Part shown: piece after piece, positions 1-64,000 of the stretch
How the letters are laid out: the number at the start of each line of letters is the position of its first letter
How positions within the stretch are numbered: the first letter of the stretch is position 1
Assembly: GCA_021413865.1 (NCBI GenBank)
Contig: JAIOPN010000034.1
Coordinates: forward strand, 1 to 64,000
Direction of reading: 5' to 3'
From: Planctomycetota bacterium
GTDB taxonomy: Bacteria; Planctomycetota; Phycisphaerae; Phycisphaerales; Phycisphaeraceae
Length of the DNA stretch: 64,000 nucleotides
Made by a program: the position numbers and the translations under genes
The notes under the pieces: generated by a model
Database searches by the model: none
Told to the model about the DNA's origin: nothing
What the model saw: the letters and a program-made list of their open reading frames with translations, nothing else

Positions 1-2
1 TC

Positions 3-248
3 GGCTGGGCGGAAGGGGCGCCGTACGATCGCATCGTCATCACGGCCGGGGCGCCGCATCTGCCGAAGGCGTGCCGCGAGCAACTTGTCGACGGCGGGCG
101 AATCGTCATCCCCATCGGCGATCGAAACATGCAGGAGCTATGGACGATCGACCGCATCGGCCGGAGTTGGTTTGAGAACAGGTATTCGCAGTGCCGCTTT
201 GTGCCGCTGGTGGGCGCGGACGCCTGGCCGAGCGGGGAAGCGACCTAA
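3..248 (+). CDS. pcm: Protein-L-isoaspartate O-methyltransferase, C-terminal part (5' truncated by window edge)
   Basis: The reading frame enters from the left edge and ends at a TAA stop, giving about 81 residues. They include APYDRIVITAGAPHLPKA, then GGRIVIPIGD and a CRFVPLVGA end. This order is the C-terminal third of the PCMT family, which transfers a methyl group from SAM to isoaspartyl residues in damaged proteins so that they can be repaired. The SAM-binding N-terminal part lies outside the window. The next gene is convergent, 51 bases away. The assignment rests on motif recognition, and the spacing of conserved blocks fits the family well. Confidence 0.85.
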   Translation, partial: GWAEGAPYDRIVITAGAPHLPKACREQLVDGGRIVIPIGDRNMQELWTIDRIGRSWFENRYSQCRFVPLVGADAWPSGEAT

Positions 249-299
249 TTGCGCCTGCGAAACCTTGGCGAAGAGTGCGGCGCTGCATCGCCGCTCCGT

Positions 300-1472
300 T
301 CACGCGAGCGGTTGATTCATCAACTCGAGATACAAATCAACGCCGAGTTCCAACTGGTCGAGTGAAATGAACTCGTCCTTCGTGTGCGCCTGCGCGATAT
401 CGCCGGGGCCGATGACGATGGCGGGGATCTGCGCGGCCGAGATGTCGCCCGCCTCCGTCGAATAAGGGGCGCCGATCGCGGCGGTCGGCAGGCTCAACGA
501 TTCCAGCGCCGCGTTCACCACGGGCAGGAACGCGCGGTTCACCCGGTCGTCCAGCGCAGCACAGCCGAACAGCACTTCCTGCTCGACGATCAGGCCCGGG
601 CGGGCGGCCTGCACCGGCGCGAGCGCCTGCTTGATCGCCCCGATGACGGTCTGCGCGTTCTCGTTCTCGCCGGGCACGACGCGGCGGTCGAGCCGCACCT
701 CACACGCGGCGGGGATGATGTTGATCTGCGTCCCGCCGTGGATCATGTTAATGCTGCACTGCGCCTTGCCGGTGAGCGGGTGGCTGGTCTTGAGGGAGGG
801 GATGTAGCGGGATTCAATGGCGTCGATGACGTGGGCCATGTCACTGATTGCGGACCTGCCTTTTGACGGATCGGCGGAGTGGGCCGCGACGCCGCGCGTG
901 GTGACCTTCAGCCGCACGGCCCCGTTGTTGGCGACCACGGGGCGTAGCATGGTGGGCTCGCCGACGATAACGCCGCGCGGCGCGAAGCCCAGGCTGCCAC
1001 GGTTGGCGATGAGGGCGCGCGTGCCCGTCATGCCGTATTCCTCGTCGACGGTGAAGATGAGGGCGATGTTGTGCTGCTGGTTGCCGTCGGTCCGGTAGCG
1101 GCGGAGGGCTTCGAGCATAGCGGCACCGGTGCCTTTGGTATCGCAGGCGCCGCGCGACCAGAGCCGGCCGCCCTCGATTTTGCCGCCGATGGGGTCGATG
1201 GTCATGCCCTCGGTGCTCACCGTGTCCATGTGGCTGACGAACATGAGCCACGGTGCGGTGGGGGAGACGCGGTGGAGGAGCAGGAGGTTTTCGCCGCCCT
1301 CGGGGACGGGGATGCGGCGCGACTCCAGGCCCATCGCCTTGGCGATCGACTCAACGTATTCCAGCATTGGCCGCTCGGGGAACGGCCGCGCCGAGATCAC
1401 GGCGTTGACCGTGTGGAACGAGACGAACTTCTGCAGGAGCGACTCGACGGATTCAAACGGGCTGGCGGCCAT
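300..1472 (-). CDS. M20-family metallopeptidase (ArgE/DapE-like deacylase)
   Basis: The 390-residue protein shows the M20 landmarks in order. SHMDTV comes near residue 80 (metal ligand His and following Asp), GACDTKG near 110 (bridging Asp), TVDEEYG near 140 (catalytic and metal Glu), then GEPT and a C-terminal H-x-x-D-E segment. Members remove acyl groups from amino acids or cut dipeptides with two zinc ions in the cytoplasm. ArgE (acetylornithine), DapE (succinyl-diaminopimelate) and other carboxypeptidases share this pattern, and no arg or dap neighbour separates them. The gene is monocistronic on the reverse strand, convergent with pcm. No clear Shine-Dalgarno was seen before the ATG. Confidence 0.85.
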   Translation of the reverse strand: MAASPFESVESLLQKFVSFHTVNAVISARPFPERPMLEYVESIAKAMGLESRRIPVPEGGENLLLLHRVSPTAPWLMFVSHMDTVSTEGMTIDPIGGKIEGGRLWSRGACDTKGTGAAMLEALRRYRTDGNQQHNIALIFTVDEEYGMTGTRALIANRGSLGFAPRGVIVGEPTMLRPVVANNGAVRLKVTTRGVAAHSADPSKGRSAISDMAHVIDAIESRYIPSLKTSHPLTGKAQCSINMIHGGTQINIIPAACEVRLDRRVVPGENENAQTVIGAIKQALAPVQAARPGLIVEQEVLFGCAALDDRVNRAFLPVVNAALESLSLPTAAIGAPYSTEAGDISAAQIPAIVIGPGDIAQAHTKDEFISLDQLELGVDLYLELMNQPLA

Positions 1473-1565
1473 GCGATGGGTCCGGCGGGGGGTGGAGGTG
1501 GGATAGAATAACCCGTGTGCCTCGGCCGTGGAACCACGGCCCGATTACCCTTGTGAAAGGCCCGC

Positions 1566-2000
1566 ATGTCAGCCCCCGATTTTTATTTCGCGAACAACTC
1601 CATGTTCCGCCACATCCACGACCGCTACGGCAAGGCGGCGCTGGTGACCTACTGGCGGGAACTGGGCAGCGACTATTACCGGCAGCGCACCGACGCGTGG
1701 CGCAGCGGCGGCGCGGCGGCGATCGCCGACGACTGGCGGGCGTACTTCGCCAAGGAGCCGCAGGCGCAGGTTGAGGCGAGTGTCGAAGAGGGCGGCGCGG
1801 TGAAGCTCGACATCAAGCAGTGCCCCGCGATCAAACACCTGCGCGACAGCGGGCGCGAGATAGTCCCCTATTTCTGCGAGCACTGCGACCACATCTGCGG
1901 TTCAATGGCCCAGGGCGTCGGGATGCGCTTCGAGCGCAGCGGCGGCATGGGTTCGTGTGTGCAGCGGTTCGTCCCCCTCACGACCAAGGGGAGGGCCTGA
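1566..2000 (+). CDS. Conserved Cys-rich protein, paralogue of the N-terminal domain of the next gene
   Basis: A GAAAGG element sits 6 bases before the ATG. The 144-residue product has no signal peptide or membrane segment. The N-terminus (FRHIHDRYGKAALVTYW) and a Cys-rich C-terminus (KQCPAIKHL, then FCEHCDHICG, then GGMGSC) match in order the first 150 residues of the gene at 2003-3190, which has FRHMRQHHGQQAVRDLW, RKCPSKGFL, YCDHCAGW and HAGQCWW. The two genes are 2 bases apart and so probably cotranscribed and translationally coupled. The conserved cysteines suggest metal or cofactor binding. No specific function is recognised. Confidence 0.7.
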   Translation: MSAPDFYFANNSMFRHIHDRYGKAALVTYWRELGSDYYRQRTDAWRSGGAAAIADDWRAYFAKEPQAQVEASVEEGGAVKLDIKQCPAIKHLRDSGREIVPYFCEHCDHICGSMAQGVGMRFERSGGMGSCVQRFVPLTTKGRA

Positions 2001-2002
2001 CC

Positions 2003-3190
2003 ATGCTCGGCTGCCACGAGTTCTGCGGGTATTACGACTGGACGTTCAGACACATGCGGCAGCACCACGGCCAGCAGGCGGTCCGCGATCTGTGGGAGCA
2101 CGCGATCGGGCGTGATTCGCAGATGCACTACCTGCTGGCGGGCAAGGATCGCGGCCTGGCGGGGCTGTACGACTGCTGGGTGAAGACCGGCGAGGACGAG
2201 CACTGCGACTGGACCTTCACGCTCGACGAGGAGCGTAACGTCCTCCGCTGCGACATGCGCAAGTGCCCGAGCAAGGGCTTCCTCATCGAGAACGACCTGG
2301 CCAACGACGAGGATTACTGTGACCACTGCGCCGGATGGATCAAGCCGATGCTCGCGGAGCTCGGTCTGACCTTCGATCACGAGCACAACCACGCCGGCCA
2401 GTGCTGGTGGGAGATGCACCCCAAGGAAGGCCCGTGGCAGCCGCTCGATCTCGACATCGATATCCGCAAGAGCCCGCGCTGGAACGCAGGCTTTCTGGAG
2501 CGATGGAAGAACGGCCAACGCCTCCCGATCCTTGACGAGGGCGGCGCGAGCGACCCGACGCAGGTGCTGCACGACTGGTTCAAGGACGTGGAGTCGATAC
2601 TGGTGCTGGGGCGCGGCCCGAGTTCACGTGAAGCGGCCGCGCTTGTGAAGGAATACGACGCGGTAGTCGTGGCCGATCCGACGTATGCGATGAAGGATGT
2701 CTTCGCCGACGAGCCGCGGGCGGTGCTGCTGGGTGATCGCTCGCTGGTGCTGCCGCGGGTGGCCGAGCGGTTCAACGCCACGCCGGCCGCGAAGCGACCG
2801 CTGCTCATGCACATGTTCCTCCCGACGCTGCTGCGGGAGGAGGCGACGCCGTTCGTGTCGCTGGGGCTGCCGCGCCCGGTGCCGATCCTACCGCTGCTCA
2901 TCCGCGAGGGGTTGTACAAGCACAACCCCGGCGGGGTGTATCCGACGACCGGGACGTTTTTGGCCATGCTCGCCGTCGCGCTGGGTAAAAAGGTGTGCGT
3001 CGCGGGCATCGACCTCTACCGCCATCCGAGCGGGCAGGCGTATGCCCCGGGCGTGGAGCAGACCCACGACCAGTGGCTGAGCAAGCACAGCGAGGCGTGC
3101 GAGGTCGAGCACCTGCGCCGCCTGGCGAGCTATGCGGGCGACCGGGTGAAGTTTGTCGGCGTCGCGGCGGAAGTGGTTGCGCAATCGTAA
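2003..3190 (+). CDS. Two-domain protein: Cys-rich domain fused to a GT42-like sialyltransferase domain
   Basis: The ATG at 2003 is chosen because it follows the upstream stop by 2 bases; an open frame further 5' would overlap the previous gene. Residues 1-150 repeat the Cys-rich domain of the upstream gene. Residues 195-395 resemble bacterial GT42 sialyltransferases (Campylobacter Cst-I/Cst-II type). GRGPSS at 203-208 matches the GNGPSL CMP-sugar loop. TTGTFLAMLAVALG at 315-328 followed by AGIDLY at 334-339 matches the ITSG...SGIDFY block. H362 in HSEACEVEHL sits where Cst-II has HSKEYDIEAL. The domain may transfer a nonulosonate from a CMP donor, or may only share the fold. No CMP-sialate biosynthesis genes are nearby. 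Confidence 0.7.
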   Translation: MLGCHEFCGYYDWTFRHMRQHHGQQAVRDLWEHAIGRDSQMHYLLAGKDRGLAGLYDCWVKTGEDEHCDWTFTLDEERNVLRCDMRKCPSKGFLIENDLANDEDYCDHCAGWIKPMLAELGLTFDHEHNHAGQCWWEMHPKEGPWQPLDLDIDIRKSPRWNAGFLERWKNGQRLPILDEGGASDPTQVLHDWFKDVESILVLGRGPSSREAAALVKEYDAVVVADPTYAMKDVFADEPRAVLLGDRSLVLPRVAERFNATPAAKRPLLMHMFLPTLLREEATPFVSLGLPRPVPILPLLIREGLYKHNPGGVYPTTGTFLAMLAVALGKKVCVAGIDLYRHPSGQAYAPGVEQTHDQWLSKHSEACEVEHLRRLASYAGDRVKFVGVAAEVVAQS

Positions 3191-3223
3191 TTGGCCACCC
3201 GGCCGGTGATCCCCTCACCCTAA

Positions 3224-3245
3224 CCCTCTCCCGGGGGGAGAGGGG
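3224..3245. repeat. CCCTCTCCC/GGGAGAGGG palindrome, copy 1
   Basis: A 9-bp inverted repeat with a 3-base loop lies 33 bases after the stop of the GT42-like gene. The preceding bases (CCCCTCACCC) belong to the same element type. Near-identical hairpins occur at 33231-33253 and 54739-54761, in each case just 3' of a forward-strand gene. It may act as a transcript-end stabiliser or terminator-like hairpin; no T-tract follows. Confidence 0.75.
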
Positions 3246-3252
3246 ACAGGAC

Positions 3253-3924
3253 TCACATCGCGCGGCGCGACGGGTTGACCATGATGTTGTCGTGGCCGGG
3301 GATAATGATGTCCGCGATCTCGATCGCTTCAAGAAGGCTCTCTCGCGCCTGCTCGGAATCGTAGCAGCCGCGCAGCACGCGGCCTTGTTCGAGGTGCTCC
3401 TGCGAGGCGACGGCGTCGCCGGCGATGAGCGTCGTGGAGTTGGTCAGGCTCAGCAGCAGGCCGCACGTGCCGGGGGTGAAGCCGGGTAGCGGGAAGAGGT
3501 CCACCTGCTTGGCGATGCGGTCGGGGGCGGAGTGGAATTTTTTGAGCAGGGCGATGTCCTGTTCGATCAGGGTTTTGATCGCGTCGTCGGGGGCCTGCTT
3601 GTGCTGCTCGATGAGGGCGACACCGATGAACTCGCGCTCCATCTCGCTGATATGCCAGCGTGCCTTGGGGAAGGCGATGACGCCGCGGCGGTGGGCGGGG
3701 CGGAAGTTGGTGAGGAAGACGTCGGTGATATCGTCGGGCTGGAGACCGGATCGTTCATCGAGCCGTGCGACAATAGCCTGCGCGGGCAGGCCCGGGTCAA
3801 CGAGGATGTTGTGCTCCCCGCTGCGGACGAGGGTGGTGGTGGAGTGGGGCGTGCGGGCCTCGCCCTGCTTGGGCCAGAGTTCGTGCCTGCTCAGGGCGCC
3901 GATGCTGATGACGCGGTAGTCCAT
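3253..3924 (-). CDS. Metallo-beta-lactamase-fold protein with degenerate metal motif
   Basis: The 223-residue product has the MBL-fold order: an opening beta segment with NILVDPG, then VFLTNFRPAHRRG where the canonical T-H-x-H-x-D-H lies, PGFTPGTCG (the family's usual PGHTPG with His replaced by Phe), IAGDAV and IIPGHD. The second-half acidic residue and the terminal GHD are kept. The first zinc motif keeps only one histidine, and the PGH histidine is lost. The family normally hydrolyses thioesters, glutathione conjugates or lactones using one or two metals. This member may bind metal weakly or have another role. It reads towards the preceding palindrome, opposite to the upstream pair. Confidence 0.75.
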   Translation of the reverse strand: MDYRVISIGALSRHELWPKQGEARTPHSTTTLVRSGEHNILVDPGLPAQAIVARLDERSGLQPDDITDVFLTNFRPAHRRGVIAFPKARWHISEMEREFIGVALIEQHKQAPDDAIKTLIEQDIALLKKFHSAPDRIAKQVDLFPLPGFTPGTCGLLLSLTNSTTLIAGDAVASQEHLEQGRVLRGCYDSEQARESLLEAIEIADIIIPGHDNIMVNPSRRAM

Positions 3925-3967
3925 TTTTCGATCACGGGGCGCACGCCGGGGTGCGTGGGGTGAAGGG

Positions 3968-4513
3968 TCACTCTTTCATCGCGTCGCCGGTGGCGGGGAG
4001 TTTGCCGCCGTGCTGCTTCTTCTTTTCCTTGAGCTTTTCGATGACCAGCGGGGGGAGCAGCCGGTGCAGGCGGTCGATGTCGCCGCCCGGCGCGCCGGCG
4101 ATCTGCTTGATGAGGCTCGAACTGGTGAAGCCGTACGCCTCGCCGGACATGATGAAGATCGTCTCGATCTCCGCCACCGCGCGGTTGGTCAGGGCGAGTT
4201 GGAACTCGTAGTGCAGGTCGGTCACGTTGCGCAGCCCGCGCAGGATCACGGTGGCGCCGATGGAGCGGGCGTAGTCCACCGTCAGCCCCTTGTAGGTCGC
4301 CACCTCGGCGCGGGGGGAGGCCTCGCCCAGGATGGTCTTCACCATTTCCTGTCGCTCGTGCAGGGTGAAGAGCTCGCGTTTCCCGGGGTTGTGGCCGATG
4401 GCGACGATCAGGCGGTCGAACATCGACTCGCCGCGCTTGATCACGTCGATGTGCCCGTTGGTGATCGGGTCGAACGTGCCCGGGAAGAGCGCGATTCTGG
4501 GACGGTCTTTCAT
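3968..4513 (-). CDS. coaD: Phosphopantetheine adenylyltransferase
   Basis: The 181-residue protein begins with ALFPGTFDPITNGH, the nucleotidyltransferase signature containing the T/H-x-G-H ATP motif. It continues with LRGLRNVTDLHYEFQLA and SSSLIKQIA, both characteristic of CoaD. The enzyme converts 4'-phosphopantetheine and ATP to dephospho-CoA in coenzyme A synthesis. The usual length is about 160 residues. The extra roughly 20 residues form a Lys-rich C-terminal tail (KLKEKKKQHGGK). A TATACT -10-like hexamer lies about 14 bases before the ATG, but no matching -35 box was found. It is codirectional with the MBL-fold gene 43 bases downstream. Confidence 0.97.
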   Translation of the reverse strand: MKDRPRIALFPGTFDPITNGHIDVIKRGESMFDRLIVAIGHNPGKRELFTLHERQEMVKTILGEASPRAEVATYKGLTVDYARSIGATVILRGLRNVTDLHYEFQLALTNRAVAEIETIFIMSGEAYGFTSSSLIKQIAGAPGGDIDRLHRLLPPLVIEKLKEKKKQHGGKLPATGDAMKE

Positions 4514-4786
4514 GGGGGAGCGAGTATAGCAAGCCCCGGCGGGACGCGGGTGGGTACCCGATGCACACAGGTGGCATGGCCGTCACAGATGGACCGCATA
4601 AAAAAGAATCGTGACGGCGGGTTGGCGTGCGGGCCCAGCGAATTGTTTATTCATCGTGTGCCCGGACGATGACGCCCGACGCACAGCGCGGGAATGAGGC
4701 GGTCCGGCACCAATGAGCACGGGCACGCCGCGGCGAGCGGGACAACGAAACACCCGCAAGCCGCCGCGCTAAACTAACCCTGGATC

Positions 4787-4829
4787 GGGTCTCGCACCGG
4801 ATTGCCTCCCCGGTCGAGACCCTTTTTTT
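4787..4829 (+). terminator. Intrinsic terminator with no recognised upstream gene (recG leader)
   Basis: GGGTCTCG at 4787-4794 pairs perfectly with CGAGACCC at 4815-4822, followed by seven T residues. The orientation is forward, yet the nearest upstream gene (coaD) runs in reverse. The 4514-4862 gap holds no tRNA-like cloverleaf and no convincing small ORF. A weak GAAACA-N17-TAAACT promoter-like pair lies at 4747-4775, just before it. It may end a short unannotated RNA or attenuate recG. Confidence 0.7.
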
Positions 4830-4862
4830 ATCCACTCCGCGGGGTGAGATACACTCTGCGGC

Positions 4863-7031
4863 ATGGCCGACGCCGCCGGCGAGCCCGACATCAGGCTCTC
4901 GACCCCTGTCCGCGATTTACCGGGGATCGGTGTACGCCGCGCCGACGCCTTCTCACGCCTGGGCATCCAGACCGTCTTCGATCTGATCCGCCACCTGCCC
5001 GCGCGGTATGAGCGGCACTTCGCCGAGGGGTGCATCGCCGATTTGCCGATGGAGGGCGTCGGCACGGCGCGGGGCACGATCGTCAACACGCGGTACATCA
5101 CCCCGATGGGCCGGGGCAAGGGGCGGTTCCAGGCCACGCTCGAAGACCACTCGGGCCGGATCAGCCTCACATGGTTCAACGCCGGCTACCTCCGCGAGAA
5201 GCTCCACCCCGGTATGACCGTCCGCGTGCAGGGCAAGGTCAAGGCGTTCGGCGGCTACCCGCAGATTGCCAATCCCAAGTGGGAGCCGCTCGACGACCCG
5301 AACCGTGAGAACACCGCCGATGAGCGTTACCGGCCGATCTACCGCGCGTTGGAAAATCTGCCCAGCGCACGCATCGAGGAACTCATCGCCCTGGTGCTCC
5401 CCAAGGTTTTGCCGCAGATCGTCGAACCGCTGCCCGTCGAGATGTTGCACCACCACGCGATGCCCGCGCTGCCCGAGGCGTACCGCCTGATCCACCTGCC
5501 CGAGGACGAGGAGGAGGCCGCCACCGCGCGGCGGCGATTGGCGTTCAATGAACTGCTCCTGCTCCAACTGGGCATCACGATCAAGCGGCACTTCAACAAG
5601 ACATCGCTTGTCGCGCCCAGACTGAAATGGACCGTGGCCATCGACCGCCACATCCGTGATCGCTTCCCGTTCCCACTCACGCCCGCGCAGGACGGGGTCG
5701 TGAAGGAGATTGCGCAGGACCTGCAACGCCCGCAGCCGATGAATCGGTTGCTCCAGGGCGACGTCGGAGCGGGCAAGACGGTCGTGGCGCTCTACGCACT
5801 GCTCATGGCCGTCGCCGACCGGAAGCAGGGGGCCTTGATGGCCCCGACGGAACTGCTCGCCGAGCAGCACTACGCCTCGGTCGGCCGCATCCTCGCGGGA
5901 TCGAATGTGCGATTGGCCCTTCTGACCGGTGCGATCGATGCGGCCGGACGCCGTGAACTGCTCGCGGATGTCGAGGAGGGCCGCATCGACATGGTGATCG
6001 GCACGCAGGCGCTGCTCACCGAGTCCGTGCGGTTCCGCGACCTGGCCGTGGTCGTGGTGGACGAGCAGCACCGCTTCGGTGTGCTGCAGCGCGCCGCGTT
6101 CCGGGAGCGGGGCGCGGGGGAGAACTCACCGGCGGTGGTCGGGGGGACACCCAAGACGGGCCCGCTACGCTCGCCGCACTACTTGGTGATGACGGCCACG
6201 CCGATCCCTCGCACGCTGAGCCTTACCGTCTTTGGCGACCTGGATGTCTCGACCATCCGTGGCCTGCCGCCGGGCCGGGCACCGATCGTGACGCGCGTCG
6301 TGCCGCAGGCAAAGGCGGACGAGGTGTACCGCTACATCGCCGAGCGCGTGAAAAAAGGCGAGCAGGCGTACGTCGTCGTACCGACCATCGACGCGACCGG
6401 CCACGAATCGGCGGTCCAGCTCAAGAGCGTGCGCGAGCACGCCAAGCATCTGCAGGACAAGTTTTTCTCCGGGTTGAAGGTCGAGACCGTCCACGGCCGG
6501 CTCGCCAGCGAGACACGCGAGGCGGTGATGGAGCGGTTCCGCAGCGGGCGGACGCAGGTGCTCGTTGCCACGACGGTGATCGAGGTCGGCGTTGACGTGC
6601 CTAACGCGATGGTCATGGTCGTGGAGCACGCCGAGCGGTTTGGTTTGGCGCAGCTGCACCAGTTGCGCGGCCGTGTCGGCCGCGGGACGGACGGCCGCAA
6701 GAGCCTGTGCGTCTTCATCTCCGAACCCGTGACCGAAGACGCCGCGGCGCGCATGGCCGTCATCGCCGAGACCAACGACGGCTTCCGCATCGCCGAACGC
6801 GACCTGGAGATCCGCGGCATGGGCGATTTCTTCGGCACGCGGCAGCACGGCATGCCGCCGCTCCGCATCGCCCGCATCCCCGAGGATATGCCGCTCCTCC
6901 AACTCGCCCGCCGCGACGCGGAGCAGATGATCACCGCCGATCCCGCCCTGACCCGCCCCGAGCACACCCTCCTGCGACGCCTGCTCGTGCAGTACTACGG
7001 CGACGCGCTGGGGCTGATCGACGTGGGGTGA
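4863..7031 (+). CDS. recG: ATP-dependent DNA helicase RecG
   Basis: The 722-residue protein matches RecG in length and order. A helix-hairpin-like start (DLPGIGVRRADAFSRLGI) is followed by the wedge/OB domain (residues about 60-160, GRISLTWFNAGYL). Walker A GDVGAGKT lies near residue 300, DEQH near 400, then MTATPIPRTL and the C-terminal helicase motifs QLHQLRGRVGRG and ERDLEIRGMGDFFGTRQ. RecG remodels stalled replication forks and Holliday junctions. A roughly 20-residue Gly/Pro-rich insertion sits between the DEQH and TATPIPRT motifs. The ATG follows the orphan terminator at 4787-4829. The next gene starts 54 bases downstream. Confidence 0.97.
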   Translation: MADAAGEPDIRLSTPVRDLPGIGVRRADAFSRLGIQTVFDLIRHLPARYERHFAEGCIADLPMEGVGTARGTIVNTRYITPMGRGKGRFQATLEDHSGRISLTWFNAGYLREKLHPGMTVRVQGKVKAFGGYPQIANPKWEPLDDPNRENTADERYRPIYRALENLPSARIEELIALVLPKVLPQIVEPLPVEMLHHHAMPALPEAYRLIHLPEDEEEAATARRRLAFNELLLLQLGITIKRHFNKTSLVAPRLKWTVAIDRHIRDRFPFPLTPAQDGVVKEIAQDLQRPQPMNRLLQGDVGAGKTVVALYALLMAVADRKQGALMAPTELLAEQHYASVGRILAGSNVRLALLTGAIDAAGRRELLADVEEGRIDMVIGTQALLTESVRFRDLAVVVVDEQHRFGVLQRAAFRERGAGENSPAVVGGTPKTGPLRSPHYLVMTATPIPRTLSLTVFGDLDVSTIRGLPPGRAPIVTRVVPQAKADEVYRYIAERVKKGEQAYVVVPTIDATGHESAVQLKSVREHAKHLQDKFFSGLKVETVHGRLASETREAVMERFRSGRTQVLVATTVIEVGVDVPNAMVMVVEHAERFGLAQLHQLRGRVGRGTDGRKSLCVFISEPVTEDAAARMAVIAETNDGFRIAERDLEIRGMGDFFGTRQHGMPPLRIARIPEDMPLLQLARRDAEQMITADPALTRPEHTLLRRLLVQYYGDALGLIDVG

Positions 7032-7084
7032 TTCGATCGCGTGCGATTGCCGGTGTGGCGGGGAACCCATACGATCTGCGTCTC

Positions 7085-9907
7085 ATGGTTGAGCGCCGCC
7101 GAGATCGTCTTTTTGTCTGGTGGGCCGGGGTCGTCTGCCGTCACCCAGTGACCATTCTCGTGGTCGCCGCGCTGCTGACGGTGGCGTCGGTCTGGGTGTC
7201 GGCCGCGCGGTGGAAGTTCCAGTCCGACCGCAACCTGCTCATCTCCAACAAGCTCGACTGGAATCAGCGGTTCATCGACGTGCAGCACCATTTCCCCGGC
7301 GCGCACGATCAGATCGTCGTGATCGACGCCGGCGCGAGCGCGGCGGACCCCAAGAGCAAGGCGTACGCGGACGCAAGAAAGGTCGCGGACGAACTCGGCC
7401 AGGCCCTGCGCCAAGACCCGCACGTCTCCGAGGCGGTCTGGGGCGCGACGTTCAGCCCCCGCGTGCTGCGGCTGGCGCCGATGGACCAGTTCAAGGCGCG
7501 GCTGGTGCAGATCGCCCAATCCGCGCCGATGCTGGAGAGCCCCACGCCCGAGGCTCTGATGGGCAAGATCGCGCAGGGCATGATGGCCATGCGGACCCAG
7601 GCGGGGAGCGACGCCGACACCGCCGCATCGATCCAGGAACTCAACCGTCTGATAGCGGCGATGGGGAAGGTGATCGAGCAGGGCCCCGCGCCGGCGACAC
7701 AACCGCTGGACTTCGGTGCGATGGTGACGCCGCCCGACGAGGACAATTCCAACTGGCACTACCTCACCAGTGAAAATGGCCGGTTGCTCTTCATCCGTGT
7801 CACGCCCAGATTGGACCGCGAGGCGCTGGACGCCATCACGCCCGCCCTCGAAGCGATCCGATCGCAGGTCGCCCGCGTGGCGGCGGGGCACCCGGGTGTT
7901 GAGATCGGCATCACAGGCATTGAGGTCATGGAGGCCGATGAAACCGCCGCCGCGACGTGGGACAGCACATGGACCTCGATCCTCGCCGCGGTCCTGATCA
8001 CGGCACTACTCATCACCGCCTATCACGGCTGGCGCACGCCTTTCTTCGCCATGGTCGCGCTGGTCATGGGCATCGCCTGGTCGTACGGGTTCCTCTTCAT
8101 CACTGTCGGCCACCTGCAGGTGCTGAGCATCGTCTTTAACATCATGCTGCTGGGCCTGGGGACCGCATACGGCATCTATCTCTCCTCCGCGTTCGAACTC
8201 CTGCGCCACCAGTTCCCCGACAACCTGGAAGGCTTCACCCAGGCACTGGCCGGTACGCTCAAAACCATGGGCCCGGGCATCGCCACCGGCGCGCTCACCA
8301 CGGCCGCCGCGTTCGGCACCACGATCTTCACCGATTTCACCGGCGTGGCGGAGATGGGGTTTATCGCCGGCGTGGGCATCCTCCTTTGCCTCATCGCCAT
8401 GTTCACGGTTTATCCCGCACTGCTCCGGCTCTTCAAGGCGGATCACCGCCACATCGCCCCGATGGAGTCGCGCTACGTCCACTTCTTCGAGGAACGATGG
8501 GTGATGCCCTTTGTCCGCTGGCCGAAGCTGACCCTCGCGGCGGCGGCGGTGCTGACGCTCCTGTCGGTCGGCGCCATTTTTCAGATGCGCTTCGATTACG
8601 ACCTGATTAAGCTCCAGCCGCGCCGGGCCCCCAGCGTGCAGTGGCAGGAGCGCATCGTGCGCGACGGCAAGCAGTCGATCTGGTTCGCGCTGGCGATCAC
8701 CAACAGCGTGGAGGAGGCGCGGGCGCTGGGGCGTAAATTCCTGGACAAATCGACGGTCGGCGGCTTGGGCGGGATCGGCCTGCTTTTCCCGCCGGACGAT
8801 GAAGCGAAGACGGAACTGATCAAGAAGGCCCGCGCGCCGCTGAGCAAGGCGATCGGGATCGCGCTGGCAACACCGGCCGCGTCACAACCCTCCACCGCAC
8901 CGGCAACCATATCACCCGCCACGATATCCCCCGCGCCCGGTCCGGACCTCTTCACGCAGTTGGGGTATTTCCGCGCCCTGATGGGCATGGCCACCGTCGG
9001 CAACATCCCGGCCCCGATCAAGGCGGCGCTGGCGGACCTGGGCAAGACCCTGGGCCACGTGTCGAGCCTGGGGCTGAAATACACCCCCGAGGAACGCAAG
9101 GCCCGCCTCGACCACCTGACCACGGTCTATCAGGCATGGCGGCTCGACTCGGCCCGGCAGATCGACATGGCGCTCAATCCGACGTCGCTCGAGGTGAAGG
9201 ACCTGCCCGCGGAGGTGATCCGCTCCTACATGGACGACCGCGGCCGATTCGCGCTGGAGGTCTATCCGTCATTGACGAAGGACCCCCGATTCCGCGCCAT
9301 GACCAATCTCAGCCCGCTGGACCCCCGATTTCTGCCGGTCTTTATCGCCGACGTGAAGTCCGTGGACCGCGAGATCACGGGCGTGATCGTACAGATATAT
9401 CGGTCGGGACAGTTGATCGAGTTCTCCTATGTCAGGGCGGGCATCATCGCCTTGCTGATCGTCTTTGCCGTGGTGTACCTGGATTTCCGTTCGCTGCGTG
9501 ATTCGCTGCTGATCCTGCTCCCCGTGGCGATGGCGTTCGTGGTCACGTTTGGCCTGATGTGGCTCATCGGCATGACGATCAACATGGCCAACATCATCGT
9601 GCTGCCCCTGATGTTCGGCATCGGCGTCGATTCGGGCGTCCACGTCCTCAACCGATACCGCCAACACCCCGACGACCAGCCCGTCGGCCTGACGCACGGC
9701 ACGGGCAAGGGCATCACCATCACCTGCATCACCAGCGTGATCAGCTTTGCCGTCATGATGCTCTCGAGTCACCGCGGCATCGCCAGCCTCGGCTTCGTGC
9801 TGTCCACCGGCTTGGCGATGACCATGCTCGCCTGCTGGACCGTCATGCCCGCGTGGCTGCAACTCCGCCACAAGGGTGCGATCCCCATCAAGTCACCGGG
9901 CCGCTAG
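7085..9907 (+). CDS. MMPL/RND-superfamily transporter (HpnN-like)
   Basis: The ATG at 7085 gives MVERRRDRLFVWWAGVV, a positively charged start before the first membrane helix (residues about 19-40). The 940-residue protein has two RND halves. Each has a large extracytoplasmic domain followed by a helix cluster, the first beginning near residue 295 (ILAAVLITALLITA) and the second near 782 (IIALLIVFAVVYLDF). Early text such as FQSDRNLLISNKLDWNQ resembles HpnN-type hopanoid/lipid exporters of the MMPL group. Proton motive force would drive lipid or hydrophobic substrate movement. A low-complexity Thr/Pro/Ala/Ser linker lies at residues about 595-620. No hopanoid genes are nearby, so the substrate is open. 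Confidence 0.88.
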   Translation: MVERRRDRLFVWWAGVVCRHPVTILVVAALLTVASVWVSAARWKFQSDRNLLISNKLDWNQRFIDVQHHFPGAHDQIVVIDAGASAADPKSKAYADARKVADELGQALRQDPHVSEAVWGATFSPRVLRLAPMDQFKARLVQIAQSAPMLESPTPEALMGKIAQGMMAMRTQAGSDADTAASIQELNRLIAAMGKVIEQGPAPATQPLDFGAMVTPPDEDNSNWHYLTSENGRLLFIRVTPRLDREALDAITPALEAIRSQVARVAAGHPGVEIGITGIEVMEADETAAATWDSTWTSILAAVLITALLITAYHGWRTPFFAMVALVMGIAWSYGFLFITVGHLQVLSIVFNIMLLGLGTAYGIYLSSAFELLRHQFPDNLEGFTQALAGTLKTMGPGIATGALTTAAAFGTTIFTDFTGVAEMGFIAGVGILLCLIAMFTVYPALLRLFKADHRHIAPMESRYVHFFEERWVMPFVRWPKLTLAAAAVLTLLSVGAIFQMRFDYDLIKLQPRRAPSVQWQERIVRDGKQSIWFALAITNSVEEARALGRKFLDKSTVGGLGGIGLLFPPDDEAKTELIKKARAPLSKAIGIALATPAASQPSTAPATISPATISPAPGPDLFTQLGYFRALMGMATVGNIPAPIKAALADLGKTLGHVSSLGLKYTPEERKARLDHLTTVYQAWRLDSARQIDMALNPTSLEVKDLPAEVIRSYMDDRGRFALEVYPSLTKDPRFRAMTNLSPLDPRFLPVFIADVKSVDREITGVIVQIYRSGQLIEFSYVRAGIIALLIVFAVVYLDFRSLRDSLLILLPVAMAFVVTFGLMWLIGMTINMANIIVLPLMFGIGVDSGVHVLNRYRQHPDDQPVGLTHGTGKGITITCITSVISFAVMMLSSHRGIASLGFVLSTGLAMTMLACWTVMPAWLQLRHKGAIPIKSPGR

Positions 9908-9928
9908 CGGCGTGCGCGCGGGAAAGAC

Positions 9929-10013
9929 GGGTGCCACTGGTCGCGTTTTCGAGACCAGTGTTTTTCTGGAGCCCAAAAGCACTGGTCTGCTCAGAAGCCG
10001 ATCAGTGGCACCC
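9929..10013 (+). repeat. Branched inverted-repeat element, includes a likely terminator of the RND gene
   Basis: An outer 11-bp stem (GGGTGCCACTG at 9929-9939 with CAGTGGCACCC at 10003-10013) encloses smaller ones. CACTGGTC at 9935-9942 pairs with GACCAGTG at 9953-9960 and is followed by TTTTT, which would serve as a Rho-independent terminator 28 bases after the RND stop. A second imperfect arm (ACTGGTCTGC with GCCGATCAGT) follows. The layout is a three-way, Y-shaped fold rather than a plain terminator. Confidence 0.7.
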
Positions 10014-10036
10014 GCTGTGATTGCGTTGAGAATGAC

Positions 10037-10510
10037 CTAGCGGCGGACGCGGAAAAAAGCCCGCAACACCTCGGCCGATTCCTCCGCCAGCACACCCGCG
10101 ATCACCTCGACCCGGTGGTTGAACCGCGCGTCGGTGCAGAGCCGGTGCAGCGTGTCCACGCTCCCCATCTTCGGGTCCGCCGCGCCGTACACGAGTCGCT
10201 TCACACGCGCGTTCACCAGCGCCCCGGCGCACATGGGGCAGGGCTCGAGCGTGACGGCGATGGAGCACCCCTCCAGCCGCCACGAACCCATCGTCGCCGC
10301 AGCGGCGCGCAGGGCGATCATCTCCGCGTGGGCCGTCGGGTCCGAGTCGATCTCCCTGCGGTTGTACGCCTCGGCCAGCACAACATCTCCGTTATAAACC
10401 ACCGCGCCGACGGGCACCTCGCCCAGCGCCGCCGCCTTGTGCGCCAGTTCCAGCGCGAGGCGCATCATCGCCCGGTCGAGTTCGGTGGTTGCGGCGGTCA
10501 TGTGCGGCAT
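10037..10510 (-). CDS. tadA: tRNA-specific adenosine deaminase
   Basis: The start chosen is the ATG encoding MPHMTAATTELD; a second ATG 9 bases later is equally possible. The frame is open further 5', but that would read into the upstream gene. The 157-residue length fits TadA. HAEM holds the zinc His and catalytic Glu, and EPCPMCAGA holds the two zinc cysteines. VPVGAVV and the C-terminal AFFRVRR also fit. The enzyme deaminates A34 to inosine in tRNA-Arg(ACG). It is the last gene of a reverse-strand run, 19 bases after the CBM9-like gene. Confidence 0.95.
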   Translation of the reverse strand: MPHMTAATTELDRAMMRLALELAHKAAALGEVPVGAVVYNGDVVLAEAYNRREIDSDPTAHAEMIALRAAAATMGSWRLEGCSIAVTLEPCPMCAGALVNARVKRLVYGAADPKMGSVDTLHRLCTDARFNHRVEVIAGVLAEESAEVLRAFFRVRR

Positions 10511-10529
10511 TATGACCCCGAAGTGCCGG

Positions 10530-11261
10530 TCAGACGAACAGCAGCGTGGGGTAGAGGTGGTGGTTGTGGAACGACGGCCCAACGTCCTTCCACGTGAAGT
10601 GCCGTGTGGGCTTGCGGTCGTAATCGATACGATAGACATTGGCGCGCCACTCGACGCCGCGCGCCGGTTTGCGATTGGGCAGCGGGTGGAGCAGGGCGGC
10701 GGGGATGAAAAACTCGGCGCTCCAGCCCGTGATGACGGCCCCGGGCTCCGCCGTGCCGCCACGGACATTCACCGCTTTCCGCACGCGGCGCTTGCCGTGG
10801 TAGTTCCACGCCTGCCACGGCATGTACTCCCTGCCGACGTGCGGGCAGAGGATGGGCAGCTCCGATCCGAACGGGCTGATGTTGTATTCAAAATAGATCG
10901 GCAGCGTCTCCGACGGCCAGAGGAAGACCTCGACGACGTCCTGTTGGAAGAGCGGGGCGAAGTCGGGCTGCCGCGTGGCGGAGAGCCGCTCGTCGGTGCA
11001 GTCGACGAAGAAATAAATACCGCGCGTGGACCACAGGGCCTTGAACCAGGTGGCGCACTTCTCGCCGCGCTTGACCCGCTCGCGGCAGGTCATGTCGATC
11101 GGCTCGATTTTCGACCAGGCACGGTGGTCGCCCAGTCCGGTTACGTCGAAATCACGGGTCCGGTGGACCTCGAGCACGGGCAGGTGATTCACGGTATTCC
11201 TCGGTGCAAACAGGGGCGGGCGGTCGGCTCGGCCGACCGTGAAGGCGGGGATTGTAGCCAT
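10530..11261 (-). CDS. CBM9-like (DOMON-like) carbohydrate-binding-fold protein
   Basis: The ATG at 11261 gives a 243-residue protein; the longer open frame would start inside the upstream gene's end. The text VEVFLWPSETLPIYFEYNIS and SAEFFIPAALL resembles the CBM9-like beta-sandwich found in many Planctomycetota and Bacteroidota proteins. In those the domain follows sugar-active enzymes or stands alone. No signal peptide is obvious, so a cytoplasmic place is possible. Neighbours (tadA, CCA-type gene) give no functional hint. The fold assignment is moderately sure and the role is unknown. Confidence 0.65.
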   Translation of the reverse strand: MATIPAFTVGRADRPPLFAPRNTVNHLPVLEVHRTRDFDVTGLGDHRAWSKIEPIDMTCRERVKRGEKCATWFKALWSTRGIYFFVDCTDERLSATRQPDFAPLFQQDVVEVFLWPSETLPIYFEYNISPFGSELPILCPHVGREYMPWQAWNYHGKRRVRKAVNVRGGTAEPGAVITGWSAEFFIPAALLHPLPNRKPARGVEWRANVYRIDYDRKPTRHFTWKDVGPSFHNHHLYPTLLFV

Positions 11262-11286
11262 TTGCGGTGGGACGTCGAGCAGGGGG

Positions 11287-12588
11287 CTACCGGTGCGATT
11301 CGACCCACGCCACCGCCTCACGGCGGGACGTGATGGCGTGTTCGAGCTGCGCGTCGTAGGCGTCGATGAGCAATCGCTTGAATACCGGTCCTGGCTTGAG
11401 GCCCATCTCGATGAGGTCGTCGCCGGTGATCCAGGGCTTGGGGGCGATGCCCTCTTTCAACAGGGGAACAGCGTCGCGGTCGATCTGATGCACGAGCCGA
11501 GCGACGCCGGGGCGGTCGCCCATAGCGCGGAGCACGGCGAGGCTGTCGTCCCAGACGTGTGAGGCCATCGCCCGTTTGCGGTGCGCGACACGCAGCGCCG
11601 GCCACTCGAGCACCACGGACAACAACGCCAGGATGGCGTGCACGCGGCCCTGCTCGTCATTGCTCAGGCAGAGCGCCTTGCGCCACCGGCGCAGCGTCGC
11701 GGCCGCCTCTTTGCCCAGGAAGTGGCGGACCTCCGGCAACAGGGTCGCGTGGGTTGAAGCGGGCGACGGTGTTTCGATAGGGGCGTGGCGGTCGATCATC
11801 CACGCGGTCAGCGCGGCGGCATATGAAGCATCCGAAACGAGAGACGACACGGTTTCGAGCGGTGTTTCGCGGTGCACCTCGGTGAGCGCGGGGGCGTCCA
11901 GGTGCAGGTCGCGGATGAGTTGTGCCGCCGCGCCGCGTGTGGGGGCGGTGAGCATCAGTTGCACCTCGACGCCGATGCGCTCCCGGCTGATCTGGCCCAG
12001 CTTGTGGGCGTGGAGGCGGATGGCACGGCCGGTTTTTTCATCGATGGTGAAGCCGAAGCGAGAGGCGAACCGTGCCGCGCGGAGCATGCGGAGGTAGTCC
12101 TCGGCGAAACGGGCGTCCGCGTCGCCGATGGCGCGGAGGAGACGGGCCTTGAGGTCGGCACGGCCGCCGACGTAGTCGATGATGGCGGCGGCGGGGTCGG
12201 CGGCGAGGGGGTCCTCGAAGAGGCCGTTGATGGTGAAGTCGCGGCGTTTGGCGTCGTGCTCGGCATCGGTGAACTCGACGTGCGACGGGCGTCGTCCGTC
12301 CTCGTAGTTCGACTCGGTGCGGAAGGTGGCGACCTCGACCTCGCGGCTGAACTGGCGGACCAGGACGACGCCGAACGCCTCGCCGACGAACCGGCTGTTG
12401 CGGAAAAGCTCGCGGACGTGGTCGGGCAGGGCGTCGGTGGCGACGTCATAGTCCTTGGGCGTGAGCCCGAGCAGCGCGTCACGCACGCACCCGCCGGCGA
12501 GATAGGCGGCGTGGCCATGCTCACGCAGCACCTGCACGATGCGGACGGCGGCGTCGCGGGCGGAATGGTTTGAAGGACGCTGTGTCAT
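11287..12588 (-). CDS. CCA-adding enzyme / poly(A) polymerase family nucleotidyltransferase
   Basis: The 433-residue class II nucleotidyltransferase has AYLAGGCVRD near residue 30 and DYDVATDA with the two catalytic aspartates near 48. RRDFTINGL lies near 115, and a MLRAARFASRFGFTID helix block near 165. It adds CCA to tRNA 3' ends, or adds poly(A) tails; sequence reading cannot separate the two roles. The length (about 430) suits bacterial CCA enzymes without an HD domain. No second copy is seen in the window. The intergenic space 5' of it holds a 10-bp inverted repeat at 12679-12724. Confidence 0.9.
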   Translation of the reverse strand: MTQRPSNHSARDAAVRIVQVLREHGHAAYLAGGCVRDALLGLTPKDYDVATDALPDHVRELFRNSRFVGEAFGVVLVRQFSREVEVATFRTESNYEDGRRPSHVEFTDAEHDAKRRDFTINGLFEDPLAADPAAAIIDYVGGRADLKARLLRAIGDADARFAEDYLRMLRAARFASRFGFTIDEKTGRAIRLHAHKLGQISRERIGVEVQLMLTAPTRGAAAQLIRDLHLDAPALTEVHRETPLETVSSLVSDASYAAALTAWMIDRHAPIETPSPASTHATLLPEVRHFLGKEAAATLRRWRKALCLSNDEQGRVHAILALLSVVLEWPALRVAHRKRAMASHVWDDSLAVLRAMGDRPGVARLVHQIDRDAVPLLKEGIAPKPWITGDDLIEMGLKPGPVFKRLLIDAYDAQLEHAITSRREAVAWVESHR

Positions 12589-12678
12589 GGGAGAAAAAAT
12601 AGTGAAACCAGGACAGAGTTTAGCCTCGGGCCGTGGCCGCGGTATTGTGCCAAGCCCGATGCTGAGGTCTTCCGAAGC

Positions 12679-12724
12679 GTCGGGGTCTGAATTTCAATGT
12701 GATCGTGCAAATAAAGACCCCGAC
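12679..12724. repeat. 10-bp inverted repeat in 147-base intergenic gap
   Basis: GTCGGGGTCT at 12679-12688 is matched by AGACCCCGAC at 12715-12724, around a 26-base AT-richer loop. It lies between the start of the CCA-type gene and the stop of the GT39 gene. Both read in reverse, so it could mark the 3' end of the GT39 transcript; no T-tract is seen on either side. Confidence 0.6.
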
Positions 12725-12735
12725 CCTTCGCGGAC

Positions 12736-14535
12736 TCAGGGATCGGGCGTGGCCTGTCGCCCCAGACACCAGAGCCGGCGCTCGGTCCGTGTCGCGGAAT
12801 GGAACTGGGTCTGCGCTGTGAACCCGTGGCGTGCCATCACCGCTTCATGCGTGGGGTTCAGGTCGGCGATGACGTAGAGTGGATCGCCGGTGGATTTCGC
12901 GGTCGCGATCAGGGATTCCAACGCCTGCACGCTCTCGATCTGCGGGACGATGCGGCGGGAGTAGAAGAGGAAATCCTTGTGCTTCATGATGTCGGGAGAG
13001 GCGAGCTTCGGGTTCTCCGGCGGCGTGTCGAGGTAGTAGAGCGGCGCTCCGTTGACCTGGGCGGCGACACGCTCCGCGTCGTCGGCGAGGACGATCTGCA
13101 CGCGGTCGAGCCGCGCGTAGCCGTACCAGAACGGGGTGGAGATCAGCGACATCCACGCCGCGCCGGCGACCACGGCGGCGACGGCGTTGCCCGCGCGGTG
13201 GCACGACCAGCCCCACAGCGCGAGGGCCAGGCCGGCCACACAGAGCGGCACGCAGAAGATGACGGGGATCGTGATCGAAAACGGTTCGTCGATGTGGTGG
13301 TGTGCGATCATCCAGTCCTGCGCGGCGAGGGCGACCGGTATCGCGATCGAGGCGAAGGCGACCCCGATCCAGTGTGCCGTCATCCATGCTTTGCCCCCGG
13401 CATCCGGTCTTCCCGAGCGCGCGGCGCGGGCGTGGTCCCACAGGACGCACGCGCAGAGAAGCGCGGCGGCGGGGACGATCGGGATGATGTAGCGCTGCTG
13501 CTTGGCGGCGGGGATGGAGAAGAAGACAAAGAGCAGGACAAACCAGAGCCAGGGGACGAGGCGCAGGCGGCGGGCCTCGCCGCGCTCCCCGCAGAAGGGG
13601 TGGATGACGCCCGCGACGAGCCAGAGCGTCCACGGGAGAGCGAGGCCGAAGAACCCGAGGTAGTACCAGGGCGGTTGGGACTCATTGCGATCGGCGCGGT
13701 ACTCGGTGAACCATTTGCGCATCGAGTTGGGGAGCGAGAGCACGGCATAGATGTGCCACGGCAGGGCGAGCAGGGCGGCGATGGCGAGGCAGAGCAGCAG
13801 CCCCAGGATGTGGCGACGCCGGTTTTCGGGTGTGACCGCGATGATCCCCACGAGCGGCAGGGCGACGAAGACGATCGCCAGCGGGTTTTTCGTGAGCCAC
13901 GCGAGGGCAACGAAGACACCGGAGAGCGCCCACATGAGGTACGGATTCGCGCGGCGGTTGGATGAGGATGGTCGCATCGCGGCGAGCGCGGCGGCCATGG
14001 CGAGCGTGGCCCAGGCGATCATGTGGATGTCGTACGCGGCGGTGGTCGCTTGCCGCTGGACGAACCACATGGTGCCCGCGATGAGCGAGGCCATCAGGCC
14101 GAGTTCGTCGTCGCCGAGTGTGACGCCGATCCAGAAGACGCCGGCGAGCATCAGGCAGGTCATGGCGATCGCCACCACGCGGGCACGCCATGTGAGCAGT
14201 TCGGGCGTCGCGGTGCCGGGCGTGAGGTCCGCCCAGGCGAGCAGGTTCACCCAGACGAGCATCGGCGGCTTGGTGACACGCGGGTTGCCGTTCCACGTGG
14301 GCATGAGCCATGCGTGAGGTTCGGCGGGGACACCGGGCGCGCCGTGCATCCGCATCCAGGTCTCCTGTGAGGAGACCAATGAGATGTCCTCCATGACGTG
14401 GAGGACGCGGGCCATCCCCAGCTCCGCGATCATCGGCGGCAGGCAGATGAGCAGCACGATGAGGAAGAGCCACCACCGCGCGGGGCGGTCCGGCTGCGCG
14501 AGCGCCGGTTCGGGGGGCGAGGATTCGGTCGGCAC
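12736..14535 (-). CDS. GT39/ArnT-like membrane glycosyltransferase
   Basis: The 599-residue polytopic protein has its first helix at residues about 20-40 and then MEDISLVSSQETWM. That segment occupies the first extracytoplasmic loop, where GT-C enzymes carry acidic catalytic residues. MPTWNGNPRVTKPPM resembles the ArnT/PMT loop (K-P-P-L/M). About ten further helices follow, ending in a small soluble domain (residues about 480-590). Members transfer sugars from polyprenyl-phosphate donors to lipid A, proteins or glycans on the outer face of the inner membrane. It is 43 bases downstream of proS and may be cotranscribed. Confidence 0.82.
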   Translation of the reverse strand: MPTESSPPEPALAQPDRPARWWLFLIVLLICLPPMIAELGMARVLHVMEDISLVSSQETWMRMHGAPGVPAEPHAWLMPTWNGNPRVTKPPMLVWVNLLAWADLTPGTATPELLTWRARVVAIAMTCLMLAGVFWIGVTLGDDELGLMASLIAGTMWFVQRQATTAAYDIHMIAWATLAMAAALAAMRPSSSNRRANPYLMWALSGVFVALAWLTKNPLAIVFVALPLVGIIAVTPENRRRHILGLLLCLAIAALLALPWHIYAVLSLPNSMRKWFTEYRADRNESQPPWYYLGFFGLALPWTLWLVAGVIHPFCGERGEARRLRLVPWLWFVLLFVFFSIPAAKQQRYIIPIVPAAALLCACVLWDHARAARSGRPDAGGKAWMTAHWIGVAFASIAIPVALAAQDWMIAHHHIDEPFSITIPVIFCVPLCVAGLALALWGWSCHRAGNAVAAVVAGAAWMSLISTPFWYGYARLDRVQIVLADDAERVAAQVNGAPLYYLDTPPENPKLASPDIMKHKDFLFYSRRIVPQIESVQALESLIATAKSTGDPLYVIADLNPTHEAVMARHGFTAQTQFHSATRTERRLWCLGRQATPDP

Positions 14536-14578
14536 GGCGGGGATGGTCGGCTCCCTTGGGTTGTCGGCGGGAGACGCT

Positions 14579-16462
14579 TCAGAGGTTTTTCAGCATTGCG
14601 GTGATGTGCGCTGCCGCCTGGTCCATGGCGACGAGTTCGCCCTTGGCTCCGTTCGAGCCGTTACGGGCCTTGACCTCGACCTTGCCCTCGGCGAGGGACT
14701 TGTCGCCGATGGTGACGCGCACCGGGAAGCCGACGAGGTCGGCGTCCTTGAACTTCACGCCCGGCCGCTCGTCGCGGTCGTCGATGAGGACGTCGAGGCC
14801 GGCGGATTCAAGAGCGGACGCTAAGCCGCAAGCGGCCTCCTTTATCGGGCCCTCGTAGCGGATGGGGGTGATGAGGACGGAGTAGGGGGCGATGGCGGCG
14901 GGCCAGATCATGCCGTCGTTGTCGTGCCCGCCGTCTCGCTCGATGGCGGCGGCGAGGATGCGGTTCACGCCGATGCCGTAGCAGCCCATGAGCGGGTGCA
15001 TGCGGGTGTTGTCCGCGCCCAGCACGGTGACGCCCATGGCCCTGGTGTATTTGTCGCCGAGCTTGAAGACGTGGCCGATCTCGATGCCCTTGCGCGTGCG
15101 CAGGATGCCGCCATCGTTCTTGGGGGAGGGGTCGCCGTCGGCGGCGTTGCGGATGTCGGCGACGACAATGCGGTCCTTCGCGTGTGAACCAAGCGCGTCG
15201 ATGACATCGCGTTTCCAATTGAAATATTTAGCGTGATGATCCGCCTCATTCGCCCCAGTGACCCAGAATTGATCCGCCAGCGCGCTTACATCGATAACTA
15301 GGCGAACTTCGGGGTTTGAAACAGCCGCTTGCGGCCCAACAAATCCAATCGTAAATCCGGCGGCACGAGCTACGACTTCATTCGCCAATTCAACGTCTTG
15401 CCCGACGACGTTTTTTAGTTTGCCGTCGTTCACTTCTTGATCACCCCGCACCACGGCAATCACAAATCCCCTGATCGGATCATCAAAATGAGACTCTTCT
15501 TCTGTTGCTCCGAAGTTCCACACTGCTTCCCTGTTCGGTATGACATATACCAAGGTCTTGAGCATGTGTTTGGGTTTGACCTTCATAAAAGCAGAGACAT
15601 CCTCGATGCGTGGACAATTAGGGGTGTGCACCTTTTCCAGTGCGCCGGAGGGGGGGGCGGCCGGGATCGGGTCGAGAGATTGCAATCCTTTGGCTTTATA
15701 GGGGACAAACGTTTCGGGCATAGCGCGGGCGCCGATCTCCGCCTTCTCCACATTCGCCGCGTAGTTCCCCTTGTCGCTTTCGAGGATCGTGTCCTCCCCC
15801 GTGGGCGACGGCACCATGAACTCGTGCGACGCGCTGCCGCCGATCGGGCCGGACTCGGCCTCGACGGTCAGGTAGGGCAGCCCGCAGCGCTTGAAGATGC
15901 GCTCGTAGGCGGCGTACTGCTTGTCGTAGATTTCGTTGAGCCCGCCCGGGCCCTCGACGGCGGTGTGGAAGGAGTAGGCGTCCTTCATGAGGAACTCGCG
16001 GGAGCGCAGGACGCCGAAGCGCGGGCGGAACTCGTCGCGGAACTTGGTCTGGATCTGGTATAGGGTGAGCGGGAGCTGCTTGTAGCTCTCGACGTAGGCC
16101 CCGACGAGTTCGGTGACGATTTCTTCGTGGGTGGGGCCCAGCGCGTTGAGCCGGCCGTGGCGGTCTTTGAGGCGGAAGAGGTTGTCGCCGTACGCCTGGT
16201 CGCGGCCGGTCTGCTGGTAGAACTCGATGGGCACGAGCGCGGGCAGGAGCACCTCGGTCGCGCCGGCGGCGGCCATCTCCTCGCGGATGATCTTCATCGC
16301 CTTCTGCAGGGCGCGCAGGCCCAGGGGGAGGTAGTCGTACACGCCCGCGCCGATCTTGCGGATCAGGCCGGCGCGGAGCATGAGCTGGTGGGAGGGCACC
16401 TCGGCCTCGGCGGGGACCTCGCGGGAGGTGGGGATCAGTGTCTGCGACCAGTACGTTGGCAT
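14579..16462 (-). CDS. proS: Prolyl-tRNA synthetase, bacterial type with editing domain
   Basis: The 627-residue class II synthetase starts MPTYWSQTLIPTSREVPAEA. Motif 2 region FRDEFRPRFGVLRSREFLMKD lies near 150, and the GCYGIGVNRILAAAIE motif 3 block near 500. The anticodon-binding domain lies at the C-terminus. Residues about 230-425 are the INS editing domain (KVHTPNCPRIEDVSAFM, KTLVYV), which clears Ala-tRNA-Pro. The DNA for much of this domain, about 15190-15640, is clearly poorer in G+C than the rest. The protein reads intact across the patch. Confidence 0.96.
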   Translation of the reverse strand: MPTYWSQTLIPTSREVPAEAEVPSHQLMLRAGLIRKIGAGVYDYLPLGLRALQKAMKIIREEMAAAGATEVLLPALVPIEFYQQTGRDQAYGDNLFRLKDRHGRLNALGPTHEEIVTELVGAYVESYKQLPLTLYQIQTKFRDEFRPRFGVLRSREFLMKDAYSFHTAVEGPGGLNEIYDKQYAAYERIFKRCGLPYLTVEAESGPIGGSASHEFMVPSPTGEDTILESDKGNYAANVEKAEIGARAMPETFVPYKAKGLQSLDPIPAAPPSGALEKVHTPNCPRIEDVSAFMKVKPKHMLKTLVYVIPNREAVWNFGATEEESHFDDPIRGFVIAVVRGDQEVNDGKLKNVVGQDVELANEVVARAAGFTIGFVGPQAAVSNPEVRLVIDVSALADQFWVTGANEADHHAKYFNWKRDVIDALGSHAKDRIVVADIRNAADGDPSPKNDGGILRTRKGIEIGHVFKLGDKYTRAMGVTVLGADNTRMHPLMGCYGIGVNRILAAAIERDGGHDNDGMIWPAAIAPYSVLITPIRYEGPIKEAACGLASALESAGLDVLIDDRDERPGVKFKDADLVGFPVRVTIGDKSLAEGKVEVKARNGSNGAKGELVAMDQAAAHITAMLKNL

Positions 16463-16601
16463 CGATCACTCCTGACGCGGCCATCGGCCGGCGTGGTAAG
16501 GCCGGACAGTTTCGGGGTTCGCTGTGGGTCTTGCAAGCGTTGGCGTCGCGGTCCGTCGGTAACGTTTGTGGCGCGTGTAAAACGTGGGTACCATGCCGCG
16601 C

Positions 16602-16829
16602 ATGAAGAGCGTGAGAACAGGGGCCGGGACTGCCGTCGGGCTGCTGCTGCTGGCCGTCGCGGGGGTGGCGGGGTGCGAAAAGCCCCTGTTCCCCGAGGAC
16701 CTTCCGAGGTCGCCTTATGACCGGTATATGACGCTGCGTGGGCAGAGGCCGCCGATGAACGAGACGGGGCCCACCGGGTCGGAACAGCCCGCGTTGCGGG
16801 AGCGGCTCAAGCCGATGGGACGCGACTGA
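16602..16829 (+). CDS. Small lipoprotein of unknown function
   Basis: The 75-residue product begins MKSVRTGAGTAVGLLLLAV and reaches VAGC at residues 22-25, a plausible lipobox for lipid attachment at Cys25. The mature part is short, Pro/Arg-rich (PLFPEDLPRSPYDRY) and has no known domain. An in-frame ATG 9 bases earlier could also serve. It diverges from proS. The gap to the next gene is 116 bases and carries its own promoter-like sequence, so it is probably transcribed alone. Confidence 0.6.
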   Translation: MKSVRTGAGTAVGLLLLAVAGVAGCEKPLFPEDLPRSPYDRYMTLRGQRPPMNETGPTGSEQPALRERLKPMGRD

Positions 16830-16881
16830 GCCTTGCGTCGCGAACTTTTTGCGTAATTTGCCCCAAAACGCAGAAGTTTCC

Positions 16882-16910
16882 TTCACGCCATAACCGATTG
16901 ATTTTATACT
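16882..16910 (+). promoter_or_regulatory. Predicted sigma70-type promoter of the amidase-like gene
   Basis: TTCACG at 16882-16887 and TATACT at 16905-16910 are spaced 17 bases apart. Transcription would begin near 16917, about 30 bases before the ATG at 16946. The region is visibly AT-rich compared with its surroundings. Confidence 0.5.
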
Positions 16911-16945
16911 CCACTGGTTTGAGTCCAGATGAGGATTTGGGTGGC

Positions 16946-17587
16946 ATGTTCGTTCCTGATAAACGCACATTGATCGTGTTGACCTCGCTGGTTGCGGCCA
17001 TGACCGTCGCCAGCGCGGTGCTGTTGATCCTGGAGCCCAGGCCGGTCATCCCCGCCGAGCAGATCATGCTCAGCTCGCTGGAGCGCGACAGCGATTCGGA
17101 CCGCCAGCTTTTTGAGACCACGCCCCCGCCGACCGCCGGCCGGTGGACCGCCATCGTGATCCACAACAGCGGGGCCGTGCAGGGCTCTTCGGCGACGATC
17201 AACCGCCTGCACGAGCAACTGGGCCGTGGGGGGAACGGGTACCACTTTGTTATCGGCAACGGCAGCGGCATGCCCGACGGGCAGGTCGAGGCCGGGTTCC
17301 GCTGGAGCCGGCAGCTCGTGGGCGCCTACGCCGCGGGCCCGGGGAGCGACTTCCTCAACCGCCGGGCCATCGGCATCTGCCTCGTCGGCGACTTCTCGCG
17401 TCAGCCCCCGACCCAGGCGCAGCTCCGCGAGCTTATCTGGGTGGTGCGTCACCTGCAGACGCAGTTCGGCATCCCGCCCGAGCACGTGGTGGTGCAGATG
17501 CTGCCCGAGGGGCAAGGGGCCGGCCGTTATTTCCCCACCCTCGCTTTCCGTCAGCAGATTGTCCAGCAGTTGCCCGCCTCTCGCTGA
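16946..17587 (+). CDS. Amidase_2/PGRP-like protein, zinc ligands apparently missing
   Basis: The ATG at 16946 gives 213 residues: a membrane anchor at about 7-30 and a C-terminal PGRP-like domain. IVIHNSG keeps the first zinc His of T7-lysozyme-like N-acetylmuramoyl-L-alanine amidases. GYHFVIGNG, GAYA and AIGICLVGDF follow in the usual order. The final motif, normally G-H-R-D...C-P-G-x-x-F-P, reads VVVQMLPEGQGAGRYFP, so the second His and the Cys are replaced. The protein may bind peptidoglycan without cutting it. It is anchored in the inner membrane facing outwards. Confidence 0.78.
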   Translation: MFVPDKRTLIVLTSLVAAMTVASAVLLILEPRPVIPAEQIMLSSLERDSDSDRQLFETTPPPTAGRWTAIVIHNSGAVQGSSATINRLHEQLGRGGNGYHFVIGNGSGMPDGQVEAGFRWSRQLVGAYAAGPGSDFLNRRAIGICLVGDFSRQPPTQAQLRELIWVVRHLQTQFGIPPEHVVVQMLPEGQGAGRYFPTLAFRQQIVQQLPASR

Positions 17588-17735
17588 TGCCCGATTTGGT
17601 TCCTCCCGGAGCCGATGTCGGGACCCGATTCAGTCGATATTCCCCAAACCGATCGTTGCTGTACCGTGCGCACCGGGCCGTGATGCCCGATCACGGACAG
17701 TTACGAGACGGAATGTGGAGTCGGGATCGGGATAT

Positions 17736-17764
17736 TTGTGTAACTTTTGGCTAACCGCTAGAAT
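17736..17764 (+). promoter_or_regulatory. Predicted promoter of the Ser/Thr kinase gene
   Basis: TTGTGT at 17736-17741, a 17-base spacer and TAGAAT at 17759-17764 make a good sigma70-type match. The expected start lies near 17771, directly before a purine-rich Shine-Dalgarno (17770-17780) and a GTG start at 17785. The leader would be about 14 bases. Confidence 0.6.
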
Positions 17765-17784
17765 GCGGCGAGAGAGAGGGCGGC

Positions 17785-18684
17785 GTGAGTGACTACGTTG
17801 CCTTGAACAATGGGAAGACGAGAGGTCTCGTCAGGTCCATGAGTCGATTGCACGAGATTCTGGGCTACGAAGTCCTGGGAACTCTCGGACACGGCGCGCG
17901 TAGCACCATTTACGCCGTCAAGGATTCCGAGAACCATATCTTTGCGCTCAAACGGGTCGCAAAGGAATCCCCCAGTGATCAGCGGTACCTCGACCAGGCC
18001 GTGGCCGAGCACAAGGTCGCCAATCGCTTCAACCACGCCACGCTCCGCAAGAGCTTCAAGCTCATCCAGTACCGGAAGTTCATCCGCGTGAGCGAGGTGT
18101 TCGTCCTCATGGAGATGGTGGACGGCGTCACGATGGAGCAGCACCAGACGCGCGACACCATCGAACTGGTCCTGCTCTGCCAGCAGGCGGCGGTGGGCCT
18201 CATGGAGATGCACCGCTGCGGCTACGTCCACGCGGACATCAAGCCCAACAACATCATCGTGACCGATCGCAAGACGGTGAAGATCATCGACTTTGGCCAG
18301 AGCTGCCCGATCGGCACGGTCAAGGAACGCATCCAGGGCACGCCCGACTACATCGCCCCCGAGCAGGTGCTCCGCCGCCGGGTGACGGCCCAGACGGACG
18401 TCTTCAACCTCGGTGCGACCATGTACTGGCTGCTGACCAACCGCCACGTGCCCACGCTGATCCCGCGCGGCGAGATCGGGCTGACGCGGATGGCCGACGA
18501 CTCCTGCCCCTCCCCACGCGAGCTCAACCCCCTGGTCTCGCCGGCGCTCTCCTCGCTCATTATGGACTGCATACAGACCTCGCCCGCCGACCGGCCGGAC
18601 ACCATGGCCCGCGTCCATGAGCGGCTCGAATTGGCGCTCACGCAGCTCAAGCGCAACCGCGACGACGGCGCGGCCAGTTCCTGA
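17785..18684 (+). CDS. Serine/threonine protein kinase (single cytoplasmic kinase domain)
   Basis: The GTG start is supported by the GAGAGAGAGGG sequence just before it; an ATG 54 bases later is the alternative. The 299-residue protein is almost entirely kinase domain. It has a Gly-rich loop LGHGARSTIYAV, ALKR (ATP lysine), HADIKPNN at 149-156 with catalytic Asp151, IDFGQ, and GTPDYIAPEQ. The usual Arg before the catalytic Asp is Ala, making it a non-RD kinase that may not need activation-loop phosphorylation. No membrane helix or sensor domain follows, unlike many planctomycete PknB-type kinases. The substrate is unknown. Confidence 0.93.
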   Translation: MSDYVALNNGKTRGLVRSMSRLHEILGYEVLGTLGHGARSTIYAVKDSENHIFALKRVAKESPSDQRYLDQAVAEHKVANRFNHATLRKSFKLIQYRKFIRVSEVFVLMEMVDGVTMEQHQTRDTIELVLLCQQAAVGLMEMHRCGYVHADIKPNNIIVTDRKTVKIIDFGQSCPIGTVKERIQGTPDYIAPEQVLRRRVTAQTDVFNLGATMYWLLTNRHVPTLIPRGEIGLTRMADDSCPSPRELNPLVSPALSSLIMDCIQTSPADRPDTMARVHERLELALTQLKRNRDDGAASS

Positions 18685-18803
18685 CCCGGCCTGCCCACCG
18701 CTACCCATGTCAATTGAGCGACGCGCCAGCCCGCGGGTTTCACCCGCCACGCGGTACGATGTGACTGCGGCGTCACGGGTTCTCGCGGCCGACGACTTCC
18801 AGG

Positions 18804-21380
18804 GTGACTCCTCTCGATTTGACTGCAACCACGCCCCAAGCTGAGCAGACGACCGTGGCCGCTCCTGAGCGTGCCGGTGTTTTACAGCGGCCGCTGGTCG
18901 TGCTGGGCGCGGCGTGGATCACCGGGACGCTTTGCGGCGTGGCCATGCCGGGGCGGGCCGCGTGGGCCATCGCGGGGTCGGTCGCCGTCGGGCTGACGGC
19001 GGCAAGCGCGCTGCGGCGGCGTGACCGGGCGGCGCGGGCGTGGGGGCTGCTCGCGGTGATCGCGGTTGCGGCGCTCTGGGCGGCGGTGCGTGTGCAGGGC
19101 AGCGGGCCGAACGACGTGCGGCGGCTGCTCGACGAGACGCCAAGGCTGATCCGGGTGCGGGGGCGGATCGCGGGGCAGGCGCGGCCGCAATCGGGGGAGA
19201 CCGGCGCGTTTGCAAAGTATGTTCATCGCGCGGCGGTCACGCGTTTCACGCTCGATCTCGACGCCGTTGTCACCGCCGACGGGCTCCGGCCGCTGACCGG
19301 CCGGGTGGTCGTGAGCATCGAAGACCCCGACGCACGTCTCGACGATGGCCGGCTTGTCGGGCTGACCGGCTGGCTCACGCCGATCTCCGGGCCGGGCAAC
19401 CCCGGGGAGCGCAACTTTGCCGCCGTGATGAAGTCTCACGGCATCTATGCCAGGATCAGCGTGCCGCCGCCGGGCACGGTTGAACTGCTCCCGGACACCA
19501 GGATCACCGTCTGGGGTCACGCGGCCATCCGGCTCATCGATGAGGAAGCGGCCGCATCGCTGCACCGGGGATTGGACGGCGACACGACGCGCGTCGCCCT
19601 GCTGGACGCCCTGGTCAGGGGGCGGTGGAGCCGGTCGCTCGCGGACGTCGGCGAGGCGTTTCGCCGCACGGGGCTGATGCACCTGATCTCTGTCAGCGGG
19701 GCCCACCTGACCATCCTCGCGGCGCTCGTCTGGGCGCTGGCAAGAGTGTTCACGATGCACCCGGCAAAGGCGTCGCTGGCGGTGCTCGCGGCGATCGGCC
19801 TGTACCTGCTCATCGTCCCCGCCGACGCACCGATCCTCCGGGCGGGGATCATGTCCACGCTGATCATCGTCGGTTTCGCCAGCGGCCGAACGATCCGTGC
19901 GATCGACATGCTCGGGTTATCCGCGGTGGTGCTGCTGCTCTGGCGGCCCGGCGACGTGTTTGATCCCGGTGCTCAGTTGAGCTTCATCGGCGTCGCCGGC
20001 CTGCTCGTTCTCGCCCGCCCGGTTGGTCAGTGGATTTACCCCGCGCCGATCGACCCGGCGCTCGCGTGGCGCCTCCCGCAACGCCTCAAACGGTTCGCCG
20101 CCGACTACCTGGCCGTCAACATCGTCGGCGCGCTAGTCAGCTTCCCGCTCGTCGTCTTTCACTTCGGCATCGTCAGCCCACCCGCCTTTCTCCTCTCCAT
20201 GCTGGCGCTGCCGCTGGTCTCGGCGCTCCTCTCGTTGGCGCTGGCCAAGACGGTGATCGGGGTGCTGCTGCCGACCCTCGGCCTGCTGCTGGCCCACCCG
20301 GTCTCATGGCTCGCAGACCTCACCGTCGCGATGATCGAGTGCCTGGCGCAGGCACCGGGCGTTGTATTCGACGTCATCCCCACGCCCTCGGTCTCCTGGG
20401 TGGTGATGAGTCTCCTCTTCCTCATTCTGCTTCTTTCGGGCTGGTTCACGGGGCGTAAAGCCGCGCCGGTCCTTGCCGCATTGATCCTGGCGTTCTGGCT
20501 GATCGTGCCGACGCTGCCCATCATCAGGCAACGCGCGTCGGCGGGGGCGGGTGATGCCACCCTGACGCTGCACGCCTTGGCAGTGGGTGACGGCTCGTGT
20601 TACCTCGTCCGCGCCGACCCGCTGGGCCGCGCCGGTGCGCCGTACTACGCCATGTTCGACTGCGGGTCGCGGGAATACCCGGACGTGGGGCGTGCATCGG
20701 TCGTCCCGGTGCTGCGGGCGACCGGGGTGGATCGCATCGACTCGTTGTTTATTTCGCACGCGGACATGGATCATTTCGCGGGGGTGCTGGACGTCGCGGA
20801 CGCCGTCCCGATCGGCCGCGTGCTGACCACGCCGCACCTGCTCGCCGAGGCCGAGCAGCACCCCGACACGGCGCCGGGGCTGCTCGTCACGTCGCTGCGC
20901 GCCCGCAGGGTGCCGATCGTCGAGGTGTCGCGAGGCTGGCGTGAATCGGTGGCCGGGATGGACATGGAAGTCGTCTGGCCCCCGCGCGGCCTGATCGCTC
21001 GGCGCAGCAACGACACGTCGATCGTCCTCTCGCTCACCACCGCCGGGAAACGGGTGATGCTCACCGGCGATATCCAGGATCAGGCGATCACAGGGCTGCT
21101 CGCCTCCGGCTCCGACCTGCACGGGGACATCATGGAACTGCCGCACCACGGCGGGTTCGTGGAGTCATCGCCCGCCTGGATCAAGGCCGTCGCTCCTTCG
21201 CTCGCCGTGCAATCCAGCGGCATCGCACGCCGCCACGCCGACCGCTGGCCGGCGATGCTCACACAATCCGGGTTGACGCGATTGACCACCGATCGCGACG
21301 GCATGGTCACGGCCTGGATCACGCGGGGCGGCAGCGTGGGCTGGTCATCATTCAAGCCCGACAACGGCGTGCGACGATAA
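18804..21380 (+). CDS. comEC: ComEC/Rec2-family competence protein
   Basis: The GTG start gives 858 residues with the full ComEC layout. N-terminal helices are followed by an OB-like DUF4131 region, with NPGERNFAAVMKSHGI typical of its end. The competence domain carries HLISVSGAHLTIL near residue 295 and many helices. A C-terminal MBL domain has ISHADMDHFAG near 650. ComEC forms the inner-membrane channel for single-stranded DNA uptake, and the MBL domain is thought to degrade the other strand. The MBL motif here reads H-A-D-M-D-H, replacing the first paired His by Asp, as in many ComEC proteins. No com/pil genes adjoin it, other than a pseudopilin at 32496. Confidence 0.93.
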   Translation: MTPLDLTATTPQAEQTTVAAPERAGVLQRPLVVLGAAWITGTLCGVAMPGRAAWAIAGSVAVGLTAASALRRRDRAARAWGLLAVIAVAALWAAVRVQGSGPNDVRRLLDETPRLIRVRGRIAGQARPQSGETGAFAKYVHRAAVTRFTLDLDAVVTADGLRPLTGRVVVSIEDPDARLDDGRLVGLTGWLTPISGPGNPGERNFAAVMKSHGIYARISVPPPGTVELLPDTRITVWGHAAIRLIDEEAAASLHRGLDGDTTRVALLDALVRGRWSRSLADVGEAFRRTGLMHLISVSGAHLTILAALVWALARVFTMHPAKASLAVLAAIGLYLLIVPADAPILRAGIMSTLIIVGFASGRTIRAIDMLGLSAVVLLLWRPGDVFDPGAQLSFIGVAGLLVLARPVGQWIYPAPIDPALAWRLPQRLKRFAADYLAVNIVGALVSFPLVVFHFGIVSPPAFLLSMLALPLVSALLSLALAKTVIGVLLPTLGLLLAHPVSWLADLTVAMIECLAQAPGVVFDVIPTPSVSWVVMSLLFLILLLSGWFTGRKAAPVLAALILAFWLIVPTLPIIRQRASAGAGDATLTLHALAVGDGSCYLVRADPLGRAGAPYYAMFDCGSREYPDVGRASVVPVLRATGVDRIDSLFISHADMDHFAGVLDVADAVPIGRVLTTPHLLAEAEQHPDTAPGLLVTSLRARRVPIVEVSRGWRESVAGMDMEVVWPPRGLIARRSNDTSIVLSLTTAGKRVMLTGDIQDQAITGLLASGSDLHGDIMELPHHGGFVESSPAWIKAVAPSLAVQSSGIARRHADRWPAMLTQSGLTRLTTDRDGMVTAWITRGGSVGWSSFKPDNGVRR

Positions 21381-21494
21381 CGCCGTGTCGCGGGATCATC
21401 GTTTTATTTCTTGACGGAACGGGGGCGGGCGTTACCCTTTCACCCTGTGTTGAACGGAATCACCACTTCTAATGTTTCCATGGACGGAGCAGAG

Positions 21495-21734
21495 ATGCGA
21501 CTCAATCGGATCAGGCGGGCCGCGGGCTGGCTCACGGTGGGTCTGTTGGCGTCGCTTACGACGCTGGGCGTCGGTTTCCTGGCGGTTTATACCCGCGGCA
21601 AAATCTGGCCGGGGCTCACGGCGTCAACGCGCCTGACGCTCTGGCTCCTGCTCATGGCGGTGGCCTTGGCGCCGTGGTGGGCCATGGTGGCGGTGCGCAT
21701 CCAGTCGGATCGCCGCCGCAAAGTACTGGCCTGA
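21495..21734 (+). CDS. Small membrane protein with two predicted helices
   Basis: The ATG at 21495 has GGAG 7 bases upstream. The 79-residue product MRLNRIRRAAGWLTVG has helices at about residues 13-32 and 44-64 and a basic C-terminus (QSDRRRKVLA). No family was recognised. A TTGACG hexamer at 21411 could belong to its promoter, although the -10 region is poor. It lies 114 bases after comEC. Confidence 0.55.
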   Translation: MRLNRIRRAAGWLTVGLLASLTTLGVGFLAVYTRGKIWPGLTASTRLTLWLLLMAVALAPWWAMVAVRIQSDRRRKVLA

Positions 21735-21807
21735 TTTGTCGGTACTGTGCGCCCACTCGCCAGAGCCCTGTTTCATGGACAAGGGCGGCAAGGCACGCAG
21801 AAGAATG

Positions 21808-23289
21808 CTATTTCTTTCCCGGCTCGGCCGTGGGCGTGGATTCGTCCTGGGGCGTGGTGGCGTTGGCCGTGTCCTGCGCCGCGCGGATGAGGATGGGTAA
21901 CACGACGCGGTCGCTGTCGAGATAACGGTCTATCCGTGTCTCACCGCCCGTCCGGCCCGCCAGAGCATCGGCCGGCTGGGACGCCGGCGGGGGGAGATCA
22001 GCACCAGCACTTTTAGCCCCGGAGGCATTGTCACCCGTTGACTTGTCGCGTAATTCATCCGTCGGGGCTGCGGCCGCGGGCGGACGGGTCGGGGCCATCA
22101 GCGTGATCTGATTGGTCTGCTTACGCGTCAGGGCGTCGGCAAGCTGCACCACCTGGCCGCGTGACAGGATCAGCACCATCCGGCGCTGCTCGGGCAACTG
22201 CTTGTCGGCGTGCTGCTCCGGGGTCTGCTTCTCGACGGCCGCGGTATCGGCATCCGACCTGTCGGTGAGGACCTCGGCCTGGTTTTGTTTCGCCCAGTCG
22301 CGCACCTGGTCCGCCGCGGCGGCGGGTGACGCCGAGACAATCACCAGTTGCAGGTCGGACTGCCGGGTTTCGTTGCCTTCGTGGTCCTGCGCGATGGCGG
22401 CCGTCTTCGTCTTCGGTGCGGCGTCGGGCGCCTCGATCGCGGCGGGCGTGTTGGTTGCCGCGGCGGCCGGAGCGGCGGGGGTGTTTTTGGGGTCGAGCAG
22501 TTTCAGTGCCCGGGTTTCTTCGCCTTGCTCGGCTTTGGCCAGCGATTCAGGCGGAGCGGCGTCGGGTTTCTCGTTGTTTCGTTGCTTCTGATCATTCGCG
22601 CTGTCGGCCTCCGTTTTCATTGCGAGCGCAGACTCCGCGGGCTTGGCCGCGCCTGCCGCCGCCGACGGGTGCCCAGCGATCTCCTCGCTCCGCCGACGGC
22701 TTTCGTCGAGCCGTGACGGGCCCGCGTGAAGCGTTTCGCCGGCCGCGGTCTGGCCGATCGATTCCGGGATGGTGGGTAAAGGCGGAGGTAGTGCCCCCGA
22801 AGCGCCTCCCTCGGCGGCCTTTTTCTCCGCCAATGCGAGGGGCGGCGTTTGGGCGCCGCCGACCGTGGTCTGTGATTCCGGGCCCGCACCGGTGAACTTG
22901 TGTGTGCGGATCGCCAGGTTCATGACGCCGGGGTTGTAGAGTGTCTGGAAGACGATGGTGGCCACGACGGCGATCATCGCGGCGATCCCGCCGTACGCCG
23001 CCCAGCGCGTGAAGCGGAGCCGGATCGCCTGCGCGGCGGGCGGCTCGCCGGGCGTGGAGCCCAGGAGCATGTGCCGCTCAACGGCCTGGTTGACGGCGTC
23101 CATGACGACGGGTGGTGCCTGCTCATCGGGCAGGTGTCGCAGGCGGTGGCGATCAAGCACGAGGTGCGCGACGAGGTTGCGCAGCCGTGGGTCGTCCACG
23201 AGCTTCTTCTCGAACTCGACCTTCTGCTCGTGGGTGAGTTCACCCTCGATGAAGCCGAGCACCTCTTCTTCGTCGTAACGGTCGATCAT
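21808..23289 (-). CDS. Membrane-anchored anti-sigma factor with long Ala/Pro-rich extracytoplasmic domain
   Basis: The start overlaps the sigma gene stop by 4 bases (ATGA), which indicates translational coupling. Residues 1-75 (EEVLGFIEGELTHEQKVEFE) are the cytoplasmic sigma-binding part. They lack the H-x3-C-x2-C zinc motif of classical ZAS domains. A single membrane helix lies at about 97-120. The remaining 370 residues are outside the cytoplasm: a long low-complexity Ala/Pro/Glu/Lys stretch (about 130-300), then a folded block with LQLVIVSASPAAAADQVRDW and RMVLILSRGQVVQLADAL. These two stretches resemble each other as short alpha/beta sensor repeats. It would hold the sigma factor at the membrane until a signal arrives. 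Confidence 0.75.
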   Translation of the reverse strand: MIDRYDEEEVLGFIEGELTHEQKVEFEKKLVDDPRLRNLVAHLVLDRHRLRHLPDEQAPPVVMDAVNQAVERHMLLGSTPGEPPAAQAIRLRFTRWAAYGGIAAMIAVVATIVFQTLYNPGVMNLAIRTHKFTGAGPESQTTVGGAQTPPLALAEKKAAEGGASGALPPPLPTIPESIGQTAAGETLHAGPSRLDESRRRSEEIAGHPSAAAGAAKPAESALAMKTEADSANDQKQRNNEKPDAAPPESLAKAEQGEETRALKLLDPKNTPAAPAAAATNTPAAIEAPDAAPKTKTAAIAQDHEGNETRQSDLQLVIVSASPAAAADQVRDWAKQNQAEVLTDRSDADTAAVEKQTPEQHADKQLPEQRRMVLILSRGQVVQLADALTRKQTNQITLMAPTRPPAAAAPTDELRDKSTGDNASGAKSAGADLPPPASQPADALAGRTGGETRIDRYLDSDRVVLPILIRAAQDTANATTPQDESTPTAEPGKK

Positions 23290-23933
23290 CGCTGGCTCGT
23301 CTGTGTATCGGTGTTGGTGGTCGCATCCTTGCCGCGTTGCGGGGGCGACAGCGCGAGCATCTCGTGCCTCAGCGCCAGCCGTGCCCGGAACAGCCTGCTC
23401 TTGACCGTTCCGCTGGGGATCGCCAGGACGTCGGCGATCTGGTCGTAGTCCATCTCCTCGATGTCCCGCAGGACGAGCACCGCCCTGAAATCGTCTTCCA
23501 CGCGGCTCAGCGCCGTATGCAGATGGGCCATCAGTTCTTTCTGTTGGACGCTCCAGTCGGCGGCGGGTTCCCGGGTGTCGGGGATTTTCTGGCGGAGTGA
23601 CGTGCCCTGGTCATCGGGGGTGCCGTTGCCGCCGTAGGTGGCGTCGAGGCTGGCGGCCTTGCGCAGCTTGCGTTTACGCAGGTGGGAGATCGATAGGTTC
23701 ATCGCGATGCGCGTAATCCAGGTCGAGAACCTGCTCTGGCCGTTGAACCCGTGGATGTGCTCGATGGCCTTGAGCATCGCGTCCTGCGTCAGCTCGGAGG
23801 CGTCGTCGCGGTTGCCGACCATGCGGAAGCAGCAGTTGAACACGCGGGTCTGGTGGATTTCAAGCAACTCGCCCAGCGCGGCCATGTCGCCACGGCGGAC
23901 GTCGGCGAGGATTTCCGATTCGGATCGTGCCAT
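23286..23933 (-). CDS. ECF-type RNA polymerase sigma factor
   Basis: The ATG at 23933 gives 215 residues. Region 2 shows RVFNCCFRMVGNRDDASELTQDAMLKA, WITRIAMNLSISHLRKRK follows, and region 4 shows EMDYDQIADVLAIPSGTVKSRLFRARLALR, all typical of ECF sigma factors. A TTGACC-N17-CATATT promoter stands 64 bases before the start. The coupled downstream anti-sigma gene points to control by release from the membrane. The product ends with a Thr/Asp/Gln-rich tail. Target genes cannot be named from this window. Confidence 0.95.
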   Translation of the reverse strand: MARSESEILADVRRGDMAALGELLEIHQTRVFNCCFRMVGNRDDASELTQDAMLKAIEHIHGFNGQSRFSTWITRIAMNLSISHLRKRKLRKAASLDATYGGNGTPDDQGTSLRQKIPDTREPAADWSVQQKELMAHLHTALSRVEDDFRAVLVLRDIEEMDYDQIADVLAIPSGTVKSRLFRARLALRHEMLALSPPQRGKDATTNTDTQTSQR

Positions 23934-23996
23934 TAGAGACTCGTCGAGCCGCTTCCCCGGGCTGTCCGGGGCGGACAGGCCCCCTCCTAAAGTGCT

Positions 23997-24025
23997 AATA
24001 TGACGGCACTTTCCGCCACGGTCAA
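23997..24025 (-). promoter_or_regulatory. Predicted promoter of the sigma/anti-sigma operon
   Basis: Read on the reverse strand, TTGACC (24025-24020) and CATATT (24002-23997) are 17 bases apart. Transcription would start near 23990, giving a leader of about 57 bases. The same TTGACC-N17 arrangement is present before the ArsR-methyltransferase gene and the superoxide dismutase gene. Confidence 0.5.
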
Positions 24026-24056
24026 TCTTAGGCTGTGGTTTATTTCTGGACACCCG

Positions 24057-25493
24057 ATGACGACACGCGACCGCTACGAGTCCCCATTGGCCAGCCGCAA
24101 CGCCTCGGCACGCATGCAGGAGGTCTGGTCGCCGCAGCGTAAGTTCTCGACCTGGCGCCGCCTCTGGCTGGCCTTGGCCGAGGCGGAACACGAGCTTGGC
24201 CTGCCCGTCAGCCGGGAGCAGGTGGATGAGATCCGGGCCCACTTGGACGATATTGATTTCGCCGCCGCGGCGGGGCACGAGAAACGCCTCCGGCACGACG
24301 TGATGGCCCATGTGCACACGCTCGGCGACGCCGCACCCAAGGCCCGCCCGATCATCCACCTCGGGGCGACCAGCCTGGACGTGACCGACAACACAGAATT
24401 GATCCTGTTGCGCGAGGCGATGAGGGTCATCGCGGCAAAGCTGGCGAACGTGGTGGACGCGTTAGGTAAGTTCGCCGCCACGCACCGGGCGCTGCCGACG
24501 CTGGGGTTCACGCACTACCAGCCAGCGCAGCCGACGACGGTGGGCAAACGCGCCGCGCTATGGGCCTACGAGTTCGCCCTGGCGCTCGAGGAGATCGAGC
24601 ACCGGCTGGCGACGCTGCGCTTTCGCGGGATCAAGGGGACGACGGGGACGCAGGCGTCGTTCCTCGAGCTCTTTGGTGGCGACCACGCGAAGGTGGTCGA
24701 ACTCGACCGCCTCGTCGCAAAGAAGCTCGGCTTTACCGAGGCCGGGTCTTATGCCGTCACCGGGCAGACCTACCCGCGCATCGTGGACGCCCAGATCGTC
24801 GCCGCGCTGGCGGGTGTGGGCGTCGCGGTGAGCAAGATGTGCAACGACATCCGCCTGCTCGCCAACCGCAAGGAGCTGGAGGAACCGTTCGAGGAAGAGC
24901 AGATCGGCTCCTCGGCGATGGCGTACAAGCGCAACCCTGTGCTCTGCGAGCGGGCGACCGGGCTTTCCCGCTTTGTAATCTCCATTGCAACCAGCCCGTT
25001 CATCACCGGCGCGACGCAGTGGCTCGAGCGCACGCTCGACGACTCGGCCAACCGCCGGCTCGCGCTGCCCGAGCCGTTCCTCGCCACCGACGGGGCGCTG
25101 GACCTCTGCATCAACATCGTGCGCGGCCTGGTGGTTTATCCGGCGACGATCCGGCGGAACCTGATGGCGGAGCTGCCTTTCATGGCGACGGAGAACCTGA
25201 TGATGGCGGCGGTCAAGGCCGGCGCCGACCGGCAGGACGTGCACGAGATCATCCGCCGCCACAGCCAGGCGGCTGGGCAACGCGTCAAGGCCGAGGGGGC
25301 GGACAACGACCTGCTTGATCGCCTCAAGGGCGAGAAGGTTTTCAGCGGCATCGATATGTCCGCCGTGATGGACCCGGCCCGGTTTGTGGGGCGCTCACCC
25401 GAACAGGTTGACGAGTTTCTGGCCTCGGTCGTCGAGCCGGTGCGGCGTCGTTACCGTGACGAATTGGGATACACGCCGCAGATCAGCGTGTGA
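24057..25493 (+). CDS. purB: Adenylosuccinate lyase, eukaryote-like subtype
   Basis: The ATG at 24057 gives [20 protein letters not shown], 478 residues. The signature [11 protein letters not shown] starts near residue 284, where the family has GSSxMPYKxNP. [52 protein letters not shown] and [16 protein letters not shown] follow the order and wording of animal ADSL closely. The length of about 480 also fits that subtype rather than the roughly 430-455-residue common bacterial types. The enzyme acts twice in purine synthesis, releasing fumarate from SAICAR and adenylosuccinate. It diverges from the sigma operon. lipB follows 18 bases later. Confidence 0.95.
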
Positions 25494-25511
25494 GCATCTC
25501 CGTTGCAACCG

Positions 25512-26222
25512 ATGATGGCGACCCCCGACCTGCGCGTGACTGATCTGGGCCGGATGGCCTACCCTGCGGCGCTGGAACTCCAGCGCCGCACGCATCAGCA
25601 CGTTCTAGACGGCATCGACCCGCCCACCATCCTGCTCGTCGAGCACGACCCGGTCATCACCGTCAGCCAGCGCAAGGAATCGCCCGCCCACCTGCTTGCC
25701 TCGCGCGAACGGCTGGCGGAACTGGGCATCGACGTTCAGCCCACAGACCGCGGCGGCGACATTACCTACCACGGACCGGGGCAACTCGTCGTGTACCCCA
25801 TCCTGCGGCTCACCGATTACGGCCTCAATGTCGGCGGGTACATGCGGTTACTCGAGCAGGCCGTGATCGACGCGGCAGCGGCATTCGGGATCGAGGCGCT
25901 GCGCGACCCGCCCAACACGGGGGTGTGGGTCCGCATCGGCGTTCCCGCCACGGGAGAGCTGCGGAAAATCGCGGCCGTCGGCGTGCGCGTGAAGCGGAAC
26001 GTGACGCTGCACGGCCTGGCGCTGAACGTGACGACCGACCTGTCGCACTTCGATACGATCGTCCCCTGCGGGCTCCCCGGGCGATCGGTGACGAGCCTGG
26101 CGGCGCTGCTTGGAGGTCGCGTGCCGGCCATGGATGCCGTGAAACGCGCCGTCACCGCCGCCCTCGGGCGCGCGTTGACGCAGCGTACAGCGCTCCCGCA
26201 CGGCGGGGAGGGCGGGGCATGA
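25512..26222 (+). CDS. lipB: Octanoyl-[acyl-carrier-protein]:protein transferase
   Basis: The 236-residue protein has LLVEHDPVITV, RGGDITYHGPGQLVVYP (near residue 80) and RKIAAVGVRVKR with the catalytic Lys. GLALNVTTDLSHFDTIVPCGL carries the catalytic Cys near 185. LipB moves octanoate from ACP to the lipoyl domains of 2-oxoacid dehydrogenases and GcvH. Two ATGs lie side by side at 25512 and 25515, and no Shine-Dalgarno separates them. The stop overlaps the ATG of the next gene (ATGA). No lipA is seen in the window. Confidence 0.95.
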   Translation: MMATPDLRVTDLGRMAYPAALELQRRTHQHVLDGIDPPTILLVEHDPVITVSQRKESPAHLLASRERLAELGIDVQPTDRGGDITYHGPGQLVVYPILRLTDYGLNVGGYMRLLEQAVIDAAAAFGIEALRDPPNTGVWVRIGVPATGELRKIAAVGVRVKRNVTLHGLALNVTTDLSHFDTIVPCGLPGRSVTSLAALLGGRVPAMDAVKRAVTAALGRALTQRTALPHGGEGGA

Positions 26223-27574
26223 AGCTGAGCCTTGACGAACTGGAACGCCTGTGGTGGTACATGGGGGGGCTGGGCATCGCGCTGACCGTGCTGGCCTGGC
26301 GGCTGCTGGAGCGCGAGCGCCACGAGTGGTGGCTGAGCATGCGGAACATCGAGCACCGCCGCGTGGTGCCGTGGCTGGTCTTGATTGTCGCGGCGGTTGC
26401 GCAGGTGGCGGTGCTCTCGATGGGCCCGCCCATGCTGAGCAACGATATCTGGCGATACGTCCACGACGGTCGCACGTTTTTAAGCGGGCACAACCCTTAC
26501 GCACAGACGCCCGCCGCTCTGGCGGCGCACGGGCTGGCCGACCCGGAACTCGCTGCACAGATCGACCGTACCGACAGGCTCACGATCCATCAGCCGACAA
26601 GCGAGTGGGCCTTCGCTGTGATCTCGGCGGTCAAGCCCGTCGGGCACGACAGGCTGGGGCACTACACGTTTCGCGCGGCCTTTATCTTGCTCAACCTGTT
26701 GATCGTGGTGATGCTGCTGCGGCGGTTGCGGCACGAGGGGCGGTCCGCGTGGTGGGCGGTGTTGTATGCGTGGCACCCGCTCGTGCTCCTGGAGGTGGCG
26801 CAGGCGGGGCATCAGGAGGTGATCGGCACTGTCTGCCTGCTCGCGGCGCTCGGCTGGGTGGACACGCGCCCGCCGCGCAACCGGCCGGGGGTTCTCGACG
26901 AGAGGCCGCTCAGGCCCGAGGCGTGGCGCGCGTGCGCGGCGGGGGTTGCGTTCGCGCTGGCGATCGGCGTCAAGCCCGTGATCGCCCCGCTGGGGCTTGC
27001 GGTGGTGTGGTGGTGGCGGAAGCGGTCGAGGCCGGTGTTCCTGTTTACGCTCAGCGCCGTGCTCATGCTCGCGGTGCTTTATGGGCCATTCATCGTGATG
27101 CGCGGCGGCTTGGAGCGTATGCTCCTGACCGGCAAAGAGATGATCGACACGCCGGCATTCAACGGCTCACTCCGCCCGCTGCTCGTGTGGATGACCGGCT
27201 CGCGGGCCACGGCCGCCGTGCTCTGTGGCGTGGTGCTCCTGGGCGTGTTGTCCGCCTGCACGTTCGCCCGGCTAGACATCTGGCGCACGGCGCTCGTTTA
27301 CCTGCTCACGCTCGTGCTCTGCTCGGGCACGGCGAACCCGTGGGACCTGCTCTGGGCGCTGCCGATCCTCCCGCTGCGGTTTAGCGGTGCGGTGTGGCTG
27401 CTGAGCCTGACGCTGGCGTGGAGCTACGCCGCCTACCTGCCTGCGTACGGGGGCCGGGTGCCGCTTCGGCTCTCCATCGCCGAATATGCGCCCGCCCTGG
27501 CCGCGGTGGCGCTGCTGCTGTGGCGTTGGCGTTCCATGGCCGCGAGACGCGAGGGGCGGTTCACTCCACTTTGA
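26219..27574 (+). CDS. Polytopic GT-C (GT87-like) glycosyltransferase
   Basis: The ATG at 26219 overlaps the lipB stop by 4 bases, so translation is coupled. The 451-residue protein has about ten membrane helices. SNDIWRYVHDGRTFLSGHNPY near residue 77 is typical of GT87/MptB-type mannosyltransferases that use polyprenyl-phosphate sugars, with the acidic residue in the first outer loop. YAWHPLVLLEVAQAGHQE and GTANPWDLLWALPILPL fit the same group. The acceptor is unknown. The 3' end overlaps the convergent lipoprotein gene by 14 bases. Confidence 0.78.
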   Translation: MKLSLDELERLWWYMGGLGIALTVLAWRLLERERHEWWLSMRNIEHRRVVPWLVLIVAAVAQVAVLSMGPPMLSNDIWRYVHDGRTFLSGHNPYAQTPAALAAHGLADPELAAQIDRTDRLTIHQPTSEWAFAVISAVKPVGHDRLGHYTFRAAFILLNLLIVVMLLRRLRHEGRSAWWAVLYAWHPLVLLEVAQAGHQEVIGTVCLLAALGWVDTRPPRNRPGVLDERPLRPEAWRACAAGVAFALAIGVKPVIAPLGLAVVWWWRKRSRPVFLFTLSAVLMLAVLYGPFIVMRGGLERMLLTGKEMIDTPAFNGSLRPLLVWMTGSRATAAVLCGVVLLGVLSACTFARLDIWRTALVYLLTLVLCSGTANPWDLLWALPILPLRFSGAVWLLSLTLAWSYAAYLPAYGGRVPLRLSIAEYAPALAAVALLLWRWRSMAARREGRFTPL

Positions 27575-28337
27575 CCAGGAAACTCGGCTGCGTGACCTTC
27601 TGGTCCCCCAACGTATTAACAATCGTCACGCCGTTGGCCAGGTTGTAAGGGTATTTCTTCTGAAGCTCGGCGACGCGCGGGCCGTAGGTGGCGACGTTGT
27701 CAACGTAAACAATGTCCGCGTCGCTGAAGACCCCGACGGTGACCAGCGAGAGGTGCCTGCCGTGGTAGTAGTACGCCTCGGCCCCCTCGTCGCGCAGAAC
27801 CTTAGCGGCCTTCTCGGCGGCCTGTCGGAACTCGGGGCCGAACTCCTTGTCGTAGAAGCCGATCTGCAGGGAATACATGCCGACGTGCTGCTTTAGGTCG
27901 AGCGGTCCCTGCGCGGCGCCGCCGCCGGCCTCGAGCGAAATGAGGGCGGACCCGACGAACGGGCGCTTGCCGTCGAGTTGCAGCATCCGGCTCTGCCTCA
28001 GGTCCCGCTGCGCGGCGTCAACGGAGGGCTCGGGGTATCGCCCGCGGTACACACTGAAGGCCTTGCCCTCGTCGCGCACCCAGATGTCGGGGATGAACAG
28101 CTCGTCCATTAATTGCTTGGCCAGCCGTTCGGCCTGCTGCTCACGCTTCGCGCCCTCGAACCGCTTCAATAGGATCGCGTAGCCCGCGGAGGTCGGGGGC
28201 CTGTCGTCCACGGGACGGTCTGGCGTGGGCCTGTCGGCCAATTCACGAAGGGTCGCCCAGTCGTCGCGGACGACACGCTCCTCCACACAGCCGGCGGGGA
28301 GGAGCAGAGCGAGCGTGATGAAGAAGAGTCTGGTCAT
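27561..28337 (-). CDS. Lipoprotein with two SPOR-like repeats
   Basis: The ATG at 28337 gives MTRLFFITLALLLPAGCVEE, a short signal ending in an LPAGC lipobox. The 258-residue protein then has two similar alpha/beta blocks, at residues about 48-130 (YAILLKRF...LAKQLMDE...VYRGRY) and 165-235 (YSLQIGFYD...AAKVLRDEG...TVGVF). They resemble SPOR-type repeats that bind denuded septal glycan strands. The family is common in Planctomycetota without a known role. It lies 46 bases downstream of the oxidoreductase gene on the same strand and could share its transcript. Confidence 0.68.
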   Translation of the reverse strand: MTRLFFITLALLLPAGCVEERVVRDDWATLRELADRPTPDRPVDDRPPTSAGYAILLKRFEGAKREQQAERLAKQLMDELFIPDIWVRDEGKAFSVYRGRYPEPSVDAAQRDLRQSRMLQLDGKRPFVGSALISLEAGGGAAQGPLDLKQHVGMYSLQIGFYDKEFGPEFRQAAEKAAKVLRDEGAEAYYYHGRHLSLVTVGVFSDADIVYVDNVATYGPRVAELQKKYPYNLANGVTIVNTLGDQKVTQPSFLVKVE

Positions 28338-28383
28338 GTGGGGCGCGTGTCCGACACACCACGATAGCAGCCCCGTGAAGGAT

Positions 28384-29610
28384 TCACGCGGCGGGGCCGG
28401 CGAAGCGGCGGTAACCCCGCGTCTCTTTCCGGCCGGCGGGCCGGGTCCACGGGAGCAGGGCGGTTTCGTGCAGCATGCGGTTGCCCCGCACGCACTCTTG
28501 CAGCGCTGCCTCGATCCCGCTGATCGCACGCTGCGTCCCGTGAGGCGTCGCGATGGATCGCACATGGTCCCCCGGCACGTCGAACACGCGGGAGGCTTCC
28601 GCGGCGGCGTTGACGCAGACCGTCTGTGAGCGGGCGGATTCGAGCGTCGCCAGCAGGCTGGTCTGGTTCGGCAGGCCACGCACCTCATCATGGAAGCGGC
28701 GGACGAGGTACTGCCTCGCATCGCCCACGGCCTGGCGGTCGAGCGTCTCGCTTCCGGAGGTGGCTTCAATGACGATGCGGTCGTTCGTGCGGACCACCGT
28801 GCCTTTTTCCCCGTGGATCACCACCTGCTGCTGCACCAGTGTTTCGCAGGCGTGGGTCATGCCCACGAGCAGCGTCGCGCCGTCCTCCAGCGTGACGCGC
28901 ATCGAGACGGTGTCAGCATTTTCGATGGGGTTGGCGCGGTATAGCTCCGCCTCGACGGCGGCGGGGACGGCCGCGGTTTCGAGCGTCGGGCCCATGAGGA
29001 AGAGCGGGATGTTGACGTAGTGGGCGCAGGCGTTGTTCACCGGGCTGTCGAGGACCCACGTGCCGTTGCGTTGCATTTTCCCGGCCCACGCGGCGCGGCC
29101 GTAGTACTGGTCGGTGCGCGGCCAGCAGGCGATCACGGTCGCGTGCGTGATCCGGCCGATCTTCCCCGCGAGCAGCATGTTTTTGAGGATCAGGGTGGTG
29201 GGGTCGTAAACGTCCTGATACGCGATGGCCACGGGCCGGCGTGCCTTGTCGCGCGCGGCGATCATAGCGTCCACGTCGTCCACGGAGCCGGCAGCGGGCT
29301 TCTCGCAGATCACCGCCTTGCCCGCGGCCAGTGCCTTCTCGGTGAAGGGGCGGTGCAGGTCGATCGGCAGCGGGAGCCAGACGGCCTCGATGCCCGGCAC
29401 CTCCAGCAACGCGTCGATGTCGGCGACGACCGTGATGCCGCGCGAGCGAAGCTCGGCGATGCGGGCGGCGTGCGTCTTTTGGTCCGGCTCGCAGGCGGCG
29501 GCAAAGCGGAAGCAGGCGTTGGGCTTGGCGGCTTCGCCCTCGAGGAATTGCCCGATCGCGCCGGCCCATCCACCCAGACCCGTCACGCCCAACATTAGTT
29601 TGTCACCCAT
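28384..29610 (-). CDS. Gfo/Idh/MocA-family NAD(P)-dependent oxidoreductase
   Basis: The ATG at 29610 gives MGDKLMLGVTGLGGWAG, 408 residues, with a Rossmann GxGxxG variant at the start. AVWLPLPIDLHRPFTEKALAAGKAVICEKPAA carries the family Lys-Pro. The C-terminal half is the alpha/beta substrate domain (QDVYDPTTLILKNML, DSPVNNACAHYVN with a catalytic-type His). The family oxidises or reduces sugars, inositols and bile pigments. The neighbours do not define a pathway. A TATAGT hexamer upstream at about 29652-29657 has no clear -35 partner. Confidence 0.87.
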   Translation of the reverse strand: MGDKLMLGVTGLGGWAGAIGQFLEGEAAKPNACFRFAAACEPDQKTHAARIAELRSRGITVVADIDALLEVPGIEAVWLPLPIDLHRPFTEKALAAGKAVICEKPAAGSVDDVDAMIAARDKARRPVAIAYQDVYDPTTLILKNMLLAGKIGRITHATVIACWPRTDQYYGRAAWAGKMQRNGTWVLDSPVNNACAHYVNIPLFLMGPTLETAAVPAAVEAELYRANPIENADTVSMRVTLEDGATLLVGMTHACETLVQQQVVIHGEKGTVVRTNDRIVIEATSGSETLDRQAVGDARQYLVRRFHDEVRGLPNQTSLLATLESARSQTVCVNAAAEASRVFDVPGDHVRSIATPHGTQRAISGIEAALQECVRGNRMLHETALLPWTRPAGRKETRGYRRFAGPAA

Positions 29611-29726
29611 GGCCGTCTCGTTAGTTTGGTGGGATCGAATCGAGCCGGGCACTATAACCCATCGCGCGGCGGCGGGGCGGGGACTCAGGGGACGGGCGTG
29701 GCGCTTTCATTACTGGGGGTTTCAAG

Positions 29727-29755
29727 TTGACCCGTGATGAACCCCGATATATCCT
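29727..29755 (+). promoter_or_regulatory. Predicted promoter of the ArsR-methyltransferase/ahcY operon
   Basis: TTGACC at 29727-29732, a 17-base spacer and TATCCT at 29750-29755 form a strong sigma70-type promoter. The start site would fall near 29762, inside the palindrome that follows. The message would have only about 11 bases before the ATG at 29773, and this is the main reason for choosing that start. Confidence 0.65.
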
Positions 29756-29769
29756 TTCATCCGGATGAA
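29756..29769. promoter_or_regulatory. Perfect 14-bp palindrome, candidate operator
   Basis: TTCATCCGGATGAA is fully self-complementary. It directly abuts the -10 hexamer and covers the predicted transcription start, a classic repressor position. The first gene of the operon encodes an ArsR-type DNA-binding domain, so autoregulation is the natural reading. Confidence 0.6.
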
Positions 29770-29772
29770 GCG

Positions 29773-30795
29773 ATGAATCAAGCCGCCGCACAACCCCAGG
29801 CCCTGCTCGGTTGGATGGAGAGCCTCGCCGACTCCACCCGGCTTCGGTTGCTGCGCCTTTTGGAGCGGCAGGAGTTGGGCGTTGTCGAGCTGTGTGAAGT
29901 GTTGCAGATGCCGCAATCCACTGTCAGCCGGCACCTCAAGCTCCTGGGCGACCGCGGCTGGACGACCAACCGACGCGAGGGGACCAACAACCTCTACCGC
30001 ATGACGCTCGACGAGCTCAAGCCCGCGGCGCGGAAGTACTGGGTGCTGACGCGCGACCAGACCGCCGATTGGCCGGTCGTCGAGCAGGATCGCCTGCGCC
30101 TCGACCGCGTGCTGCGCGACCGTGACCGTGACGCACAATCCTTCTTCGCCGACGCCGCCGCCGAATGGGACGCCATCCGCGGCAGTTTGTACGGCAACGC
30201 GTTCCAGCAATCGGCGTTGCTCGCGCTGCTGCCGCCGCACTGGGTCGTCGCCGACCTGGGGTGCGGTACGGGCGCCGTCGCCGCCGAGCTGGCGCGGCAC
30301 GTCGCAAGGGTCATCGGCGTGGATCAGTCGCCCGCCATGCTCAAGGCCGCGCGCAAGCGCACACACGGCCTCTCCAACGTCGATCTCCGCAAAGGCTCGC
30401 TCGGCAAGCTCCCCATCGACGACGCCTCGTGCGATGCGGTCCTGATCGTGCTCGTGTTGACCTATGTCGAGTCCGTCGAGGCGGCGCTGCGCGAGGCCGC
30501 CCGCGTCCTCAAGCCCGGTGGGCGTCTCGTGGTGGTGGACCTGCTGCGTCACGATCGCGAGGATTTCCGCCGTCGGATGGGGCAGTCCTCCCTGGGCTTT
30601 GAGCCTTCCCGGTTCAGCGCGATGCTCACCGCGGCCGGCCTCACGCCGCGGCGGTGCGAGCCTCTCGCGACCGAGCCGCAGGCCAAGGGCCCGGCGCTGA
30701 TGCTCGCGGTCGCTTCCCGTACTCCCTCCACGGATTCAACGAACCCGCTTTCCGATCGTGTCGATCAGAAGGAATCCCCGGTCTCTTCCCGCTAA
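29773..30795 (+). CDS. ArsR-type regulator fused to a SAM-dependent methyltransferase domain
   Basis: The ATG at 29773 follows GGATGAAGCG and a promoter whose start site lies 11 bases upstream. A GTG/ATG pair at 29734/29737 is less likely because it would precede the -10 box. The 340-residue protein has an ArsR winged helix at residues about 5-95 ([34 protein letters not shown]). No Cys-rich metal site is seen. A class I methyltransferase fold at 130-330 carries [15 protein letters not shown] (SAM loop), VIGVDQSP and [14 protein letters not shown]. It is 23 bases upstream of ahcY. The family is often linked to the methionine/SAM cycle, so it probably senses SAM or SAH. Confidence 0.85.
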
Positions 30796-30818
30796 CCCAT
30801 TTTTGGAGTCATGGTCCC

Positions 30819-32327
<1,509 letters not shown>

Positions 32328-32365
32328 ATCTCTGACAATCGCGGTTCAATGAAACCAATCCGAGG

Positions 32366-32400
32366 CCGGGTCTTCGCTTCAACGAAGGCCCGGTTTTTTT
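32366..32400 (+). terminator. Intrinsic terminator of the ahcY operon
   Basis: An 11-bp stem (CCGGGTCTTCG at 32366-32376 with CGAAGGCCCGG at 32383-32393, one G-U pair) and a 6-base loop are followed by seven T residues. It lies 38 bases after the ahcY stop. Confidence 0.9.
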
Positions 32401-32495
32401 ATTGGTTTCCACCCCGACAGAACAGAGATGGGTCTATGACGTAATAATGAACAGGTCCTCAGTGTGATGGCGTGACACATCTGTGAGGAACAACC

Positions 32496-33224
32496 ATGAC
32501 TCATCGAAAGCAACGGCGGCGCGGCCACGGTTTTACCTTGGTTGATTCGATCCTTCTGTGCGCTGTCATTGTGGGCGTGATTGCGTGGGTCGTCATTGCT
32601 GTTACGCGACCGCAAGGGCGCCCTCGACGAACAGCCCGCCAATCGGGTGTGGGATACCAACTCCGTGCGATTGAGCAGGGGTTGGTGATCTTCTCACAGG
32701 GCAACAAAGGCTACTACCCGGGGATCGACGCGACGGGAGATGTTGTCGATGCGACGGTCGAGGGGCGATTCAAGATGCTCCTGGACGCAACCATGTTTTC
32801 GCACGAATACCTCATCAGCCCTGATGAAATCATGCTGAGTTCGATGGAGAGTTGGAAGCCCGGCACGCCTTTTACGTCCAAGAACACCTCCTATGCGAGG
32901 CTGCAACTCGCGGGCAAAGCCGGCTCCACGGGCGCACCGACCAGCAGATTGGCGGAGTGGCGGGACACCAATAATAACCGGGCCGTCATGCTCAGTGATC
33001 GGAATGTAGGCAAGGACACGCGGGACGGGGCACGGAGCATCCATACCTTGAAGGACAACAAGAGGTGGATTGGTCAGATGGTGTGCAACGACAACCATGT
33101 CGAGTGGGAGAGCCCCCACATCCTCGAGTTCGACACCAAGTACGGCAATGTCACCACTTCTGATGACAACATTTTCGAGGCGGCGGGCGACAGCGACGCG
33201 TACATGATCCATGAGGGCAAGTGA
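32496..33224 (+). CDS. Type IV pilin-like / type II secretion pseudopilin-like protein
   Basis: GAGGAAC stands before the ATG. The 242-residue protein starts with a basic leader (MTHRKQRRRGHG), then FTLVDSILLCAVIVGVIAW. That is a prepilin peptidase site after Gly12 and a hydrophobic N-terminal helix. Position +5 of the mature protein is Asp, where almost all pilins have Glu. The globular part (WRDTNNNRAVMLSDRN, DGARSIHTLKDN, QMVCNDNHVEW) resembles the short planctomycete pseudopilins with a displayed-header-like C-terminus. Base composition is lower in G+C than the neighbours (48-58 % in two 60-base blocks counted by hand). No secretion genes adjoin it. Confidence 0.75.
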   Translation: MTHRKQRRRGHGFTLVDSILLCAVIVGVIAWVVIAVTRPQGRPRRTARQSGVGYQLRAIEQGLVIFSQGNKGYYPGIDATGDVVDATVEGRFKMLLDATMFSHEYLISPDEIMLSSMESWKPGTPFTSKNTSYARLQLAGKAGSTGAPTSRLAEWRDTNNNRAVMLSDRNVGKDTRDGARSIHTLKDNKRWIGQMVCNDNHVEWESPHILEFDTKYGNVTTSDDNIFEAAGDSDAYMIHEGK

Positions 33225-33230
33225 CTACTC

Positions 33231-33253
33231 CCCCTCTCCCGGAGGGAGAGGGG
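33231..33253. repeat. CCCCTCTCCC/GGGAGAGGGG palindrome, copy 2
   Basis: Ten perfect base pairs close a GGA loop 6 bases after the pseudopilin stop. It is the same sequence as the copies at 3224 and 54739, apart from the loop and one outer pair. Confidence 0.8.
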
Positions 33254-33368
33254 ATCAGAGCTGTGAAATAGCTGCTTAGCCGCGAGCAACTGTGCTCCGC
33301 TTCCTTTTGCGGGGCTTGCGTGCTACTTTCGCCGATCAATTCTCCGAGCCTTTCACGGAGCGGTCGGC

Positions 33369-35549
33369 ATGGCTGTGCGGGTTGAGAAGCAGGACTACAC
33401 GCGGATGACGCTGCTGCTGCTCACCGGGGCGGTCGCGGCGGTTTTGTTTGTGCTGCTGGCACGGCCGGTGTTCGAGGGCGGGATCTACACACGGGACGAC
33501 CTGGCGAACCACGCGCTGCCGATCCGGCACTTCTACGCCGAGGCGCTGCAACACGGAGACAGCTTCCTCTGGTGGCCGGGGATTTTCGACGGGGTGTACA
33601 TCCACGGCGAGGGGCAGGCGGGGATGTGCCACCCGCTGCACCTGCTGCTCTACCGGTTCCTCCCGCTGGACCTGGCGTTCAACGCGGAGTTCATGCTGAA
33701 TTACGTCTGGGTGTTCGCCGGGTCGTACCTCATGCTGCGGAGGTTGGTCGTGGCCCCGCGCCACGCGGCGCTCCTGGGGGCGGTGGTGTTTACGTTCAGC
33801 GGGTTCTGCCTGCAGCGGTTCGTGCATATCAACGCGATGTCCGTGGTCTCGCACATCCCCTGGCTGCTCTGGGCGAATCATGTTTTGCTCACGTCGCGCA
33901 ACCGCCGCGTTCTGATCTGGGCGCCGGCGGCCGTGGCGTTGCTTACCGGGTCGCAGTTCCTGCTGGGATACCCGCAGTACGTCTGGTACTCGATCATGGC
34001 CGAGGTTGCGCTTGCGCTGGTTTGCATGCGCTGGTGGCGCGGGTGGACCAGGCCGGTGATGCTGATCGGGGCGAAACTGCTGGGGCTGGCGATCGGCATG
34101 GCGCAACTGCTGCCGACACTCGACGCGCTCAAACACTCGGTGCGTCAGGACCCCTCGCTGGATTTCAAGCTCGCGTTCTCGCTGCACCCGCTGAATATCC
34201 TCCAGTTCTGGTCGCCGCTCTTATTTCCGGGCGAGCACTTCGCGGTTGCCGACCCGCGTGGGAGCGACGGCAACTCGTACGAGATGCGGCTCTACGCGGG
34301 AGCGCTCTGCACCGTGGCGGTGGCGTGGCTCTTCGTCCGCTGGAAGTCGCTGCGCCGCTGGCGCGGCCCCGCGCTGACGGCCCTGCTCTTCTCGGCGATG
34401 GTGTTCTGGCTGGCGACGGGGAAGTACGGCTGGATTCAGAGGCTGGTCGTTTCGCTCCCCGTCGTCGGCGTGTTCCGCTGCCCGACGCGGCAGATCGTGC
34501 TGGTCCACCTCGGGCTGGCGATCACGGCCACTATCGCGTTCGCGGACCTGACCCGCTTGGCGCGGCGCGGCCGCAGGGTGGAGATGGTCCGCATGTGGCC
34601 GATGGCGGTGCCGCTGCTGCTGAGCGTGGCGACCGCCGCGCTTGCCTGGTGGCTGCTGCGGTTCGGCGACCCCGAGTGGCGGCTGGACCTCACCAACGCC
34701 AGGGTAGCGCTGTTTGGCACGGCATTGATCGGCGCGGCGACGGCGGTGTTCGTGCTCACTGCCAGGGGTTTTACGTTGATGGCGTACGCGGCGCCGCTGC
34801 TTGTGGCCTTCGAGGTCGCTTGGATGGGCCTCGCGGGACAGGTCTGGCTCGCGGCGCCCGGGGACCAGCCGACCAAGAGCATCAGCCAGATCGCCGCCTC
34901 CGTCCCGAGACCTTCGCAGGTGGTTGACGGCCGCTTGGGCTTCGGTGAGTTCTTCCTACCCTGCAACGCCTTCACGCTTTCGGGCTACCGCCTCACGCAG
35001 GGATACATGGGCCTTGAGCCGGGCAAACAATTGGATTGGGACGAAACGACATTCAGGCTCGGCCAGGTCGGGCTGTCTTACAAGAATGGATTCTGGTCAA
35101 AAGTGAGCGATCCGATGCCGCGGGTGCGGCTGTTGACGCGCGTAACCGAGCGGGAGGATGCCGCGCCGGCCGTGAGGCTGATTGACGTGAAGACAACGGC
35201 GGTCGTTGACCGCGCCGTCGCGGTGGACGAAGGGCCGCCCGGCGAAGCGGCCATCACCAGCGACCGACCAGGGGCGATCGACATCAAGACGAGAGCGCCA
35301 GGTCGGCAGTTGCTCGTGCTGTCGGAGAGCTACCACGAGGGGTGGCGTGCGACCGTGGACGGCACAGTCACGGATGTGGCGCGGGCGTACGGGGACTACA
35401 TGGGAGTTCCGGTCGGTGGGGGAACCCACAAGGTGTCACTGCGCTTTGAGCCCGGGAGTTTCACCAATGGTTTACGCCTGACGCTCGTGGGGCTGGCGCT
35501 CACGCTGCTCTGGCCGGCGGCGGGGTGGCTCGCGTTGAAGAAGAGCTGA
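33369..35549 (+). CDS. YfhO-family polytopic membrane protein
   Basis: GGAG lies about 9 bases before the ATG. The 726-residue protein has about twelve helices. An early outer-loop motif GGIYTRDDLANHALPIRHFY carries acidic residues of the GT-C type. A C-terminal soluble domain, residues about 610-690, has LLVLSESYHEGWRATVDGT and VPVGGGTHKVSLRFEPGSF. That domain is the YfhO hallmark. YfhO relatives add sugars to lipoteichoic or other surface polymers in Firmicutes; the role here is unproved. It converges on infC. Confidence 0.85.
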   Translation: MAVRVEKQDYTRMTLLLLTGAVAAVLFVLLARPVFEGGIYTRDDLANHALPIRHFYAEALQHGDSFLWWPGIFDGVYIHGEGQAGMCHPLHLLLYRFLPLDLAFNAEFMLNYVWVFAGSYLMLRRLVVAPRHAALLGAVVFTFSGFCLQRFVHINAMSVVSHIPWLLWANHVLLTSRNRRVLIWAPAAVALLTGSQFLLGYPQYVWYSIMAEVALALVCMRWWRGWTRPVMLIGAKLLGLAIGMAQLLPTLDALKHSVRQDPSLDFKLAFSLHPLNILQFWSPLLFPGEHFAVADPRGSDGNSYEMRLYAGALCTVAVAWLFVRWKSLRRWRGPALTALLFSAMVFWLATGKYGWIQRLVVSLPVVGVFRCPTRQIVLVHLGLAITATIAFADLTRLARRGRRVEMVRMWPMAVPLLLSVATAALAWWLLRFGDPEWRLDLTNARVALFGTALIGAATAVFVLTARGFTLMAYAAPLLVAFEVAWMGLAGQVWLAAPGDQPTKSISQIAASVPRPSQVVDGRLGFGEFFLPCNAFTLSGYRLTQGYMGLEPGKQLDWDETTFRLGQVGLSYKNGFWSKVSDPMPRVRLLTRVTEREDAAPAVRLIDVKTTAVVDRAVAVDEGPPGEAAITSDRPGAIDIKTRAPGRQLLVLSESYHEGWRATVDGTVTDVARAYGDYMGVPVGGGTHKVSLRFEPGSFTNGLRLTLVGLALTLLWPAAGWLALKKS

Positions 35550-35550
35550 G

Positions 35551-35586
35551 CAACAAAAGAGCGGGCCTTCGATGATTCGAAGGCCC
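35551..35586 (-). terminator. Intrinsic terminator of infC
   Basis: A perfect 10-bp stem (GGGCCTTCGA at 35563-35572 with TCGAAGGCCC at 35577-35586) has a TGAT loop. Read on the reverse strand it is followed by GCTCTTTTGTT. It lies between convergent yfhO and infC and is oriented for infC; it could also slow yfhO transcripts. Confidence 0.8.
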
Positions 35587-35621
35587 GGCCGGGTGAGCTA
35601 TTCAATTTCACGGTCAGCCGA

Positions 35622-36287
35622 TCAGCGGGCGGTGGATGTCGCCGCCGGGACCGGGGCGGCGGTCGGCGCAGCGGGTGCCGGGGTTGCGGGCTTGGCGGCG
35701 GGGGCCTCGGCCGGGTGGCCGCCGTGCGCGGGGGCCTTGGCCTTGCGCTCGGGGGCGAGGATCATCGTGACCCTCTTGCCCATCAGGCGCGGCTCGGACT
35801 CCACCTTGCTCACCTCCGCCAGCGCGGCGCGGATGGTCTTGAGCGTCTCCATGCCGATCTCCTGGTGCGCCATCTCGCGCCCGCGGAAGAGCATGGTGAA
35901 CTGCACCTTGTCGCCGTCGGCCAGGAACTCCTTGGCCTTCTCGACCTTGATGTCCAGGTCGTGGTGGTCGATCTTGGGGCGGAGGCGCACCTCTTTCAGC
36001 TCGCTCTGCTTGGAGTGGCTGCGCGCCTTCTGCTCTTTTTTATTCTGCTGGTACTTCCACTTGCCGTAGTCCATGATGCGGCAGACCGGCGGCTTGGAAA
36101 GCGGCGATACCTCGACCAAGTCGAGCCCGGCCTCTTTGGCCAGGGCACGCGCCTTGTCGAGTTCGATCACCCCGATTTGCTCGTTGGCTTCCCCGATGAG
36201 ACGGATCGGTGAGATGCGGATCAGATCGTTGACACGCAGGCGTTTGCCGGTGTCGCGCACTTGCGGCTGAAATCGTCCTCTAGAGAT
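35622..36287 (-). CDS. infC: Translation initiation factor IF-3, probable ATC start
   Basis: The protein (221 residues from this start) has RVNDLIRISPIRLIGEANEQIGVI, GLDLVEVSPLSKPPVCRIMDYGKW, MLFRGREMAHQEIGME and MGKRVTMILAP. This is the full IF-3 N-domain, linker and C-domain. No ATG or GTG is well placed. A perfect GGAGGT (36299-36294) stands 6 bases before an ATC codon at 36287-36285, giving a start SRGRFQPQVR. IF-3 genes often use rare starts so that the factor represses its own translation. The C-terminus bears an extra Ala/Pro-rich tail of about 40 residues. rpmI and rplT, the usual partners, do not follow. Confidence 0.95.
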   Translation of the reverse strand: MSRGRFQPQVRDTGKRLRVNDLIRISPIRLIGEANEQIGVIELDKARALAKEAGLDLVEVSPLSKPPVCRIMDYGKWKYQQNKKEQKARSHSKQSELKEVRLRPKIDHHDLDIKVEKAKEFLADGDKVQFTMLFRGREMAHQEIGMETLKTIRAALAEVSKVESEPRLMGKRVTMILAPERKAKAPAHGGHPAEAPAAKPATPAPAAPTAAPVPAATSTAR

Positions 36288-36471
36288 GGCCAGACCTCCA
36301 ATGGTGCGTGTCGTATGTTTTGGGCCCGATTGAAACGGCCCGCTCCGGCGGCACACCCCCTCGACACGCGTCGAGAAAAGCGGCTTTGGGTCGCACCCGA
36401 CCTGCCAGAGTCCCCATACAGGTTATCCCGCTTACCACGGGGGGGCAAGGGGTGAATCGGACGGGTGTTCT

Positions 36472-36558
36472 GGACGAGCCGCGACCGTGAGGGAGCGGTT
36501 CTTTTGAATGGGTTGACTTTCAGATGAAGAACCGCTCCCTCACGGCCGCGGCTCGTCC
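36472..36558. repeat. Long inverted repeat, 32-base arms with one mismatch
   Basis: Arms at 36472-36503 and 36527-36558 pair over 32 positions with a single A-C mismatch at the 13th base, around a 23-base loop. It occupies the 333-base gap between the divergent infC and the oxidoreductase fusion gene. There is no ORF in it and no T-tract beside it. The remaining gap holds a TTGACG hexamer (36566) and little else. Confidence 0.9.
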
Positions 36559-36620
36559 GGAGGGGTTGACGCACGCCGACCGTTTCCCGACAGTACCCCT
36601 CCTAAACGGAGCCAACCATT

Positions 36621-38672
36621 ATGAGCACTGCTTCCTCTTCCCGCATCGGCTGGGGCATCCTCGGCACCGGCCGTATCGCCAAGAAACTCGCCAACGCCGT
36701 CAACGCCTCCACCACCGGCAAGCTCGTCGCCGTCGGCAGCCGGTCCAAGGAATCCGCCGACAAGTTCGGCGACGAACTCAAAATCCCCAACCGCTACGCC
36801 ACCTACGACGGCGTCCTCGCCGACCCCGCGGTGCAGGCGGTCTACATCTCGCTCCCCAATCACCTGCACGCCTACTGGACCATCCGCTGCGCCGAGGCGG
36901 GCAAGCACGTCCTGTGCGAGAAGCCCGTCGCGATGAACCACCCCGAGGCCATGACCATGATCGAGCACTGCCGGCGGCACGGCGTGTTCCTCATGGAGGC
37001 CTTCATGTACCGCTGCCACCCGCAGACCGCCAAGGTCCAGCAGCTCCTGCGCGACAAGAGCATCGGTGAGGTCCGCATCATCCAGTCCACCTTCAGCTAC
37101 AACGGCGGCGACCGCTGGCAGGACATCCGCATGAACAACGCCATGGGCGGCGGCGGCATCATGGACGTCGGCTGCTACACCGCCTCCTATACCCGGCTCA
37201 TCGCCGGCGCGGCGCTCGGAAAAGATTTCTCCGACCCCACGGCGCTGCAGGGCTCCGCGGTGATCGGGGACACCAGCAAGGTGGACGAGTGGGCGACCGC
37301 CTCCGTCCGCTTCCCCGGTCCCAGTGGTCCGACCACCGACATACTCGCCACGCTCACCTGCGGCATGCGCGTCAACGCCGACAACTGCGTCCGCATCTTC
37401 GGCTCCACGGGCAGCATCACCATCCCGAACCCCTGGTTCCCGGGTGAGAAGGACAACAAGGTCATCCTGCACAAGGCCGGCGGCGAGCCCGAGACGATCA
37501 CCATCGACGGCGGGGCGGGCCTCTACACCATCGAGGTGGACACCGTCGCCGCAGCGATCCACAACAAACAGGTGCAGGCGGCCTCGCCCTGCATGTCCTG
37601 GACGGACACCATTTCCAACATGCAGCTGCTCGACCAGTGGCGCAAGAGCGTCGGGCTGGCGTGGGAGACCGAGACCGCCGAGGCGATGAAGACCCGCGTC
37701 ACCGGCCGGCCGCTGGCGAAGCTGCCCGATGCCTCGCTGCCACGCCTCAAGATCCCCGGCCTCGACAAGCCGATCTCCCGCGTCGTCATGGGTTCCATGA
37801 TCTTCGGCATGCAGGACCTCCCCCTCACCTTCCACCTGCTTGACAACTTCGTCGAGATCGGCGGCAACTGCATCGACACTGCCTTCGTCTATGGCGGCGG
37901 CGAATCCGAGAAAGCGGTCGGCGCCTGGCTCAAGGCACGCGGCAACCGCAAGGAGATGGTCATCCTCTCCAAGGGCGGCCACACCCCCAACTGCAACCCC
38001 GAGGCGATCCGCCGGGAGCTCGCCACGTCGCTCGAACGGCTCGGCGTGGACCACGTCGATCTCTACATACTCCACCGCGACAACCTCGACCTGCCCGTGG
38101 GCGAACTGGTCGACGTGCTTTACGAGGCGCACAAGGCGGGCAAGGTCGGCGTGTTCGGCGGGTCGAACTGGACCACCGCACGCCTCGAGGCCGCCAACGA
38201 GTACGCGAAGAAGAAGGGCATCCCCGGCTTCGGCGCGAGCAGCCCGAACCTCTCGCTCGCCAAGTGGAACGCCCCCTCCTGGGCCGGCTGCATCAGCGCC
38301 TCGGACGCCGAGTCGCTCGCCTGGTACAAGCGGACGCAGATGCCGCTTTTCTCCTGGTCCAGTCAGGCCGGCGGGCTTTTCGCCGGGCGGCTCCGCCCCG
38401 AGGAAAAATTCCACCCCGACTGGTTCGTGCGAGGCAACGTCAACACCTGGGTCAACGACGACAACATGAAACGATTCGAGCGCGCCAAGGAGTTGGGCAA
38501 GAAGAAGGGCGTCTCCGCCACGCAGATCGCGATGGCGTACGTCATCAGCCAGCCCTTCCCGACCTTCGCCCTCATCGGCCCGCGCACGATCGAGGAGGCG
38601 AGGACGTCGATCATGGGCGTGAACCTCAAGCTGACGGCGGATGAATTGAAGTGGTTGAATCTGGAGGCGTGA
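36621..38672 (+). CDS. Gfo/Idh/MocA oxidoreductase fused to an aldo-keto reductase
   Basis: One intact 683-residue frame carries two oxidoreductases. Residues 1-350 are a Gfo/Idh/MocA enzyme (WGILGTGRIAKKLANAV, AGKHVLCEKPVAMN, GGGGIMDVGCY). Residues about 375-683 are an aldo-keto reductase with the tetrad D419, Y424 (CIDTAFVYGGG), K451 (ILSKGG) and H485 (YILHRDN). Both families use nicotinamide cofactors on sugars or sugar-like ketones. A fused pair could oxidise and then reduce one substrate, for instance as an epimerase with internal cofactor recycling. The first half resembles glucose-fructose oxidoreductase/dihydrodiol dehydrogenase types. No signal peptide is present. Confidence 0.9.
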   Translation: MSTASSSRIGWGILGTGRIAKKLANAVNASTTGKLVAVGSRSKESADKFGDELKIPNRYATYDGVLADPAVQAVYISLPNHLHAYWTIRCAEAGKHVLCEKPVAMNHPEAMTMIEHCRRHGVFLMEAFMYRCHPQTAKVQQLLRDKSIGEVRIIQSTFSYNGGDRWQDIRMNNAMGGGGIMDVGCYTASYTRLIAGAALGKDFSDPTALQGSAVIGDTSKVDEWATASVRFPGPSGPTTDILATLTCGMRVNADNCVRIFGSTGSITIPNPWFPGEKDNKVILHKAGGEPETITIDGGAGLYTIEVDTVAAAIHNKQVQAASPCMSWTDTISNMQLLDQWRKSVGLAWETETAEAMKTRVTGRPLAKLPDASLPRLKIPGLDKPISRVVMGSMIFGMQDLPLTFHLLDNFVEIGGNCIDTAFVYGGGESEKAVGAWLKARGNRKEMVILSKGGHTPNCNPEAIRRELATSLERLGVDHVDLYILHRDNLDLPVGELVDVLYEAHKAGKVGVFGGSNWTTARLEAANEYAKKKGIPGFGASSPNLSLAKWNAPSWAGCISASDAESLAWYKRTQMPLFSWSSQAGGLFAGRLRPEEKFHPDWFVRGNVNTWVNDDNMKRFERAKELGKKKGVSATQIAMAYVISQPFPTFALIGPRTIEEARTSIMGVNLKLTADELKWLNLEA

Positions 38673-38726
38673 GCCACATGAAATACTGGGCGCTGCAAGC
38701 TTCGATGTTGTCGCCCTGCAACCTGC

Positions 38727-40298
38727 TTATTTCAATCGCGCCCCGCGCCCGCCCGAGATCGGTACGAGTTCGCAACGGCTGATGCGGAAATCTCCTTGAC
38801 GACGATCCGTGACGATGCCAAGGCATAGTGTTTTTCGTGCGGGCCAACTCACCATTGGGTTAGTTGACAACTGCTTCCAAGTGCCACGCCAATCAAGGAT
38901 GGTGTTGTCGCCTCCCAGCAGCCTGATACCGCCGTTCCGCACCTGGTAGGTCAGCGTGACGGCTTTGCCCGGGGGCAGCACGATGCCGCTCTTATGCGTC
39001 GAATTGGTGGCCTTCCAACCATCGACGTTTTCCATTCCTGAACCGCCAAACTGGCCGACATACACCTGCACTGATGTGTCGCCGGTGATCAGCCTCACGT
39101 TCAGGTATCCCTCGCCCTTGATCCGTTCGGCAACGACGATCAGGTCATACTCCGGCGGGGGTTGATATGGCAGTTCGAGCGTGCCGCCGTCGCTGACAAG
39201 GCTGCCCGCGTCGAGTTTCCAAGTTCCGCCTGTGGGAAGTTGGATAAGGCTCAACAGGTCGATGGCAGCCGCCTCCGGGCCCGAGGTAATGGCCAATTCG
39301 TCCAAACGTTGTTCGACGCGGGCCTTGGCAAGGCCAGTCAACTCCGGCGCGGCTTTGCGGTACCAGTACGCGGATCGCGTCTGGATCGCCCGTTTGAACG
39401 CGGGCGGTTCTTTCCCGGTGATGTCCCACCATGCGTCGCCCACCATGGCTTGTTGAATCGCATCCTTGGGAGCGGCCATGTCCTTTTCGGACGCCTGCTT
39501 CAACGCCGTATCACCACCCTGGGCCAGCAGGGGCAGACCTTTCTGCCAGTCACCCTTGACCAAACAATAGAACCTGCCCATGGTGAGGTTGGCGGCGGGG
39601 TCAAGCGGGTCCTCCTGTAGCCGCGTTCTCGCTGATTGTGCCGCAGAGTAGGAACGCTGGATCATGACGAGGTCTTTCACGCGGACCGCGGCTCGTTGTT
39701 GCAGACCGGCGTCTTTCGAGCTGCTGGCTAGCGTTACATCCCGTTGCGCCAAGCGCTGGGCGACCTCGTACTGGTCTTCGGCCAGTGCCTGATCGATCAC
39801 AAGGTTGATCGCCGAATCGAGACGCTTGATCTGAGCCAGATGATCGGCGGATTGCGAGGTCGCCTTTCCAACCATTTTTAGCAACGAATCCGCTTTCGAT
39901 GCTAGGGTGTCGATCTGGTAACCCTGGCCCATCTGGTCGATGGTGCGCAGGACGAGTTCGACATCACCGGCGGCTACGGCCATGTCCCTCGCCGTTACCC
40001 AGAGTGCATAGCGGCCAACGGCATCTTCCGGAGTATCGGTGCCGGCCTGCAGGAGTTTGGCCGCCAATTCGCCCTTCTCTTCGGGGGTCTTGGCCTTGTC
40101 GATACTCGTTTTATATATCCCGGCTACGGCCGCCTGTGCTTTGATGAGCACAGCGGCCTCTGGAGCGGACGTTTTCTGGGCCGGTTGCGTCGCGGTCTGC
40201 GCGAACACAGCCACGGCCATCGACAGCGGCAGCACGATGGCCAGGGGCAGCCAGCAATTGCTGCGGGGGCATCTCATGGCTGTGGTGTGCGTGAGCAT
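38727..40298 (-). CDS. Secreted planctomycete-type protein, helical repeats plus beta-sandwich-like C-terminus
   Basis: The 523-residue protein has a signal peptide (CWLPLAIVLPLSMAVAVFA) and a TATQPAQKTSAPEA linker. A helical region follows (residues about 50-360) with AYWYRKAAPELTGLAKARVEQRLDEL, a phrase typical of Planctomycetota secreted proteins. The final domain of about 150 residues (PPPEYDLIVVAERIKGEGYLNVRLITG) resembles a jelly-roll sugar-hydrolase-like or LamG fold. An ATG 21 bases later is an alternative start. The gene is monocistronic and lies between the fusion gene and cdsA. The function is unknown; cell-surface carbohydrate binding is a guess. Confidence 0.7.
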   Translation of the reverse strand: MLTHTTAMRCPRSNCWLPLAIVLPLSMAVAVFAQTATQPAQKTSAPEAAVLIKAQAAVAGIYKTSIDKAKTPEEKGELAAKLLQAGTDTPEDAVGRYALWVTARDMAVAAGDVELVLRTIDQMGQGYQIDTLASKADSLLKMVGKATSQSADHLAQIKRLDSAINLVIDQALAEDQYEVAQRLAQRDVTLASSSKDAGLQQRAAVRVKDLVMIQRSYSAAQSARTRLQEDPLDPAANLTMGRFYCLVKGDWQKGLPLLAQGGDTALKQASEKDMAAPKDAIQQAMVGDAWWDITGKEPPAFKRAIQTRSAYWYRKAAPELTGLAKARVEQRLDELAITSGPEAAAIDLLSLIQLPTGGTWKLDAGSLVSDGGTLELPYQPPPEYDLIVVAERIKGEGYLNVRLITGDTSVQVYVGQFGGSGMENVDGWKATNSTHKSGIVLPPGKAVTLTYQVRNGGIRLLGGDNTILDWRGTWKQLSTNPMVSWPARKTLCLGIVTDRRQGDFRISRCELVPISGGRGARLK

Positions 40299-40389
40299 GC
40301 GTCGAGCCCGTCACCTACGGCGGAATGGTCGCTTGGAGCAACACGGAAGCGAGTATCAGACTATCGCTGTGTGGGGAGAGATCAAGCCA

Positions 40390-41373
40390 TCACCCGGGCG
40401 GCGCGACCGCCGCCGCCTTCGACATATGCGCCGCCAGGACGAGCAGCCAGTACGCCAGCGGGGCGACGACGATCGGGGAGTCAATGATGTCGAGCAGGCC
40501 GCCGAAGCCGGGGACGGCGCTGCCGGAGTCCTTGATGCCCGCGTCGCGCTTGAACATGCTGGCGATGAGGTCGCCGAACTGCCCCAGCGCCCCCATCGCG
40601 GCCCCGGAGAGGAACGCGGCCCAGAGCGGGAAGATCAGTTGCACGGCCGCGCGCGGGCTGTCCTTGTCGAGCCCGCGCACCTCGACGCCGAGGTGGTTCC
40701 CCAGCGCCGCCAGCCCCGTCGCGACAACGGCCGATAGCAGCACGCCGCCGAAGAGGCCTTCCCACGTCTTGCCCGGGCTGAGCCAGGGGATGAGCTTGTG
40801 CCGGCCGATCGCCCGGCCGGTGAAGTAGGCGCCGATGTCGCAGCACTTGACGATCAGGAGGATGGCGGCGACGACCCAGGCGTCGTGCCACCGGCGGATC
40901 GCCACGTAAAACCCCGGCAGGATCCCCATGTACACGAACGAGAACATCGTGATGCCCGCGGTCATCACCGCCCCCTTGGGGTCGCGCTTGAGCCAGTTGT
41001 TTTTCACGATCGCCAGCAGGAAGAGCACCGACATCAGCGTCGCCACGATGGCGGTGGTCGCCTGCGAATTGATCTTGAGCGGGATGATGTAGATCAACAC
41101 GCACCCGGTGACGCCGCTGAGTGCGACGATGAAGGGGTCGGCGTCCATGCCCTTGGCGCGCATGATGGCGCACATCTCCCGCGCGGTCAGTACGATCAGC
41201 ACAATGAAGACCGCCAGCATGAGCAGCCCGGCGGGGAGGTAGGGCTTGCCCATGAAGAACCGCTGCGCCCACGTGCCGGTGAGGTCCACAAGGCCCAGCG
41301 AGTTATCGAGGAACAGGATCAACACCAGCGCGGCGAGCATCAGCGGGCCGAAGATCAGGCGGTACCGGAGCAT
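40390..41373 (-). CDS. cdsA: Phosphatidate cytidylyltransferase
   Basis: The 327-residue protein has about eight membrane helices. Its C-terminal signature GQFGDLIASMFKRDAGIKDSGSAVPGFGGLLDIID matches the CDP-alcohol phosphatidate cytidylyltransferase pattern S/G-x-x-G-D-L...K-R...K-D...P-G-x-G-G-x-x-D-x-x-D. It makes CDP-diacylglycerol from CTP and phosphatidate in the inner membrane. SPGKTWEGLFGGVL is also typical. The usual neighbours (uppS, dxr, rseP) are absent. Divergent from the RDD gene by 90 bases. Confidence 0.95.
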   Translation of the reverse strand: MLRYRLIFGPLMLAALVLILFLDNSLGLVDLTGTWAQRFFMGKPYLPAGLLMLAVFIVLIVLTAREMCAIMRAKGMDADPFIVALSGVTGCVLIYIIPLKINSQATTAIVATLMSVLFLLAIVKNNWLKRDPKGAVMTAGITMFSFVYMGILPGFYVAIRRWHDAWVVAAILLIVKCCDIGAYFTGRAIGRHKLIPWLSPGKTWEGLFGGVLLSAVVATGLAALGNHLGVEVRGLDKDSPRAAVQLIFPLWAAFLSGAAMGALGQFGDLIASMFKRDAGIKDSGSAVPGFGGLLDIIDSPIVVAPLAYWLLVLAAHMSKAAAVAPPG

Positions 41374-41463
41374 CGGGCGGCATGGTAGCAGGTGGGGCGC
41401 GGGATGCGACGTGTCAGCAGGAAGGGCTTGCGCGTTTGCCCCGTGCGCCCGTGATGCCGTATC

Positions 41464-43113
41464 GTGTGCGGCGTGCCATCACACAACCACTCCGAAAATG
41501 TGCGACGCCATCGTGCGTCGCTGGGCCGCCTCATCATCATCGCGGGGCTGCTCCTGCTGGCGCTGACGCCCGGGGCGAAGGCCCTCACGGCCGCGGGCGA
41601 CGCCAACGATCTCTGGGTCGTGCAGCCCAACGCGGAGCGGGCCATCACGCTGCTCCACCGGTTGTGGAACGACGATCCAAGCCGGGTTGAGGCGGTGGCG
41701 TCGCTGGAAGGCCGGTTGTCGCCCAACGGCCTGGCGGCGGCGGGGGGCAGGGCGTGGCTGGTGTACGACAACATGAGCGTGCAGTCGATCACCACGGTGA
41801 CGGTGACGGACGCGAGGCTGCCGAGGTACGACCAGCCGACCATGGAAGCGCCGCTGCCGCGCGTCGCGGCCGTGCTGGCGTTCACGGCGACGAAAGACGG
41901 GCCCTGGGCGCTGGTACGCATCGAAGATGCGGCAACGCTGCTCCAGGTCGATGCGACGCAGCCCAGCGATACGCAACCCGCCAGCCAACCCGTCACCACT
42001 CAGGCCGCCGCCACGCTCCCCGCCGCCACGCAGCCCGTGCGGGAGTTGCGGCTGCTGCGACTTGACCGTGGGCGTTGGGCCCCGGTGCCGTTGCCCGCCG
42101 ACTGGCCCATCGATGGCCGTATGTTCCTTGTCGTCGCCGATCCCGATGACGCCGTGCCCTGCCTGCTGCGCGTGGACACGGGGGAGGAGGGCGACGTGCT
42201 GCGCATCGAAGAGATGCGTGACAAGCAGTGGACCACGCGCCGGGTGAAACTGGACGGCACGATTGATTCGCCCGTCATCGCTGTCGGAGGACAGTTGCTC
42301 TTTGCCCGCTCCGGTGTCACGGATCAGAAATTGGACGTGGAACTACTGGCCGTACGCGGAGAGGGGACGCTCAGCCTCGGGCGGGCGTCGCTGCCGGACG
42401 CGGCGGGGAAGGCCTGGACGCTCGTCGCCAGCGGGGAAACCGCGGCGGTGATCTCGGGCGATGGCGCTGACAGCATGCAGTGGGTCCGGCTGGACCTCAG
42501 CGGCAGGCCCGCGGAGCCGGCGGGGAAGCTGGCCGTCGCCTCGCCACGCGTTGGCGTGGATGCCCTGCGCGTCTCCATCCAGATGATCATGCTCGCCGTC
42601 GCGCTGCTCATCATGTTCGTGGTCTGGCGCCGTGACGGCGGCATCGTGGTGGTCAAGATGCCCGCGGGCTACGTCGAGGCGGACGTGTTCCGCAGGCTCT
42701 TCGCCGCGGTCATCGACCTCATCCCCTGCGTCCTGGCGGTCTGGTTTTTTCTGCGCGTCCCGCTCGACGACGTCGCCGCGCACTGGCCGGGCACGCCCGT
42801 TGAGCTGAAGCTCCAGTTGCCCGGGTTGGTGATTATCCTTCTCTACGCGATCCACACGTTCTTCAGCGAGCTGTTTACGGCGACCACGCTGGGCAAGCGG
42901 GCGGTCGGCCTGCGCGTGGCGAGCATCGACGGCACCCCGCCCAACGTCTGGCAGGTCGCCGGGCGGTGTGCTCTCAAGGTGTTCGAGTTTGTCGCCTGGC
43001 CGCTGCTGATCCTGCCCTTGTTCCGGCCTTACGGTCAGCGGCTGGGCGATTCGGTCGCCCGCACCGTGGTCGTCATGCCCCGCCAGGAAGAGGACCACAG
43101 CCGGGACTCGTGA
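41464..43113 (+). CDS. RDD-family membrane protein with long N-terminal extracytoplasmic domain
   Basis: The GTG at 41464 is used; a GTG 9 bases later is possible. The 549-residue protein has a signal/anchor at about 21-40. A large domain with alternating beta-like text ([25 protein letters not shown]) looks like a degenerate propeller. A linker [20 protein letters not shown] lies near 170-190. A helix follows near 370, and then an RDD domain ([53 protein letters not shown]). RDD proteins are usually small; this is an enlarged version. queC follows 20 bases later. Confidence 0.82.
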
Positions 43114-43133
43114 CGCGCCCGGGCGCACCCACC

Positions 43134-43859
43134 ATGGCCGACGACACCCCGTCAACCCACCCGGACACGCCTCGCGCGGTGGTGCTGCTCTCCGGAGGCC
43201 TCGACAGCGCGACCACGCTCGCCATCGCGCGTGGCGAGGGGTTCGAGTGCCACGCCATGTCGTTCGACTACGGCCAGCGCCACCGTGTGGAGCTCGACGC
43301 CGCGCGCCGCGTGGCCGAGAGCCTGGGCGTCGCCTCGCACCGCTGGGTCAGCATCGACCTGCGGGCCTTCGGCGGCTCCGCCCTCACCGACCGCATCGAC
43401 GTGCCCAAGGACCGCGACGAATCGGCGATGACGCACGGCATCCCGGTCACCTACGTCCCGGCACGCAACACCATCTTCCTCGCTTATGCCCTGGCGCTGG
43501 CGGAGGTGATCGGCTCGGGCGACATCTTCATCGGCGTCAACGCGGTCGATTACTCGGGCTACCCCGATTGCCGGCCCGAATACGTGGCCGCATTCGAGCG
43601 TACGGCGAACCTGGCGACCCGCGCCGGCGTCGAAGGGAAACGCCTGCGCATCCACACCCCGCTGATCCAGTGGCCCAAGACCCGCATCATCGAAACGGGC
43701 CTGCGCCTGGGCGTGGATTTCGCGCTGACGCACAGTTGTTACGACCCGCAGCCCGCGGGCAAGGATGTGTGGCGTGCCTGCGGCCGGTGTGACTCGTGCC
43801 TGATCCGCAAACAGGCGTTCGAGCAACTGGGGATGCGCGACCCGGCGCTGACGCGGTGA
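43134..43859 (+). CDS. queC: 7-cyano-7-deazaguanine synthase
   Basis: The 241-residue protein shows [17 protein letters not shown] (the ATP-pyrophosphatase PP-loop), [17 protein letters not shown] and [16 protein letters not shown]. The zinc site [18 protein letters not shown], continuing D-S-C, follows near the end. QueC converts 7-carboxy-7-deazaguanine to preQ0 for queuosine-type tRNA or DNA modification. queD, queE and queF are not in the window. The ATG lies 20 bases after the RDD gene, so cotranscription is likely. Confidence 0.97.
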
Positions 43860-43863
43860 GCGT

Positions 43864-44619
43864 TCACGGGGCCTCGTGGACGTCGTCGGGGGTCCCGGTG
43901 CCGGGGTCTTTCTCGGGTTCGATCGTCGCTTTGATCGTGAACTTCCCGCCCGCCGGGACTTTGTCGGCGATCGACACGCGGAAGATCTTCACCTGGTCCA
44001 GGCTGGAAAACGCCAGGTAGAAGGGGGACGAGGCGATCTCGGTTCCGCCCTCGTCGTACACCGTCAAAAGGAAGTGGGGCGTGACCGGGCCATCGGCGGC
44101 CTTGTTGACCATCTCGCCCACGCACTCGAAGCCGCCGTCCTCGGCCGGTACGAATTGCACGTCGTCGAAATAAAAACTCGCCCCGGCGTGGCGTGCACCG
44201 GCCTGTGGCGGTTTGACGCTCGGGGGCAGCGGCGCGGGCTTGGGGTCGAGGTCAAGGGTGTTGCGCCCGGTGCTTTCGCCGGCCGTCTTTTTGCCCTGGT
44301 CACGCGGCGCATCGGGTTGATTGCCGGTCATGCCTGTTTCGCCGCCCTCGCCCGATTCGTTGCGCAGGGCGCGTTCCAGCGTGCGCGTCACCTTCTCCAC
44401 CGAGCCCGGCGTGCGAAGACGGTCACGCAACTGGGGCAGCACGTCCTGCACGGCCTTGCGCAGCTGGTTCTGCCGCCCCTTGAGCTGCTGCAATTCCTGC
44501 TCGAGCCGCTGCACCTTCTGCTGCATGGCGGCGAACTCCTCGGCGGAGGGGTGCGTCGCGGCGAACGCGGGGGTGATCAACAGCAGCGTCGCGGTCAGCG
44601 CGGAGAGAAAACGGGTCAT
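43864..44619 (-). CDS. Secreted coiled-coil protein of unknown function
   Basis: AGGAG stands 7 bases before the ATG at 44619, which beats an ATG two codons earlier. The 251-residue protein has a signal peptide (MTRFLSALTATLLLITPAFA) and a coiled coil at residues about 28-60 (QQKVQRLEQELQQLKGRQ). A charged/Pro-rich linker follows. The C-terminal beta domain of about 95 residues (FYFDDVQFVPAEDGGFECVGEMVNKA, HFLLTVYDEGGTEIASSPFY) resembles FxLYD-type domains. It is probably periplasmic. Its 3' end nearly touches queC (4 bases). Confidence 0.65.
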   Translation of the reverse strand: MTRFLSALTATLLLITPAFAATHPSAEEFAAMQQKVQRLEQELQQLKGRQNQLRKAVQDVLPQLRDRLRTPGSVEKVTRTLERALRNESGEGGETGMTGNQPDAPRDQGKKTAGESTGRNTLDLDPKPAPLPPSVKPPQAGARHAGASFYFDDVQFVPAEDGGFECVGEMVNKAADGPVTPHFLLTVYDEGGTEIASSPFYLAFSSLDQVKIFRVSIADKVPAGGKFTIKATIEPEKDPGTGTPDDVHEAP

Positions 44620-44711
44620 GCTCATGCTCCTGGGCGTAGTCATACAGTGTAGGTGTCCGGTGCCGGCCTTGGCGACTCGCACGGCGCGGCGGTCTGTTGC
44701 ACAATGCCGCC

Positions 44712-45950
44712 ATGAAAGTGACCTTCGACGACATCCTCGCGGCCGCCGAGCGCCTCCGCGGCGGGGTGTATGAATCGCCCTGCCCCCCCTCGGAACCGCT
44801 GTCTCTGGCGACGGGTTGCAAGGTGTGGTGCAAGCTCGATTACCTGCAACGGACAGGCAGCTTCAAGGAACGCGGGGCGCGCAACGCGCTGCTCCTGCTC
44901 TCGCAGGCCGAGCGAGGGCGCGGCGTGGTCGCGGCGTCGGCGGGGAACCACGCGTTGGGTTTGGCGTACCACGGCAAACTGCTGGGCGTTCCTGTCACGG
45001 TGGTGATGCCCCGGTTCGCGCCGCTGACCAAGGTGAGCAACTGCCAGCAGCTCGGGGCGCGGGTGATCCTGGCGGGGGACGACCTGGACGCGGCACGCGC
45101 GGAGGCGGCCAAGCTGGTCGAGAGCGAGGGGCTGCGCTACATCCACGGCTTCAACGACCCGGAGGTGATCGCGGGGCAGGGGACGCTCGGCTTGGAGATC
45201 GTGGCGCAGGTGCCGGACCTGGAGGCGGTGCTCGTGCCGGTCGGGGGCGCTGGGTTGATCGCGGGGGTGGCGCTGGCGGTAAAGACGCTGCGGCCGGGTG
45301 TGAAGGTGATCGGCGTGGAGCCGTCACACGCGGCTAGCCTGACGGCGGCGCTGAAGGCGGGCCGCCCGGTCCCCGTCCCGGTGACGCCGACGCTCGCGGA
45401 CGGCTTGGCGGTATCACAGGTCGGCGCGAACGCCTTCGAGATCGCGCGGCAATACGTCGATCGCGTGGTGGTGGTGAGCGAACGATCGCTGGCGCTGGCG
45501 GTGCTGCGGCTGGCGGAGTTGGAGAAGAGCGTGGTGGAGGGGGCCGGCGCGGCCTCGCTGGCGGCGCTCCTGGAGGGATTGGCGCCGGAACTCAAGGGTA
45601 AACGCGTCGTGCTGCCGTTGTGCGGGGGCAACATCGACACGCCGGTGCTCGGCCGGATCATCGAGCGCGGCCTGGCGGCGGACGGCCGGCTCTGCCGGTT
45701 CGTGGCCCGCATCAGCGACCGGCCGGGCGGGCTGGCGGGCTTCGCGACGGTCATCGCGCAGGAGGGGGCGAGCATCCGCGACATCGAACACGACCGCACC
45801 TTCTCCGGCGAGGACCTGGCGAGCGTGAACGTCTATTGCGTCGTGGAGACGCGCGACTTCGAGCACGCGCAGCGGCTGCGCGAACGACTAACGGCACAGG
45901 GCTACCGGATCAACGTCCCGCCCTCGCTCGCGACGGCGGGTGAGGTGTAG
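44712..45950 (+). CDS. Threonine ammonia-lyase with C-terminal ACT domain
   Basis: The 412-residue protein has LQRTGSFKERGARNAL with the PLP lysine near residue 50, ASAGNHALGLA, PVGGAGLIAGVA (phosphate-binding loop) and VLPLCGGNID. A C-terminal ACT domain, residues about 330-400 (FVARISDRPGGLAGFATVIAQEGASI), follows. This layout fits the roughly 400-residue TdcB/IlvA-type enzyme that converts threonine to 2-oxobutanoate and ammonia. The ACT domain suggests amino-acid regulation. No ilv genes adjoin it, so a biosynthetic or catabolic role is undecided. Confidence 0.92.
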   Translation: MKVTFDDILAAAERLRGGVYESPCPPSEPLSLATGCKVWCKLDYLQRTGSFKERGARNALLLLSQAERGRGVVAASAGNHALGLAYHGKLLGVPVTVVMPRFAPLTKVSNCQQLGARVILAGDDLDAARAEAAKLVESEGLRYIHGFNDPEVIAGQGTLGLEIVAQVPDLEAVLVPVGGAGLIAGVALAVKTLRPGVKVIGVEPSHAASLTAALKAGRPVPVPVTPTLADGLAVSQVGANAFEIARQYVDRVVVVSERSLALAVLRLAELEKSVVEGAGAASLAALLEGLAPELKGKRVVLPLCGGNIDTPVLGRIIERGLAADGRLCRFVARISDRPGGLAGFATVIAQEGASIRDIEHDRTFSGEDLASVNVYCVVETRDFEHAQRLRERLTAQGYRINVPPSLATAGEV

Positions 45951-45955
45951 GCAAA

Positions 45956-45983
45956 TTAGCCGTCGGGCGATCCCGACGGCTAA
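45956..45983. repeat. Perfect 12-bp palindrome (TTAGCCGTCGGG type)
   Basis: TTAGCCGTCGGG at 45956-45967 pairs perfectly with CCCGACGGCTAA at 45972-45983 across a CGAT loop. It lies 5 bases after the threonine dehydratase stop. There is no T-tract on the forward strand, so it is a weak terminator candidate. More likely it is a member of a dispersed palindrome family or a transcript-end hairpin. Confidence 0.75.
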
Positions 45984-46013
45984 CAAAACCAATCATCGCC
46001 TACAATCGCACAC

Positions 46014-46838
46014 ATGGAATTACCGATCGCCAAGCAGAGCTACCTGCCGACCGCCGACGCGCTGGTGCGCGCGATCAAGCGGTCGGCCACGATCCTGGCG
46101 AGGACGTTGACGGAAGAGGTGGCGCTCGACAGCGCGACGGTCTTTGCCGACCCCGGCCGCGCCGGCGTGAGCCTGGCGGCGCTTGCGATGGACGTGCGCA
46201 TCCCCGAGGGGGCAACGGCCGAGTCGGCGGTGGGCGAGGTGATGGAGGCCTTCACGCGGGTCGGTGTCGAGTGTCAATCATTGGATTCGGCGGACCACGA
46301 ATGGCCCGCGGGCATGGCGGCGGCGCTGGAGCCGCGCGGGTATCACCCGGTGACACACAGCGTGTACCTGCTGGATCAATACAAACCGCCGACGCGGACG
46401 AACGACCAGATACAGATCATCCCCGCGCGGTCGATGTATCCGGCGCTGCGGGAGCACCTGGCGGTGCAGGCGCGGGCGGAATACGGCGCTGATGATGTAA
46501 CGACTCCGCGTTACGTGCAGGCGTTCATCGATTATCTGGACGAGTCGCGGCTGGACCTTTTCGTCGGCCGGCTGGAGGGGAAGATCGTCGGTTCGATCGG
46601 CGTGGTGACGCTGGGGAACATGGGCGTCATCTACCCGGCGTTCACCGACCCGGCCGCGCGGGGCAAGGGCGTGGCGGGGACGCTGGCGCACTACCTGATG
46701 GACCATTGCAGCCGGGCGCAGTTCGAGCGTGTGCTGCTGGACCGCGTGGCGGGCTGCCCGGCGATCCCGTTCTATGAATCACTGGGGTTCAAGCCGATCG
46801 CGTCGTATGTGCGGTACGACCGCGCGGGCGGGCACTAG
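46014..46838 (+). CDS. GNAT-family N-acetyltransferase
   Basis: The 274-residue protein has a C-terminal GNAT fold. LFVGRLEGKIVGSIGVVTLGNMGVIYPAFTDPAARGKGVAGTLAHYLM contains the R-G-x-G-x-A/G acetyl-CoA loop, and FYESLGF is the usual final motif. The N-terminal 130 residues are not recognisable and may form a second, degenerate GNAT half (YHPVTHSVYLLDQYKP). The substrate is unknown. It lies 33 bases before the VKOR-DsbA gene and may be cotranscribed. Confidence 0.83.
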   Translation: MELPIAKQSYLPTADALVRAIKRSATILARTLTEEVALDSATVFADPGRAGVSLAALAMDVRIPEGATAESAVGEVMEAFTRVGVECQSLDSADHEWPAGMAAALEPRGYHPVTHSVYLLDQYKPPTRTNDQIQIIPARSMYPALREHLAVQARAEYGADDVTTPRYVQAFIDYLDESRLDLFVGRLEGKIVGSIGVVTLGNMGVIYPAFTDPAARGKGVAGTLAHYLMDHCSRAQFERVLLDRVAGCPAIPFYESLGFKPIASYVRYDRAGGH

Positions 46839-46871
46839 GTCTCCTTCCTCCTTCCCTCACGCACACTCACC

Positions 46872-48146
46872 ATGAGCCAAACCGAGAGCCACGACGCCCG
46901 TGTGAACCAGACCGCGACGCATCGCCCGTCGTATCGGGATCGCGAGATCGGCTTGTGGCTGGGCTACGCCCTGCTGCTGCCCGCCGGCGGGGGGCTGGTG
47001 CTGAGCCTGTTCCTGTGGTGGGCGAAGTCCTTCGTGGGACGCGTTCCCGGCTGTAATCCGGGGGTGGTGTTCGACTGCACTCACGCGCTGACGGGCAAGT
47101 GGTCGCAATGGCTCGGGGTGCCGGTCGGGCTGATCGGCGCGATTGTTTACGGGGTGATTTTCGCCGCTGTGCTCTGCCTGCCGTCGCCGGCGGAGCGGAG
47201 TCGGCGGGCGGCGTGGTGCGTCCTGGCGGTGGCCTCGGCGGCCGCGGTCGGGGCCGGCGCGTGGTTCACCTACCTGCAACTGGTCGTGATGCACGCGATC
47301 TGCCCCTACTGCATCGCGACGCACGCGTGCGGCCTGATCGTCCTCCTGATCGTGGCGGCGCGGGCGCCGCTGAGGCACTGGGATGTTCTGGGTGTCACGG
47401 CGGCGGCGTTCCTATCCACGGTGGCGCTCATCGGCGGTCAGGCGTTATACGTCGCGCCGTCGGACGTGCTGCCCGAGCGGCTCAACACCGAGGCAGGCAT
47501 CGAGGGCGACACCGGGCCCGGCCCGCAACGCGTCCTGACGCTTTTCGACGGCAGCGTGATGATTAGACCCCACGAGTGGCTGGTGCAGGGGTCACCCGAT
47601 GCGCCCAAACTGGTGGTGGAGATGTTCGATTACACATGCCCCTCCTGCCGAGCGACATACGCGATGCTCATGCAGGCGCGCACGCGGTACGGCGGGCAGG
47701 TGGCGGTCGTGTCGGTGGTTGTCCCGCTCGAGCCCGCCTGCAACCCGCAGATCCACGTCGTGGACCGGCGGTTCATCGGTGCGTGTGAGCTGGCGAAGCT
47801 CTCGCTGGCCGTCGGGCATGCGGACCACGACGCTTGGATGAAGTTTCACCACTGGATGTTCGACGCGGACCGCGCCCGCACCCCGCCGGAGGCGAAGGCC
47901 AGGGCCGTGGAACTGCTGGGCTCCGATCGGCTGGAGAAGGCCCTGCGGGACCCGTGGGTCGAGCAGCAGCTCAAACGGCACATCGAACTGTTCGAGAAAG
48001 CCGGCGGCCGCGGGGTGCCCATCACGCTCTGGGGGCCGAAAGTGCGGTCGGACCTGCTGCAAAAGATGGAATTCGAGCTCGGGCTCACGCCGGTCGGGCC
48101 GACGGCGTCTGTCTTACGGCCAGCAACGCGGCCATCCGCCCCGTGA
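46872..48146 (+). CDS. Vitamin K epoxide reductase homologue fused to DsbA-like thioredoxin
   Basis: The 424-residue protein has about five helices (residues 28-220) with the VKOR cysteines C61/C69 (GCNPGVVFDCTHAL) and C144-P-Y-C147. A periplasmic DsbA-like domain with C256-P-S-C259 (MFDYTCPSCRATY) follows. VKOR passes electrons from the fused thioredoxin to quinone, so the protein can make disulfides by itself in place of DsbA/DsbB. GVPITLWG near the end is the cis-Pro loop. The 3' end overlaps the convergent pgeF gene by 62 bases. Confidence 0.93.
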   Translation: MSQTESHDARVNQTATHRPSYRDREIGLWLGYALLLPAGGGLVLSLFLWWAKSFVGRVPGCNPGVVFDCTHALTGKWSQWLGVPVGLIGAIVYGVIFAAVLCLPSPAERSRRAAWCVLAVASAAAVGAGAWFTYLQLVVMHAICPYCIATHACGLIVLLIVAARAPLRHWDVLGVTAAAFLSTVALIGGQALYVAPSDVLPERLNTEAGIEGDTGPGPQRVLTLFDGSVMIRPHEWLVQGSPDAPKLVVEMFDYTCPSCRATYAMLMQARTRYGGQVAVVSVVVPLEPACNPQIHVVDRRFIGACELAKLSLAVGHADHDAWMKFHHWMFDADRARTPPEAKARAVELLGSDRLEKALRDPWVEQQLKRHIELFEKAGGRGVPITLWGPKVRSDLLQKMEFELGLTPVGPTASVLRPATRPSAP

Positions 48147-48930
48147 CGCCCCTGTCGCGGCGGTGGCTGAAGAAATCATCCGCATCGCGGAAGGAGCAGA
48201 GGTCGGTGCGGTCGATACGGCCCCCGTCGATGCCCGCGGCGAACAGTTGCCGCGTGACGGCGAGCGCCAGGTCGACGTGCGGCCTGCGCCCGGGTGAATC
48301 GAGCACGGCGGGAGAGAGGCCGCTGCGGTGGAAGGCCTCCGCGACCTCGGGGCCGACCTCGAAATGTTCGGCGCCGATGCACGGGCCGACCGCGGCGATG
48401 ATCTGTCGCGGTGACACCCCCATATCCTGCCGGAAGTGTGCGAGGGTAGATCTCAGCACCCCCGCGACGACGCCGCGCCACCCGGCGTGAACCGCCGCGA
48501 CGCAGCGCCCCGTTTCATCCGCCAACAAGATCGGCACGCAGTCGGCAACGCGGATCGAGAGCACGACACCGGGAGTGCACGTGATCTGTGCATCGGCATT
48601 GGGGTGATGGTCATGGTTGGCGTCGGTGACGGTGATGCAATCGGAGCCGTGGACCTGGTGGACCCACGCGTGGCGGTGCGATGGGCAGCCCATCGCGGCG
48701 AGGACACGGCGGTAATTGGCCTCGATGTGTTCGGGGGTGTCGGTGGCACCGCTCGGAACGGTTTTTTGCCCGGGGTCGAGGCCGCAGGAGAGGCCGAGAT
48801 TGAGGCTGTCAAACGGAGGGGCGCTAACGCCCCCGTGCCGGGTCGTGAACGCGTGGGGCATGTCGATCCGCGTAAGCAACGGCGAGCGATAGATCACCAA
48901 GCCTTCATCAGATACAACGCGTTCGAGCAT
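48085..48930 (-). CDS. pgeF: Peptidoglycan editing factor / multicopper-like laccase family (YfiH)
   Basis: The ATG at 48930 (after CGAGGCGAC) gives 281 residues. HAFTTRHGGVSAPPFDSLNLG, HQVHGSDCI, VRVADCVPIL-like IRVADCVPIL and AAVHAGWRGVVAGVL hold the zinc/copper His, Cys, His triad of the COG1496 family. VGPCIGAEHFEVG follows. E. coli PgeF removes L-Ser misincorporated into the peptidoglycan stem; other members act as purine nucleoside-modifying enzymes. The last 62 bases overlap the VKOR gene on the other strand. Confidence 0.93.
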   Translation of the reverse strand: MLERVVSDEGLVIYRSPLLTRIDMPHAFTTRHGGVSAPPFDSLNLGLSCGLDPGQKTVPSGATDTPEHIEANYRRVLAAMGCPSHRHAWVHQVHGSDCITVTDANHDHHPNADAQITCTPGVVLSIRVADCVPILLADETGRCVAAVHAGWRGVVAGVLRSTLAHFRQDMGVSPRQIIAAVGPCIGAEHFEVGPEVAEAFHRSGLSPAVLDSPGRRPHVDLALAVTRQLFAAGIDGGRIDRTDLCSFRDADDFFSHRRDRGVTGRMAALLAVRQTPSARPA

Positions 48931-49277
48931 GTCGCCTCGATAACTCAGCCGCGGGACGGCTTCGGGGGTGTGGAAAACATGTTGATAGGTCTGATTCCAC
49001 TTGACGCAGGGGGGCGAAGATGATCCAGCGCGCGGGGTACGCGAGTGCCGCACCGCGGATTACGGCTGCGGAAACATAGCCGTTAGTGGTTTTGGCGTGA
49101 GGTCTTACGTTGTCTAAGCATGCAATTGATATGGGATTGCTCTCCTATCAAGGGCCCGCTCGGGGATTGGCTTTATCTGGGGCTCGCGGCGTACCGTGTT
49201 GTGGAAAAGCAGGTTTGGGGCGGCGTCCGCTAACCTTTGCCTAATGCTGTCTTTAGGTTCGGACGGCGAACGCGGGC
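48931..49277. other. Intergenic gap of 347 bases without a recognised gene
   Basis: The gap lies between pgeF and lepB, both reverse. It contains no credible ORF, tRNA or strong terminator. A small hairpin (CCTAA...TTAGG, about 49241-49258) is seen, and the bases around 49090-49150 are AT-richer than the surroundings. The 3' end of the lepB transcript must fall here. Confidence 0.6.
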
Positions 49278-50972
49278 TTAGTGGATGAACCGCATGTCGG
49301 CGAAGTTTGGGATGATGTAGCGGCTGTCGAAACTCAGACCGAACGGCGCGGGGAAGTAAACAAAAAAAGCGCGGCCCATCATGAGCTTGCGCGGCACGAC
49401 GCCCCAGTGTTGCTTGTTGCCCGCCAGCATTCGCGCCTCGATCCAGGGATCGATTGTGGTCCAGTACCTGCCGTCCTGGCTCCTGGGGCTGTTGTCGCCC
49501 AGGCAGAAGAACTGATCGGCTTCGAGTTGAATCGGCTCGCCCTCGGCAACGACGTGTTCGGTTCTGTCGGGGTCGCGTTCGATGGACTTGATCAGCACCC
49601 CGGTGGCAGGCTTGCCTCCGCCGCCGCCTTCGGGGTTCTCGTAGGTGCCCGAGATGTAGTAGATGTCGCGGTCCAACTCGACCTCGTGCATGGTGACAGG
49701 CGAGCCGGCGACCCGGATGCCGACGTCGGGCATCCATCCCGAGCGCAGCGGCAGGCGTTCCTTCGCCAGCTCGATGGAGGTGATGTCGAACGGGTGCGCC
49801 AGCACGCGTTGGCCGTCCACCCACAGGCTCAGTTCCTGATCGACGAACCAGAGCTCGACGCGGCGGGTGTCGCCCTGTCGGAACGGGGCGACGTGGCCCT
49901 CAGCGATCACGTGGGGCGTGGCCTTGCCGTCGATCTGGCTTGAGAGCGTGGCGGTGCCGTCGGCCTCGATGCGGGCGATGAGGCGGTGCGGCGGTGCGTT
50001 TGGCGGGGTGTCGTCCAGGCGGGCGGAAGTGTGCAACTCAACCGACAGGCCGTCCCGGCTGGGTTGGAACGATGCGGCGACGCGGATGTCCTCGATCGGT
50101 TCGGGGTGCCCGGGAGTCTGCGCCTGGTTGTAGGCGTACCAGACGGGGCGACCACCGCCCAGGCGCGAGAAATCGAACAGGACCTCGCCCGGCTCGGACG
50201 AGGGGTAGCTGTAGCTGGATTTGCCCTCGATGTCCCAGCCCTCGCCCCTGGCCGCCACCCACGGGGTTACCCACGGATACTGGCCGCGCTCGGGCCTGTC
50301 ATGCCCGAGGTCCAGCGGGACGTACGACGAGTGGTAGATCGGCTGCCATACATCGCGCTGCACCTTTTCGCGGTCGGTCTTGCGGGCGATCTGCCACTGG
50401 CGCCCCGCGGGCCTGGCGTAGATGTTGCCGTCGATGATCCAGACGCTGTCGCCCGGGAGGCCGATCAGGCGTTTGATGAAGTTGGTGCTCGGACCGGGCG
50501 AGCCGTCGGAGTTACGGCCCTGCGGGTTCTTGAAGACGACGACGTCCCAGCGCTGGGGCTCGCTGAGGCTGTAGATGTACTTGTGTACGAGGATGCGGTC
50601 GCCGGAACTGATGCGGGTGCCGGCGGGGACCTTCACCGGGTTGTTGCACATCGGGCAGATGACGGTGGTCTTTTGCGTGAGGTAGGGGCGGACCAGCGCC
50701 CGGCGGTGGGCCTGGTCGTAGTCCACGTGTTGGCGGGGGTCGGGGTCGAAGCTGAAGCGGTAGCCGCACTGGTCGCAGCGGGCGACGACGTGCTCGCCCA
50801 GGAGCGTCGGCGCCATCGAGCCCGTGGGGATCACGAACGCCTCAACCACATAGGCGCGGAAGACGAACGCCAACACGAACGCGATGATGATCGACTCGAA
50901 CGTTTCCTTGATGGTCTCGTCGGTGGGCTTTTCGGCCGGCGGCGTCGCGGGGGGTGTGGCGGTGTCGTTCAC
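49278..50972 (-). CDS. lepB: Signal peptidase I with zinc-ribbon-like and long beta insertions
   Basis: The 564-residue protein has one membrane helix at about 28-48, catalytic S52 in FVIPTGSMAPTL and catalytic K167 in FIKRLIGLPGD. GDNSPRSQDGR lies near residue 500. Typical Lep proteins have 180-330 residues. Two insertions explain the size. A C66-x2-C69...C106-P-M-C109 pair sits between the Ser and Lys boxes. A domain of about 250 residues (200-450) has text such as VELWFVDQELSLWVDGQRV, suggesting a LamG-like fold. The enzyme cuts signal peptides on the outer face of the inner membrane. A weak CCGACG-N17-TAGAAT promoter is seen at 51005-51033. Confidence 0.93.
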   Translation of the reverse strand: MNDTATPPATPPAEKPTDETIKETFESIIIAFVLAFVFRAYVVEAFVIPTGSMAPTLLGEHVVARCDQCGYRFSFDPDPRQHVDYDQAHRRALVRPYLTQKTTVICPMCNNPVKVPAGTRISSGDRILVHKYIYSLSEPQRWDVVVFKNPQGRNSDGSPGPSTNFIKRLIGLPGDSVWIIDGNIYARPAGRQWQIARKTDREKVQRDVWQPIYHSSYVPLDLGHDRPERGQYPWVTPWVAARGEGWDIEGKSSYSYPSSEPGEVLFDFSRLGGGRPVWYAYNQAQTPGHPEPIEDIRVAASFQPSRDGLSVELHTSARLDDTPPNAPPHRLIARIEADGTATLSSQIDGKATPHVIAEGHVAPFRQGDTRRVELWFVDQELSLWVDGQRVLAHPFDITSIELAKERLPLRSGWMPDVGIRVAGSPVTMHEVELDRDIYYISGTYENPEGGGGGKPATGVLIKSIERDPDRTEHVVAEGEPIQLEADQFFCLGDNSPRSQDGRYWTTIDPWIEARMLAGNKQHWGVVPRKLMMGRAFFVYFPAPFGLSFDSRYIIPNFADMRFIH

Positions 50973-51004
50973 GTCTGGCTCTCGGTGGCGTGGGAGGAAC
51001 GCTG

Positions 51005-51033
51005 ATTCTACTCATTCGATCCGTGGGCGTCGG
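51005..51033 (-). promoter_or_regulatory. Possible promoter of lepB
   Basis: On the reverse strand, CCGACG (51033-51028) and TAGAAT (51010-51005) are 17 bases apart, about 32 bases before the lepB ATG. The -10 box is good and the -35 weak. Confidence 0.35.
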
Positions 51034-51135
51034 CCGACTTGCCTCGCCGCGCCGCAACCGCTACAAATGCCGCCTGTCGCGGGGTTGCCTCCTCGCTATT
51101 TCGCACACGGCCGACAGGCCCACAGACGCACAAAT

Positions 51136-52392
51136 ATGCTCCCCCAATTCATTGTCAGCGTCATCACAATTCTCGTCGTCATACACGTCATCCTGCTGAG
51201 CTGCTCGTACCTCATCTTCCTGGAGCGCAAGGTCGCCGCCTGGACGCAGGACCGCATCGGCCCCAACCGCACCAACTTCTCCTTCGGCCTGCTCCCGTTC
51301 AAGGGCAAGCACTTCGGCCTGGGCCAGGCGCTGGCGGACGGCATCAAGCTCTTCTTCAAAGAGGACTACACCCCGCCGCAGGTGGACAGGGTTCTCTTCA
51401 TCCTCGCCCCCATCATCGTCGTCATCCCCGCGCTGCTGAGCTGGGCGGTCATCCCGTGGGGCGGTTACTACCTGTTTGACCAGGCCTTCACGGTGCCGGC
51501 GTGGCTCCCGCTGCTGGGCGGTGTCGTCGTCAGTCCGACGATCGTTAACGTCACCGCCGCGCCGATCAACATCGGCGTCGTTTATATCCTGGCCATCGGC
51601 TCGACGGCGGTGTACGGCGTGGTCGTCGGCGGGTACGCCTCCAACAACAAGTACTCCTTCCTCGGCGGCCTCCGCGCCACCGCCCAGATGCTCAGCTACG
51701 AAATCCCCATGGCGCTCTGCGTCCTGGTCGTGATCCTCACCAGCCACGGCGCCCTGGGCGCCGACCAGTTCGTCCACCAGCAGGCCAACGGCGTGTGGAA
51801 CATCTTCTACCAGCCGCTGCTGGCGATCATCTTCTTCGCCTGCGTGCTGGCGGAGTGCAACCGCGCCCCGTTCGACCTGGCCGAGGCCGAGCAGGAGCTC
51901 GTCGGCGGCTACCACACCGAATACTCCTCCATGAAGTGGGCGCTCTTCTTCCTGGGTGAATACATCCACATGATCACCGGCGCGGGGTTCTTCACACTCC
52001 TCTTCCTGGGCGGCTGGGACCTGCCGATTATCCAGGAGCCGCTCATCGGCGGCCTGGGCCTGGTGCTCCTCAAGTTCATCGTCTTCGCCTCCAAGATCCT
52101 CGTCCTGCTCTTTGTGATGATGTGGATCCGCTGGACGCTGCCTCGCTTCCGTTTCGACCAGCTCATGCGGCTGGCGTGGCGTGCGTTGATCCCGCTCGCG
52201 CTGCTCATCCTCCTCGCGTCCGGCTTCCTGGTGTTCAAGCAGCACGCGAAATGGTTCTCGCCCTGGCTCTACACGGCGGTGAACATCGGGGCGATCGTCC
52301 TCGCGGCGGTCATCGGCCCGTTCCTGCCCCAGGGCCCGCCGATGAACCGGAAGGTCGGCCTCGCGGGCTCGCGGTTCAGCCCGGTCGTCTGA
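51136..52392 (+). CDS. nuoH: NADH-quinone oxidoreductase subunit H
   Basis: The 418-residue polytopic protein shows FLERKVAAWTQDRIGPNRTN, LADGIKLFFKED, YASNNKYSFLGGLRATAQMLSYEIP and CNRAPFDLAEAEQELVGGYHTEYSSMKW. These are all classical NuoH/ND1 segments lining the quinone site. It is longer than the usual 320-350 residues owing to a loop after helix 2 and a C-terminal extension. No Shine-Dalgarno is evident before the ATG. No other complex I gene is adjacent; nuoI lies 3.4 kb downstream behind three unrelated genes. Confidence 0.96.
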   Translation: MLPQFIVSVITILVVIHVILLSCSYLIFLERKVAAWTQDRIGPNRTNFSFGLLPFKGKHFGLGQALADGIKLFFKEDYTPPQVDRVLFILAPIIVVIPALLSWAVIPWGGYYLFDQAFTVPAWLPLLGGVVVSPTIVNVTAAPINIGVVYILAIGSTAVYGVVVGGYASNNKYSFLGGLRATAQMLSYEIPMALCVLVVILTSHGALGADQFVHQQANGVWNIFYQPLLAIIFFACVLAECNRAPFDLAEAEQELVGGYHTEYSSMKWALFFLGEYIHMITGAGFFTLLFLGGWDLPIIQEPLIGGLGLVLLKFIVFASKILVLLFVMMWIRWTLPRFRFDQLMRLAWRALIPLALLILLASGFLVFKQHAKWFSPWLYTAVNIGAIVLAAVIGPFLPQGPPMNRKVGLAGSRFSPVV

Positions 52393-52400
52393 TCCGTCTA

Positions 52401-52448
52401 CTCTCCCGCCGGGAGAAGGTGGCGGCGTCTTCACTGACGGGTGAGGGG
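52401..52448. repeat. Degenerate relative of the CTCTCCC/GGGAGA palindrome
   Basis: CTCTCCC at 52401-52407 and GGGAGA at 52411-52416 flank a GCC loop, starting 8 bases after the nuoH stop. The following GGTGGCGGCGTC...GGTGAGGGG resembles the outer part of such elements. It is less perfect than the three copies at 3224, 33231 and 54739. Confidence 0.5.
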
Positions 52449-52493
52449 ATCGCAGGCCGCGTGTGTGGTGCGAGGTCACGACCAGAGCACGGC

Positions 52494-53801
52494 ATGTCAC
52501 AAACCACCGCCAATCCCCGCCGCGCCATCATCGGCTTTACCGCGATCGCGATCCTCCCGCTGTTCTTCCTCATTGATTCTGCCGTTGGCCTGGTGCGCGG
52601 TTGGCACATCACCTACGGGCAGGAGAAGGCGATCCTCGCCGGCATGGTTGGGCTGCTCGCGGCGGCCCTCCTGTTGTTCGTGACCCCGCGCGGGAAGCTA
52701 TTTCTTGCGCAGCGCTGGCCGCATCTCTTTTGCTTGCTGGTCATTTTTCTGCTGGGTGTTGCGGGCCTGGAGTTCGCCGCCCGGCACATGCAGGCCGAGG
52801 AGGCGCCGTTCCATCTCCGCCAGCCATCACACACGTGGCTGTTCCGCCCGGACCCGGCCATCCTCCCCGGCCTCTCGCCCGAGTCTCGCTACACCACGAA
52901 CCGTGACGGCGTGCGCGGGACCGACATGCCGCCGCGCGATCAGGCGATCCGCATCCTCTGCCTGGGCGGCAGCACGACCGAGTGTCTTTACCTCGACGAT
53001 TCCAGGACGTGGACGCACCTGCTCGTGGGGGAGCTGAACGCCAGCCCATCGAAGAAGCCGGCCTGGGTCGGCAGCGCCGGGGCCAGCGGGATGACCTCCG
53101 AGGCGCACGTCGAGTTTATACGCACCTCCCGGCTCATGGACCAGATCGACGTGCTCGTCGTGATGATGGGTGTGAACGATCTCGCTAAATCCCTCGTGCC
53201 GGATAAGCCTGGAGAGGGTGGGGGAGGCGAGGTGCGGCGCCCCGAGTTGATCGGCCGGCCGCTCTGGCGTCAGTCCAAGGCCCTCATCGAGGCGGGCGTG
53301 ATCGTCAAACGCCTCAGGCAGCGGATCACAGAAGGCTCAATCATTTACGAAGATGTCGGCGGCGAGAGCTACATCCAACGCCGCGCCCGTCGGCAGCAGG
53401 CGAAGCTGGTGGACGACGTCAGCGACCTCACGGGTCCCGGCTCGATGCTGGCGAAATACCCTGAGCGCATCGCCGCGATCATCGATGCCTGCAAGGCGCA
53501 CAATGTGACAGTGTATTTCGTGACCCAGCCGGTTCTGTGGTCAGAGAACAGTCCGCCCGAGGCGCAGAAGCTATTCTGGTTCGGCTGGCGCGCCGATGGG
53601 AGTTACCTCAGCGTCAAGGCGTTGTGCGGGCTGATGGACCGCTACAACGCAGCCCTGCGTGAGACCTGCGCCGCGCGGGGCGTGGTGTGCATCGACCTCT
53701 CATCGATGAACGGCAAACAGGAATGCTTTTACGACGATTGCCACTTCACGGAGGCAGGGGCACGCCAGGTGGCGAAGCTGATCCCTCAGGGGATGCGGTG
53801 A
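52494..53801 (+). CDS. Membrane-anchored SGNH/GDSL-like hydrolase
   Basis: The ATG at 52494 gives 435 residues: three helices in the first 95, then an SGNH fold. RILCLGGSTTECLYLDD carries the nucleophile Ser (G-G-S-T), VVMMGVNDLAK the block III Asn, and DDCHFTEAGARQVAKL the Asp-x-x-His pair. Such enzymes remove or add acyl groups on sugars and polymers. The soluble part probably faces outwards. The next gene overlaps the stop (GTGA), so the two are translationally coupled. Confidence 0.87.
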   Translation: MSQTTANPRRAIIGFTAIAILPLFFLIDSAVGLVRGWHITYGQEKAILAGMVGLLAAALLLFVTPRGKLFLAQRWPHLFCLLVIFLLGVAGLEFAARHMQAEEAPFHLRQPSHTWLFRPDPAILPGLSPESRYTTNRDGVRGTDMPPRDQAIRILCLGGSTTECLYLDDSRTWTHLLVGELNASPSKKPAWVGSAGASGMTSEAHVEFIRTSRLMDQIDVLVVMMGVNDLAKSLVPDKPGEGGGGEVRRPELIGRPLWRQSKALIEAGVIVKRLRQRITEGSIIYEDVGGESYIQRRARRQQAKLVDDVSDLTGPGSMLAKYPERIAAIIDACKAHNVTVYFVTQPVLWSENSPPEAQKLFWFGWRADGSYLSVKALCGLMDRYNAALRETCAARGVVCIDLSSMNGKQECFYDDCHFTEAGARQVAKLIPQGMR

Positions 53802-54727
53802 ATAAACCAGGAGCGAGCGAGTCCGGCTCGCTGGTCCATTATCATGCCGCCATGCTGACGGCAGCCATTGAGTCTCTTGCCCGTGCCTACTCATGCATCG
53901 CGCCCACCGGCCGAGGTGCGTTCCACGTCGCGCGGCTGGCACGCTGCTCCCGCCCACAGAACCGTTGGCGCGACACCTTCAACATCTCCACGCCCGTATC
54001 CCTCACGCTCGATCTGGACATCGCCACCTACCCCGACCTCTGCATGGCGTACGGCCTGTATGAGATCGACACGGCACGCCTCCTCCGCCGCCTCCTCCGC
54101 CCGGGGGATCACTTCGTGGATGCCGGCGCCAACGTCGGGTACTTCACCATGCTCGCCGCGCGGCGGGTCGGGCCGACAGGGAGGGTGGATGCCTTCGAGC
54201 CGCAGCCCGACAACCGTGCACGACTGCTCGCCCACCTCCAGCGAAACGGGCTGAGCGACAGCGTACGCGTCCACGCCCCGGCGCTGAGCGACCGCGAGGG
54301 CCAGGCGGTCATCCACGCGCCGGACGATCCGGGGCACAACCACGGCGAATCGTCGCTCTTCGTTTCGCCCGGGGTGAAGTCACGCGACACGGCCGTGCCG
54401 ACGGCCCGCATGGATGCGGTGCTCGCCGGCGCTTCACCACGGCTGGTCAAGATGGATGTCGAGGGCGCGGAGCCTCTTGTCATCGCGGGGATGCGCGGGC
54501 TGCTGGCGGGGGACCGGCCGCCGATGATCGTGATGGAGCACAACGTGCCGAGCCTGGCCGCCGCGGGGTTCGCGCCCGACGAGGCGGTGCGGCGGTTGCT
54601 CGAACTCCAGCCGGGCTATCGCGTGTACCGGATCGGGGGATCGCTCCAGTTGATCAAACCGGAGCTCGCCACGCTGGCGGCCATGCCGCAGGTGAACCTG
54701 TTGTTCAGCGTCGAACCGTTGCGGTAG
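53798..54727 (+). CDS. FkbM-family SAM-dependent methyltransferase
   Basis: The GTG overlaps the previous stop and has AGGGG 5 bases upstream; an ATG at 53852 is the alternative. The 309-residue protein has DHFVDAGANVGYFTMLAARRVG (SAM loop), VDAFEPQPDN, and VKMDVEGAEPLVIAGM, the typical FkbM core. FkbM-type enzymes O-methylate sugars and polyketides. Coupling to the SGNH hydrolase suggests both modify the same surface glycan; this is inference. The hairpin at 54739 follows. Confidence 0.88.
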   Translation: MNKPGASESGSLVHYHAAMLTAAIESLARAYSCIAPTGRGAFHVARLARCSRPQNRWRDTFNISTPVSLTLDLDIATYPDLCMAYGLYEIDTARLLRRLLRPGDHFVDAGANVGYFTMLAARRVGPTGRVDAFEPQPDNRARLLAHLQRNGLSDSVRVHAPALSDREGQAVIHAPDDPGHNHGESSLFVSPGVKSRDTAVPTARMDAVLAGASPRLVKMDVEGAEPLVIAGMRGLLAGDRPPMIVMEHNVPSLAAAGFAPDEAVRRLLELQPGYRVYRIGGSLQLIKPELATLAAMPQVNLLFSVEPLR

Positions 54728-54738
54728 CATTTCTTGCC

Positions 54739-54761
54739 CCCCTCTCCCGAAGGGAGAGGGG
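54739..54761. repeat. CCCCTCTCCC/GGGAGAGGGG palindrome, copy 3
   Basis: A perfect 10-bp stem with a GAA loop lies 11 bases after the FkbM stop. The stem is identical to copy 2, including the outer pairs. Confidence 0.8.
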
Positions 54762-54819
54762 ACCGGAGTTGCGAAGCCGTCCCCGAACTTTTCACGTCAC
54801 CCTCATAAGGAAGTCCGCC

Positions 54820-55650
54820 ATGACCGCCACCGCAACCAAGCCCGCCGCGCCGCCCGTCGATGTCGTGCCGATGAGCGACGAGCAGAAGTTTCTTTTCGAC
54901 ATGAAGGGCTGGCTGCTCATCCCCGGCGTGCTGTCGGCGGACCAGTGCAAGGAGTTGCGCGAGTTCTTCCACGTGATGAAGAACACGCCCGAGAAACTCG
55001 CGCCCAAGGATCGGCACAGCTACGCCGGCCCCGCCTCCGCGCTGGTGGACCACCCGGTGGCCGCCGGCGTGCTGCGAGAAATCCTCGGCGGCGACACGAG
55101 TCCGAACGCGTGGGGCTTCCGCCTCGACGGGAGCTACCTGCAGTACCGGCACGAGGGCAACACGGGGATCGAGCCGCACGGCGGCGGGCCCGGCGCGGGG
55201 CCGATGTTCGCCTACCAGTGCAAGAATCAGCACATCTACAGCGGTCTGACGCGCGTGGTGTGGGAGCTTAATCCTGTAGAGAAGGGCGCGGGGGGGACGC
55301 TGCTGATGTCCGGCAGCCACAAGGCGAACTTCAACGTGCCCCCGTCGCACTACAAGCAGGACTCATGGCTTTTCGAGACCTACGACTGCCCCGAGGGATC
55401 GCTCCTGTTTTTCACTGAGAACCTCTGCCACTCAGGGGCGACATGGAAATCCAAGACCCCGCGCATCGCGGTGTTCAACTGCTACACGTCGTCGATGACG
55501 CAGTACCACAAGTCGCGGTGGGATGCGGAGACGATCGCGGACTGGCCCGCCAAGCGGCAATCGCTGGTGCGCGGCGTGTGGGCGGCGGACTTCAACACCA
55601 GCCCGACGGTCGCCAACGACTGGTACGGGCCGGATAACCGGGCCTATTGA
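54820..55650 (+). CDS. Phytanoyl-CoA dioxygenase (PhyH)-family protein with H-x-G motif
   Basis: AAGGA lies 8 bases before the ATG at 54820. The 276-residue protein has the PhyH core: H120-G-G (IEPHGGGPGAGP), NPVEKGAGGTLLMSGSHKANF, distal H204 (FTENLCHSGATW) and an Arg soon after for 2-oxoglutarate. The proximal triad normally reads H-x-D; Gly replaces Asp here, as in the second PhyH gene at 62262. The substrate is unknown. It sits between nuoH and nuoI without a clear link to respiration. Confidence 0.85.
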   Translation: MTATATKPAAPPVDVVPMSDEQKFLFDMKGWLLIPGVLSADQCKELREFFHVMKNTPEKLAPKDRHSYAGPASALVDHPVAAGVLREILGGDTSPNAWGFRLDGSYLQYRHEGNTGIEPHGGGPGAGPMFAYQCKNQHIYSGLTRVVWELNPVEKGAGGTLLMSGSHKANFNVPPSHYKQDSWLFETYDCPEGSLLFFTENLCHSGATWKSKTPRIAVFNCYTSSMTQYHKSRWDAETIADWPAKRQSLVRGVWAADFNTSPTVANDWYGPDNRAY

Positions 55651-55698
55651 AGTTCCATCCGGGCCCATCGCCGGCCGCGCACCCACACCAGCCTCCAC

Positions 55699-55727
55699 TT
55701 GACGGGCAAGTCGCGCGGCCGAACAAT
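55699..55727 (+). promoter_or_regulatory. Predicted promoter of nuoI
   Basis: TTGACG at 55699-55704 and AACAAT at 55722-55727 are 17 bases apart; transcription would start about 17 bases before the ATG. It suggests nuoI is transcribed independently of the upstream gene. Confidence 0.45.
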
Positions 55728-55750
55728 ACCGCCCTCACGAGGAACCATCG

Positions 55751-56296
55751 ATGCCCATCGCCGACGAAGACCTCATTGTCATCACGCCCACCGCCATCAA
55801 GCGGTCGGAATCGACCTTCCTCCCCGAGGTCTTCATGGGCCTGGGGACGACTTTCAAGCACATGCTCGGCTCGGTCGCCAGGGGCAAACGCAACAAAGCG
55901 ATGGAGTACCCCGAGGAACGCCGCGAGGACATCCCCGTCGAGGAAGGCGGTCTCTACAAGCCCAACTACCGCGGCGTCCACCGCCTGAACCGCGACGAGG
56001 ACGGCCGGGTCAAGTGCGTCGCCTGTTTCATGTGCCAGACCGCCTGCCCGGCGCACTGCATCCACATCGAGGGGGCCGCCTCCCCGTGGGACGACCGCGA
56101 GAAATACCCGATCAAGTTCGACCTCGACGAGTTGCGCTGCATCTACTGCGGCATGTGCGAGGAGGCCTGCCCGGTGGACGCGATCGAGCTGACCCCCATC
56201 TACGACATCGTGGGCCTGACACGCCAGGAGATGATCTTCGACAAGGAGAAACTTCTGGCGGTGTACGACAAGACGATCGAAGCCAAACCGATGTAA
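55751..56296 (+). CDS. nuoI: NADH-quinone oxidoreductase subunit I (two 4Fe-4S clusters)
   Basis: GAGGAA stands before the ATG. The 181-residue protein has two complete C-x2-C-x2-C-x3-C-P motifs, CVACFMCQTACP and CIYCGMCEEACP. LGTTFKHML lies near the start and an EYPEER segment between. Both clusters carry electrons from NuoG/NuoB towards quinone in complex I. The subunit stands alone, separated from nuoH by three genes. Confidence 0.96.
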   Translation: MPIADEDLIVITPTAIKRSESTFLPEVFMGLGTTFKHMLGSVARGKRNKAMEYPEERREDIPVEEGGLYKPNYRGVHRLNRDEDGRVKCVACFMCQTACPAHCIHIEGAASPWDDREKYPIKFDLDELRCIYCGMCEEACPVDAIELTPIYDIVGLTRQEMIFDKEKLLAVYDKTIEAKPM

Positions 56297-56423
56297 GCCG
56301 TTATCAATTACTGTCTTCTCGGATCGCGTCTGCCGTGGGAAAAAACCTCTAGATTTTTCTTGATCGCCGCCGCCGCCTTTGGTATTGTTTTCCGGGTCTT
56401 AAAACACAGCTCTCTCTTCCCAC

Positions 56424-56460
56424 CAGCACCGTTGCGTCACAGCGCGGTGCTGTTTTTCTT
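56424..56460 (+). terminator. Intrinsic terminator, 128 bases after nuoI
   Basis: CAGCACCG at 56424-56431 pairs with CGGTGCTG at 56445-56452 and is followed by TTTTTCTTT. It could end the nuoI transcript. A TTGATC-N17-TATTGT promoter-like pair at 56360-56388 lies just before it. Confidence 0.75.
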
Positions 56461-56541
56461 TGAATCCAAGCGGCCCGCACGCCGCGCGTCGCCCTGTCGT
56501 GCGTCGCGGCTATGATCTGCAAGCCCGCCGGGAGCGACGAC

Positions 56542-57750
56542 GTGCCTGAGACCGACAGACCTCTCCGCTTTGCCTCCGCGCTCAGTGATGCGCCAGTCAC
56601 GGAGGACGCGGTGCGCTCGGTCCTCGAGCCGCTGTGCAGCAAGCTGACCGACGGCGCGGACCTGGCCGTTGTTTTCGCCACGCCGCACCACGCCGCGGAC
56701 CTGGAGGCGCAGACGCGACGGCTGATCGACACGCTGAATGTCCGCGTCCTCGTGGGCGTCACCGTGCAGGGCGTGATCGGTGTGGGCCAGGAGATCGAGG
56801 AGGGGCCCGGTCTGGCCGTGCTGGCGGGCAAACTCCCCGATGCAGTCATCCGGCCGTTCCGTTACGACGAGATCGACTGGCCCTCCGTGCTCGAGTCCCC
56901 GGAGGCGCTGCGCAAGACCATCCACCTGGGCGAGGATGGCCCCGAGATCAAGGCGATCGTTCTCCTGCCCGACCCGTTCAGCGCACCCATGGTCAAGCTA
57001 CTGCCGGCGCTGAATGAGTGCTTCAAGGGCGTTCCCGTCGTCGGCGGCGTCGCCAGCGGGGCGCGGCAGCCGGGGGGGAACCGCCTGATCATCAACGGCG
57101 AGGCGACCCGCGGCGGGGCGATCGGCCTGGCGATCGGCGGCGGCGTGAACATCGACTGCACCGTCAGCCAGGGCTGCCGCTCCATCGGCAAGCCGATGGT
57201 CATCACCAAGGCCCAACGCCACGTCGTCCAGGAACTCGGTGGGCGCAATGCGCTGGGGGTGATCCAGGAGATGGCCGAGTCGCTCCAGGACGGCGACCGC
57301 GAATTGATCCGCCGTTCGGGCCTGCTGGTGGGGCGGGTGATCGACGAGTACAAGCCGCGCTTCGGCCGGGGTGATTTTCTCATCCGCGGCGTCGTCGGCA
57401 TCGACCAGGACCAGGGCTACTTCGCCATCGGCGACCCGCAGACGCGCACGGGGCAGACCATCCAGTTCCACGTGCGTGACGCCCGTACCGCCGAGGAGGA
57501 TTTCCAGTTGCTCCTCGAAGCGCAGAAGCTGCACGGACCGGCGGCGGGGGCGCTGCTCTTCTCCTGCAACGGCAGGGGGACACACCTCTTCGAGAGACCA
57601 CACGCGGACGCGACGATGATCCGCGAGGCGCTGGGCGACATCCCGCTGGCCGGCTTCTTCGCCGGCGGCGAGATCGGCCCGGTCGGCGACCAGGCGTTTC
57701 TCCACGGCCACACCGCGAGCCTTATGGTCGTGCGGCCCGCCAACGCCTGA
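56542..57750 (+). CDS. FIST-domain (FIST_N + FIST_C) protein
   Basis: GGGAG lies 7 bases before a GTG at 56542, preferred over an ATG at 56512. The 402-residue protein has FIST_N (DGADLAVVFATPHH, VLVGVTVQGVIG) and FIST_C (LIRGVVGIDQDQGYFAIGD, GALLFSCNGRGTHLF, IPLAGFFAGGEIGPVG). FIST modules sense small ligands, perhaps amino acids, in signal transduction. No kinase or chemoreceptor is attached or adjacent. The next small gene starts 13 bases later. Confidence 0.9.
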   Translation: MPETDRPLRFASALSDAPVTEDAVRSVLEPLCSKLTDGADLAVVFATPHHAADLEAQTRRLIDTLNVRVLVGVTVQGVIGVGQEIEEGPGLAVLAGKLPDAVIRPFRYDEIDWPSVLESPEALRKTIHLGEDGPEIKAIVLLPDPFSAPMVKLLPALNECFKGVPVVGGVASGARQPGGNRLIINGEATRGGAIGLAIGGGVNIDCTVSQGCRSIGKPMVITKAQRHVVQELGGRNALGVIQEMAESLQDGDRELIRRSGLLVGRVIDEYKPRFGRGDFLIRGVVGIDQDQGYFAIGDPQTRTGQTIQFHVRDARTAEEDFQLLLEAQKLHGPAAGALLFSCNGRGTHLFERPHADATMIREALGDIPLAGFFAGGEIGPVGDQAFLHGHTASLMVVRPANA

Positions 57751-57763
57751 CTATGATCCATTG

Positions 57764-58024
57764 ATGGCCGAATACCGCGCCAAGCCTGGCATGGAAGACC
57801 GCCACGGCGAGATGACCGGGGCGATCTCCATCAACATGATCCTCTGCATGCTCCCGATCACGGTCTGGGGCGTCTTCATCGGCCCCTGGCTGCTGGGCCA
57901 CGGCACGTGGACGGTGCTCATCATCGCCTTGGCGATGGCGATCGTGATGCCGGTCGCCTGCCTGCCGCTGAGCCGGTGGATTTGGGCGCACATCAGCGAT
58001 TTCATGGACCGCGATGACATCTGA
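57764..58024 (+). CDS. Small two-helix membrane protein
   Basis: The 86-residue protein has helices at about residues 22-43 (INMILCMLPITVWGVFIGPWL) and 49-70 (VLIIALAMAIVMPVACLPLS), with charged ends (SDFMDRDDI). The ATG at 57764 follows the FIST stop by 13 bases, so the two may be one operon. The protein belongs to no family I recognise. Confidence 0.65.
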   Translation: MAEYRAKPGMEDRHGEMTGAISINMILCMLPITVWGVFIGPWLLGHGTWTVLIIALAMAIVMPVACLPLSRWIWAHISDFMDRDDI

Positions 58025-58029
58025 TGGGC

Positions 58030-59583
58030 TTATGTTGTTCCCGCTGCGAGCGCGACGGACTTGCTGGGCCCTTGCTGCTGGATGTAGCGGCATTTGACGC
58101 GGATGTCGTTGGCCGCGAATGGGCCCTTTGCCTTCTCGTGAAACTCAATGGTCGGATGGTGTCCCGCGGGGACCATCCGGATGGACTCGCGGAAGTCCTG
58201 GTTTACCTCGGCCAGCCGGGCAAAGACCTTGTCCCGTAAGGCGTCCGTCTCCTCCGCCCCGGGAGCGCACGCCTCGGCAGCGAGTTCAAGGCAGACGGCG
58301 AGGCGCTTGCTCGTGTCGGGGCCTTCGGAGGTCACCAGCGCGAAGGCGTTGATGATGCGTGCGAGGTCGGGTGTGCCGTAGAGGATGCCCTCCACCTCAC
58401 CCGGGGTAATCTTGCAGCCGTAGAAGGCGACCGAGAAGTCGCTACGGCCGTACATCAGAATCAAGGGCAGTTCCACGAGCGGAGTCGGCAGACGCGACAC
58501 GTCCACGCCCTCCGCTTCAAGAAACGCCTTCGTCTCCCGGAATGTGATCGTGCGTCCCAGGTCGTGGATGTTGTACCTGATGCGCGGCGAAACGTTCGTA
58601 AGGCGACTGATCGTGAACAGCAGTTCGCCTTCCCCGCTGGTCTCGATGAGGTAGTCGAGCGGGTTGTATTGCAACACCGACGGGATCGCGTCGCCGAACC
58701 GGCCGTTGAGCCGGCGTCGCACGCCCGGGTTCTCGATCATGAGCCGGCGGACGGCGATGGTGAAGTCGTTTTCGGCGGCAATGTTGATCTCCAGGTCGGA
58801 CGCACCGTAGTCGCCGTAGACGCCCCCGCGAAACGCTTTCATCAGGTAAGTGCGCATGTTCTCGCTGATCGCCTCTCCGCCAAAGAAGGCCGTGATGTGG
58901 AAGCCGGCCCAGTCGATGCCCGGGGCGTCCACCAGCATCTTCAAAAACGGCGGGTAGCCCGCGAGGACATATTGGTAGCCGGGCCCGAACGCCTTGAGCG
59001 TGTTGACGATCTTTCCGATGTCGGGGCCGGTCGATTTCAGGAGGCAGATATCAACCACCGCGTTGCTCACGCACATGCCCGTCGCCCAGGGGCCCAGGGC
59101 GAAAGCGTTGATGAACAGACGCGGCTTGTCCTTCAGGGTCGCGTGCATGGCGATCTGCAGCATGCGCGCGACATACCGTCGTTCCCCCGGGCCACGCACC
59201 CAGTTGTTCGGCGTGCCCGTCGAGCCGGAGGATTCGTCTATGACAGCGCCCTTCATCGGCAGGGTTCCGCCGACGCACCGCTGCTCGATGGAGTAGGCGA
59301 GGATGTAGTTCGCCTTATTCATCGGCGGGATCGCCGTGAAGTCGGGGGTCCAGCCACGCAGCGTGACGCGGGCCCCCGGGTTCTTGGCAAGGAAGTCGGC
59401 GTAGGCAGGGCAGTTCCGCTTCGCGCGCTCAAGGGCGTACCACGCCTTCCACAACCCGACCCGCTCCCAGACGTGCCCCATCCCGGGCAGGAACAGCAGA
59501 CCGAACGCGAGTTCCCACCGCATCATCAGCCGGCGAATCCGGTCGGCCACAGTGAGGAACGCGAATATCAACAGGCGCTTCAT
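58030..59583 (-). CDS. Phenylacetate-CoA-ligase-like (PaaK/F390-synthetase-type) adenylating enzyme
   Basis: The 517-residue protein has DESSGSTGTPNNWV near residue 118, the ATP P-loop motif of PaaK-like ligases. FFGGEAISENM, GVYGDYGASDLEINIA, RYNIHDLGRTITF and LILMYGRSDFSVAFYGCKI (the A8-type hinge) follow. The family activates aryl or other acids as AMP esters, usually for CoA transfer. The length exceeds the common 430 residues because of an N-terminal extension with a hydrophobic start. It is 13 bases downstream of the nitroreductase-like gene and clearly cotranscribed. Confidence 0.87.
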   Translation of the reverse strand: MKRLLIFAFLTVADRIRRLMMRWELAFGLLFLPGMGHVWERVGLWKAWYALERAKRNCPAYADFLAKNPGARVTLRGWTPDFTAIPPMNKANYILAYSIEQRCVGGTLPMKGAVIDESSGSTGTPNNWVRGPGERRYVARMLQIAMHATLKDKPRLFINAFALGPWATGMCVSNAVVDICLLKSTGPDIGKIVNTLKAFGPGYQYVLAGYPPFLKMLVDAPGIDWAGFHITAFFGGEAISENMRTYLMKAFRGGVYGDYGASDLEINIAAENDFTIAVRRLMIENPGVRRRLNGRFGDAIPSVLQYNPLDYLIETSGEGELLFTISRLTNVSPRIRYNIHDLGRTITFRETKAFLEAEGVDVSRLPTPLVELPLILMYGRSDFSVAFYGCKITPGEVEGILYGTPDLARIINAFALVTSEGPDTSKRLAVCLELAAEACAPGAEETDALRDKVFARLAEVNQDFRESIRMVPAGHHPTIEFHEKAKGPFAANDIRVKCRYIQQQGPSKSVALAAGTT

Positions 59584-59596
59584 CGACTCTCCTGTT

Positions 59597-60601
59597 TCAG
59601 GGGATGATCAGTTCATCGAGCAATAGACGCAGGGCACGCGGTGGCAGGTCGCTCTGTCCGAGGCGCACCAGCAGCCACAACGGGTGCCGGCGCTGCGTGC
59701 CGGCGAAGTGCTCCTCCATGTATTGGTGCGAACGGTGGTTGGTGATCACCGAGCCGAACGGGTGGAGATAGACGCCGTGCTTCGTCATGGTCAGCCAGAG
59801 GCGCGCGAGCGCACGCCCGGCGGTGATGCAGTCCGGCTGTTCCTGGAACTTGCCGCTGATCCACGCGACCGTGCGCGTGCCCCGCATGGAGCGCTTGTAA
59901 GACCACTTGCATAGTTGATGCAGCCCCGGGACCTGGAAGAGCCGGTTCTTCTCGAAGAAGAGCCGCATCAGCCAGCCAGGGAAGAGCATGGCGAACGCCG
60001 CCAGGCCGTCGCCGCGCTGCTGCGCATCCGCCAGTGAGTACCGCGCCCAGTGTCCGATCTCGCCACGCGTGGCGTCATCGCGCAGGTCATAGAACATCGT
60101 TTCCGCGTTGAGCCCGACCACCCACGCGACCTCCGCGGGATCGTTGGAGTGCTCGAATTGATGGCCGAACCGCTCGGCCACGCGGGACAACTCTTCCAGC
60201 AGCGCCGGGGGGACAGGGCGATCGTTGTAGGGGAGGCGCGAGGTGCGCCGCTGCCGGATCAGTTCGCGGTCGAGCGGCTCGGGTTCGGCTCGCACCATGA
60301 GTTCCAGGTCGGCGAATGGCGACGGCTGCCGCGCGGACGCATCGAGCGGGACGTTGAGGGGAGTGCCTCTGACCTCAAGCCCGAGCGGGGCGGCGGCGAT
60401 AGACATCATCTCGAGGAGGATGCCCATCCCGGATGCCATGAATCGGCCCGCTCCGTCCTCGATCGGGAGCAGGCGGGCGGGGTCGTAAAACAGGACCGCA
60501 CGCCGCTCATCGATGAGCTTGAACTTCCAATGTTGTGTGTTGTGTGGCGAGGGCGCCCACCGCGCGTACTCAAGAACCTCACGCCACGTTTGAAACTCCA
60601 T
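59597..60601 (-). CDS. Nitroreductase-fold (Acg-like) oxidoreductase
   Basis: The ATG at 60601 gives MEFQTWREVLEYARWAPSPHNTQHW, the FMN-binding start of the nitroreductase superfamily. RQRRTSRLPYNDRPVPP and LARLWLTMTKHGVYLHPFGSVI fit the Acg-like branch, which has duplicated or degenerate FMN sites. The 334-residue length suits that branch. It heads a two-gene operon with the adenylating enzyme. Acg relatives may store flavin instead of reducing substrates, so activity is uncertain. Confidence 0.83.
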   Translation of the reverse strand: MEFQTWREVLEYARWAPSPHNTQHWKFKLIDERRAVLFYDPARLLPIEDGAGRFMASGMGILLEMMSIAAAPLGLEVRGTPLNVPLDASARQPSPFADLELMVRAEPEPLDRELIRQRRTSRLPYNDRPVPPALLEELSRVAERFGHQFEHSNDPAEVAWVVGLNAETMFYDLRDDATRGEIGHWARYSLADAQQRGDGLAAFAMLFPGWLMRLFFEKNRLFQVPGLHQLCKWSYKRSMRGTRTVAWISGKFQEQPDCITAGRALARLWLTMTKHGVYLHPFGSVITNHRSHQYMEEHFAGTQRRHPLWLLVRLGQSDLPPRALRLLLDELIIP

Positions 60602-60789
60602 GGACGGCTCCGTTCCGCGGTTGGGGCCATCCCCCCGTTTCACGTGGTCCTTACGGGATCGATCCGAAGGTCAGTCTGACAGAAATTCATGAAACGGGCT
60701 ACTTTGAAGCGGGGGAGTGAAGTGTTTTCATCATGATCCGCTAACAGGGAGTTCGTATAAGCGGCACTCCCTGTGGGAGTATCGTTGCA

Positions 60790-62253
60790 ATGAATCAATG
60801 TGCAATCGTTCGTGCCGTGTTCGTCGTGCTGACGGGAGCATTGTCATTGGCGGTCCATGCCGAGCCGACGCTCGTCAGCGAATGCGTGATCCCGGGTGAC
60901 GCGGCCGATGCGACTGAAATCAGTCCGGGTGTTGCGCCGGGACCGAACGTCAATCGTCTCGGGCTGTTCAGCGACCTGTATTGGGACCCGGTCCGCAACG
61001 AGTATTACTCCATCGCCGACCGGGGGCCGGGCGGGGGCATGATCGGATTCGACACGCGGGTCCACAAAATCACCTTCACCCTCGATTCCGATACAGGAAC
61101 GATCGCTCCGGGTTCGTTCGCCGTCGAGAAGAGCATCCGATTCACCGACCACGGCGTCACGCTCAACGGCTTTCGTCCCAATGACGACCCTGAGAATAAA
61201 AAAGAGACTGCCCTCGGCCGCTCATTCGACCCCGAAGGCTTCGTCGTCGGCCCGGCGGGCACCTTCTTCGTAAGCGACGAGTACGGGCCGGTGCTCAAAG
61301 AGTTCAACCGCGACGGGAAACTGCTCCGCACGTTCGTGACGCCGAAAAACATCCTGCCGATCGACGCGGAGGGCAACACCAACTACGTCGCGACGCGCGC
61401 CGAATCGGTCGTATCCGTACCCGGCCGTTTTGAGAAGGTTCCGGCGCTGAAAGCCGGGCGGCAGGACAACCGTGGGTTCGAGGGGTTGGCGATCAACCCC
61501 GCGGGCACCCGGCTCTACGCGATGCTGCAGGACCCGCTCGTCAACGAGTTCGGCCGGTCCGGGCGCAACGTGCGGATCGTCGAGTTCGACGTTGCCGCGG
61601 GGTCCGCCAAGCGGCAGTTTGTTTACCAGCTCGAAGACATCGCCGACATCAATCGGCGTATCCCCGATGAGCCGTCACGGTTCGCGGCCAAGAAGCAGGG
61701 GCGGAACATCGGCATCAGCGCTCTGACCACGATCAACGACCACGAGTTCCTCGTCCTTGAGCGAGATAACCACGGGCTCGGTGTCGATGGCGATACCGCG
61801 GGTAAAACAGTCGGCAGCAAACGCATCTACAAGATCGACATCACCGCCGCGACCGATGTTTCCGTCGTCGTGCTATCCAATACGACCAACGCACTCCCGC
61901 CGGGTGTCGTACCCGTGAGTAAGGCATTGTTTCTTGACATCCACGCGGCGCTCAGGGCGGCGGGCAAAATCATTCCAGAGAAGATCGAGGGGATGACGAT
62001 CGGCCCCCGGCTAAACGACGGGTCGTACGTGTTGCTCCTGGGGACCGACAACGACTTCAGCGTCTCACAGGACGAGAGCAGCGCCCTCCAGCACGACGTC
62101 GGGACGAAGGGCTCATCCATCCCGCTGGGCGGCAAGTTCACCCGGCCTGGTGAAACGCTGATCCCGAGCTATTTCTATTCGTTCCGTGTGCCGGCGGGGG
62201 AGTTGGCCGATCTGCGTCGGTCCGTAGCGTCGGGCGCGGTGAATGGAAAGTGA
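60790..62253 (+). CDS. Secreted phytase-like esterase-type beta-propeller protein
   Basis: The 487-residue protein has a signal peptide (IVRAVFVVLTGALSLAVHA). A propeller-like body follows with LGLFSDLYWDPVRNEYYSIADRG, FDPEGFVVGPAGTFFVSDEYGP, NRGFEGLAINPAGTRLYAML and EGMTIGPRLNDGSYVLLLGTDND. These phrases are typical of the esterase-like activity of phytase family. The acidic residues would bind calcium. It is probably periplasmic. A 6-bp hairpin (ACTCCC/GGGAGT) lies about 12 bases before the ATG and could hinder or tune initiation. Confidence 0.85.
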   Translation: MNQCAIVRAVFVVLTGALSLAVHAEPTLVSECVIPGDAADATEISPGVAPGPNVNRLGLFSDLYWDPVRNEYYSIADRGPGGGMIGFDTRVHKITFTLDSDTGTIAPGSFAVEKSIRFTDHGVTLNGFRPNDDPENKKETALGRSFDPEGFVVGPAGTFFVSDEYGPVLKEFNRDGKLLRTFVTPKNILPIDAEGNTNYVATRAESVVSVPGRFEKVPALKAGRQDNRGFEGLAINPAGTRLYAMLQDPLVNEFGRSGRNVRIVEFDVAAGSAKRQFVYQLEDIADINRRIPDEPSRFAAKKQGRNIGISALTTINDHEFLVLERDNHGLGVDGDTAGKTVGSKRIYKIDITAATDVSVVVLSNTTNALPPGVVPVSKALFLDIHAALRAAGKIIPEKIEGMTIGPRLNDGSYVLLLGTDNDFSVSQDESSALQHDVGTKGSSIPLGGKFTRPGETLIPSYFYSFRVPAGELADLRRSVASGAVNGK

Positions 62254-62261
62254 TCGTCTGG

Positions 62262-63098
62262 TCAATCGATCGTCTTCGCGAAGGCCATCCATTCCGTCGC
62301 CTGTTTCTGCCGCTCCGTGAAGCGGGCGCGGATGTGCGGGGGCATGGCGTAGTTGTAGCTGAAGGCGATCGAGGGCATGCCGGGGATCCGGAAGTCGGGC
62401 GAGGCGTTGTTGTAGTAGAGGTTGACGCGCCGCCGGCCGGAGGTGTTCGCCAGACCGGTGTGGAGCAGTGATTCGGTAAAGACGAGCACGTCGCCCGCCT
62501 TGCCGATCACGGGCACCGCACCGGGCAGGTCGAGGCCGGCACCCCATTTCGTATCGACCTGGATGTTCGCCTTGTGCGAGCCGGGGATGACCGTCATGCA
62601 ACCGTCGTCGGGGCCGTTGTCGGTGAGGAAATAGACGGTGTTGACGCTGCGCGTGTGGATGCGTCCGTTGCGGAAACCGTAGTCGGCGGGGGGGAACCCG
62701 CTGTGCCACCCGCCAATGCCGACGCCCTTTCCCTTGGAGATCGACCAGGCATTGCCGAGCTGCGCGTTGGGGAGAAAGTCGTAGAGGTAGGGGCAGACGG
62801 TGGGGTAGTCGATGCAGCGGTCGAAGACGGGGCTCATGCGGAGCAGGCCGTTGAGACGGATCTGAGCGCCCTCGACCATCTTGGTCGGCAGGTCCGGCCG
62901 GCCGCCCCACGACGCGGGGTTCCAACGGTTGTCGTCGTGTTCGAGTTGTTCCTGGCGCGTCACCTCATCGAGCAGCGCCAGCCGATCGGCTTCGGCGATC
63001 GCGCCGCGCAGATGGAGGAAGCCCTGCACGTCGAAGAGGTAGCGGTCCTGGTCGCGGACGACGGGCTCGGTCAGCGCGGTGGGCGTGGCGATGGTCAT
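62262..63098 (-). CDS. Phytanoyl-CoA dioxygenase (PhyH)-family protein with H-x-G motif
   Basis: The 278-residue protein has DRYLFDVQGFLHLRGAI at its start, H132-S-G (GIGGWHSGFPP), GPDDGCMTVIPGSHKANI, distal H213 (LLHTGLANTSGRRRVNLYY) and the Arg cluster. As in the gene at 54820, the metal-binding Asp of H-x-D is replaced by Gly. It is convergent with the secreted esterase gene, 8 bases apart. The substrate is not deducible. Confidence 0.86.
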   Translation of the reverse strand: MTIATPTALTEPVVRDQDRYLFDVQGFLHLRGAIAEADRLALLDEVTRQEQLEHDDNRWNPASWGGRPDLPTKMVEGAQIRLNGLLRMSPVFDRCIDYPTVCPYLYDFLPNAQLGNAWSISKGKGVGIGGWHSGFPPADYGFRNGRIHTRSVNTVYFLTDNGPDDGCMTVIPGSHKANIQVDTKWGAGLDLPGAVPVIGKAGDVLVFTESLLHTGLANTSGRRRVNLYYNNASPDFRIPGMPSIAFSYNYAMPPHIRARFTERQKQATEWMAFAKTID

Positions 63099-63162
63099 GA
63101 GGGTTGGCCCTGCGAGAAGATGTGGGACGCGTCACATTGTAAGTGCTGCAGGGCTCTAAACG

Positions 63163-63195
63163 AAAACCGCGGACGGTTTTGCCGTCCGCGGTTTT
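63163..63195 (-). terminator. Intrinsic terminator of the superoxide dismutase gene
   Basis: A perfect 14-bp stem (AAAACCGCGGACGG at 63163-63176 with CCGTCCGCGGTTTT at 63182-63195) has a 5-base loop. Read in reverse it ends TTTTCGTTT, 28 bases after the sod stop. Confidence 0.88.
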
Positions 63196-63223
63196 CAGAT
63201 TTCAGGATTTTATCGGAGAAGAT

Positions 63224-63862
63224 TTACTTCTTCGCCGCGGCGTAGTTCTCGCCGACCTTGGCCCAGTTGACGACGTCCCACCAGGCGGTGATGTAGTCGG
63301 GGCGGCGGTTCTGGTACTTGAGGTAGTAGGCGTGCTCCCAGACGTCCAGGCCGAGGATCGGCTTGCCGCTGGTGCCCGCGACGCCGTCGCCCATCAGGGG
63401 GTTGTCCTGGTTGGCGGTCGAGGCGACGGCGAGTTTGCCGTTCTTGACCGAGAGCCACGCCCAGCCGGAGCCGAAGCGGGTGGCGCCGGCCTTGGCGAAG
63501 TCTTCCTTGAACTTGGCGAGGCCGCCGAGTTCGGACTGGATGGCCTGGGCGAGCGCGCCGGTGGGCTCGCCGCCGCCGCCCTTGCCCTTGGGCGCCATGA
63601 TGGTCCAGAAGAGGGAGTGGTTGTAGTGGCCACCGCCGTTGTTGCGGACCGCGCCGCGGACGTCGTCGGGGACGGCTGTGAGGTTGGAGACGATTTCTTC
63701 GATGCTCTTGGACTCAAGGCTTGCCTTACCGGCAAGCGCGTTATTCAGGTTGGTCACATAGGCGTTGTGGTGCTTGCCGTGGTGAATCTGCATGGTCTGG
63801 GTGTCGATGACCGGTTCCAGAGCATCGAAGCCGTAGGGCAGCGTGGGGAGCGTAAAGGCCAT
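63224..63862 (-). CDS. Superoxide dismutase, iron/manganese family
   Basis: AGGAGG lies 7 bases before the ATG at 63862. The 212-residue protein has [17 protein letters not shown] (metal His near 27), [13 protein letters not shown] (metal His), GSGWAWL and [19 protein letters not shown] (metal Asp and His). It converts superoxide to oxygen and peroxide. [11 protein letters not shown] and the overall sequence suit Mn-type or cambialistic enzymes, but metal choice cannot be proved by eye. No signal peptide is present, so it is cytoplasmic. Confidence 0.97.
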
Positions 63863-63923
63863 GGGATATCCTCCTGTGGATGAGTTTTGGGGGTTTGCGA
63901 ATGGGTTCCCCTGACGGAAGGCC

Positions 63924-63952
63924 ATCGTAGAGATTCGGGGTGGAGGGGTCAA
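63924..63952 (-). promoter_or_regulatory. Predicted promoter of the superoxide dismutase gene
   Basis: On the reverse strand TTGACC (63952-63947) and TACGAT (63929-63924) are 17 bases apart. The start would fall near 63917, giving a leader of about 55 bases with the AGGAGG site. No Fur-like or other operator was recognised. Confidence 0.6.
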
Positions 63953-64000
63953 CCTTCCGCCCGACTCTCACGTGCACATACCCTGGGCCAAGCCGCGGGG

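Follow-up and report, generated by a model that had tools for sequence, protein, structure and literature searches.

What does a sialyltransferase-like domain do when it is fused to a Cys-rich domain whose relative is encoded by the gene directly upstream? We analysed such a gene pair in the window, i.e. the whole stretch of 64,000 nucleotides, together with its relatives in other genomes. The fusion and the predicted fold of its second domain are real, and the fusion seems to be undescribed, as far as the literature was searchable. In articles on ATC hydrolases or on how these phyla break down sialic acids, we found the gene pair nowhere described.

Layout of the gene pair

Both genes lie on the forward strand. 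Gene A (positions 1566–2000) encodes a protein of 144 amino acids with the residues C86-P87, C104-E-H-C107 and C131. The gene of the fusion protein (B-fused, 2003–3190) follows after 2 bp, with GGGGAGGG ahead of its ATG at 2003 and a stop codon at 3188–3190. Its product of 395 amino acids has two domains. The N-domain (residues ~1–146, 2003–2440) is of the B-subunit type and contains the invariant residues C88-P89, C106-D-H-C109, H126-E-H-N-H130 and C134. A linker (residues ~147–190, 2441–2572) leads to the C-domain (residues ~191–395, 2573–3187), for which a GT42 sialyltransferase-like fold is predicted. The divergent neighbour of the pair, as read from its sequence, is presumably an M20-type peptidase.

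The C-domain had been likened to Cst-II in the preliminary description on account of three sequence blocks, all of which we located. The GRGPSS loop (residues 203–208, 2609–2626) aligns to GNGPS of Cst-II, with R204 at the position of Asn9. The TTGTF...AGIDLY block (residues 315–339, 2945–3019) aligns to Cst-II 131–156 and consists of TTGTFLAMLAVALG at residues 315–328, then five residues, then AGIDLY at 334–339. The last block, HSEACEVEHL (residues 362–371, 3086–3115), begins with H362, the candidate equivalent of Cst-II His188. The three blocks recur in the same order in nine copies of the fusion, which is beyond chance. The likeness noted between the N-terminal Cys-rich region and the upstream protein also held: BLASTP aligned the two over 111 amino acids with 23% identity (E 6e-8), and the CP and C-x2-C pairs are in register. 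The match exceeds chance, and A and the N-domain of B-fused are paralogues.

Predicted folds of the subunits and the C-domain

The model of subunit A (pLDDT 93.1) matched Bet3 with a Z score of 9.1 over 131 of 144 residues, TPC6 with 9.0 and MopR with 7.3, and a V4R/TRAPP fold is predicted for this subunit. The N-domain of B-fused probably has the same fold; it matched TRAPP structures with a Z score of about 6 and MopR with a Foldseek probability of 1.00, at lower model confidence. A profile search with the Cys-rich domain had been proposed in the preliminary description. Subunit A gave a weak match to the Pfam family ATC_hydrolase (PF14196), with 21.4 bits, under the cut-off of 28.1, and this is its sole sequence match to the V4R group; the B subunits that we examined matched neither PF14196 nor any other Pfam family.

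Conserved residues are C86, C104, H106, C107 and C131 in A, and C88, C106, H108, C109, H126, H128, H130 and C134 in B. The Cys set recalls the zinc sites found in bacterial and archaeal proteins of the V4R/TRAPP/H-NOX group (Bet3, TPC6, MopR, PoxR, YslB, BcsD), to which subunit A and, less surely, the N-domain are similar in fold. Archaeal and bacterial members of the V4R/TRAPP group bind zinc via Cys residues, the archaeal one dimerises via its first helices, and TRAPPC3/C6 form a eukaryotic heterodimer (PMC10933270, PMC10715001). The conserved Cys and His residues together with the fold point to a probable metal site, in line with the metal binding suggested earlier for the Cys-rich domain, and A and B probably form a heterodimer. 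The A/B proteins differ from the group in their operon partners, which are aldolases rather than phenol-response regulators or Rab machinery.

For the C-domain, we searched 177,635 PDB sequences. Used alone as query, the window protein matched nothing but Cst-II (E 2), and a full-length profile of nine members gave Cst-II at E 0.04 and Cst-I at E 0.41. The profile of the C-domain matched Cst-II more strongly (E 0.0077); GrGPs aligned to GNGPS and yPttgvf...aGidly to RITSGVY...SGIDFY, in this order. Whether the query was the window protein or one of its profiles, GT42 was the top family, at weak E-values (2, 0.04 and 0.0077). Two single homologues matched Cst-II at E 0.5 to 2.3; for one of them, the C-domain of the fused locus L045, an unrelated aldolase chain came first (E 0.24) and Cst-II second. 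Taken singly, each of these sequence matches to GT42 is weak. In Pfam, the window protein matched no family. The two families matched, weakly, by most of the nine members are both sialyltransferases: GT29 (best E 0.037, four of nine) and CST-I (PF06002; best E 0.095, two of nine, under the curated cut-off). Searches of the genomes with PF06002 gave no match; this proves little, because the control genomes were silent as well.

Structure comparison is in strong agreement and bears out the GT42-like fold that had been proposed. The AlphaFold2 model of the whole B-fused protein (pLDDT 70, pTM 0.60) is of low confidence in parts of the linker (163–183). Residues 187–393 of this model superposed on Cst-I with a Z score of 14.9 (199 residues, 4.0 A), and the C-domain matched Cst-II with a Z score of 13.7 and a Foldseek probability of 1.00. 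The next-best structures were a Pasteurella sialyltransferase (12.2), an MptE-like HPPK protein (11.5), GT29 (about 10) and Maf (9.9). We regard the predicted fold assignment as firm, with GT42 as the nearest branch. At the level of the region, H362 falls in the right place of the structural match.

The residues give a more divided picture. In Cst-II, His188 is the catalytic base, and Arg129, Asn51 and Tyr81 contact the acceptor (review, PMC4202792). All nine copies of the C-domain, a degenerate one among them, share H362, and D225 and D245 are invariant as well. In the HMMER alignment with Cst-II as reference, Asn9 is replaced by R204 and Arg129 by Y313, so that binding of CMP-sialate may be lost. 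The C-domain resembles Cst-I and Cst-II in predicted fold, in the order of the GxGPS, T[T/S]G..GIDxY and His blocks and in the candidate catalytic His, but differs in these two residues, in scoring under the CST-I Pfam cut-off, in being the C-terminal part of a fusion and in lying outside any sialoglycan locus. Since both residues are replaced and the Pfam cut-off is not reached, we did not file the domain as a GT42 member despite its GT42-like fold. The degenerate copy (L041:8024-9187, G011:C46) is the second fused copy in its genome. Its motifs are altered (GQGPG, PTAIVF, AGLDW) and its His is kept; by its looks it is a duplicate in the course of divergence or decay.

Distribution, ancestry and gene neighbourhoods

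Of 61 near relatives, a set that includes the window's genome, five have a fusion, as do three more genomes among the 397 of the class. Outside the window, fused copies occur at eight loci in seven genomes of one class, two of them in the same genome (G011). Gene A lies directly upstream in every fused locus with upstream sequence; one locus (L042) begins at a contig end. The GT42-like domain was found solely fused to B. With the C-domain profile, no free-standing C-domain was detected among 397 genomes of the class and 392 of the phylum. An extra weak match to this profile was seen on contig C14 of G000 (E 0.0018, 44 residues). Verrucomicrobiota, Armatimonadota and Latescibacterota have B-type proteins that lack the C-domain, with more distant ones across the class and phylum, and most of them adjoin an A-type gene.

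The preliminary description had explained the window pair by tandem duplication. In a tree built from 49 sequences, one branch with support of 100/100 separates A from B. As both clades co-occur in several phyla, we take A and B for an old two-subunit unit; the duplication is ancient rather than local, and the fusion came later. On the basis of the tree, we rejected a local tandem origin. The eight fused B proteins in the same tree form one clade (100/98), which indicates that the fusion arose once. A viral, phage or plasmid origin was also rejected: searches of viral contigs, plasmids and phages yielded no relative. In the loci L048 and L049, a DHDPS-family gene and a single A-type gene are followed by two B-type genes in tandem, and thus the B subunit was duplicated again there.

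A gene for a DHDPS/NanA-family aldolase lies directly before A in five of the eight further fused loci (L039, L040, L043, L044, L045), in some of which it is preceded by GntR-type regulators. The DNA fetched for 12 more distant loci of the class or phylum includes a DHDPS-family gene in eight cases, two of which are from one genus. Read by eye, the class-I Lys and Tyr are in place in the neighbouring aldolases, which score under the NanA and DapA equivalog cut-offs; most neighbour annotations are likewise at family level, below curated equivalog cut-offs. A pair in Verrucomicrobia (L004) is surrounded by genes for BNR_2, GDSL and NANM (E 2.9e-31, above cut-off) proteins and an MFS transporter. 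The fused locus L042 has genes for NagA-like and NagB-like proteins, an FGGY kinase and a class-III aminotransferase. A similar set (NagA-like amidohydrolase, FGGY kinase, class-III aminotransferase) accompanies the A/B pair of L007, which belongs to a distant group; the two loci possibly share a sugar pathway. L007 also encodes an isomerase that weakly matches a sulfoquinovose isomerase model.

With their aldolases, NanM, NagA-like and sialidase-like proteins and transporters, the neighbourhoods of the relatives look catabolic and unlike a surface-glycan locus. The aldolase, NANM, BNR_2 and NagA-like neighbours suggest a link of A/B to catabolism of ulosonates or sialic-acid-like sugars. They resemble the nan clusters of bacterial sialic acid catabolism in that a DHDPS/NanA-family aldolase, an epimerase of the NanM type, sialidase-like repeats, proteins similar to NagA and NagB, and GntR regulators are encoded near the relatives, but the aldolases fall below the NanA/DapA cut-offs, and no such gene lies beside the window pair. 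The window pair stands alone, and the best matches to the operon aldolase in its genome, at 24–26% identity, are not close relatives. Some DHDPS-family aldolases (L043:6413-7318, L039:9451-10365, L054:8661-9551) have GTMG followed by L, M or A instead of the usual GTTGE. Aldolases of this GTMG type occur several per genome, some of them beside BNR-repeat and FAD-oxidoreductase genes (L086, L088, L089).

Possible roles of the fusion protein

Our leading reading, to which we give a probability of roughly 0.45, is that the fusion is an accessory protein of ulosonate (sialic-acid-like) metabolism and that its C-domain handles a nonulosonate. A and B would form an old pair of V4R/TRAPP-fold subunits that probably binds metal and is probably a heterodimer. 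Next to class-I aldolases, this pair would take part in breaking down or remodelling keto-acid sugars of the sialic-acid kind. Subunit B gained the GT42-like sialyltransferase-fold domain in one bacterial class. The most likely ligand of this domain is a nonulosonate, activated (CMP-) or free, on which it would act by transfer or hydrolysis with the conserved His362 as general base, and the A/B module may recognise or process the matching small molecule. The reading is weakened by the isolated position of the window pair in a genome without a close aldolase relative, by the replacement of Asn9 and Arg129, by the pLDDT of 70 for the whole protein, by neighbour annotations that are mostly at family level and by the near-universal presence of NeuB in relatives (see below). 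If it is true, the fusion is a new domain architecture for the sialyltransferase fold group, and attention is drawn to a widespread two-subunit family, as yet unnamed, whose genes adjoin those of aldolases and sialidase-like proteins in several phyla. Functional work on the A/B pair could then bring to light a step still missing from sialic-acid or ulosonate metabolism in the environment.

Other readings assign the C-domain a different activity, or none. The fusion protein would be a bifunctional catabolic enzyme if the sialyltransferase fold had been turned to salvage, e.g. freeing or moving a nonulosonate from its nucleotide-activated form, and tied to a V4R/TRAPP-fold heterodimer that hands the nonulosonate to an aldolase; such use of a GT42 fold outside glycan synthesis seems distinctly improbable to us. 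Highly improbable, in our estimate, is a divergent member of the DUF115/MptE-thiamin-pyrophosphokinase side of the fold group that transfers pyrophosphate or nucleotides. The Z scores of the HPPK/MptE-like (11.5) and Maf (9.9) structures agree with it, and the invariant D225 and D245 are reminiscent of the two Asp motifs of thiamin pyrophosphokinase. However, these scores lie 2 to 5 below those of Cst-I and Cst-II, DUF115 is absent from the Pfam matches of the nine members, and homology to the group's own Maf/DUF115 proteins was undetectable by profile comparison (Prob 0.1, not significant). The fold might instead be catalytically retired or re-purposed, binding a ligand and regulating the A/B unit, as the donor-side change from N9 to R, the loss of some motif residues in the second G011 copy and the nature of V4R/TRAPP folds as small-molecule-binding modules (PMC10933270) would suggest. 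We consider this unlikely, given that all copies other than L041 retain His362 and T315 as well as the blocks T[T/S]G and GIDLY, as would be expected of an active site.

A true nonulosonate glycosyltransferase, the view of the preliminary description, would move the sugar from a CMP-activated donor to a glycan at the surface or on a protein while the A/B module recruits the acceptor or a partner; this is conceivable, and we find it doubtful. GT42 is the closest fold, and His362 and the central blocks are kept, but the acceptor-binding Arg129 of Cst-II (PMC4202792) is replaced, and no glycan-biosynthesis gene was recognised beside the fused copies, where aldolase and regulator genes recur instead. 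The genome does contain genes for CMP-nonulosonate synthesis, as the preliminary description had anticipated: NeuA-, NeuB- and NeuC-like genes are all present. NeuB was also found in 56 of 61 relatives, with or without a fusion, and for this reason the synthesis genes, though present, are uninformative and do not favour sialyl transfer by the fusion. In the window genome, genes for a Maf/DUF115-like protein, a long nucleotidyltransferase-like frame, and NeuA-like and NeuC-like proteins follow in a row, as identified by eye (L078 2885-8759, G000:C3), and NeuB lies on another contig. This row looks like a flagellin nonulosonate locus, and similar gene rows are present at L082 and L083.
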